Origin: Desulfurococcales archaeon
GTDB lineage: Archaea; Thermoproteota; Thermoprotei_A; Sulfolobales; WANQ01
NCBI GenBank assembly: GCA_027030065.1
Contig: JALVFK010000052.1
Span: 1 to 38,808 of the forward strand
Reading direction: 5' to 3'
DNA length: 38,808 bases
Shown: positions 1 through 38,808 of the stretch, one piece after another
How the letters are laid out: each line of letters opens with the position of its first letter
How positions within the stretch are numbered: the first letter of the stretch is position 1
Notes under the pieces: model-generated
What the model was told of the DNA's origin: nothing
What the model saw: only the letters and a program-made list of their open reading frames with translations
Database searches by the model: none
Made by a program: the position numbers and the translations under genes

Positions 1-412
1 CCTGGTCGTCGATTATAGTTATATGTGATACCTCGTACCTAAGCATGGTATCTAATAGATCTGATAAATGTTCGTCTATGTGAAGCATTATAGGGTTACG
101 CGACATTATATCACGTACAAGGATCTCCTCATCCAATAACATCCTCGGAGCCCTTAGTATCAGTCTATGTTTTCTTCGTGGAGCAAAAATCTTCAGCAAG
201 TCGAATAAAGTAACTATACCGACAACATCACCACGGTTATTCTTAACTAGAGCACACCCCCTATTGTATCGTATAAGCATGTTAACAAGGTATTCTACAT
301 TCTTATCTTCATCGATAAATAGCGGTGGAGGTATCTTCCATTTATGTATAAGGTATCTTATCGGCAGGTTCAATCGTTTCTCTGCTTCTTTTTTATCGAA
401 GATTAAAACCAA
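1..412 (-). CDS. CBS-domain protein, 3' end truncated by window edge
   Basis: Reverse-strand translation reads LVLIFDKKEAEKRLNLPIRYLIHKWKIPPPLFIDEDKNVEYLVNMLIRYNRGCALVKNNRGDVVGIVTLFDLLKIF...ILVRDIMSRNPIMLHIDEHLSDLLDTMLRYEVSHITIIDDQ, with two CBS-like repeats; TTG start at 412 is a guess; not in the supplied ORF track because it runs off the edge. Confidence 0.7.
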   Translation of the reverse strand, partial: MVLIFDKKEAEKRLNLPIRYLIHKWKIPPPLFIDEDKNVEYLVNMLIRYNRGCALVKNNRGDVVGIVTLFDLLKIFAPRRKHRLILRAPRMLLDEEILVRDIMSRNPIMLHIDEHLSDLLDTMLRYEVSHITIIDDQ

Positions 413-587
413 TCTATTACTACACCAGATATATTCAATAGTGTTCTCAGAATATAAAGCCTAGACAATACTATCTCCCAAAATACTATTCTTCGTACCA
501 GAATACTGTACACTATGAGGTTCCTTGTTCGAAAAACTAGTATTATCTAAGATTCTCCACCTATCAATGTACGGAGGGTAAGAGGCT

Positions 588-1802
588 ATGAAAACCCTGA
601 GTTTCCGCTTAGCCATAGTCTTAAGCGTAGTTATTGCTGTCCTCATAGTATCTATTGCAACCTACTATGCTAGACAATTATCAACTACAACTATTATAAC
701 TATAGCTCCACAGGAAAACACCTTAACGGAAACCACGGGTTCAACACCTACTGCTCCACTAAAAACTGGAGAACTCCTAAATTATCTTGCAATGATAGGT
801 AACTGGACAATATCTATATCAATAAACGATAACGGTACGGGCATATTAATGGTAAAGTATAGTGGAGAGAAACCATTAACCGTAAAGAATCCGTTACTAC
901 CTCTAACAGCTGGACTAAACATAGCGTTAGAGTACAAGGATCCCTCAAAGAATAATGTGATAAGAAACCTGGGAACATACTATTATAATGCAAGCATAAC
1001 AATAGAACCGGGAAACTATAGCCAAGTAAGATTCAATGCAGATGGTCTTAAGAGCATTAGAGTTGAGGGGAAAATACTTGGAAAAATACCAGTAAAAATA
1101 TACATCCCGATAACGATAACCGAAGAAAACAAGGCATGCCCTAGAACAGAGACCACTACCATAACAGTTACAGTCATAGAGAAAAGATTAACGGAAACAA
1201 CTAGTACCTCAAAAACGAATTGTAAACTTGAACTAATAGGAGAATACGGGGAACCAAAGCCTTCATTAGCTAAGACTAGAATAGAAGAAAGTAGAACCAT
1301 ATATACGGATGGAGTTTTAGAAATAATAGCACCCACAGAAACACGTTCATTAAGAATACCATTAGAAATAATCAATATAGTTGATACTCCACTTATAGTG
1401 AAGACATGGTACTTTACCTATGAAATAGTAAACATATCCTTTGATGGACAACACTATAAATCACTTGGCCGTAAGCTAACCTATGCTGTACCAACAACAA
1501 CTATTCCGCCATGGATAACTGGTTGCATCGAACCCGGAAGCAATATAATGATATGGGGTGTAAGAGACATATTAATGCCCAATCATACTGGTAACCTTAT
1601 AATAACTATACCAGAAGACGTATTAGAAAACCATGATAACGCATGGATGTACATTAAATTAAGCCTCGGATATACACCAGTAAGACAACTATACAAAATA
1701 ATAGTGAACAACACAGCGTGGAAATACAATCTAGCAGCAAAAACAAGTAATAACACGTACAAAGTAGAAACTATATTCAAAACTCATATAGTGAAAGATT
1801 AA
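588..1802 (+). CDS. Secreted or membrane-anchored hypothetical protein
   Basis: 404 aa ORF; N-terminal hydrophobic segment LAIVLSVVIAVLIVSIATYYA followed by Thr/Ser-rich region and many N-x-S/T sites. Confidence 0.7.
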   Translation: MKTLSFRLAIVLSVVIAVLIVSIATYYARQLSTTTIITIAPQENTLTETTGSTPTAPLKTGELLNYLAMIGNWTISISINDNGTGILMVKYSGEKPLTVKNPLLPLTAGLNIALEYKDPSKNNVIRNLGTYYYNASITIEPGNYSQVRFNADGLKSIRVEGKILGKIPVKIYIPITITEENKACPRTETTTITVTVIEKRLTETTSTSKTNCKLELIGEYGEPKPSLAKTRIEESRTIYTDGVLEIIAPTETRSLRIPLEIINIVDTPLIVKTWYFTYEIVNISFDGQHYKSLGRKLTYAVPTTTIPPWITGCIEPGSNIMIWGVRDILMPNHTGNLIITIPEDVLENHDNAWMYIKLSLGYTPVRQLYKIIVNNTAWKYNLAAKTSNNTYKVETIFKTHIVKD

Positions 1803-1909
1803 TGTTAGCTCAAGATTTCTTGACTTTTAGATTATATGTTTTAAAGGAATAAATCAAATTAAGATCTAGTTCCAATTTATACATAAGTATTAGTGTATGG
1901 GTTTAGAAT

Positions 1910-2338
1910 TTGGAGATAAAGCTTGATGATAATACCAGGGATATCATTAGGAGATTGCTAAGCGAAATAGAGGAAGCATTAGAGGTTATAAAGGATAAAG
2001 TAAGAATGGAAGCTCTAAGTCCTAGTGATAAATTCGCATTGAGATACGCTATAATACAGATTGTTGAAGCTCTTGCAGTGATTGCTACTAAGCTAGGTGC
2101 CAGTATGGATTACCCTATTACTGGCTATAGTGATGCAATATTGTTCCTTATGAGAGAAGGAGTTATAGACCGCAATACTGGTGAAAAACTTGTAAGACTT
2201 GCTCGTCTAAGAAACATATTAGTACATAGATATTGGGAAGTAGATGATGTACGTATAATAAGGGAAGCACAAAATAATGGTATAGAAAGTATTAGGAGGG
2301 CCATAGATGATATTAGAAAGCTCATTAGTGAAAGGTAA
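1910..2338 (+). CDS. hepT: HepT-like toxin (HEPN domain, DUF86)
   Basis: 142 aa; conserved RNILVHRYWEVDD (RX4HXY-type HEPN motif); overlaps a MntA-type nucleotidyltransferase gene. Confidence 0.85.
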   Translation: MEIKLDDNTRDIIRRLLSEIEEALEVIKDKVRMEALSPSDKFALRYAIIQIVEALAVIATKLGASMDYPITGYSDAILFLMREGVIDRNTGEKLVRLARLRNILVHRYWEVDDVRIIREAQNNGIESIRRAIDDIRKLISER

Positions 2339-2741
2339 AAAGCCTAGAAGGGTTACAGAAGAGCTGAGAGAGAAGGTTTTGGGCATATTATCGCGGGAGC
2401 TGACAAGGGAGAAACGTATAGTTGTTGCCCTAGTCTTTGGTAGTTTTATTAAGAGATCCTATGCTCGTGATGTTGATGTAGCGGTGTACTTGCGTGATCC
2501 ATCTGATCTTCTAGATGACTATGGTTATGCTGAGGATCTTGGTAAGAGGCTTTCATCAATAATAGGGTTTCCAGTAGATATAGTGATTCTTAATCATGTC
2601 GGGGATATGGTGTTTAATGAGGCATTAATTGAGGGGAAACCAGTCCTCATTAGGGATTGGAGACTATATATTGGCTTAAGAATGCTAGCGTTTGATCAAA
2701 GACGGTTCTTCAGAAAGATAAGTAAAGAGGTAAAGCATTGA
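2307..2741 (+). CDS. mntA: MntA-like nucleotidyltransferase antitoxin
   Basis: 144 aa; FGSFIKRSYARDVDVAVYL minimal nucleotidyltransferase motif; overlaps hepT; true start may lie downstream of 2307. Confidence 0.85.
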   Translation: MILESSLVKGKKPRRVTEELREKVLGILSRELTREKRIVVALVFGSFIKRSYARDVDVAVYLRDPSDLLDDYGYAEDLGKRLSSIIGFPVDIVILNHVGDMVFNEALIEGKPVLIRDWRLYIGLRMLAFDQRRFFRKISKEVKH

Positions 2742-2773
2742 ATCCTTCCGGATATCTCTTCTGGATAATTGAA

Positions 2774-3355
2774 TTAAGCGGAGACCTTGTTTTGCAAGTA
2801 TTCTACTAATGCTTCTCTAATTTCCTTGAGACCTTCTTCTGGCTTATCGTAGTCGTACTCCAATAGTAGTGGTAGCTTAATGCCGTGGCTCTCTAGTTCC
2901 TCCAGCAATATTTCCATGAAGACTCCTCTCCCCTCTACACGTTTAGACTCACCTGCTTTCCGGGGATCTCCAAGCCATTCTGTACTACTGCTCGTATAGT
3001 GTACTCCACATGAGGGGCTACCGCTTACGCCTATTATTCCAATGACGTTGAAGTTGTTTCGCTTGTACTCTAGTAAGTAGTCTATGATTGGTTCTATGAG
3101 ACTCCTAACACGTTCTCTAAACCCTGGGGTATCATATTGTTCTTTAACCTGCCACCATCTACGGAGACCAGAATGAAGGATTTCAGGGCATGGTAACTGT
3201 ATTATGCCTACCCTATACTCGTGTAATAGGTCTACAAGTTCTTTCACCATGGCTGGTCTCCGAGCTAAACCCCAAACAATACTATTCTGGTTTAACAAGC
3301 AGTGAGCTACCAAGATGATCCTACGTGAACGATTATCAAGTATAGCTACCACCAT
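2774..3355 (-). CDS. DUF523/TudS-like cysteine-motif protein
   Basis: 193 aa; AHCLLNQN, LPCPEI and GSPSCG motifs characteristic of the DUF523 (2-thiouracil desulfidase-like) family. Confidence 0.65.
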   Translation of the reverse strand: MVVAILDNRSRRIILVAHCLLNQNSIVWGLARRPAMVKELVDLLHEYRVGIIQLPCPEILHSGLRRWWQVKEQYDTPGFRERVRSLIEPIIDYLLEYKRNNFNVIGIIGVSGSPSCGVHYTSSSTEWLGDPRKAGESKRVEGRGVFMEILLEELESHGIKLPLLLEYDYDKPEEGLKEIREALVEYLQNKVSA

Positions 3356-3499
3356 ATAATCTTATAGAGAATCGTTTAATGAACCTTACTAGTATTCAAG
3401 AATTCATATATACTGTAAGCCCCGGGTAAATATTATAAAATCCGGGATAGTATAGGTTTAACGTAACTCTATTCCACCATAACAAGTGGTGGCCAAATA

Positions 3500-4288
3500 G
3501 TGGTAGAGGTAAAGATCCCGAGAGATCACCCGAGATATTGGTCTCTTCTACTACGTGAACGAATAGTAGAAGGTATGAAGAAGGGCGTAGTCGTACCCCA
3601 AGGCCTCATAGCACATGGGAGAGGAGAATGTTTCGACTATATTATAGGTGAACGCACATGGCCTCCAGCAGAAGAAGCCGTTAAAGCAGGAGTTGCTGCT
3701 TTCCTCCTCGCTAAACACCCGGTTATATCTGTTAACGGTAATACAGCTGTTCTAGTACCCAGAGAGATAGTTGAGTTTTCAGAACTTACTGGCGCTAAGA
3801 TAGAAGTCAACTTATTCTATAGGACGAGGGAGAGAGAAGAAAAGATAGCACAAATCCTCTACGAACATGGCGCTAGAGAGGTATTAGGCGTAGGAGAGGA
3901 TGCATCAGCAACCATACCCGAACTACATAGTGAGCGTAGAAGAGTTAGTCCCCGCGGAATACTTGTTGCAGACGTAGTATTCGTTCCCTTAGAGGATGGA
4001 GATAGAACTGAAGCGTTGAGAAGAATGGGTAAGACTGTGGTTACAGTGGATCTAAATCCTTTCTCGAGGACTGCTCAGAAAGCCAATATAACTATAGTTG
4101 ACAATATTGTTAGGGCAATGCCATTAATGATAAAATATGCTAGAGAACTAAGAGGGAAGCCGAGAAGAGAATTAGAAAAAATACTAGAAAACTACGATAA
4201 TAAGAAAATACTTGGCTCAATGATAAAGATAATATTAAAGAGATTAGGCGAACTAGCTGAGAAAGGAGTCTTCGTAGACAAAGAATAA
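3500..4288 (+). CDS. 4-phosphopantoate--beta-alanine ligase (archaeal phosphopantothenate synthetase, DUF137)
   Basis: 262 aa; DHPRYWSLLLRERIVEGMKKGVVVPQGLIAHGRGECFDYIIGE and VDLNPFSRTAQKANITIVDNIVRAMP typical of the family. Confidence 0.9.
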   Translation: MVEVKIPRDHPRYWSLLLRERIVEGMKKGVVVPQGLIAHGRGECFDYIIGERTWPPAEEAVKAGVAAFLLAKHPVISVNGNTAVLVPREIVEFSELTGAKIEVNLFYRTREREEKIAQILYEHGAREVLGVGEDASATIPELHSERRRVSPRGILVADVVFVPLEDGDRTEALRRMGKTVVTVDLNPFSRTAQKANITIVDNIVRAMPLMIKYARELRGKPRRELEKILENYDNKKILGSMIKIILKRLGELAEKGVFVDKE

Positions 4289-4383
4289 TCATTGACTAGT
4301 TGTAGGGGCTTAGTCCTTATTATACCAGTTAAGGACAAAGTATACTACTAAGAGACTAGGATATCCTAGGAGGTAATAGTATA

Positions 4384-5109
4384 TTGGCTCGCGTACTCGT
4401 AGTTAGATTGGAGCAAGGCCTAGTCAACGGCTTACATGGAAAATACTATACGTGGAAGGGAGACCTTATTCCCGAAGACTTTTCAAGCCTAGAAAAACTC
4501 TATGAGAGAATTGATCCGCAAATAAACTTTGTCTGGTGGGATAAGCCAGCACCAAATGTTCCGGCTGATAAGTTTGCAGTAGAATGGACGGGCTACCTAA
4601 GAGTTGAGAAAACCGGGTTATACCGGTTCTACATAGAAGTAGATGATGGTGGTAGGCTATGGATAGACGACACCCTACTTATAGATGCTTGGAAAGAACA
4701 ACCACCAACAGTATACCATAGCGATATAGTTGAACTAGTACACGGACTCCATAAAATATTATTCCGCTTCTTCAACAACGAAGTCTTCGCTGTAGTAAGA
4801 TTAGGATGGATAACGCCAGATGGAAAAGCAGAAATCATTCCAAGGGAAAACCTTGTAACAAAGAAGAGTGATACAATAGAGGTAAGAGGACTACCCGACA
4901 AATATAGGGTAGAATTATGGAGCGGTGAACCACTACTACAAGCAACCGTGGAGAAAGGTAAAGCAGTAATGAATGCATCGAAACTAAAAGAACCCATAGA
5001 CGCCTACTTCAAAATATACGACGAGACGGGAGAACTCATTGGAGAATCACCAGTAATAAGAGATGTCTGGGGCGGAGACATATTTGAGATAACAATTGGA
5101 AAGGAATAA
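4384..5109 (+). CDS. PA14-domain protein without obvious signal peptide
   Basis: 241 aa; GLHGKYY...FAVEWTGYLRVEKTGLYRFYIEVDDGGRLWIDDTLLIDAWKEQ is PA14-like; TTG start at 4384. Confidence 0.8.
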   Translation: MARVLVVRLEQGLVNGLHGKYYTWKGDLIPEDFSSLEKLYERIDPQINFVWWDKPAPNVPADKFAVEWTGYLRVEKTGLYRFYIEVDDGGRLWIDDTLLIDAWKEQPPTVYHSDIVELVHGLHKILFRFFNNEVFAVVRLGWITPDGKAEIIPRENLVTKKSDTIEVRGLPDKYRVELWSGEPLLQATVEKGKAVMNASKLKEPIDAYFKIYDETGELIGESPVIRDVWGGDIFEITIGKE

Positions 5110-5122
5110 TAGCTCATACTTA

Positions 5123-6115
5123 CTATTTAGACGAAGGTATACCTACTTCTATGTTTATCTTCAATAAGTCTTTTAGCTTAGATGGATTTATCTTATAAAT
5201 GTTGGCGTTAAGATTATCAGACCCCTTCAAGTTATCTAGCGCGTCATGACCATATGTTTCTAAGCCAAAGGTATCACACCACGCACCTATTAATGAACCG
5301 TTAATGAAGAGGATCTGACACTCTGCTTCCTCTCCAGCTTGTATTCGCGCCAAGAGAGGCTCGTTGGGATAATCGCTCTGACTCATTATGCGTAAAGCCT
5401 CCAGTATCTTATCGAGACTTGTTGATTCAAGCTCTATTATTTTCTCCGCATCCTCTATCAACGCATTACTCGTTAAAGCCATTCTTCTACCAATCTCGGC
5501 CGTCTCATCCTTACCATGTATGTGTGTTTCCTCAACACTAGCCTTAGTAGGCTCTGGTACAACTATATCTATATCATCACCTACGAGTTCGATTACCGGC
5601 TTCTCAACATAGGTTATCTTAGTCTCCATCGGTATAAACAATGCTATTTCCTCATACTTAACTGGCCTATCAAGCCTACTCTCTGGGTCAACATCTAGCT
5701 TTAGCGTAACCTCTACCTCACTGGTCTTCACAAGTTCGACAACACCTACAAGAGACGGAGAAGACAATATATCAACGAATCTCTTTAAAGCATTTCCACC
5801 ACGATAAGTCTTAATATCTTCAATGCTTTCAATACCAATTATACCTCCCTTAAGAACATAGAGTATAAAAGAGGCCTTCGTTGGAGCCGCTATATGAACT
5901 CTGACAATACCTGTAAAATCGGAATCCTTGCCGCAGAGTTCAGACAACTTCCTTAAGATATCGTTTTTACTTCCTCTTCCAAAATCTATTCTAGAGCTTT
6001 TTTCTACTACTTTTTCTCCTGTTCCCGTAGACTCCTTTGTACGGTCAACGAGCCCTTCAAATAGCTCCTCGTGTTCCACTTGGGTCACCTTATAAAGGCT
6101 GGGAAGGTTTTCCAC
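5123..6115 (-). CDS. DUF2226/PATAN-like protein (paralog A of Roadblock-associated cluster)
   Basis: 330 aa; DFTGIVRVHI...LYVLKGGIIGIESIEDIKTYRGGNALKRFVDILSSPSLVGVVELV, same pattern as the ORFs at 6840 and 8307; family name is inference. Confidence 0.65.
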   Translation of the reverse strand: MENLPSLYKVTQVEHEELFEGLVDRTKESTGTGEKVVEKSSRIDFGRGSKNDILRKLSELCGKDSDFTGIVRVHIAAPTKASFILYVLKGGIIGIESIEDIKTYRGGNALKRFVDILSSPSLVGVVELVKTSEVEVTLKLDVDPESRLDRPVKYEEIALFIPMETKITYVEKPVIELVGDDIDIVVPEPTKASVEETHIHGKDETAEIGRRMALTSNALIEDAEKIIELESTSLDKILEALRIMSQSDYPNEPLLARIQAGEEAECQILFINGSLIGAWCDTFGLETYGHDALDNLKGSDNLNANIYKINPSKLKDLLKINIEVGIPSSK

Positions 6116-6227
6116 TGCTATTATTGGAGCCCGCTATTTTTAAATGGTTATCAGAAAAAGTTAGATACGATTCTAAAATGTTGTCGCTGTATTTGAAGTA
6201 TTATCCATAAGGATTATTTGCGAAATG

Positions 6228-6236
6228 CTTATATAG
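6228..6236 (+). promoter_or_regulatory. Candidate TATA box for the Roadblock gene
   Basis: CTTATATAG about 60 bp upstream of ATG 6295; a Shine-Dalgarno-like GGGGTGAT lies at 6282. Confidence 0.5.
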
Positions 6237-6294
6237 AAGCACATAATAAGATAACGTGACACAACAAAGAATTGTAAACTTGGGGTGATAATAC

Positions 6295-6651
6295 ATGTCC
6301 GAGATAGCAAGAAGAATCCTAGGAGAAATAACACGTGTAGAAGGAGTAAGAGCTGCAATAGTAGTATCCCGTGACGGACTTGTATTAGACGCTGTAATTC
6401 CAAGAAGAGACATTAATCCCGAAGACATAGCAGTGGAAGTAATGCAAATAGTAAATGCAACCGATAGACTAGGCAAGGACTTCGGCCTAGGAAACACAGA
6501 CATAACAAGCGTAGAGTACACAAACGGCATAATAATGGTAGGCACCATGGGTGAAAACGTACTCGCAGTAGTAGCTGAGCGCGGTGCAATGCTAGGAATG
6601 ATTAGAAACGAGATAAAGAAGCAGAGGGAAAGATTAAGAGCAGCCATATAA
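6295..6651 (+). CDS. Roadblock/LC7 domain protein
   Basis: 118 aa; EIARRILGEITRVEGVRAAIVVSRDGLVLDAVIPR...GTMGENVLAVVAERGAMLGMIRNEIKKQRERL matches the Roadblock/LC7 (MglB-like) fold pattern. Confidence 0.85.
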   Translation: MSEIARRILGEITRVEGVRAAIVVSRDGLVLDAVIPRRDINPEDIAVEVMQIVNATDRLGKDFGLGNTDITSVEYTNGIIMVGTMGENVLAVVAERGAMLGMIRNEIKKQRERLRAAI

Positions 6652-6839
6652 CATTGATTCAAGATTACTAAATACGAGTTTATTTTTATTAATGTAAACA
6701 ACTTCCTACAATAAAATTATTGTAGCATAATTTTCTTAATCTCTAAAGTGTGATTTTAATCGCTTAACCTTTTAAGTTAGTAATAGTAAATATAAGGTAC
6801 TAGAAGACGGAGAATACTTGTACATAGGAGTGGGGAGAA

Positions 6840-8213
6840 TTGAGACCTGTAGCAAAGGGTGTTACTAGAAAGTTTATACGAATAACAGATGACAAAGAAG
6901 CTGCACTAAGCGAGTTAAAGAATAGTATTAATAAAGCATTTACAGGTAGGATTCAAGGCATACTTAGGACGGATAAAGGAGAATTAGAGATAGTAGTAGA
7001 GGTTTTACAGGGCAGGATTGTTGCAGCTGGTGTAGAAGGTTATACCAGCATAGATGGTGGGTTAGCTTTAAACACTATAATTAATGCTATTATTGAGGGA
7101 ACGGGATTCCTAGAAATAATAGAATTAAATGAAGAGGGAGTAAACTTAGACTTAGAATTCAATCCAAACTCTAAGCTATCAATGCCTACAAGCCTCGAAC
7201 TATACATTAACAGAATAGAACTCAGACTACGACAACTACAGAGAAAAAAAGAAACACAGCCAACATGGACGCCACAACCGCTTAAAAGAAAGCCAATAGA
7301 AGAGACACGGAGAGAAGAAGTCGAAAAACCAAGACCTCCCACTGAAATCAGACAATTCACAAGAAGAGAAGAAATCTCATCGAAGAAAGAGGAGGGAAGA
7401 ATCCAAGAAAAACCAGAAGCAGAGGATAGGGAAAAAACAGTAGAAGTAGAAACGAAACCCGAAGAGAAGAAAAAGATACTCGAAGAAATAGGATTGGATG
7501 AGGAGGTGTTAGAAGGCCTAGTAGTAAATGTCAAAGAGAAGCCTCCCGTAATCGTTGCCTTACCCTCAAGTAAAGAAGCCTCGACAGCTCAAGTAGCTAC
7601 TGAGACTACTGGACCAATTGTTGAGAAATCGGCTGAAGAAAGATCTTCGGTTGAAGAACTACACGCTGTTCCGAAGACTGAAGTTGAACGTTTACCGCAA
7701 GTAAAAGAAACTGCGCCAAGTCCAGAAGAACTATTATCTAAGTTACCGTTAAGTGATAAAATAGAGGAATACAGTAAATCATTATTATCGGAAACCGATA
7801 AATTATTACTATCACTAATTGAGACCTCTGATATATTAAGCCATGGACGAGATAAAGTTGATGCCGTATTTAAGAAAATCATCGACTTATCAAAGAATAC
7901 CGATAAGCCAGTAAAACTTAGTACAGCTACAGCCGGCAAACTATACTATATAATAGTACATAACGGTTCAATAGTATCGGCATTTAAGGTAGATGAAAAC
8001 TCGGAAAATATTGAGTTATATGGTCGTGCAGCACTAATAGACTTGTTCAAGAAGCTATTATCAGGGAATATAGACTATGTTATATCACTTGTCAAAAATA
8101 AGTATGTACTATCAGGTTTAGGCCTCGTAGAAAGAGAGGAAATAGAAGAGGAAATAGAAGAACGAGCTGAAGGACTCTTCGGTAGACTTAGGAAAATCTT
8201 TGGTGGTAAATAA
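6840..8213 (+). CDS. DUF2226/PATAN-like protein with long charged linker (paralog B)
   Basis: 457 aa; AFTGRIQGIL...VLQGRIVAAGVEGYTSIDGGLALNTIINAIIEGTGFLEIIEL; Glu/Lys/Pro-rich linker; second related domain; C-terminal RAEGLFGRLRKIFGGK. Confidence 0.7.
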   Translation: MRPVAKGVTRKFIRITDDKEAALSELKNSINKAFTGRIQGILRTDKGELEIVVEVLQGRIVAAGVEGYTSIDGGLALNTIINAIIEGTGFLEIIELNEEGVNLDLEFNPNSKLSMPTSLELYINRIELRLRQLQRKKETQPTWTPQPLKRKPIEETRREEVEKPRPPTEIRQFTRREEISSKKEEGRIQEKPEAEDREKTVEVETKPEEKKKILEEIGLDEEVLEGLVVNVKEKPPVIVALPSSKEASTAQVATETTGPIVEKSAEERSSVEELHAVPKTEVERLPQVKETAPSPEELLSKLPLSDKIEEYSKSLLSETDKLLLSLIETSDILSHGRDKVDAVFKKIIDLSKNTDKPVKLSTATAGKLYYIIVHNGSIVSAFKVDENSENIELYGRAALIDLFKKLLSGNIDYVISLVKNKYVLSGLGLVEREEIEEEIEERAEGLFGRLRKIFGGK

Positions 8214-8306
8214 GGTGAATTAAGTTCTTATGATTCCTTCTTATAGATAGAGACTTGTTGCAATATACCTTACAAGAATATTTAGTATTTACTAGCAAAG
8301 GAATGT

Positions 8307-9482
8307 CTAAATATTATTCTCTATGAGGAGCTTTGCTAAACTGGTAGCATATTTCCAGTCTTCTTCACTCACCTTATACCACGGTGCATCTACTTTCTCT
8401 CTATCAATGGTTTTTATCGTATCAGTCTCCGACGCAAGAACATATGGAAGTATATGTAAAGCTAATACCTTGTTAATCTTTTTCTCTGTATTATTAGTGT
8501 ACAGATATCCACCTACCCGTATTATACGCCTATTTGATACAACTATATAATATTTTATTTTTGACTCCCCTAATTCTAGTAGACCAGTATAATAGCCTTT
8601 CAAGTCGTCTAGAGCATAGAGGATCTTCTCCTTTGTTTCACGGTACAAATCGTTGAATACTAGCTGTCTTAGTTCAACTGTATACCCCGTTTTCTGTCGT
8701 ACGAGAAATTCTACTGCTTTACGGTTAGTTATTGTTATACCCATGTTGTCGCAGTAGATTCCAGCAATCCTATCATCTATTATGAGAGCCATACAGTTAA
8801 CGGTTTCATCACTTGTACTTATCTTTGCAATAATTATTTGTTTCCGCTTACCATACTTACTCAATAGCTCCAATAAGTCAATAGCTGTTGCAGCAGTCAA
8901 TATTCCCAAAGGCTTAGTTTTTCTTAGCAGGTGTTCGTAGTAGTTGCTTAGAAACTCGCTATACTTATCAACTAATTCGCGGTCACGTATGAACTTTACC
9001 TTAATCTTTTTGGAGCGCTTACGTATCTTCTTGACTATGCCAAACCCCTTCTTAACCTCGCGTGCAATAATCTTTGCGGGTGCTTGTGGTTGTGTCTCTA
9101 ATGTCTGATAGCCTGGTATGAGTGTTACAAGGTCTCCAAAGTATACTGGGAGTTCTAGAGCTATTAACGGGTTCCCTGAGATTTTTGTCTCTACTTCATA
9201 TCTCATCATTTCTATGAAGTCTACTCTACCAGTTACACTAGGATTAGATAATTCTTCGAGAAGGCTACGTAAAGCACTCCCACCATAAAGTGATACTTCT
9301 CCACGCTTTCCCTCAGCATAGACAATAGCTCCACGTATTATTCCTAAATTATACTTCGAGCTAGAGTAACCGGACAAAACTACCTTTAACAACCCAGTGA
9401 ACATGGGGGTTGCTCTTGAACTATATCCAACGAGTCTTGCGATAAGCTCGTTTCTTGAGAGATACATTTGATCTAAAGACAT
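8307..9482 (-). CDS. DUF2226/PATAN-like protein (paralog C)
   Basis: 391 aa; MFTGLLKVVL...GIIRGAIVYAEGKRGEVSLYGGSALRSLLEELSNPSVTGRVDFIEM shares the N-terminal pattern of paralogs A and B. Confidence 0.65.
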   Translation of the reverse strand: MSLDQMYLSRNELIARLVGYSSRATPMFTGLLKVVLSGYSSSKYNLGIIRGAIVYAEGKRGEVSLYGGSALRSLLEELSNPSVTGRVDFIEMMRYEVETKISGNPLIALELPVYFGDLVTLIPGYQTLETQPQAPAKIIAREVKKGFGIVKKIRKRSKKIKVKFIRDRELVDKYSEFLSNYYEHLLRKTKPLGILTAATAIDLLELLSKYGKRKQIIIAKISTSDETVNCMALIIDDRIAGIYCDNMGITITNRKAVEFLVRQKTGYTVELRQLVFNDLYRETKEKILYALDDLKGYYTGLLELGESKIKYYIVVSNRRIIRVGGYLYTNNTEKKINKVLALHILPYVLASETDTIKTIDREKVDAPWYKVSEEDWKYATSLAKLLIENNI

Positions 9483-9763
9483 ATTGTTCTTCTACCCTTC
9501 GAGCATGTATACTTTTCTTGAGGAGGTATAACGCTTCTCCGTATAAAAGCTTCTTTGTCTTAGAAGTACAAAAATTTTTTCTTAAATACCTGTATTTTTC
9601 ATGTACAGAGACTTTTTATTCTATATTAGTTTGATCTTATCAATATTACTTGTCTCATATAGTGTTTCTGTACTTTTAATATTTTATGGATTTGTATGTT
9701 ATTCCAAGCTGTTTAACGATAGTTTTTTATTGTATTGTTCTACCTTCTGGATAGGGTGTCCAT

Positions 9764-11068
9764 ATGGATAGTAAGTATATTATCGGAATAATTATAGCAT
9801 TGATAGTAGGAGTAGGAATAGGCTATGTGGTTCTAATGGGAACAGTAAAGCCCGTAACAACAACAATAACAGTCCCCAAGACCATTACCGCTACGTCAAC
9901 ACAAACATTGGTGAAGACTACAACTATTCCAACAACTACTGTTACAACTACAACACTAGTATCTACTATAGTCACTACGACAACCTATGAGAAAACTATT
10001 ACCAGTCCAACGACTAGTGTTACAACAATTACTAAACCAATAACATTAACCGTAACTTATACGTTAAATAAAACAATTACCAAGACTCTTGTTTACAAAG
10101 TAGTCTACGATGCCCTTGGACGTCTCATAACATTCAATAAGACTCCAGAGAGAATAATATGTCTAGCACCAAGTATTACCGAGATAGTCTTTGCTCTAGG
10201 ACTAGGCGATAAAATAGTTGGAGTTGACGACTATAGTAATTATCCGCCGGAAGTAAACGAGCTTGTTAAGGAGGGTAAGATCCAACGAGTAGGCGGTTAC
10301 TGGACACCAGATTTCGAGAAGATAGCTGAGCTTAAACCAGACCTAGTATTAGCTAGTGTTAGCCCTCACGCAAAGATGCTTGATAAGTTTAGGGAGCTTG
10401 GCTTAAAGGTGGTTTTCTTAAAGTCTAGTACTGCGCGAAACGCCTACGATATATATCAGGATATAATGTTGGTTGCATCGATATTCAATGTAGAGGATGA
10501 GGCTAAGAAACTAGTAGATGATATCCAGTCAACAATAGATAACGTAACCCAAACTCTAGCGAAAGCAAATGTTACTCCAGTAAGGACTCTGATAATACTA
10601 GGCCCGCCATCATGGGGTCTATGGACTACTGGTGGTGATACATTCATAGACTATGTTATAATGACCAGCGGTGGTGTGAATATTGCATCAAAGTATAGTG
10701 GATGGGTTAAACTAGACTATGAGGAAATACTGGCCCAAGATCCAGAAGTAATAATAATAAGCATTATGGGTACTAGAGAAGATGCTGAGAAAATATTCAA
10801 TGATATAGCTAATAGCCCGTTAAACCAAACAACAGCATTCAAGAATGGGAGAGTCTACGTGTTTATAGGTGAAGCAGACGATGTATTAATGAGACCGGGA
10901 CCACGTATAAGCATTGCCGTAAAGATATTATCACAAGTACTTCATCCAGAAGTATTTGGCGAGATAAATAGGAGTGATGTAATAAAAATGCCTTCACAGG
11001 AGACTATGGGATACGAACTAGGCATTACCAGCATTGGAGCTGGAGATGGTGTAAGGATTGAGTATTAG
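9764..11068 (+). CDS. ABC transporter substrate-binding protein, BtuF/FepB type, membrane-anchored with Thr-rich linker
   Basis: 434 aa; N-terminal TM, Thr-rich stalk, then PERIICLAPSITEIVFALGLGDKIVGVDDYSNYPPEV typical of periplasmic binding family 2. Confidence 0.9.
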   Translation: MDSKYIIGIIIALIVGVGIGYVVLMGTVKPVTTTITVPKTITATSTQTLVKTTTIPTTTVTTTTLVSTIVTTTTYEKTITSPTTSVTTITKPITLTVTYTLNKTITKTLVYKVVYDALGRLITFNKTPERIICLAPSITEIVFALGLGDKIVGVDDYSNYPPEVNELVKEGKIQRVGGYWTPDFEKIAELKPDLVLASVSPHAKMLDKFRELGLKVVFLKSSTARNAYDIYQDIMLVASIFNVEDEAKKLVDDIQSTIDNVTQTLAKANVTPVRTLIILGPPSWGLWTTGGDTFIDYVIMTSGGVNIASKYSGWVKLDYEEILAQDPEVIIISIMGTREDAEKIFNDIANSPLNQTTAFKNGRVYVFIGEADDVLMRPGPRISIAVKILSQVLHPEVFGEINRSDVIKMPSQETMGYELGITSIGAGDGVRIEY

Positions 11069-12128
11069 GAGACTTTATAGGCTTAGGATAAAACGTTTTT
11101 TATTCTCTCTTATATTTTCCCTAATCCTGTTATTTCTTATTGTAGTTTTATCCTTATCTATTGGTTCCTCAGAGTACGGCTTCCTCGATGTACTAAGATT
11201 ATTCCATCACGACTTCTTAAGTGTTTTTGGCATTAACTCCTCCAGGCCAGAAGGTTATGATAGAATAGCATTAATAGTATATTCTATTAGGTTTCCTAGA
11301 ACTCTCGTAGCATTATTGGCGGGCGCGGGACTAGGTATTGCTGGTGTCCTTATTCAAGCTATAACACGTAATCCTTTAGCTGAGCCCTTCCTCCTCGGCT
11401 TATCATCTACATCTCTCACGGTCGTAGGGGCGTCTATATTATTGGTTCCGGGGTTACTCTATGTTCGAGCTTATATTGTTCTTGTAGCTTTTCTCGGTGC
11501 TCTCCTTGGATTCTCTTTAACAATGAGTTTGAGTGAGCTAGCTGGTGGTAGTGCTTTAACGCTTATACTTGCTGGTATAGCTGTTTCATCTGCTTTTAGT
11601 GGGCTAGCACACATAATAGCTTTCCTAGTTCAAGTGAAGTTCAATACTCCCTTCCTAATATTACTGCTTGGTAGCTTTTCGAATGTTTTGAAAAGCGATA
11701 TATTCCCTATGATTATTTCATTATTGATAGGTTTTACTGCTTCAATAATTCTATCAAAGGCACTAAACGCTATTCTCTACGGCGATGAATATGCTAGCCA
11801 GCTGGGATATAATCCTAGGCATATTAGGAGGCTTTCAGCATTATTCTCAGCACTGCTTACTGGCGTTACTGTTGCTATAGCTGGTATAATCGGATTTGTG
11901 GGTCTTGTTGTACCTCATATAGCCCGGTTTCTTGTGGGAAGCGATCACAGGATTGTTGTCCCATTATCTGCTGTTATAGGTGGTCTCGTATTATTGTTGG
12001 CTGATATTATTGCAAGAATACTGTCATATTCTACTGGTATTAGTGGTATTCCAGTAGGAGCTATAACAAGCATGATTGGTGCTCCATTTTTCGCTTACTT
12101 ATTGGTTAAGAGGATGAGGGGTACGTAG
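11058..12128 (+). CDS. ABC transporter permease, FecCD/BtuC family
   Basis: 356 aa; RFPRTLVALLAGAGLGIAGVLIQAITRNPLAEPFLLGLSS and GIIGFVGLVVPHIARFLVGSDHRIVVPLSAVIGG. Confidence 0.95.
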   Translation: MSIRRLYRLRIKRFLFSLIFSLILLFLIVVLSLSIGSSEYGFLDVLRLFHHDFLSVFGINSSRPEGYDRIALIVYSIRFPRTLVALLAGAGLGIAGVLIQAITRNPLAEPFLLGLSSTSLTVVGASILLVPGLLYVRAYIVLVAFLGALLGFSLTMSLSELAGGSALTLILAGIAVSSAFSGLAHIIAFLVQVKFNTPFLILLLGSFSNVLKSDIFPMIISLLIGFTASIILSKALNAILYGDEYASQLGYNPRHIRRLSALFSALLTGVTVAIAGIIGFVGLVVPHIARFLVGSDHRIVVPLSAVIGGLVLLLADIIARILSYSTGISGIPVGAITSMIGAPFFAYLLVKRMRGT

Positions 12129-12907
12129 TGAAGCTACGAGTAGCAAATATAGAATTCTACTATGATTCTACTCTAGCTTTAAGGAATATAGTTTTTGAGA
12201 CTAGTGAAGGAGAACTAACCAGCATTATTGGCCCTAATGGTGCTGGTAAGACTACTTTGTTGAAGGTTATTGCTAGGCTATTAAAACCTAGGAAAGGAGT
12301 TGTATATGTTGATGGGGTTGATTTATGGAGGCTTAGTCCACGAGAAGTGGCTAAAAAGATTGCTTACTCGTCTACTTATGTAAGTGAGGGGTTTAATACA
12401 ACAGTACTAGACTACTTGTTAACCGCCCGTTATCCACATGCCCGCTTACTCTCTTTAATAGATAGAGAAGAGGATCTAGGAGTCATAGAGAACGTTTTAT
12501 CAAAACTCGACATATCTCATCTAGCCGACCGTAGACTAGACCAGTTAAGTAGTGGTGAGCTTCAACGTGTTCTAATAGCTAGACTGCTCGTACAAGAACC
12601 CAAGGTCCTCTTAATTGATGAACCTACTGCCCACTTGGATTTAAGGTATCAGTTAGAGTCTATGGAGCTTTTAAGAGAGATCACCTTAAGGGAAAACCTT
12701 GTAACGATTATAACTACTCACAAGCTATGGATTGCAGCCAAGTATTCTGATAAAACTATTCTCTTAGATAAGGGTAGGATTGTAGCAATTGGTTCTCCTG
12801 AGGAGGTTATAACGCCAGAAAACATTGTTAGTACTTATCGGGTTAAGATAAAGGTGTATAGAGACCCGCAGCTGGGATTAATTGTTGTACCATTAGAGCC
12901 CGTTTAA
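12128..12907 (+). CDS. ABC transporter ATP-binding protein, FepC/BtuD type
   Basis: 259 aa; Walker A GPNGAGKTT, signature LSSGELQRVLIAR, Walker B VLLIDEPTAHLD; overlaps the permease stop by 1 nt. Confidence 0.95.
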   Translation: MKLRVANIEFYYDSTLALRNIVFETSEGELTSIIGPNGAGKTTLLKVIARLLKPRKGVVYVDGVDLWRLSPREVAKKIAYSSTYVSEGFNTTVLDYLLTARYPHARLLSLIDREEDLGVIENVLSKLDISHLADRRLDQLSSGELQRVLIARLLVQEPKVLLIDEPTAHLDLRYQLESMELLREITLRENLVTIITTHKLWIAAKYSDKTILLDKGRIVAIGSPEEVITPENIVSTYRVKIKVYRDPQLGLIVVPLEPV

Positions 12908-12914
12908 TATAATC

Positions 12915-14291
12915 CTACTGGTTCCTAAGCTTCTCTATTGTTTTTGTGAAGTCTACTGCATATTTGTTCTCATCTACTTCAATGACAACGTCTTTCGAGT
13001 CTCCAATAACTTTTGCGACAACGACATAGTAGTTTATGGGTGATGCAAGTCCTGTATGTGAGGCCTTTTCTTCTAGTTTATTGAGTATTCTCCGTATACT
13101 GTTTCCGGAGAGGTTGCTCCATTTTACTTCTATGAATGTTGTAGATTTTCTGGGATCTCGTATTATTATGTCTATTTCGAGTCCTCTATGCCACCATTTT
13201 CCGACCTCTACTGGTTTAGTCTTTAGTACTCCCATGTGGTATAGCTCGGGTATTGTTTGCTCTACTATTAACTCGAATATCTTTGCAATGTACTGGTCTA
13301 GGGTTTCTTTTACGGCTTCTACTGCTTCTTTAACGTAGCCTGCTTCTACTAGTCCTCTATTCCTTATAATATACTTGAACCAGAAGTGAAAGTAGTTATC
13401 AGTAAAGTATAGTCTGCTTTTCTTCTTAAAGCCTAAGGGTCTACGATACGCTATTATTTCTAGTTCTCTTAGAACACTTATGTAATGGTTCATACTTCTA
13501 GGATCAACTCCGATAATATTAGCTATTTCCGATGGCCGGTTATATCCGTCTGCTAGAGCTTTTAGTATAGCCATATAGGTTCTGGGTTCTCTTACCTCTT
13601 GTCTAAGAAAGTCTTCTGCTTCTGTTAACAAATAGCTTCCAGGTGATAGGATTTCATAGAGTAGTTTATCGATGTTTTCCTTATTGTATGCGTATTTTAG
13701 GTAAGCTGGGGTTCCTCCAAGTATGCTGTATCCTTTAATAGAGTCTTCTATGCTCATTTTATTGAAGAATCCTAGGGCTTGTGGTAACCTTATGGGCTTT
13801 AACTTTATGCTACTTGTTCTCCGGCCGAATAGTGGGCTCTTGTATCCTAGTAATTGTTTCTCAAAGAACGATACAGCTGAACCGCTGAGAACTATTTTTA
13901 TATTTGTATTAGTGAGAATTGTATCTATTGTTTTTTGAAGTCTTGAGACAATTGAGGGGTCTGCTTCAACTATGTACTGGAACTCGTCTAAGACTACTGC
14001 TATTTTGTCGTTTCTCTTATCTACGGCTATTCTTGTTATTGCTTCAACTATATCGTTGGGAGTCCATACTCCTAGTTCTCTTCCTATCAAGGTTGAGAAT
14101 TCTTCTGATAATTGTTTGTATGATAGCTGCGAAGCTATATAGTATATTCCTCTTTTATCCTTAATCCATTCTGATAAGAGTCTAGTCTTTCCTATTCTCC
14201 TTCTACCATAGACTATTATTAAGCTGAATCCCGGTTTCTTGTACTCTTTCTCTAATAGTTCTAGTTCTACGTGTCTATTGATGAAGGGTAT
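12915..14291 (-). CDS. Archaeal ATPase (ArchATPase plus DUF234-like C-terminus); start codon apparently missing or non-canonical
   Basis: Track ORF ends at TTG 14090, but the same frame is open to TAG 14372-14370 and encodes IPFINRHVELELLEKEYKKPGFSLIIVYGRRRIGKTRLLSEWIKDKRGIYYIASQLSYKQLSEEFSTLIGREL; Walker A GRRRIGKT at 14207-14184; no ATG/GTG/TTG upstream of it in frame. Confidence 0.75.
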   Translation of the reverse strand: MPFINRHVELELLEKEYKKPGFSLIIVYGRRRIGKTRLLSEWIKDKRGIYYIASQLSYKQLSEEFSTLIGRELGVWTPNDIVEAITRIAVDKRNDKIAVVLDEFQYIVEADPSIVSRLQKTIDTILTNTNIKIVLSGSAVSFFEKQLLGYKSPLFGRRTSSIKLKPIRLPQALGFFNKMSIEDSIKGYSILGGTPAYLKYAYNKENIDKLLYEILSPGSYLLTEAEDFLRQEVREPRTYMAILKALADGYNRPSEIANIIGVDPRSMNHYISVLRELEIIAYRRPLGFKKKSRLYFTDNYFHFWFKYIIRNRGLVEAGYVKEAVEAVKETLDQYIAKIFELIVEQTIPELYHMGVLKTKPVEVGKWWHRGLEIDIIIRDPRKSTTFIEVKWSNLSGNSIRRILNKLEEKASHTGLASPINYYVVVAKVIGDSKDVVIEVDENKYAVDFTKTIEKLRNQ

Positions 14292-14338
14292 GGTACTCGT
14301 GTTTATCCCCGGGGAAATAGTAGGATTCGTATCTAGAA

Positions 14339-14358
14339 AAGCATATCTAGATATGCTT
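14339..14358. repeat. 20-bp perfect palindrome AAGCATATCTAGATATGCTT
   Basis: Read directly; lies at the aldolase stop codon, about 50 bp upstream of the presumed ATPase start. Confidence 0.9.
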
Positions 14359-14956
14359 ATTTTGATACGCTATATATCTTGCGATATAGTACTATTTTTG
14401 CTAGGTCCTCTAGGGCTTCTAACGCGTCTATAGCCTCATAGATGTTTTTGGCTACAGCAATAACTCCGTGGCCTAATAGGATTAGGACACGGCACTTCTT
14501 CGCCTCTTCTCCTACACGTTTTGCTAATTCTACTGAGCCTGGTGGGAGTCTTTCTATTCTTCCAACACAGTCTCCTATAGCATAGTATGCTTCTACATAC
14601 TCGTATGGCTCTATGTCGAAGCCTTGTTCACCTACTATTAGTGTAAGAGGACTATGGGCGTGTACCACCGCCTTAACCTCGGGATTGTTCTTATAGATTT
14701 CAGCATGCATTCTATACTCTATGGAGGGCCTATGTTTACCCGTCCACTTGCCGTCAAAGTATACTACAACCATATCATCGGGCTTCAAGTCATGTTTAGG
14801 CAGCCCGCTTGGAGTTATGAGAAAAGAGGTCTCACTAATTTTTATACTAGCATTTCCGCCACGAATATTAATTAGACCCCTATTGTATAGAAGCTTCATT
14901 GCTTCAGCTAACTGTCTCCTAGCTTCGGCTATTTCCTCCGCATTCATGTTGATCAA
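14357..14956 (-). CDS. Class II aldolase/adducin family protein (fuculose-phosphate aldolase-like)
   Basis: 199 aa; INIRGGNASIKISETSFLITPSGLPKHDL, VVHAHSPLT and LGHGVIAVAKNIYEAIDALEALEDLAKI. Confidence 0.85.
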   Translation of the reverse strand: MINMNAEEIAEARRQLAEAMKLLYNRGLINIRGGNASIKISETSFLITPSGLPKHDLKPDDMVVVYFDGKWTGKHRPSIEYRMHAEIYKNNPEVKAVVHAHSPLTLIVGEQGFDIEPYEYVEAYYAIGDCVGRIERLPPGSVELAKRVGEEAKKCRVLILLGHGVIAVAKNIYEAIDALEALEDLAKIVLYRKIYSVSK

Positions 14957-15762
14957 CTCTTAGAGACCAGTATCTCACGGTTTCTTATTACTATAGGTAC
15001 TATTATTTCGTCAACACCTCTAGCAAACAACGTATCCATAAGCTTCTCTGGGTTCTTCTCCTCAATAGCCGTAGATAGGGATGGATCAAAGGGCAACATA
15101 CCCAGATATTGGACATGTAATTCTCTAGCTAATTCCTCTCCTACGGGCTTGCCTAGAGGATATATTGTTTTACCATCTATCTTCATGTACGCCATGTTCT
15201 CTACTAACCCCATTATCCTAACCCGCAAATCCCTGAACAATAATATGGTCTTGCTAGCAACAACTCTTGCTAAAGCAGAAGGAGTCATTATGACCAAAGC
15301 CTCTTTCTCAACGGGTATAAGAGTCGATGAAGCTATTACCTCATCACCAGTACCTGGAGGCAAATCTACTATAAGGAAATCGAGCTCACCCCACTTAGTT
15401 ATCGCTAGTAGCTCAGTTATAGCATCTCTCTTATTCTTACCGTGAATAGGTACTGGTCTATTCTTAGCAAACAAGCCTAGGCTCATAACCTTTACTCCAA
15501 TAATAACCGGTGGTACTAGCCCCTCCTTACTCTCCTCAGGCTCATAACCTTCTATATCGAATATAGTCGGTATAACTGATCCATGGAGATCTAGGTCTAG
15601 TAATCCTACAGCATAACCCTTCGAGGATAATAGCAAGGCTATAGTTGCAGCTGTTACACTCTTACCGACACCACCTTTCCCACTTCCAACTAGGAGGACG
15701 TAGTCTACCTTTGAGAACTGTTTCCCAATAGCTTCAAGTCTGGGATCAATAACTGTGTTCAT
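14953..15762 (-). CDS. Mrp/MinD-type P-loop ATPase, probable archaeal HypB-like Ni chaperone
   Basis: 269 aa; deviant Walker A GSGKGGVGKSVTAAT, FLIVDLPPGTGDE; overlaps hypA, as with the Mrp-type HypB/HypA pair of Thermococcus. Confidence 0.8.
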   Translation of the reverse strand: MNTVIDPRLEAIGKQFSKVDYVLLVGSGKGGVGKSVTAATIALLLSSKGYAVGLLDLDLHGSVIPTIFDIEGYEPEESKEGLVPPVIIGVKVMSLGLFAKNRPVPIHGKNKRDAITELLAITKWGELDFLIVDLPPGTGDEVIASSTLIPVEKEALVIMTPSALARVVASKTILLFRDLRVRIMGLVENMAYMKIDGKTIYPLGKPVGEELARELHVQYLGMLPFDPSLSTAIEEKNPEKLMDTLFARGVDEIIVPIVIRNREILVSKS

Positions 15763-16214
15763 TGCTTCTCACCCTCTTCTAGTTCAAGTACAACTGATTT
15801 AATCCAGACACCTCTACCAGCAACAATCTCTATATCGGGGCTACCACATCTTGGGCAACGAATATAGGTTGAAACTAGCTCGGGTACATAGTGTACGGGA
15901 TTCTCGCATTCCTCTCCAGGTTTTAGGTCTGGGCAAAAGATTCTCCTCAACTGCTCGAAGACTTCACCAAAACCAAACTCGTATCCACACGTATTGCATT
16001 TAAGCCTAGCCTTCTCCTCCTCAATCACAACATTTACCTTACTACCTAGTTCCTCCTCACTTAAAGTGGTTATAGCGTCCCTTAGAATATTCTTATCTAT
16101 TTGAGATAATTCACCAACAACAAGTCTTACCTCTCTAACACCTTTAGCCTTCTTTTCATCCATAATCTTCTTCAAGGTGAGAACTACTCCTGAAGCAAGA
16201 CTCCATTCATGCAT
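15759..16214 (-). CDS. hypA: Hydrogenase nickel incorporation protein HypA
   Basis: 151 aa; MHEWSLASGVV Ni-binding N-terminus, CNTC...CPRC zinc site. Confidence 0.92.
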   Translation of the reverse strand: MHEWSLASGVVLTLKKIMDEKKAKGVREVRLVVGELSQIDKNILRDAITTLSEEELGSKVNVVIEEEKARLKCNTCGYEFGFGEVFEQLRRIFCPDLKPGEECENPVHYVPELVSTYIRCPRCGSPDIEIVAGRGVWIKSVVLELEEGEKQ

Positions 16215-16226
16215 GGTTCATCGAAC

Positions 16227-16838
16227 CTACAACTCTATATTTGCGTGTACAGCACGTAAATCCTCCTCCGTCTTACCCAGTCTCTCCATAAGCTCCACTA
16301 CAACTGAGTCAAGAAAAACCATAACTGTATCCTCGAAAAGTGTTCCAAGAGGAGCAAGTGGTTCATGTATGCCCAAGATCTGTCTAGCAAAATAGTCTTC
16401 CTCGCGTGCGATCTTAGTCCTACCCGGAACCTCTACAACAATATCAGCTATACGTGCAAGAGGACTATCCGGATAACTCGTTATCGCAATAACAGTTGCA
16501 CCAACCTGTTTTGCTGCCTCAGCAGCTGTAACTATGAGCTTCGTTCTGCCGGAACCAGATATAGCTACAACTATATCTCCCCTACCTATACGTGGAACGA
16601 TGGTTTCCCCTAAAACGTAGACAGTATATCCTAGATGAAGTAGACGCATAGCAAAAGCCCTTCCAACAAGACCACTCCTACCAGCACCCATAACAAGTAT
16701 CTTCACATTGGGCTTACCGTAAACTTTTGTTAAAGTATTAATCATTCTTTCAAGTTGCTCACGCTTAATCTCGCGTGTAGCAGAAATAATGAAATCTGCG
16801 ATACTATACATGGTTTTGTAAACATTCTCAACCATCAA
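16227..16838 (-). CDS. 6-phospho-3-hexuloisomerase (SIS domain)
   Basis: 203 aa; [62 protein letters not shown]. Confidence 0.92.
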
Positions 16839-17059
16839 TCAGTCCCAGGTGAAACTAGTTCGCCTCTAGGATAAAAATTAAGTGTCACATATTTGTCCCC
16901 AACTAGTTCGAAAAATTACCTACTTTTTCAATAGGTCTCATTTAGCGTAATACTGTAGAAATATAAAGTTTCTTCTAATCGAGAAGGAAATTATTGGTGA
17001 TAAAATCTATAAGCAAAATTTCTACACGATAAAATCCTAGAATAAAGGTAAAAAACATA

Positions 17060-18100
17060 ATGGAAACCAGGGAGCTGTTTGACTTACTAGAAAAACTGTA
17101 TAAAACAAGTGTATTGGGTTTAAGTAGGCTTGCAAGAGCCCTAAATATATCATATAACAAATTATACGTCTTTATTAATTCCCTTAGAAGACTAGGTTTT
17201 GAAATAGTTCCGTGCATTAATCTAAGGTTTGTCAAACTCGGTGTAATGATAGTACTAAGTGATAAACCAATAATTGATGATTGTAAACCCTTATTTCCTA
17301 AAGGTCATTTCGTGCTTCTCATGGTACCCCTAGATATAGGATATAAGGACTTGAGATCCATAATAGGCCCATCAGTAAGCTCCTTAAAGGTCTATTTTAT
17401 AGAAGAAGCCCAGTTACCAAAGCCTATGCTTGCGAAATATAACGTCGATAGCAGTTTTGAGATACTTAAAAAAGAGAGAGTATGGAGGCTACTCTTAGAA
17501 ACAATTGAAAGAATTGATAGGATGCAAATAGAACATGCAACATACTCTAATATTGTTTATAGCGAAAGATATAAAGTAAGTAAGATAGATTTAAAGATAA
17601 TGAATGAGCTAGTGAAAGATCCGTTTATTTCATCAAAGAAACTCGCAGAGAAACTAGGCATATCTGTGGGGAAGCTTAGAAGAAGGATGGTTATTCGTAT
17701 AGAGCCGTTGATGAAGGGATATAGAGTTTTATGGGCACCATACTATAGGCTGTTTAATGCAATATTGTTTAATGTTTTTAGAGTTAAATCTATTTCTTCG
17801 AGAATTCTCTATGAGATATTATCGGAGTTCCCTTTATCGGTTTTAACAGCATATAATTCAAATGAGAACATAATTGTTAATGCACTACTTGTTGACAGTC
17901 TAACATATGATTATACTAGAAAGTATTTGAGAATTGCTGAAAGAGAATATGGTGTAGAGATAATTGATTCTTGGGGCTATTTATATTCTGGTTTAGAGAA
18001 ACAAGTAATACCGTGTAGAGCTCTAGTAGAATATGACAAGAGGTCTAAGAGGTTCCGATTAAAAATGCCTCCTACCAGGACTACTGGCACCGAGCTATAG
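17060..18100 (+). CDS. Predicted transcriptional regulator with two HTH segments
   Basis: 346 aa; HTH-like SVLGLSRLARALNISYNKLYVFINSLRRLGFEIV and DPFISSKKLAEKLGISVGKLRRRMVIRIEPLM. Confidence 0.65.
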   Translation: METRELFDLLEKLYKTSVLGLSRLARALNISYNKLYVFINSLRRLGFEIVPCINLRFVKLGVMIVLSDKPIIDDCKPLFPKGHFVLLMVPLDIGYKDLRSIIGPSVSSLKVYFIEEAQLPKPMLAKYNVDSSFEILKKERVWRLLLETIERIDRMQIEHATYSNIVYSERYKVSKIDLKIMNELVKDPFISSKKLAEKLGISVGKLRRRMVIRIEPLMKGYRVLWAPYYRLFNAILFNVFRVKSISSRILYEILSEFPLSVLTAYNSNENIIVNALLVDSLTYDYTRKYLRIAEREYGVEIIDSWGYLYSGLEKQVIPCRALVEYDKRSKRFRLKMPPTRTTGTEL

Positions 18101-18755
18101 CTTTAGGTATTTCAGATAACTCATTTACTACTATGTCGGCATTATCTGCGAGTTTTATAGAACAGTTATACGCTATACCGCAACCAGCAAGTTTTATTAC
18201 GCCGATGTCCCAATCCGAGTCTCCCACATATATTGTCTCCCTTATACTTACTCCGTAGTGTCTAGCACTCCACAACAATGTGAGGGGTTTCCTGTAGGGG
18301 GGCATGCGTGCACGCTGATTCTCTGATACAATTCCATTACTGGTAAATGTTATTGGGTTAGCGATCCAGAAGTCGAATTCATATTTACTTGCTATTTTTT
18401 CGGCTAACTGACCTATACCAGCACTTATAATTCCTACTATGAATCCCTTATTCTTAAGCTCACCTACAACTCTACTAACGTTGTCGTTTACTTTTATCCC
18501 ATCTATGGCTTCGAGTAAGTCTTCCCGTCTAAGCTTTCTGCCGAGCGCTTTATTCCATAGCTCTATATCCCTTCTTATCCATTCATTATAGTCTATCCGA
18601 CCCCATACGTAGTCTAAAAAATTCTTCCTCCTCGAACTTATGGGTACACCAAAATAGTCGTGAACGTATTCCCAACTACTCTTAGATTTTGTTAAAACTC
18701 CGTCCAGATCAAAGGCTATTAACTTATATTTTCTAGTGGACAATTTGGTAACCAC
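18081..18755 (-). CDS. HAD-superfamily phosphatase (phosphoserine phosphatase-like)
   Basis: 224 aa; AFDLDGVLTKSKSSWE, IISAGIGQLAEKIA, YVGDSDWDIGVIKLAGCGIAYN. Confidence 0.88.
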   Translation of the reverse strand: MVTKLSTRKYKLIAFDLDGVLTKSKSSWEYVHDYFGVPISSRRKNFLDYVWGRIDYNEWIRRDIELWNKALGRKLRREDLLEAIDGIKVNDNVSRVVGELKNKGFIVGIISAGIGQLAEKIASKYEFDFWIANPITFTSNGIVSENQRARMPPYRKPLTLLWSARHYGVSIRETIYVGDSDWDIGVIKLAGCGIAYNCSIKLADNADIVVNELSEIPKAIARCQ

Positions 18756-18836
18756 TTTCTCGAACTTTATCTAGACTAGGAGTACTTGGATGTGATAAAA
18801 ATATTGTATTATATCCAATTATTAGGATGCTCTCTT

Positions 18837-19415
18837 CTAAGAGCTTAGCCGTAATAGTGTTTCAATTACATCTATTATCGTGTTGAGGCTGAGCTTCTTC
18901 TTAGACCCCGTTATCTCTAAGTCTAGATTATATGATTTATCTACGGGGTCGTAGGAGACTATTACTCTACCGAGTCCTCTAATAGTTATACTTAGAGTCG
19001 TCCCTATTCTCTCAACTATAGCTCTATCTCCAACCACACTAGTTATCTTATCGAAGGCTTCCTCTACTTCCTTTAACTCTTTCTTCTCCTTACCTAGTGC
19101 TTGGAGTCTCGCATCAATTGCTTCAACTATCTCTGGAATATCCTTGTACTTCTCTTTAGCTAAACGCAGTATCTCATCAATTAAGTCTATTTTACCCGCA
19201 TCCTTTAGAAACTTCACTAGCTCGTCAAAGTCTGGGCTACGTAAATAGTCTACGAGCTTCTTTATGTCTCCTCCAAAAGCAGAGAACTTGTATTTCTCCT
19301 CGGCTTTCTCAATCATCTTCCTGACATCGTCTGCTACCTGTTTTGCTATATCCATTTTAGACGCTAGCACATAGTTTACGATATGTCTTAGGAAATCAAC
19401 CTTCTTAGCACTCAT
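18837..19415 (-). CDS. Hypothetical protein, conserved-looking helical
   Basis: 192 aa ORF with Lys/Glu-rich helical composition; no recognised family. Confidence 0.6.
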   Translation of the reverse strand: MSAKKVDFLRHIVNYVLASKMDIAKQVADDVRKMIEKAEEKYKFSAFGGDIKKLVDYLRSPDFDELVKFLKDAGKIDLIDEILRLAKEKYKDIPEIVEAIDARLQALGKEKKELKEVEEAFDKITSVVGDRAIVERIGTTLSITIRGLGRVIVSYDPVDKSYNLDLEITGSKKKLSLNTIIDVIETLLRLSS

Positions 19416-19520
19416 GAGGTCAACACCCTCTTAGAGTTATTTATGTGTTAGGGGTTGTTGGCGATACAGCCCAGTATAATGGTATATTTATTGATTAAAA
19501 AGGTAACCATCAACACTCTG

Positions 19521-20249
19521 CTAGTAAGCCCAGATATTTCCGGGTTCAATCAAGGTCTCGTTTTCTCCACGGATCTCCTCAACTCTTGCCTCTTCTAGTC
19601 TCCTCGACTCTAATACTCCTATAACATTTATCGCAATATGTGTTATTATGCTTGGAACAATAGTGTTTAAAATGAGTACTGGTAAGCCTAAAACAAGGGC
19701 TACAGCAAGGATAACTAGGAGGCCCTCCTTCTTAACCGATTTCAAATGAGCTAGCATGAAGAGGATAGCCGATAAGACGAGTGCTATTAAGCCATTATTG
19801 AATAATAGTTTAAAAGCATAGAAGAAGAATCCACGGAAAACAATCTCCTCTAGAATAGGGGCTAGGAGGAAGAGAATTAAGGCTAGTAGAACAGGGTTAA
19901 TAGACCTAATAGTCTCAACTGGGAATTTCATAAGGTATTCTTCTCCTATAATCCTCGTACTAGCCATTAACACTATGAGAGCTAATCCAATAGAACCCAA
20001 AGTCCATATAGTAAACGCTAAGCCTAATCTAACGCTAAAGAATACTTGCAAGGGTATCCCGAGGAGGGGGGAGAGACCTATAACTAATAGTAAAGCCGCG
20101 AGCTGCCCTACACCACCAGCGACAAGAAGGTTTATTGAGTATTTCCTAAATACTTTTACACTCGCGAGAACGTAGAGTGTTGAAGCTAAAGCCATAACGC
20201 CGATAGAACCCAAGCCTAATAGAAACAGTATTAGTGGATTAAATCCCAT
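19521..20249 (-). CDS. CPBP family intramembrane metalloprotease (CAAX protease-like)
   Basis: 242 aa; multiple TM segments, APILEEIVFRGFFFYAFK, ILFMLAHLK, ITHIAINVIG motifs. Confidence 0.9.
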   Translation of the reverse strand: MGFNPLILFLLGLGSIGVMALASTLYVLASVKVFRKYSINLLVAGGVGQLAALLLVIGLSPLLGIPLQVFFSVRLGLAFTIWTLGSIGLALIVLMASTRIIGEEYLMKFPVETIRSINPVLLALILFLLAPILEEIVFRGFFFYAFKLLFNNGLIALVLSAILFMLAHLKSVKKEGLLVILAVALVLGLPVLILNTIVPSIITHIAINVIGVLESRRLEEARVEEIRGENETLIEPGNIWAY

Positions 20250-20264
20250 AGCCTAGCCCTCCCA

Positions 20265-20999
20265 TTAGCTGAGACTACCTATAATATTAACTGCTTCGAT
20301 AAGCCTCCACGGTCCAGGATATACTCTAGCTCTCCTACGAGAAACTATTATCTCCTCACCCGTAGCTCGATTAACTGCTCTCTTAGAATACTTATCCCAT
20401 ACTATCGACGAACCAAGCTTCTTCCAAACACTTATCCTACTAATATCTACGCCCTTCTCCCTAAGCTCTACTAACTGTTTTCGTAGAACTGGGCGATGCT
20501 CTCTCCACAACCCCATCATTGACGCTAGGCTTCCAATAAAGTTTCCAAAACCTACTCTAGCTCTATACAATATGTATTCGCGAACCTCGTCTAGGCTCTC
20601 AAGCTTTATTATCTTAGCATCAAATAACACCTGGTGACCCAGGATAAGGCTCATCCTAGAAGACACTATGCTTGGAACAATACTGAGTAGTTTCTCAACT
20701 CTACCACTATAAGGAGGGTTAGACAACACTATGAAGTTTGCCTCATCACTAACAATGTATGCACCAAAAAACCCGTACCTCACAACAACTTGATAAGCCG
20801 CTACAAGTAGTGATGAATGTATCCTAAGATCCCTTGGCCTCTCATAACGTCTCGGTAAACGATGAAAACCTACGCCATCAACTCTTATAGCAAAGGGAGC
20901 TTCTACTCTAAGACTAATCTCTCTAGACTTATACTTCTCCTCCAATATCAGAGGATTTACCTTAAGCAAAACCTCATCGGGTAATCCATTATCGTGCAA
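20265..20999 (-). CDS. Thg1-like tRNA guanylyltransferase family protein
   Basis: 244 aa; FAIRVDGVGFHRLPRRYERPRD and YIVSDEANFIVL correspond to Thg1 catalytic motifs. Confidence 0.8.
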   Translation of the reverse strand: MHDNGLPDEVLLKVNPLILEEKYKSREISLRVEAPFAIRVDGVGFHRLPRRYERPRDLRIHSSLLVAAYQVVVRYGFFGAYIVSDEANFIVLSNPPYSGRVEKLLSIVPSIVSSRMSLILGHQVLFDAKIIKLESLDEVREYILYRARVGFGNFIGSLASMMGLWREHRPVLRKQLVELREKGVDISRISVWKKLGSSIVWDKYSKRAVNRATGEEIIVSRRRARVYPGPWRLIEAVNIIGSLS

Positions 21000-21039
21000 C
21001 TCTTACCCCATTACAACAACAATAAAAACGAGGATGAGA

Positions 21040-21345
21040 TTATTCTCCAGCAATATCTCTATAGGCTTCGTCTAGTACACTCTTCTTTTCTGGATGCTTT
21101 GTGAAATAATAGATAACATAACTACACAATGGAACAATCTTTAACCCGTTTTCCTCAGCATACCTTATAGCGGCTTCAACAAGTCTAGCAGCATACCCCC
21201 TACCTCGTAGCATTGGGGGAGTATAAGTTGACTCCAAGAACATTCTATCCCCTTCAACACGATACTTTAATACAGGTTTATCTTCTCCGGGTAAATCGAT
21301 ATAGAATAAATTCTTAGCCCTCTTAATAACTACCCTATTGGCCAT
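21040..21345 (-). CDS. Short GNAT-family N-acetyltransferase (COG2388-like)
   Basis: 101 aa; YTPPMLRGRGYAARLVEAAIRYAEENGLKIVPLCSYVIYYFTKHPE. Confidence 0.88.
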   Translation of the reverse strand: MANRVVIKRAKNLFYIDLPGEDKPVLKYRVEGDRMFLESTYTPPMLRGRGYAARLVEAAIRYAEENGLKIVPLCSYVIYYFTKHPEKKSVLDEAYRDIAGE

Positions 21346-21610
21346 TATACTTCTGCCTCGAACAACACTAGCAAGTATACCCTAATATGTATTAATAATA
21401 AGATGTATTCTGTTGTGAAACAAAGTTATTACTTACTATAGGAATCTATCAAAACCGTTTTATACCCAAGAGTACATTAGAGAGACCTGGAGAATATGGA
21501 GGAGAAGTATTTGGCTACACAAAGCATTAATAGAACAATATATCTAGCCTCTAAACCCAGTTCTTCCATTAAAAATAAGAGCCATACCTATATGAGAGGG
21601 AACGTATTTA

Positions 21611-21937
21611 ATGCCTAGAAGAAACGCCCGTAAAAGAAAGGAAAGAAGAGGAGTATACAGCGTAGACGTACAAAAATACAGTATTTATCCACGAATACAG
21701 AAGCCAGCAGAATATACTACACCAGCCCAACAGCTAAGACCAGGAAAAACAATAGAAGTAGACATAATAGACGTAGACGAAAAGAATCGTGGAATAGCAA
21801 AATACGGTAACTACCAAGTACTCGTACTAGGCCAGGCAACTGTAGGAGACCGTGTAAAAGTAAAAATAGAGCAGATAAGAGGAGACACTATTATCGCCAG
21901 CATCTTGTCCATGAAGAAAAGCGATATAGAATACTAG
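21611..21937 (+). CDS. TRAM-domain RNA-binding protein
   Basis: 108 aa; LRPGKTIEVDIIDVDEKNRGIAKYGNYQVLVLGQATVGDRVKVKIEQIRGDTIIASIL. Confidence 0.88.
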   Translation: MPRRNARKRKERRGVYSVDVQKYSIYPRIQKPAEYTTPAQQLRPGKTIEVDIIDVDEKNRGIAKYGNYQVLVLGQATVGDRVKVKIEQIRGDTIIASILSMKKSDIEY

Positions 21938-21948
21938 GCGAAGCCCAG

Positions 21949-22347
21949 GTGCATTCAAGACTAAAACACTATGATGTTATTTCCATAGAAATAGATGAAA
22001 GAGAACAAAACGATCTAAAAGGTGCCATAATTGTAGTAGAAGAAAACAAGCTAACAGAAGACTTTAGAAACTATTATTTCTACATAGAGCCCACAAAAAT
22101 AAACGTCTACAAAGTTAGAGAAAAACCACGGCTCATAGACATAGTTTTTGACGAAAAAATAGTAGAATTCTATGGAAAAGAGAAAACACGTAAACTGAGA
22201 GAAGCCGCACTAATAACAAACAAGCTAGAGTTATCACCAGTTCTAGTAGGAGACAAAACACTTTATCCCGAAGCAATACTAGACATAACATTTACCGACA
22301 AGGAAGCCCAGGTAAAAGTAACCGTAAAATACCCTAAAATAAAATAA
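21949..22347 (+). CDS. Hypothetical protein
   Basis: 132 aa ORF directly downstream of the TRAM gene, no recognised family. Confidence 0.55.
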   Translation: MHSRLKHYDVISIEIDEREQNDLKGAIIVVEENKLTEDFRNYYFYIEPTKINVYKVREKPRLIDIVFDEKIVEFYGKEKTRKLREAALITNKLELSPVLVGDKTLYPEAILDITFTDKEAQVKVTVKYPKIK

Positions 22348-22358
22348 TTATTAATGGT

Positions 22359-22430
22359 GCCTCGGCTAAGGAAAATGAACCCCAGAGAAGGGGGATAGTG
22401 CAGCCGAGGCCGGCGCCGGTCCCACACTAT
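22359..22430. ncRNA. Candidate structured RNA 1 (strand uncertain)
   Basis: GC-rich block in AT-rich intergenic DNA; GCCTCGGCT/AGCCGAGGC 9-bp stem, CCCC/GGGG inner hairpin, CCGGCGCCGG palindrome, ATAGTG/CACTAT crossing pair. Confidence 0.45.
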
Positions 22431-22518
22431 ATTCCATGATTATATTAGTTATTTCATCTAGAGACTATGTGGTAACCGTAAAAAATAGTTGACTTATCTC
22501 ATACTATAATGTATTTAG

Positions 22519-22999
22519 CTAGCTTAGACAAGGTCTAAGATATAATGTGCCATTGTATTCTATTATTTGTGCTCCTATATTATTACCATATATCCCAAGA
22601 CAACCAGTAATTGTTACTGTAGTATTTATGCTAAGATTTCTTAGTATCTCTGTGTATCTCTGTAAACGGTATTCTATCGTTAGTAGTATTATTCTCCCAC
22701 TATCCCTTAACTATTACACGGTATTCTTGGTCTCCTACCACGATGTTTATCTATCCATTATAATCTATGTCTTCAATAGTGCCAGTAACAGTTATTGTCG
22801 ATCTTGTATAATTGTCTTCTATAAAATGTTTCTATTTCTTATGTCATGCATTCCTCTTTCAATACTTGTATGATGATCTCTTAACCATCTATACTCTCCT
22901 TGCCCGGTAATGTTTCTCTGAGATGTATATGCGTATGCTACTAATCCCGCTGCAAATACTATTAGCTAACATTACTCCTATTATGACTGCTCTTTTCAT
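22519..22999 (-). pseudogene. Decayed small secreted-protein gene with frameshifts and in-frame stops
   Basis: Reverse strand: MKRAVIIGVMLA | IVFAAGLVAYAYTSQRNITGQGEYRWLRDHHTSIERGMHDIRNRNIL* | RSTITVTGTIEDIDYNG*INIVVGDQEYRVIVKG* | RYTEILRNLSINTTVTITGCLGIYGNNIGAQIIEYNGTLYLRPCLS*. Confidence 0.75.
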
Positions 23000-23152
23000 T
23001 TCCTTGACTTCACCTCATCGTGTATTACACGTATTATTTTTTATATTTTTTATATTATTGATTCACTTGCGTATACACAAATTGTGCATAACACGAGTAT
23101 AGTTAGAGATAGCTAACATGGTTGGCGACAATGCCTGGAGAGGATTAGAGAA

Positions 23153-23881
23153 ATGCATGCATATCATCAAGTGTTCCTAATAGTCGGTGTAGTTGATGCT
23201 ATTGCCCTAATACTTTCTGTCTACATAGTGTATGTTTTACTGAAACTGAACAAGCTCTTAGGTACTAAGAGTTTACTATTAGTTTTCGCTGGATATCTTG
23301 TGTTTTCTCTAGGGCTCAGCTTATCTATTGCATCGAGTATGCTAGTATTTTTCTATGGACCTAGCGAGCCTCGGGGCCCACCAGAGCTTATTGTTGGAGC
23401 ACGTAGAGGTTTATTCCTGGGTGAAGGACTTGCTTTTAGAGTGGGGTTTACTGCTTGGAATATTATCGGATACTCAAGCATAGTTTATGCTGTATCTTAT
23501 CTACTGGTATTAGCTGGCCTCCTTATATCAAGGTATAAGGTTGTAGAAATAAATCAAGACAATCTTGGCGTGAGTACTCGAGCTCCTCTAGTAGCTATAT
23601 CGATTCCTACTGCTCTCGGAGCAGCGCAACCAGTAATTCACGCATCATACCTACTGTTAGCTGGTGATGGCCTTAGCCTAATACTACTCATCGGTATCGT
23701 GTTCTTACACTGTGGTTATCTTAGAGGAAGGCTAGGCTATCTCCTCCTACTAGCATCACATGCCTTTAGGCTTCTCGCAGTCTTCTCAGTAAATCCGTGG
23801 ATTCTAGTTGTAGCTGAACTCGTGAGGCCTCTAGGCTTAATCCTTATTGCAACAGCTCTAGCGGAGGCTAGTAGGAAGTGA
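23153..23881 (+). CDS. Multi-spanning membrane protein
   Basis: 242 aa, about seven hydrophobic segments; overlaps the next gene by 4 nt. Confidence 0.75.
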   Translation: MHAYHQVFLIVGVVDAIALILSVYIVYVLLKLNKLLGTKSLLLVFAGYLVFSLGLSLSIASSMLVFFYGPSEPRGPPELIVGARRGLFLGEGLAFRVGFTAWNIIGYSSIVYAVSYLLVLAGLLISRYKVVEINQDNLGVSTRAPLVAISIPTALGAAQPVIHASYLLLAGDGLSLILLIGIVFLHCGYLRGRLGYLLLLASHAFRLLAVFSVNPWILVVAELVRPLGLILIATALAEASRK

Positions 23882-24168
23882 GCCCTATTAAGAAAGCACC
23901 GTATCGAAGCCAGGCTGGTATAATCTATGATATACTTAGAGCACTATATAGTGAGGGTGAAATGCCTCCAACAAGAATAACATATTATGCACGACTCCCC
24001 TATGATAGACTTAAACCCATGCTGAGAAAACTAGTAGAAAAGGGATTAGTAGAGGAGGTTCGCGAAAGAAAACGCGTATACTATAAGATTACTATGAAGG
24101 GATACGAAGCCCTCAAAGAGCTAGAAAAAACTAAGAAACTACTAGAAGCACTAGGTATGAGGTTCTAA
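23878..24168 (+). CDS. Winged-helix DNA-binding protein (COG3432/Sso10a-like)
   Basis: 96 aa; IIYDILRALYSEGEMPPTRITYYARLPYDRLKPMLRKLVEKGLVEEVRERKRVYYKITMKGYEALKEL. Confidence 0.85.
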   Translation: MSPIKKAPYRSQAGIIYDILRALYSEGEMPPTRITYYARLPYDRLKPMLRKLVEKGLVEEVRERKRVYYKITMKGYEALKELEKTKKLLEALGMRF

Positions 24169-24241
24169 GTCCCAGACATAGTTTGTTCGAATAATTAGAG
24201 CTAAATAATTATCTGAAAACCTCTTTTCGAGGGAACTACTT

Positions 24242-25072
24242 ATGAATAACGTGATCTCAGCCTTAGTCCTAATAGCGTTCATTGTAGTTGCTGTAGTTGT
24301 AGGTTTCTTAATACTTGTATATACTCCTATACAAACTTATAGTATATTTAATGGAAGTAATGGAAGCTCAAAGGATTTAATTGAAGACTATCTCCCATGT
24401 AATAAGACAGGTAGAGTTTTCTCTCCGGGACCCGTAGGCTTTGCAATTAGTACAGGTTATCGTGCTCCAGGAGAGAAGATTGGAGTTTACTTGTATGTTT
24501 ATAAGCCATTGATGTATCGTTTTAATGGAACGTATATTGTTGGATTATATGGTATTAGTGGAGACAGAAAACTTCTCATAGAACATGAGAACATCAGCGC
24601 TAGTGGTCTCCCAGTAAATATTCAATGGAATATCCCGTTACAAGACTACTATCACAACTATACTATAATTGTCGCAGCAGTTGAGAACAACATGGTAGTA
24701 GACTGTATTGCGGGCTATATTACTGTTCCAGAACAAGAGGTTAAGGCAAGACTATTACTGGATAAGAGTACTTATCAGGTAGGCGAGACTGTTTCATTTA
24801 CAATAGTTAACATGGGTAAAACACCTATATCTTTTGGAAGATCCTATGAAGTATATTATTGGAATGGTAGCTCATGGGTTCTTGACAAGAATCTAACACC
24901 AAGTGTCTGGACACTAGAACTAATAGTCCTCAACGCAAACCAGTCTTTTACTCAGCACATAAGCCTTGAGAAGGCAGTACCAGGAATATATAAAGTCGTC
25001 AAGATAGTTCACGGTGAGGGAACTAATATTAGCTTAACCTTAGAAGCTGAGTTCATAGTAGCAGACTCCTAG
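24242..25072 (+). CDS. Membrane-anchored extracellular hypothetical protein
   Basis: 276 aa; N-terminal TM ALVLIAFIVVAVVVGFLILVY, beta-rich C-terminal part VKARLLLDKSTYQVGETVSFTIVNMGKTPISFG. Confidence 0.7.
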   Translation: MNNVISALVLIAFIVVAVVVGFLILVYTPIQTYSIFNGSNGSSKDLIEDYLPCNKTGRVFSPGPVGFAISTGYRAPGEKIGVYLYVYKPLMYRFNGTYIVGLYGISGDRKLLIEHENISASGLPVNIQWNIPLQDYYHNYTIIVAAVENNMVVDCIAGYITVPEQEVKARLLLDKSTYQVGETVSFTIVNMGKTPISFGRSYEVYYWNGSSWVLDKNLTPSVWTLELIVLNANQSFTQHISLEKAVPGIYKVVKIVHGEGTNISLTLEAEFIVADS

Positions 25073-25083
25073 ACCTTAAACTA

Positions 25084-25090
25084 TTTATAA
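25084..25090 (+). promoter_or_regulatory. Candidate TATA box for structured RNA 2
   Basis: TTTATAA, about 20 to 25 nt upstream of the 5' arm of the 25104-25167 helix. Confidence 0.45.
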
Positions 25091-25103
25091 GTGGAGCCTC
25101 TCT

Positions 25104-25174
25104 GGGTGCCGACTTCTCCATAGCTCCTCGTCAGTGCGGGCTACACCTGCTTACTTCATCGGCTCCCATTAACA
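25104..25174 (+). ncRNA. Candidate structured RNA 2 (possibly H/ACA-like)
   Basis: GGGTGCCGA (25104-25112) pairs with TCGGCTCCC (25159-25167) apart from one U/U; GCGGG-CTACA-CCTGC hairpin inside; ACA at 25172-25174. Confidence 0.45.
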
Positions 25175-25291
25175 AGGTTTCCCAGGGGAATAGATATTTC
25201 TATTTGTCATTTGTTATGGGTGAGTTTATTTTCCCTGGGACTAGTATGTTATGATAGCTTTTGGCTGAGCTTGGAGCGTGTATGTGTCTTG

Positions 25292-26440
25292 ATGATTGCT
25301 CATATAACTGATACTCATTTGGGTTATCGTCAATATAATCTTGAGGAGCGTGAGGAAGATATCTATCGGTTATTTAATGAAGCAGTTGACAAGATCCTAC
25401 GTGAAAAACCCGATCTAGTAATCCATACGGGTGACTTATTTGATCAGTCTAGGCCTCCTGTTAGAGCCCTACTAGTAGCGTATAATGGTTTCAAGAAGCT
25501 AGTTGATAAGGGGATTAAGGTCTACGGTATCTTGGGAGACCATGATTCCCCAAAGCGTAGGAGTACTCCTCCTCATAGACTATTAGAAGAGCTTGGCGTT
25601 ATACGTGTCATAGGCTTTAACCCGTTTCAAGAGAAACCCTATGTTGAACTAGAGGTAGAGGGTAAGAAGATACTGGTTGCTGGTATACGTAGTCTTCCGA
25701 AAAAGTATTCAGCCAACCTGGTAGGCATATTGTCTCGTCTAGGGGGATTAGCTGGAGGCTATGATAGGAGTATATTGATGCTTCACCAGGGTATAAAGGA
25801 GCACTTCCCTTATAGCTATGAGTTAGAGTTGAAGGATCTTCCAGGAGGATTCAACTACTATGCTCTAGGACACATTCATGTTAGGACATGGTTTAGGTAT
25901 AAGACTGGTGTAGTAGGCTATGCCGGAAGCATTGATATTATAAGAATAGATGAATGGGAAGACTATAAGAAGAATGGAAAAGGATTCTACCTCGTAGACC
26001 TATCCGCGGATACACCAGTAATCCATAAAGTAGACCTTGAGGGAATAAGAAAACACGTTATCATGGAAGTAGACTATAAGCTACTCGAAGAAGAACTGAG
26101 AAAAATCTCCCAACGAGTGAGTACGGAGAAGCTAAAACCCATACTACACTTAACGGTTAAGGGAAGACGCATAAACAAAGCCAATGTCCACCGCCTCCTC
26201 CTAAGACTACTACAGAACAAGGTTCTATCCTGGAGACTCAGGTTCGAGGAAGAAGGAGCACCCCCACCACCCAGTATTGTGAAGGGCTTAGAGAAAATCG
26301 ATATCAGGGAACTATTAAAGCGTAGCCTGGGAGATGAAGAGGAAGCAGAACTAGCCTACCGACTACTCGAGTTACTAGGTGAAGGAGATACTCGTGCAGC
26401 CTTAGAGTTAACGAAAAAGTACTATGAGGAGAAGTGGTGA
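25292..26440 (+). CDS. mre11: DNA double-strand break repair nuclease Mre11
   Basis: MIAHITDTHLGYRQYNLEERE, VIHTGDLFDQSRPP, YGILGDHDSP, ALGHIHVR; the track ORF start at 25211 is probably too far upstream. Confidence 0.95.
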   Translation: MIAHITDTHLGYRQYNLEEREEDIYRLFNEAVDKILREKPDLVIHTGDLFDQSRPPVRALLVAYNGFKKLVDKGIKVYGILGDHDSPKRRSTPPHRLLEELGVIRVIGFNPFQEKPYVELEVEGKKILVAGIRSLPKKYSANLVGILSRLGGLAGGYDRSILMLHQGIKEHFPYSYELELKDLPGGFNYYALGHIHVRTWFRYKTGVVGYAGSIDIIRIDEWEDYKKNGKGFYLVDLSADTPVIHKVDLEGIRKHVIMEVDYKLLEEELRKISQRVSTEKLKPILHLTVKGRRINKANVHRLLLRLLQNKVLSWRLRFEEEGAPPPPSIVKGLEKIDIRELLKRSLGDEEEAELAYRLLELLGEGDTRAALELTKKYYEEKW

Positions 26441-26446
26441 TAGTAA

Positions 26447-29161
26447 TTGATTATCCGTAGAGTAGAACTAGAAAACTTCATCAGCCACAAGCAGAGTCGA
26501 GTTGACTTTGATACAGGTATAACTGTTATCGTTGGACCCAATGGTGCTGGTAAAACAAGCATCATTGATGCAATAACCTATGGCTTATTTAAAGAACATA
26601 CACGTGGAAGAAAGATTGTTAACCTCATAAACCGTGAGCGGAGTAGAGCTAGAGTTAGAGTATGGTTTATTGTAAATGGAGTAGAATACATGGTTGAAAG
26701 AACCATTACTAGAACAAGTAGTGATTCAGCTCAAACAGAAACATACTTGAAAAAGAAGAATGGAGACCAATGGATACTCGTAGCTAGAGGAGACCGCACA
26801 GTAAATAATGAAATAGAAAGAATACTCGGAGTATCAAGCAAAACCTACATGCTAAGCGTATTCGTAAAACAAGGCGAAATAGAGAAATTCGTAACAGCAA
26901 CACCAAGTGAACGCAAAGAAGCTCTAGCCGAACTACTGGGATTAACGAGGATGGAGAAAGCCTACGAGAAAATGAAGGACATAATAAATGAGTGGAAATC
27001 ACTCCACATAACGGTGTCCCATGAGGCCAGCCGAGCAAAATACCTCGAAGAAGAACTGAGAAGAGCATTAGAGAGGAAAGAGACACTAGAAAAACAACTA
27101 GTTGAAAAGAAAACCGAGTCCATAAAGTTAGCGGAAAAATTAGAGAAACTCCAGGAAAAACTAAGCGTTCTCGAAGAAAAAAGGGATAAGGCTAGAGAAC
27201 TAAATAATAGAGCAAAGATTCTTAGAAGAGAAATAGAATGGTTTAAGAAAGAAAAAGAACGACTAGAAAGAGAAGTAAAAGAAGCACTAGAAGCAGCCAA
27301 CAAATTAAAACAAGTTGAACTAAAGTACAAGAAACTAGCAATAGTAGAAGATGGAGTAGAAGCCCTAAGAAGACTCAGAGCCTTAGGCAATATAGAGGAA
27401 ATATTAGAAGAGAAGCGGAAACAACTAGAAGAACTCATAGCCAGACTCGCAGGAATAGAGGAAAAGGTTAGAGAATACCTAGAAACTACAGCAAGTATAA
27501 GAGCCCTCGAAGAATCATTGAAAATGCTTAAAGAGAGAATACTCGAATACAATAGACTTAAGACACTACTCGAAGAAAAAGAAAAGAGAATAAAAATACT
27601 TGAAGAAAGAGCAAGGGAGATTGCCTCAAAATACATGCTACACCTCCTCTCCCTAGACAAGATTCTAGAAAAACTCAGAGACATAATTAGAGAATTAAAG
27701 GAGAAGAAGGAAACACACCTAGAACTATACAATAGCATTGAAGCCGAGATAAAGACCAAGCAAGCAAGAATCAAGGAGATTGAGGAGAGAATAAGTAACT
27801 TGAAGAGTATTAAAGGAGATAGATGCCCTCTCTGCGGACAACCACTTACACCTACTTTAAAGGAAAAACTAATCAAACAATATGAAGAAGAGAAGAAGAA
27901 ACTAGAAGAGCGTATAAGAGAGTTAGTTGAAGACAAAGAAAACATTAAGGCAATGCTTGATAGAATAGATAGAGAGGTAGAGAAGGCTCAAAGAGACTAC
28001 ATAGAGCTCACGAGAACAATAAGCGAATTAAAAGAACTAGAAAAAACCATTGAAAAACTAAAAGAGAAGGTGAGGCTTGGAGAAGAAGAATACAATGAAT
28101 ATAGGAAAATAGAACAACGCTACGAAGAAGAGAAGAAGAAACTAGAAGAACTAGAAAAATACTACGAGGAGAAAACGAGACTAGAGGCAGAGAAAAGAAG
28201 TCTTGAGGAGAAACTTAGAGAACTAAACGAGAAGCTTGAAGAAGCTAGGAGACTAGAAGAGATTATAAGAAATGTTGAAGAAAAACTTGGCCAGCCTCGA
28301 AGCATTTTCGATAAGCTACGCGATGAACTACACCTACTAAGAATAGAGATAGGTAGACTCCAGGAGAAAGCATCAAAGCTCGAGCAACGGAGAAGAGAAT
28401 ATGATAGCGTGTTAAAGAGGTTAAGGGAGAGAGAAGACAACTTAAGAGTAGTTGAAGAAAAGCTTAGAGAACTAAACTATAGCGAAGAAGAATACATTAA
28501 GGCACGTGAACTCGTAGAAGAAATACGCGATAAACTCGTTAAACTACAGAAAGAAGTAGCTAAGATAGAGGGTTCTCTCAGAGAACTCAATGAAACAATA
28601 GAGAAGAGAAGAGAAGAATGGGAGAAAGCCAAGAAAGCATTAAAAGAAAAAGAGAGAATAGAGCGCTATCTAAAATTATTAGAAAACATACGAAGACTCT
28701 ACGGTAAAGATGGCTTGCAGAAAATCATTCGTGCCCAGGCTAGAAGCTTGATAGAATACTATCTAAAAGACATTGTATCTAGATTTAACCTAGAATTCAG
28801 CGACGTAGCATTAGACGACGACTTCAATATAACAGTATCAACACCTCAGGGAGAACAACCAGTAGAAGCAATAAGTGGTGGCGAGAGAGTAGCCCTTGCA
28901 ATAGCCCTACGCCTAGCCCTTGCAAAGGCTTTGGTCGGAGCTGGAGTAGAATCAATGATACTCGACGAGCCAACAATACATCTCGACGAAGAGAGGAGGA
29001 GAGAGCTAGTAAGAATACTGAGGGCAAGTATTGAGAAGACCCAGCAAATATTACCCCAGCTAATAATAGTAACCCATGACCGCGAGCTAGAAGACGCAGC
29101 CGACACGGTGTACATGGTTACACGTAGCGAGGGATACAGTAAAGTATCCAGACTAGAATAA
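26447..29161 (+). CDS. rad50: DNA double-strand break repair ATPase Rad50
   Basis: 904 aa; Walker A GPNGAGKTSI, zinc hook CPLCGQPL, coiled coils, signature AISGGERVALAIALRLALAKAL, DEPTIHLDEERR. Confidence 0.97.
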   Translation: MIIRRVELENFISHKQSRVDFDTGITVIVGPNGAGKTSIIDAITYGLFKEHTRGRKIVNLINRERSRARVRVWFIVNGVEYMVERTITRTSSDSAQTETYLKKKNGDQWILVARGDRTVNNEIERILGVSSKTYMLSVFVKQGEIEKFVTATPSERKEALAELLGLTRMEKAYEKMKDIINEWKSLHITVSHEASRAKYLEEELRRALERKETLEKQLVEKKTESIKLAEKLEKLQEKLSVLEEKRDKARELNNRAKILRREIEWFKKEKERLEREVKEALEAANKLKQVELKYKKLAIVEDGVEALRRLRALGNIEEILEEKRKQLEELIARLAGIEEKVREYLETTASIRALEESLKMLKERILEYNRLKTLLEEKEKRIKILEERAREIASKYMLHLLSLDKILEKLRDIIRELKEKKETHLELYNSIEAEIKTKQARIKEIEERISNLKSIKGDRCPLCGQPLTPTLKEKLIKQYEEEKKKLEERIRELVEDKENIKAMLDRIDREVEKAQRDYIELTRTISELKELEKTIEKLKEKVRLGEEEYNEYRKIEQRYEEEKKKLEELEKYYEEKTRLEAEKRSLEEKLRELNEKLEEARRLEEIIRNVEEKLGQPRSIFDKLRDELHLLRIEIGRLQEKASKLEQRRREYDSVLKRLREREDNLRVVEEKLRELNYSEEEYIKARELVEEIRDKLVKLQKEVAKIEGSLRELNETIEKRREEWEKAKKALKEKERIERYLKLLENIRRLYGKDGLQKIIRAQARSLIEYYLKDIVSRFNLEFSDVALDDDFNITVSTPQGEQPVEAISGGERVALAIALRLALAKALVGAGVESMILDEPTIHLDEERRRELVRILRASIEKTQQILPQLIIVTHDRELEDAADTVYMVTRSEGYSKVSRLE

Positions 29162-29173
29162 AGATAGTACTAG

Positions 29174-29256
29174 ATGATGAAGTTTGCACGTCTCCGCACC
29201 CCCGAAACCATGTTTTGGGGGAGATGGGGAGCCTCCACCGGAGCTGATGTAATCAT
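29174..29256 (+). ncRNA. Candidate structured RNA 3 with C-box-like ATGATGA and D-box-like CTGA
   Basis: ATGATGA 29174-29180, CTGA 29244-29247; 10-bp hairpin CCCCCGAAAC (29199-29208) / GTTTTGGGGG (29212-29221) with one G-U; terminal ATGAT/ATCAT. Confidence 0.4.
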
Positions 29257-29339
29257 ATAACACTGTTTTACCTAGCTGATCTACTTGTTTTACGGAAGAC
29301 TTATAATTATTGAATACAAATGGTAAGTAATAGAGAACT

Positions 29340-30506
29340 ATGCTTAGAGATAGAATAACAGCCAAACCTGGAATAACACTAGAACTTAGAGTCTTCGGCT
29401 TCTTCTTAATCCTAGCTTTAATGCTAGATATCCTTACAGCTAATGCCCAGATAACAACTAGTATTATAGGAGCAGACCCCGATGAGGGTTTCGGAGACCT
29501 AGACGTAGTAAGCGTATACTGTGGCAACAATACCACTTATCTTGAGGTAAACCTCACGGTAGCTTCAACGATAATTAATAAAACAAGTGTAGACAAGTAC
29601 TGGGCTGTGCAAATAGATTCTGATCTAGACTCAGCTAACAATGGTACATGGGATTACGAGTACGTTGCAGTAATAAGACTAGATGAAAGTGGTGTCCTAA
29701 CTGCAGCCCTCTATAATTCCACCTATGGCTACATAGAGGATTTGACACCTTTCGGAGGTAATGGTACAAACTATGTTGGAGTATATATACCATTAGCCGA
29801 CATAGGGGGCAAGCCAGAATATTATTTCTACGTCTACACACAGAATACTAGCGGAGAGATAGACCATGCACCATTAAATGATAGTAGTACCGCTGAACCA
29901 CTCGGAGACTACTACATATGTCATTTAACCATGAAGACGCCCGTATGGAGCGTAAAACAACCTGATCCAACGGGAGATGTAAGTGTACCCGAACTCGATA
30001 TCACGTGGCTAAACACTACGTTAAACAGTAGTGGACTATACCTAGGCTTCACGTTGAATGGAACTATACCATGGTACGGTGGTGAGGAGACAGCTATCTA
30101 CGAGTTCTTTATCGATGCAGATAACAATACATCTACCGGCTACAGTATAGGTGGGATAGGAGCAGACTACTTAGTAGAGATGAGCGCGGGATATATTCCG
30201 AGACTCTATGAGTATACAGGTAATGGGACAACATGGAGTTGGAGTTTAATCAGCCTAATAGACTACTTGAAAACACCTGGTGGAACACATGAACTCCTAG
30301 TCTACGTTCCCTCCTCGAAAGCCAGTTTCTCGCAAGAGGTAGCTGTTGTAGGCTATACTACGCGTTCAGTAGACTGGCTCTACGATATTACGAGTCCCGA
30401 GGTAGTCCCTATACCCGAGCCAACCATAGTTTCCATAATCGTGGTATCAGCTATTATCGTAGTCTTCTATCTATCTAGATATAAGAAGAAGAGAAAAGGG
30501 GAATAA
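29340..30506 (+). CDS. Secreted, C-terminally membrane-anchored protein
   Basis: 388 aa; N-terminal hydrophobic segment, beta-rich repeats with FFIDADNNTSTGYSIGGIGADYLVEM, C-terminal TM IVSIIVVSAIIVVFYLSRYKKKRK. Confidence 0.75.
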   Translation: MLRDRITAKPGITLELRVFGFFLILALMLDILTANAQITTSIIGADPDEGFGDLDVVSVYCGNNTTYLEVNLTVASTIINKTSVDKYWAVQIDSDLDSANNGTWDYEYVAVIRLDESGVLTAALYNSTYGYIEDLTPFGGNGTNYVGVYIPLADIGGKPEYYFYVYTQNTSGEIDHAPLNDSSTAEPLGDYYICHLTMKTPVWSVKQPDPTGDVSVPELDITWLNTTLNSSGLYLGFTLNGTIPWYGGEETAIYEFFIDADNNTSTGYSIGGIGADYLVEMSAGYIPRLYEYTGNGTTWSWSLISLIDYLKTPGGTHELLVYVPSSKASFSQEVAVVGYTTRSVDWLYDITSPEVVPIPEPTIVSIIVVSAIIVVFYLSRYKKKRKGE

Positions 30507-30610
30507 TAGAAAGAAAAATATATGATCCAATAATCTATTGTATATCTGGGTACTTGAGAGCAAAATCTTTATACGTTTACACGAGAGTCTATGCTATATT
30601 GGTGTGAGAC

Positions 30611-31126
30611 GTGGCCAAGGGTAAAATACTCATAATATCAGCTGATGGCTTTGAGGATATAGAACTCCTATACCCGTATTATAGGTTAAAAGAGCTAGGA
30701 TATACTGTTGAGATAGCTTCTAAGGAGAAAAAGGATATCGTGGGCAAACACGGGTATAGTGTTAGAGTAGACAAGACCATTAGTGAGGTAAACCCGGAAG
30801 AATATGTTGCATTAGTACTTCCAGGTGGAAGAGGACCGGAGAGGATAAGGATTTACGAGGATACTGTTAGAATAGTTAGACACTTCTTCGAGAAGAATAA
30901 GCCCGTTGCAGCAATATGCCATGGCCCCCAGATCCTTATATCAGCCGGCGTTGTTAGGGGTAGGAGGCTTACAAGCTATATCGGTATTAGAGACGACGTG
31001 AAGGCTGCTGGTGGTTTATGGGAGGATAAAGAGGTCGTAGTAGACGGTAACCTAGTAACAGCTAGAGTTCCTCCAGACATACCGGCTTGGATGAGAGAGT
31101 TTGTTAAACTATTAGAGAAGGCTTGA
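30611..31126 (+). CDS. DJ-1/PfpI family protein (intracellular protease/deglycase)
   Basis: 171 aa; ISADGFEDIELLYPYYRLKELGYTVEIAS, LVLPGGRGPERIR, AAICHGPQILISAGVVRGRRLTSY. Confidence 0.93.
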   Translation: MAKGKILIISADGFEDIELLYPYYRLKELGYTVEIASKEKKDIVGKHGYSVRVDKTISEVNPEEYVALVLPGGRGPERIRIYEDTVRIVRHFFEKNKPVAAICHGPQILISAGVVRGRRLTSYIGIRDDVKAAGGLWEDKEVVVDGNLVTARVPPDIPAWMREFVKLLEKA

Positions 31127-31220
31127 ACTAGTATTCTTCTCCCACTGTTAGGGGAACGAGAACGATTGCTCAAGGTTTTTTATACATATCCTTCCCTCTT
31201 AGGCAAAGGGTACATATAAG

Positions 31221-32744
31221 TTGACTATTGTAAGCATTACACCAGACTTCGCATTAGACTATGGGTACACTTATGCTGGAGGACTAGGAGTACTTGAAGG
31301 AGATAAGTTCTATACCGCTAGTAGGCTTGGACTAGACTATGTTGTGTTAACCCTATTCTACCGTGGAGGATACGTAGACTACGAGTTCCATGGAGAAGAA
31401 GTAGTAGCAAAACCCCAGCATCATCCCAGAGAATTCTATGAAATGCTTAAACCCGGTGAGGAATTCGTTATCCGCCTCAAAAACGAGGACGTGATAATAA
31501 GGCCTTGGATCTATAAGCATGGTAGTGCTAGAGCAGTTTTCTTCGAAGCAGTATGCCCCATGTGGGCTAGGAAGTTAACCGATAGAATATACATTGAGGA
31601 TAGTCTTGAAGAAAAATTCTACAAATACTCTCTCCTAGCAAAAGCCTCTGCATACTATATAGAACACCATATCGGCGTAGAGAACATAGACTACATAGAC
31701 TTACAGGAAGCCTATACAGCTCTACTAACACTAATCCTACCAGTAAACAGTAAGTATCGCATAGTAATACACACCCCGGGACCCTGGGGGCACCCAACCT
31801 TTCCAAAAGAATACATTGAAAGAGAATTTGGCTGGACCCTAACATCGCCTCAAGTAGTATTAACAGAGATAGGTTTAACACAAGCAAAAGAAGCCTTTGT
31901 TGTATCCCAGAAGCAATTAGATGTAATTAAATCAGTATTCCCCCACCACGCGGGTAAAATAAAATACGTTACCAACGGCGTAGACGTTGAGAGATGGACT
32001 CACCCAGAAATAAAGAAGATAGCCAATAATCCATCCACTACTAGTCTCTGGAGTGCTCACCTCAAGGTAAAAGAGGAGCTACTACGACTACTAAAGAAGT
32101 ACAAGAACATAGATTATAGTCTAGAAAAGATGATTATATCGTGGGCTAGAAGAGTGACAAGGTACAAGAGACCATACTTTATAGCAAAACTAGTAGAGGA
32201 AACAGCGGGCAAATTAGATGCAATCATAGTATTAGCGGGTAAGCCGCACCCACATGACCAGGAGGGTATAGGGACATTCAAGTGGTTCAAGAAACTACAC
32301 GACACCTATGAGAATGTAGTACTCGTACACGACTATGATGTATCTAAGGCAAAGACTATTCTCGCGGGAAGCGACCTCCTATTATTCACACCCTTCTCGG
32401 GATGGGAGGCTTGTGGAACAAGCTATATGAAAGCTGGGATAAATGGCGTGCCAACACTGTCGTCGAGAGATGGCGGAGCATTAGAGTTAATAGAGGATGG
32501 TGTAAACGGCTGGTTGTTTGGTAACGATATAAGAGAGTTCATAAACATCTACACCGATCCTAGAGCAAGAGAAATAGACGAGCAGGAATACCGTGAATTC
32601 AAGGATAAGCTCCAAGAAATAATCAAGAAATACTATGAGGATAGAAAAGAATACCAGGCGGTAATGTTCAACGCGTTTAAATCCTTTAGGGAGAAAGCTG
32701 ATATAGCGAACACGTTGAGAGAATACTATAAGACCCTACTATAA
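31221..32744 (+). CDS. Alpha-glucan phosphorylase-like glycosyltransferase (GT35-like)
   Basis: 507 aa; VTNGVDVERWTHPEI, RRVTRYKRPYFIAKL, VLAGKPHPHDQEGI, FSGWEACGTSYMKAGINGVPTLSSRDGGALELI. Confidence 0.8.
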   Translation: MTIVSITPDFALDYGYTYAGGLGVLEGDKFYTASRLGLDYVVLTLFYRGGYVDYEFHGEEVVAKPQHHPREFYEMLKPGEEFVIRLKNEDVIIRPWIYKHGSARAVFFEAVCPMWARKLTDRIYIEDSLEEKFYKYSLLAKASAYYIEHHIGVENIDYIDLQEAYTALLTLILPVNSKYRIVIHTPGPWGHPTFPKEYIEREFGWTLTSPQVVLTEIGLTQAKEAFVVSQKQLDVIKSVFPHHAGKIKYVTNGVDVERWTHPEIKKIANNPSTTSLWSAHLKVKEELLRLLKKYKNIDYSLEKMIISWARRVTRYKRPYFIAKLVEETAGKLDAIIVLAGKPHPHDQEGIGTFKWFKKLHDTYENVVLVHDYDVSKAKTILAGSDLLLFTPFSGWEACGTSYMKAGINGVPTLSSRDGGALELIEDGVNGWLFGNDIREFINIYTDPRAREIDEQEYREFKDKLQEIIKKYYEDRKEYQAVMFNAFKSFREKADIANTLREYYKTLL

Positions 32745-33194
32745 CGCTATGATACTATAACTCTTTCCCCCATACGTTAACAACTTGTTTAAGAACCTTC
32801 TAGTACTACTCGTCAACTCTAATCTAAGAGCCTCCTCTATTCCATAAAATCTTGCCTCCAATGCATCACTACGTGCAACCAATGAAACCTCGCCCAATGG
32901 TTTTACTAGCACATCAATTATAACGTAGTGGTAGACCACTCTACCATTCTGGTCTCGCTCAATGTATTCTTCAACATCAATAACCCCTATAGGCTTGCCC
33001 TTAACGCCAGTCTCCTCATAGAGTTCTCTTACAGCAGCTTCACCAATAGTCTCACCAAGCTCTACTAGTCCCCCCGGAATACTCCACTTACCCTTACCTG
33101 GAGGGGCTGCTCTACGAACTAATAGCACTTTGTCTCCATCTAATACTACTGCTCCAACACCCACAAGTGGATGAGATGGATAACGCCTTTTCAA
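32739..33194 (-). CDS. NUDIX hydrolase
   Basis: 151 aa; Nudix box GGLVELGETIGEAAVRELYEETGV. Confidence 0.95.
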   Translation of the reverse strand: MKRRYPSHPLVGVGAVVLDGDKVLLVRRAAPPGKGKWSIPGGLVELGETIGEAAVRELYEETGVKGKPIGVIDVEEYIERDQNGRVVYHYVIIDVLVKPLGEVSLVARSDALEARFYGIEEALRLELTSSTRRFLNKLLTYGGKSYSIIAL

Positions 33195-33243
33195 AACCCC
33201 ATCACTACTATAATAATATTTTCTTGGAGAATATATGACTATA

Positions 33244-33852
33244 CTATAATGGATGCTTAGACAATATTAGCTCGCTTTTACCTTCCTTCTTAAACCAAGT
33301 CTTCTCCAAGAAAACTATTGTCCTCAACTGTTCCCCTCTACTACCCTCTACTAGTGATAGTATCTCGTCTCTCACCTTGTCATAATAGTTCTTATAAGCT
33401 AGGTTTCTCTTATAGGCTTCTTGGTGTAGTTTTATGAGGCTCCAATTATAGTATACATGGACTATATAGTCTAAGACTATGAAGACACCTACTATTAGGA
33501 CTGCAATATTAGCATAGCCGGGATTCCATGAAACTATTGCAAGCGATGCTATAGCAGCAATATAGAAGAGAAACCTACTATACCTACCCGCAACTATGCG
33601 GCCTAGATACTGGTTTACATACCATAGATCATAGTCTTTTCTCGAGGGCTTATAGTACTCTATTATTATCTTGTTTTTCTTAAACCTAAACCATATCCTA
33701 TAACCCTTGGTCTCATAGCTTATCTTCTTATTCTCTTTTAACACTATGTAATCGGTAGAATAGAGCTTAGATACAAATCCCGCTAGTACCTCAAAAACAC
33801 GCCTATACCTACTAGACCTAAAAACAATACTGGGAACTAACACTGCTATCAA
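33244..33852 (-). CDS. Membrane-associated hypothetical protein
   Basis: 202 aa with central hydrophobic segments FLFYIAAIASLAIVSWNPGYANIAVLIVGVFIVLDYIV. Confidence 0.6.
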   Translation of the reverse strand: MIAVLVPSIVFRSSRYRRVFEVLAGFVSKLYSTDYIVLKENKKISYETKGYRIWFRFKKNKIIIEYYKPSRKDYDLWYVNQYLGRIVAGRYSRFLFYIAAIASLAIVSWNPGYANIAVLIVGVFIVLDYIVHVYYNWSLIKLHQEAYKRNLAYKNYYDKVRDEILSLVEGSRGEQLRTIVFLEKTWFKKEGKSELILSKHPL

Positions 33853-33921
33853 GTATATCTAAAGCCTAATGAATGAAAAATATTTGTTTATAAGGAAAAT
33901 GTTTTATCAGACGAGAAGAGA

Positions 33922-35676
33922 TTAGTCTTCGAGCTGCTCTATAACGGCTTCAATCATTTCCTCTGTTCTCTTTATTTCATTCTTAATATATCTTGGAATG
34001 TGTTTTTCCTCAACACTATTCTCTATGACATGTTTTGCTTGAACCAGTAGCTTTAGGGCTCCACTAGTATTGTTTGCTTGCAACTGGATTTCAGCTTTCA
34101 CTATGAGTTTTAGAGCTTCCTCTAACCTTACTTTTACATCGCTTGCTTGTTGCATTGAGCAGTGTTTACACTCTTTTATTATTGCTATAGTATTGTTTAT
34201 CTTTTTCTCTATGTCCTTGAGACTAGTCTGTGAGGCGTTTACTACTAGGTATTCACATTCTTCTACTTGTTTGAGTGATCGGTCAATCATTTCCTCTACT
34301 CTATCCTTCATCTCATCTAGGGCATGCTCCATCTTATCCAGCATCTTCATAAACGGTCTCATACCCTGTCCTACTCTACCGCCAATGTCCTCTAATTTAT
34401 CCTTCATTTCATCTAATTGTTGTTTCATCTCATCTATTCTTGCTAATATCTCGTCTTTTGCTTGTTCAACTAAGGTCTTATTACATGTCTCTAAAGCTTT
34501 TCTAAGCTTAATCATAGCCTTATCTAAAGACTCCATACCTGAGGCTATAGCATTTAACTTCTCACGTATCTCGCCGGGGAGCATTTGAGCCATATTCTTC
34601 ATAGAGTTGAATATCATTGAGAGGTTTGCTTTTTCTCTTTCTATATGCTTGAAGCCTCCGTGGAGTTCTCTTACTTTCTCACCATATTCTTCGGTAACGT
34701 TTACATGGTGTTTTAACTCCTTTATATCGTGGATCATGTTCTCATATATTTTGACGAGTATTCTAGGAGGCACTGTTTCGTTAAATAGGGATTCTGTATT
34801 GTTTAATAATTCTTCTAGTATCTTTTTAAGCCTCATAGTAACGTTTTCTATTGCTTGCGCTGCCTGAGTTAAACCCTCTTCTTCAAGCTTCTTAGCGAGT
34901 TCTTCAAGCCTCTTAATAGTCTCGTTAAGCTTCTCAGCGATTTTATCGATGTTTCGTTTTATATGCTCCTTTACTCTAATCATTGTTGTCTCTTTTAGCA
35001 TTTCGCGAGCTCTCTCAATGAGCTCTTTTGCTTTCTCCAATAACTCTTCTGCACCGCTAGTATTGTTGGCATATACTAGCTTCAAAGCCTCATCTAATAG
35101 TTTGCGGGCCTCCATTAAGGTCTCATTGTATTCTATCGCTATAGTCTTGTTTACGGCTTCTAGTTTAGTACTTGTATTGAGGAGTATGTCTATAGTTCTA
35201 TTCAATGCACGTATATGTATTATTAGCTTTAATTGCTCCTTGCTCATATTCTTGGCAACATTACCGTAGACCATAGCTGTATCTCTTATAAGCTTCGCAA
35301 TCTCTTGTAGTAACTCTATAGCTAGTGCTCTTGCACCAGTAACATTACCCTCTTCTAGAAGATTCTTTACTTCTCCAATACTCTCATTTATCTCCTTAAG
35401 CTTACTCCAGCTTTCATTATCAGTTACATTCCACTTAACAAATAATGCTTCAGCCTTCTTGACATTGAATTCTAGTACCGCAATTAGCGCTTCTACTCCA
35501 AACATAGTACTATTATTACTGGTTGTATTAGTTTGTTGACCTAGTACTGGTACTCTTATAGTTGAAGCACTAGCAGCTACTGGCAACGCTACCGATAATA
35601 TTAGAGCTGATATTAAAGCTAAACCGATTATACTTAAGGGGTTGTATTTCATGTTTAATCCCATCATTTTCCTCAC
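33922..35676 (-). CDS. Secreted coiled-coil protein
   Basis: 584 aa; signal peptide-like NPLSIIGLALISALILSVALPVAASA, then long heptad-rich Glu/Lys/Leu region with many N-x-S/T sites; no C-terminal anchor. Confidence 0.8.
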   Translation of the reverse strand: MRKMMGLNMKYNPLSIIGLALISALILSVALPVAASASTIRVPVLGQQTNTTSNNSTMFGVEALIAVLEFNVKKAEALFVKWNVTDNESWSKLKEINESIGEVKNLLEEGNVTGARALAIELLQEIAKLIRDTAMVYGNVAKNMSKEQLKLIIHIRALNRTIDILLNTSTKLEAVNKTIAIEYNETLMEARKLLDEALKLVYANNTSGAEELLEKAKELIERAREMLKETTMIRVKEHIKRNIDKIAEKLNETIKRLEELAKKLEEEGLTQAAQAIENVTMRLKKILEELLNNTESLFNETVPPRILVKIYENMIHDIKELKHHVNVTEEYGEKVRELHGGFKHIEREKANLSMIFNSMKNMAQMLPGEIREKLNAIASGMESLDKAMIKLRKALETCNKTLVEQAKDEILARIDEMKQQLDEMKDKLEDIGGRVGQGMRPFMKMLDKMEHALDEMKDRVEEMIDRSLKQVEECEYLVVNASQTSLKDIEKKINNTIAIIKECKHCSMQQASDVKVRLEEALKLIVKAEIQLQANNTSGALKLLVQAKHVIENSVEEKHIPRYIKNEIKRTEEMIEAVIEQLED

Positions 35677-35726
35677 ACCTCCAGGGGACTGGGGGCTCCG
35701 TGGAAACCCTTTATCGTTCGTTCTTA

Positions 35727-35734
35727 TTTAAATA
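35727..35734 (-). promoter_or_regulatory. Candidate TATA box of the coiled-coil gene
   Basis: TATTTAAAT on either strand, about 50 bp upstream of ATG 35676 with GGAGGTG just before the start. Confidence 0.55.
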
Positions 35735-35769
35735 GGGGGCTCAAAGACATGTAGCTGTCTAAGGAGACT

Positions 35770-35825
35770 GTTCCACCACTCTTATAGTGGAACGTTTCAC
35801 TCCAAGATAGTGTTTCGCGGAACAC
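35770..35825. promoter_or_regulatory. Cluster of inverted repeats, candidate operator
   Basis: GTTCCAC(10 nt)GTGGAAC at 35770-35793; imperfect palindromes GTGGAACGTTTCAC 35787-35800 and GTGTTTCGCGGAACAC 35810-35825; upstream of the TATA-like element. Confidence 0.5.
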
Positions 35826-35879
35826 CCTAAGCGTTAAGCACATCTATTGAGAGGCGAGGCTATTGGTTCTGGTTTGCTT

Positions 35880-37208
35880 TTAGGTTCCTAGTACTTGTTT
35901 TCCCTTATCGGTTATTTCTATGTAAATGTATTTTCCTTCCTCGCGAGTCTTCACGTATCCTTCTTTCTCAAGCTTTCTTATCCTTCTCCAAACAGTTGAC
36001 TTGCTTAACCCGGTTTCTCTTGCTAGTTCTGATATGGTCATGGGTTTGACTGCTATTTTTTCTAGAAGAAGCTTATCTCTTTCATCTATGGCTCCGGGCT
36101 CCTCCATTACTATACTTGCCTCCCCTCCTCCACCTCCATGTCTTCTCTCTTGTTCTTGGGTACTTGTTTCTCCCATGGTTTTAGAGAACCTTATCTTGTA
36201 TAGTATGTAGCCTATGATTAAGAGCACTATTATGGCTACTATGAAGACCACTACTATTGTTGGGAACCCTGCTCCACCTCCTCTAGTCGTAGTTGTCTGT
36301 ATAGACGTTGATGGTGTGGTTGTTATTGGGGTTGTTGTTGCTGGTTTTGATGTTGTCGTTGATGGTGTTGTCGTAGTAGTGGTTGTTTGCGTGGTAGTTG
36401 TTATGGGGCTGCTTGTTGGGGTTGGACTACTAGTGGTTGTTGAGGATTTCGTGGTTGTCTGGGTAGTTGGTTGTGGCGATGTTGTAGTGGTCTTAGTAGG
36501 CTGAGTGCTAGTTGTTGTAGGACTTGTTGTTAATGTTGTCGTTGTTGTGGTTGTCGTGGGGCTTGTCGTTGTAGTTTGTGTTGTTGTAATTGTTGTTGGA
36601 GAAGTCGTAGTGGTTTGTATTGGCGTTGTAGTAGTCGTCGTGGTGGCGGTAGTTGTTGGTGTTGTAGTGGTGGTTGTTTGTGTAGTAGTTGTAGCGTTTA
36701 CTACTATGTATTGGATTTCATAGCCTCCGCTCTCATTATAGTATAGTTTTATTGTTTCTCCTATGATCTCTATTTGTGGTGTGTCGTTGAAGTATAGGAG
36801 TCCGGCGTTGTCTGGTAGTATTATTGTTGCTGGACCATAGGGGTGTATTGTTGCTGTTATTATATCGTTTTCTATAGTGCTTGGTATAGCATTGAACTGT
36901 ACTATGACTTTATCTGTTGTATTATATGGGTATACGGTGATGTGTGTTCCGTTATAGTCTGCTAGTACTACGTTACCGTTTTCGTCGAAGGCTACGAGGC
37001 TCTCATTTACTACTTGCTCATGTACGGGAAACGAGTATTCTAGGAGCCCAGTTAACCCGCTTACAATAACTGTTATCCTCGCTATACCCTTATCGTCGAA
37101 CGAGTACACGTAGCTTAGACTAGGCGATGCCGCTACTACTAATATAGAATGTAATGCGATGAGGACAATGATAGCCAATAATAGTGTTGCTAGAGTTTTC
37201 TCTCGCAT
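35880..37208 (-). CDS. Membrane-tethered winged-helix regulator: extracellular domain, Thr-rich stalk, TM, cytoplasmic wHTH
   Basis: 442 aa; N-terminal TM, extracellular beta-rich region, long Thr-rich tract, TM PTIVVVFIVAIIVLLIIGYILY, C-terminal MTISELARETGLSKSTVWRRIRKLEKEGYVKTREEGKYIYIEITDKGKQVL. Confidence 0.88.
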   Translation of the reverse strand: MREKTLATLLLAIIVLIALHSILVVAASPSLSYVYSFDDKGIARITVIVSGLTGLLEYSFPVHEQVVNESLVAFDENGNVVLADYNGTHITVYPYNTTDKVIVQFNAIPSTIENDIITATIHPYGPATIILPDNAGLLYFNDTPQIEIIGETIKLYYNESGGYEIQYIVVNATTTTQTTTTTTPTTTATTTTTTTPIQTTTTSPTTITTTQTTTTSPTTTTTTTTLTTSPTTTSTQPTKTTTTSPQPTTQTTTKSSTTTSSPTPTSSPITTTTQTTTTTTTPSTTTSKPATTTPITTTPSTSIQTTTTRGGGAGFPTIVVVFIVAIIVLLIIGYILYKIRFSKTMGETSTQEQERRHGGGGGEASIVMEEPGAIDERDKLLLEKIAVKPMTISELARETGLSKSTVWRRIRKLEKEGYVKTREEGKYIYIEITDKGKQVLGT

Positions 37209-37379
37209 AGTCCATCCCTCCCTTTAATCCTCGTTGTCCGTCTTGTGTATTAGGCTTCTCGTGCATAAAGATGTTGCGGGAATAAACTTCAACAACTACC
37301 TTGTTTAACTATAAGTATTTATGCCTTAAAATAAACATCATAAGACTAGGAAGAATAGGGTAAGGAGGTGTTCTCGGTG

Positions 37380-37874
37380 AGCGAGGTAAAGTTCCATGTA
37401 ATAGATATACCTGTGCCTGAGGGAACTAATATCATAATAGGTATGAGTCACTTCATAAAGACAGTCGAAGACCTATACGAGGCTCTAGTAACTAGTGTTC
37501 CGGGGATCAAGTTTGGTATAGGTTTTTGTGAAGCCAGCGGTAAGAGACTTGTAAGACATGATGGCAATGATGATGAGCTTAGAAAACTTGCAGCAGAGTC
37601 GGCGTATAAGATTGGGGCTGGACACGTCTTTGTAGTCTATATTAAGAATGCATGGCCTATTAACGTATTAAACGCGTTAAAACAAGTCCAGGAAGTAGTA
37701 ACAATATATGCTGCTACAGCTAATCCCGTTCAAGTAATAGTTGCTGAGACTAATCAGGGTAGAGCACTAGTTGGAGTGGTCGACGGGTATAAGCCTCTGG
37801 GAATAGAAGGAGACGAAGACATTAAGGAGAGATACGAGTTTCTCCGCAAGATAGGGTATAAGAGGAAATACTAG
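37380..37874 (+). CDS. Adenosine-specific kinase family protein (DUF355)
   Basis: [36 protein letters not shown]...[23 protein letters not shown]...[16 protein letters not shown] at 37380 after GGAGGTG preferred over 37368. Confidence 0.88.
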
Positions 37875-37915
37875 GATAACAGTCTTGTTTTTAATTATTC
37901 TAAACTAAACGTTTT

Positions 37916-38808
37916 TCACGGTACTATTCCCGCTAGCCCTAGAAGCGGGATTAACGCGTACCCCGTCCTATAGTTTAATTCGTAGAGAAACTCGTAGAGA
38001 GCTCTCTCAACAAGCCACGCCTTTACTACCTCCTTACCCCATTCTACTAGGACGTCGCCTCCAAGACCATGGATTAGTATTCCAGTGCCACGGGTTTTCT
38101 CTAAATACTTGTCTAGGATTTGGTTGGCGGTCTTGTTTGCCCATTCTATTGCTATTCTAGCCTCCTTATCCTTTCTATCAAATAAACGTTCAACTGATTC
38201 TATCAGTGTTGTTTCAAAGTGGTCACGGTAGGCAAAGACTATTATATAGCCTATACTCCTCATAATACACGCTACATCTCTTAGTGCTGGTTCTAATGCT
38301 AGTCTCTCTAGATCAGTTCTCCCCGGCTCTCCTTCAAAGTCTATTATCACGTATTTATAGCCACTAGTGTATAGGATTTGGCCTAAGTGGAGGTCCTGGT
38401 GGTTACGTATCTTAGTCTTACCTTTAAAATACTTCATGAGCTTGGATGCTTCTTCTATCCTCGGCTGGGATTCGCGTAGAATGCTTATAGCGGGTCCACA
38501 CTTTGATCTATGACGTCTAGCATTGGTTAACGCCTTATCATAATATGATTTTATCCTTCTAGTCCACTTGTATATATCACTGTTAGTTATCTTACCCTTA
38601 GAGCACCACCAGCTATTACAGCGAGCCATTTCCTCGTGGAAAAAGGTTAGACTCGATACGAGGCGCGAGATAGCTTCATCCGGTATCATTGCTTCGCCTT
38701 CGGCTAGGCTTGCTCTTATTGACTGGTAGAAGGGGAATCCCCCATCACCTATAACGTCAAGGTGTTCTACTAGTACAGCTGTATAGCTATCCTTTATGCT
38801 AACGGTGG
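37916..38808 (-). CDS. Maltokinase-like phosphotransferase, N-terminus truncated by window edge
   Basis: IRNHQDLHLGQILYTSGYKYVIIDFEGEPGRTDLERLALEPALRDVACIMRSIGYI; the frame stays open upstream of 38689 (TVSIKDSYTAVLVEHLDVIGDGGFPFYQSIRASLAEGEA) to the window end. Confidence 0.75.
   Translation of the reverse strand, partial: TVSIKDSYTAVLVEHLDVIGDGGFPFYQSIRASLAEGEAMIPDEAISRLVSSLTFFHEEMARCNSWWCSKGKITNSDIYKWTRRIKSYYDKALTNARRHRSKCGPAISILRESQPRIEEASKLMKYFKGKTKIRNHQDLHLGQILYTSGYKYVIIDFEGEPGRTDLERLALEPALRDVACIMRSIGYIIVFAYRDHFETTLIESVERLFDRKDKEARIAIEWANKTANQILDKYLEKTRGTGILIHGLGGDVLVEWGKEVVKAWLVERALYEFLYELNYRTGYALIPLLGLAGIVP

Follow-up and report, generated by a model that had tools for sequence, protein, structure and literature searches.

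A recurring Roadblock-DUF2226 partnership points to a possible control system of archaeal surface machines that has been little studied

The classical targets of Roadblock proteins are GTPases, a background that counts against any reading in which such a protein serves as an adaptor without one. They dimerise and act as regulatory platforms (PMC10933270), and in the MglA-MglB polarity switch a member of the superfamily is linked to type IV pili. Many prokaryotic Roadblock proteins have no GTPase encoded next to them, and according to Wuichet and Sogaard-Andersen (PMC4316618) not one of these had been characterised. A 2016 census of type IV pilus (T4P) loci places the stand-alone Roadblock genes of arCOG02603 often in archaeal T4P loci, and the text consulted mentions neither DUF2226-like partners nor the gene fusion described below (PMC4858521). 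A comparable stand-alone Roadblock protein of Desulfurococcales, the 123-amino-acid Iho_0929 of Ignicoccus hospitalis (arCOG 2603), is known only from proteomics, where it was abundant and three-fold up with Nanoarchaeum (PMC3149612).

Two domain families are relevant as potential partners. DUF2226 (PF09987) is an archaeal family of unknown function whose description carries no Roadblock association; it went unnamed in the open literature searched, although the founding 2006 PATAN paper, which lies outside that literature, may already note archaeal members. PATAN (PF14332, DUF4388) is found in bacterial regulators such as PixE. Its genes neighbour mglA and mglB in bacteria (PMC4316618), and its regulators act on type IV pili, the PilB1 motor being the proposed binding partner of PixE (PMC7690835).

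The window, by which we mean the whole stretch of DNA analysed, comprises 38,808 nt of the forward strand of contig JALVFK010000052.1 (GCA_027030065.1) from a Desulfurococcales archaeon (Sulfolobales; WANQ01), whose genome spans 1.86 Mb and is 97.6% complete. The four open reading frames (ORFs) that an earlier note on this DNA had singled out as a possible regulatory module were found where it had placed them, and are listed here with the signals read by eye upstream of each.

5123..6115, minus strand: A, DUF2226-like paralogue of 330 amino acids, divergent from R (BLASTP, jackhmmer, profile comparison)
6133..6146, minus strand: TATA-like box 5' of A
6228..6236, plus strand: TATA-like box 5' of R (CTTATATAG)
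6282..6289, plus strand: purine-rich stretch before R, resembling a ribosome-binding site
6295..6651, plus strand: R, Roadblock/LC7 protein of 118 amino acids (PF03259)
6769..6780, plus strand: TATA-like box 5' of B
6827..6837, plus strand: ribosome-binding-site-like stretch before B, GGAGTGGGGAG
6840..8213, plus strand: B, DUF2226-family protein of 457 amino acids, with an N-terminal domain, a long low-confidence linker and a C-terminal domain (PF09987, AlphaFold2)
8307..9482, minus strand: C, DUF2226-like paralogue of 391 amino acids, convergent with B (BLASTP, profile comparison, tree)
9534..9549, minus strand: TATA-like box 5' of C

R and B are co-directional and 188 bases apart. Because a TATA-like box precedes each gene, and because A is divergent from R and C convergent with B, the four make up a gene cluster rather than a single operon, each gene probably being transcribed on its own. 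An antisense ORF over the Roadblock gene (6201-6701, minus strand), reported by a simple gene caller, was dismissed as spurious, and searches of all ORFs were used instead.

R scored 43.6 bits against PF03259 (curated cut-off, 23), in line with its earlier description as a 118-residue Roadblock protein, and was the sole match to that model in the window's genome. It shares 90-98% identity with counterparts in genus and family relatives, and its profile matches solved Roadblock/LC7 proteins as well as MglB. Against the NCBIfam MglB equivalog model, R reached 14.2 bits with a cut-off of 200, and no mglA-type GTPase gene was found among the ORFs of the window, just as the earlier note had remarked that no GTPase gene was visible there. 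R is a Roadblock protein, not MglB by model or by context. Unlike the MglA-MglB switch, the window has DUF2226 partners and no MglA in searches of the locus and the genome.

A classical role for R is conceivable, in which it would serve, like MglB, as GAP or GEF to a Ras-like GTPase of the MglA or Rup type encoded elsewhere, with the DUF2226 proteins as switch scaffolds. Both MglB and the Roadblock proteins of Ragulator act on small GTPases, the bacterial PATAN neighbourhoods cited above fit this scheme, and the Rup GTPases of Group 2 belong to crenarchaea (PMC4316618). It sits poorly with the poor MglB-model score and with a locus lacking a GTPase. Moreover, searches of the window's genome with Arf and Roc models detected no small Ras-like GTPase, returning only HflX, aIF5B and Rad50-type proteins, although divergent Rup GTPases could escape both models. 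The Ras-like GTPase implied by the earlier reading was thus not recovered, and we regard this explanation as unlikely.

The note's claim that A, B and C are paralogs was borne out by profile comparison of their N-terminal domains, located as follows.

5642..5992, minus strand: domain copy 1 of A, residues 42-158 (AlphaFold2, profile)
6861..7256, plus strand: DUF2226-like domain of B, residues 8-139 (AlphaFold2 pLDDT ~90; seed of the jackhmmer family)
9126..9422, minus strand: DUF2226-like domain of C, residues ~21-119 (jackhmmer, profile)

Independent orthologue profiles compared by hhalign gave probabilities of 97.4% for A-B (E 1.4e-11), 97.5% for A-C (E 5e-12) and 88.9% for B-C (E 2e-6). Single-sequence BLASTP run without composition adjustment gave values of 8e-17 for A-C, 8e-7 for A-B and 2e-4 for B-C, and iterative jackhmmer seeded with the B domain recruited both A and C. 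The shared N-terminal motif noticed earlier falls on near-invariant columns (B residues G58, G73, A76, G89 and E92). With PF09987 (cut-off, 22), B is borderline, scoring 22.9 bits when the genome was searched and 21.6 bits by hmmscan; A and C were not matched directly by hmmscan and connect to B through profile comparison. Contig C226 of the window's genome carries a fourth paralogue, D, at 29 bits, and A and C form a supported pair in the tree (99/98). By these sequence comparisons, A, B and C are paralogues within or descended from the archaeal DUF2226 family, B being assigned to DUF2226 and A and C to its diverged relatives, beyond the reach of Pfam.

Of the original DUF2226/PATAN-like label, then, the first half is supported. 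The PATAN half is not: B scored 14.3 bits against PF14332 (cut-off, 25), and no match exceeded the cut-off in any of 398 Thermoproteota genomes. The window proteins share a similar short motif layout with PATAN but carry no receiver domain, and given the failed Pfam tests the idea that they work like PATAN is a lead only. Foldseek comparison of the A and B models with the PDB returned no match at E <= 0.001, a weak test with whole-chain models that contain floppy linkers, and its sliding-clamp and gyrase matches had very low TM-scores; the domain is therefore given no fold assignment. A PDB sequence search with the DUF2226-like domain profile likewise gave nothing significant. The DUF2226 and Roadblock domains were also compared by profile for shared ancestry, which was rejected (probability, 0.1-0.5%).

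The 147 genomes of the window's order that we surveyed contain 59 DUF2226-like genes, of which 29 have a Roadblock or Roadblock-Zn-ribbon gene no more than 3.5 kb away. The expected number is 0.39, so the excess is about 75-fold, and the linked genes are spread over 17 genomes, eight genera and five families. The remaining 30 are unlinked to Roadblock; viewed from the other side, a DUF2226-like gene is nearby in 15 of 36 Roadblock loci of the order and absent from the rest. Across the 147 genomes, DUF2226-like and Roadblock genes also co-occur with each other and with a third family, whose proteins begin with a Roadblock-like domain, continue with a double zinc ribbon and end in a hydrophobic segment (Fisher odds ratios, 11 to 120). 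The p-values of this co-occurrence are inflated by phylogenetic non-independence, and the linkage is the more telling result. A divergent 270-amino-acid family adjoining Roadblock (cluster 9) was recruited by the DUF2226-like profile and is given no separate count. The membrane Roadblock-Zn-ribbon companion is absent from the window's family, where apparent matches span the Zn ribbon alone, and a 172-amino-acid companion of Roadblock at other loci (cluster 4) shows no relation to V4R (profile comparison, 2.6%).

A and C are restricted to the window's family. In a genome of the sister genus (G003), Roadblock and one B-like gene share a contig, while an A-like gene is paired with a second B-like gene on a contig separate from Roadblock.

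When GTDB genomes were scanned with the Roadblock alignment, 67 named loci came up. Roughly half belong to Desulfurococcales-type metagenome-assembled genomes and the rest mostly to Methanomicrobiales. From the latter group we analysed 37 euryarchaeal loci, mostly Methanomicrobiales with a few records titled only Euryarchaeota or Thermoplasmata. A divergent DUF2226-like gene lies directly upstream of Roadblock in 29 of them (profile 96.2%, E 2e-9), and directly downstream in 26 is a DUF2226-Roadblock fusion, whose N-terminus is a DUF2226-like domain (hhalign 94.2%, E 1e-7) and whose C-terminus is Roadblock (PF03259, 29.8-41 bits). The methanogen order, DUF2226-like (minus), Roadblock (plus), DUF2226-like (plus), therefore equals the A (minus), R (plus), B (plus) of the window. 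The Roadblock-DUF2226 partnership is conserved across two archaeal phyla, so that the linkage expected from the earlier note is retained within the order and in methanogens alike. Of the two results that the note named as refuting it, unrelated ORFs and a lack of conserved linkage, neither was obtained.

These data bear on the possibility that the cluster arose by chance, from paralogues of common ancestry with no function joint with Roadblock. The separate promoters and orientations of A, B and C would be compatible with this, as would the confinement of A and C to one family and the position of the G003 A-like gene away from Roadblock. The excess linkage, the fusion and the recurrence of this arrangement of genes in another archaeal phylum argue against it. 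For Roadblock and B a chance cluster is largely refuted, for A and C it is possible, and as an account of the locus we give it little credence. The proposal that all four genes form one system holds for Roadblock and B; for A and C it has behind it their conservation in one genus (three genomes) and the single A-like gene of the sister genus, which lies away from Roadblock.

A FecCD-type ABC importer (Peripla_BP_2/FecCD/ABC genes, 9764-12907) is found near the cluster, and the module might regulate it. In the window, such genes are at most a few kb away from Roadblock-DUF2226; the same holds for G003, for G062 from a different family and, in part, for two genomes of the same genus. They were not seen, however, next to the remaining linked loci or in methanogens, and there are genes in between: C in the window, others in G003 and G062. 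We judge regulation of the importer to be quite improbable.

The methanogen loci point to a different client. Further along, a T2SSE (PilB-type) ATPase follows in 33 of the 37 loci, the one scanned being PilB3-like, and recurrent neighbours in scanned examples are two T2SSF platforms, an archaeal prepilin peptidase, a MinD-like ATPase and a V4R protein. Some Thermoproteota lack Roadblock; there, the distance from DUF2226-like genes is 6-8 kb to T2SSE/T2SSF genes (G043) or ~6 kb to a T2SSF gene (G073). Neither T2SSE nor T2SSF genes were found in the window, which takes in its contig in full. As the four T2SSE ATPases of its genome all sit on other contigs, namely C180, C42, C109 and C269, we can only infer a pilus client for this organism.

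Taking these observations together, we consider it an even call that the locus encodes a Roadblock/DUF2226 adaptor module controlling type IV pilus-like motors. The Roadblock protein would be the hub, presumably a dimer by analogy with solved relatives. The DUF2226-domain proteins would bind it and connect it to the client. The likeliest client is a secretion ATPase of type IV pilus-like kind, or the membrane platform of such an ATPase, and the module may control how this client is assembled or where it is placed. In this lineage the adaptor would have multiplied into A, B and C, which might compete for or share the single hub and could carry different inputs. This reading draws on observed homology, linkage, fusion, gene order and the pilus-locus context of relatives, including G043 and G073; on the arCOG02603 and PixE-PilB1 precedents; and on a genome with four T2SSE ATPases in which no Arf or Roc match is a small GTPase. 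It is weakened by a pilus link that comes from relatives, by the Roadblock and DUF2226-like genes that lack each other as neighbours, by the narrow distribution of A and C and by a DUF2226 similarity to the PilB-binding PATAN that falls below threshold.

A stronger form of the adaptor-module proposal, which we advance tentatively, is an archaeal Roadblock switch without a Ras-like GTPase. DUF2226 domains would replace the GTPase as partner and couple Roadblock directly to pilus-type motor ATPases, and lineage-specific adaptor paralogues would provide several inputs to one hub. Through the partnership, a large archaeal group of GTPase-less Roadblock proteins gains a specific, conserved partner family and a candidate client, the type IV pilus motor. 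Should the proposal be true, DUF2226 would have a function, and a possible GTPase-free branch would be added to the ancestry of Roadblock regulation, which is important for theories of eukaryote origin.

The host of this cluster is a heat-loving archaeon. Its DUF2226 paralogues had also been thought to carry a second, related C-terminal segment each, and candidate segments are listed below.

5162..5446, minus strand: domain copy 2 of A, residues 224-318, with the predicted topology of copy 1 (profile, AlphaFold2)
7857..8060, plus strand: putative partial second copy at the C-terminus of B, residues 340-407, predicted alpha-beta-beta-beta-beta-alpha, with weak sequence support
8679..8894, minus strand: second segment of C, related to copy 2 of A (hhalign 90.4% to the A segment)

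The idea fared differently in the three proteins. The piece of B, at a probability of 7.7% by profile comparison, resembles a partial copy in its model and is putative, and a second copy is likely in C from its similarity to the A segment. In A, sequence and model together lend it good support. An N-domain profile that contained no C-terminal segments scored 9.5 bits against the C-terminal half of A itself and 18.7 bits against that of its orthologue in G003, where the best of 640 shuffled controls reached 8.9 bits and the next 4.7. The AlphaFold2 model of A, for which 12 members of the family were aligned, shows the same predicted order of helices and strands twice, at residues 42-142 and 224-318 (mostly pLDDT 74-94): a leading strand, then helix-strand-strand-strand-strand-helix-strand-helix.

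On both flanks of the Roadblock-DUF2226 module, the window carries genes of other kinds:

4384-5109, + strand: PA14-domain protein (84 bits), adjoining the DUF2226-like gene A
9764-12907: Peripla_BP_2, FecCD and ABC ATPase genes, adjoining the module

A PA14 domain is out of the ordinary in so short an archaeal ORF, and the gene is conserved across two genomes of the genus. The importer is of the metal-chelate or cobalamin type, and one of the same kind was observed near Roadblock-DUF2226 genes in G003, from a sister genus, and in G062, from another family.

Two genes outside the window were also noted:

C226 (another contig of the same genome), 17899-18531 (L085): fourth DUF2226 paralogue
L107, 8539-9363: stomatin/SPFH-like protein (by eye), adjoining a Roadblock gene

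No Roadblock gene is adjacent to the fourth paralogue, which is divergent from an AAA/MoxR-like ATPase, with a TldD/PmbA-like pair nearby (by eye). Three genomes, all of one genus, carry the stomatin/SPFH-like gene beside Roadblock; in G019 and G099, a member of this protein cluster is encoded ~3 kb from a DUF2226-like gene. Across other Desulfurococcales, a four-gene set recurs (e.g., L111:9516-11190, L144:7011-9735 and similar loci), comprising a divergent 270-aa DUF2226-like protein, Roadblock, an uncharacterised 172-aa protein, and a Roadblock-like protein with a double zinc ribbon and hydrophobic C-terminus.

Two further features of the window were recorded:

1910-2741, + strand: HepT-like protein, then a probable MNT nucleotidyltransferase (Pfam check covering HepT)
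35880-37208, - strand: protein with a long Thr-rich stretch, a membrane segment and a C-terminal winged helix

The former would constitute a typical toxin-antitoxin pair, its second gene probably being the MNT member. The latter is possibly a membrane-bound transcription regulator.
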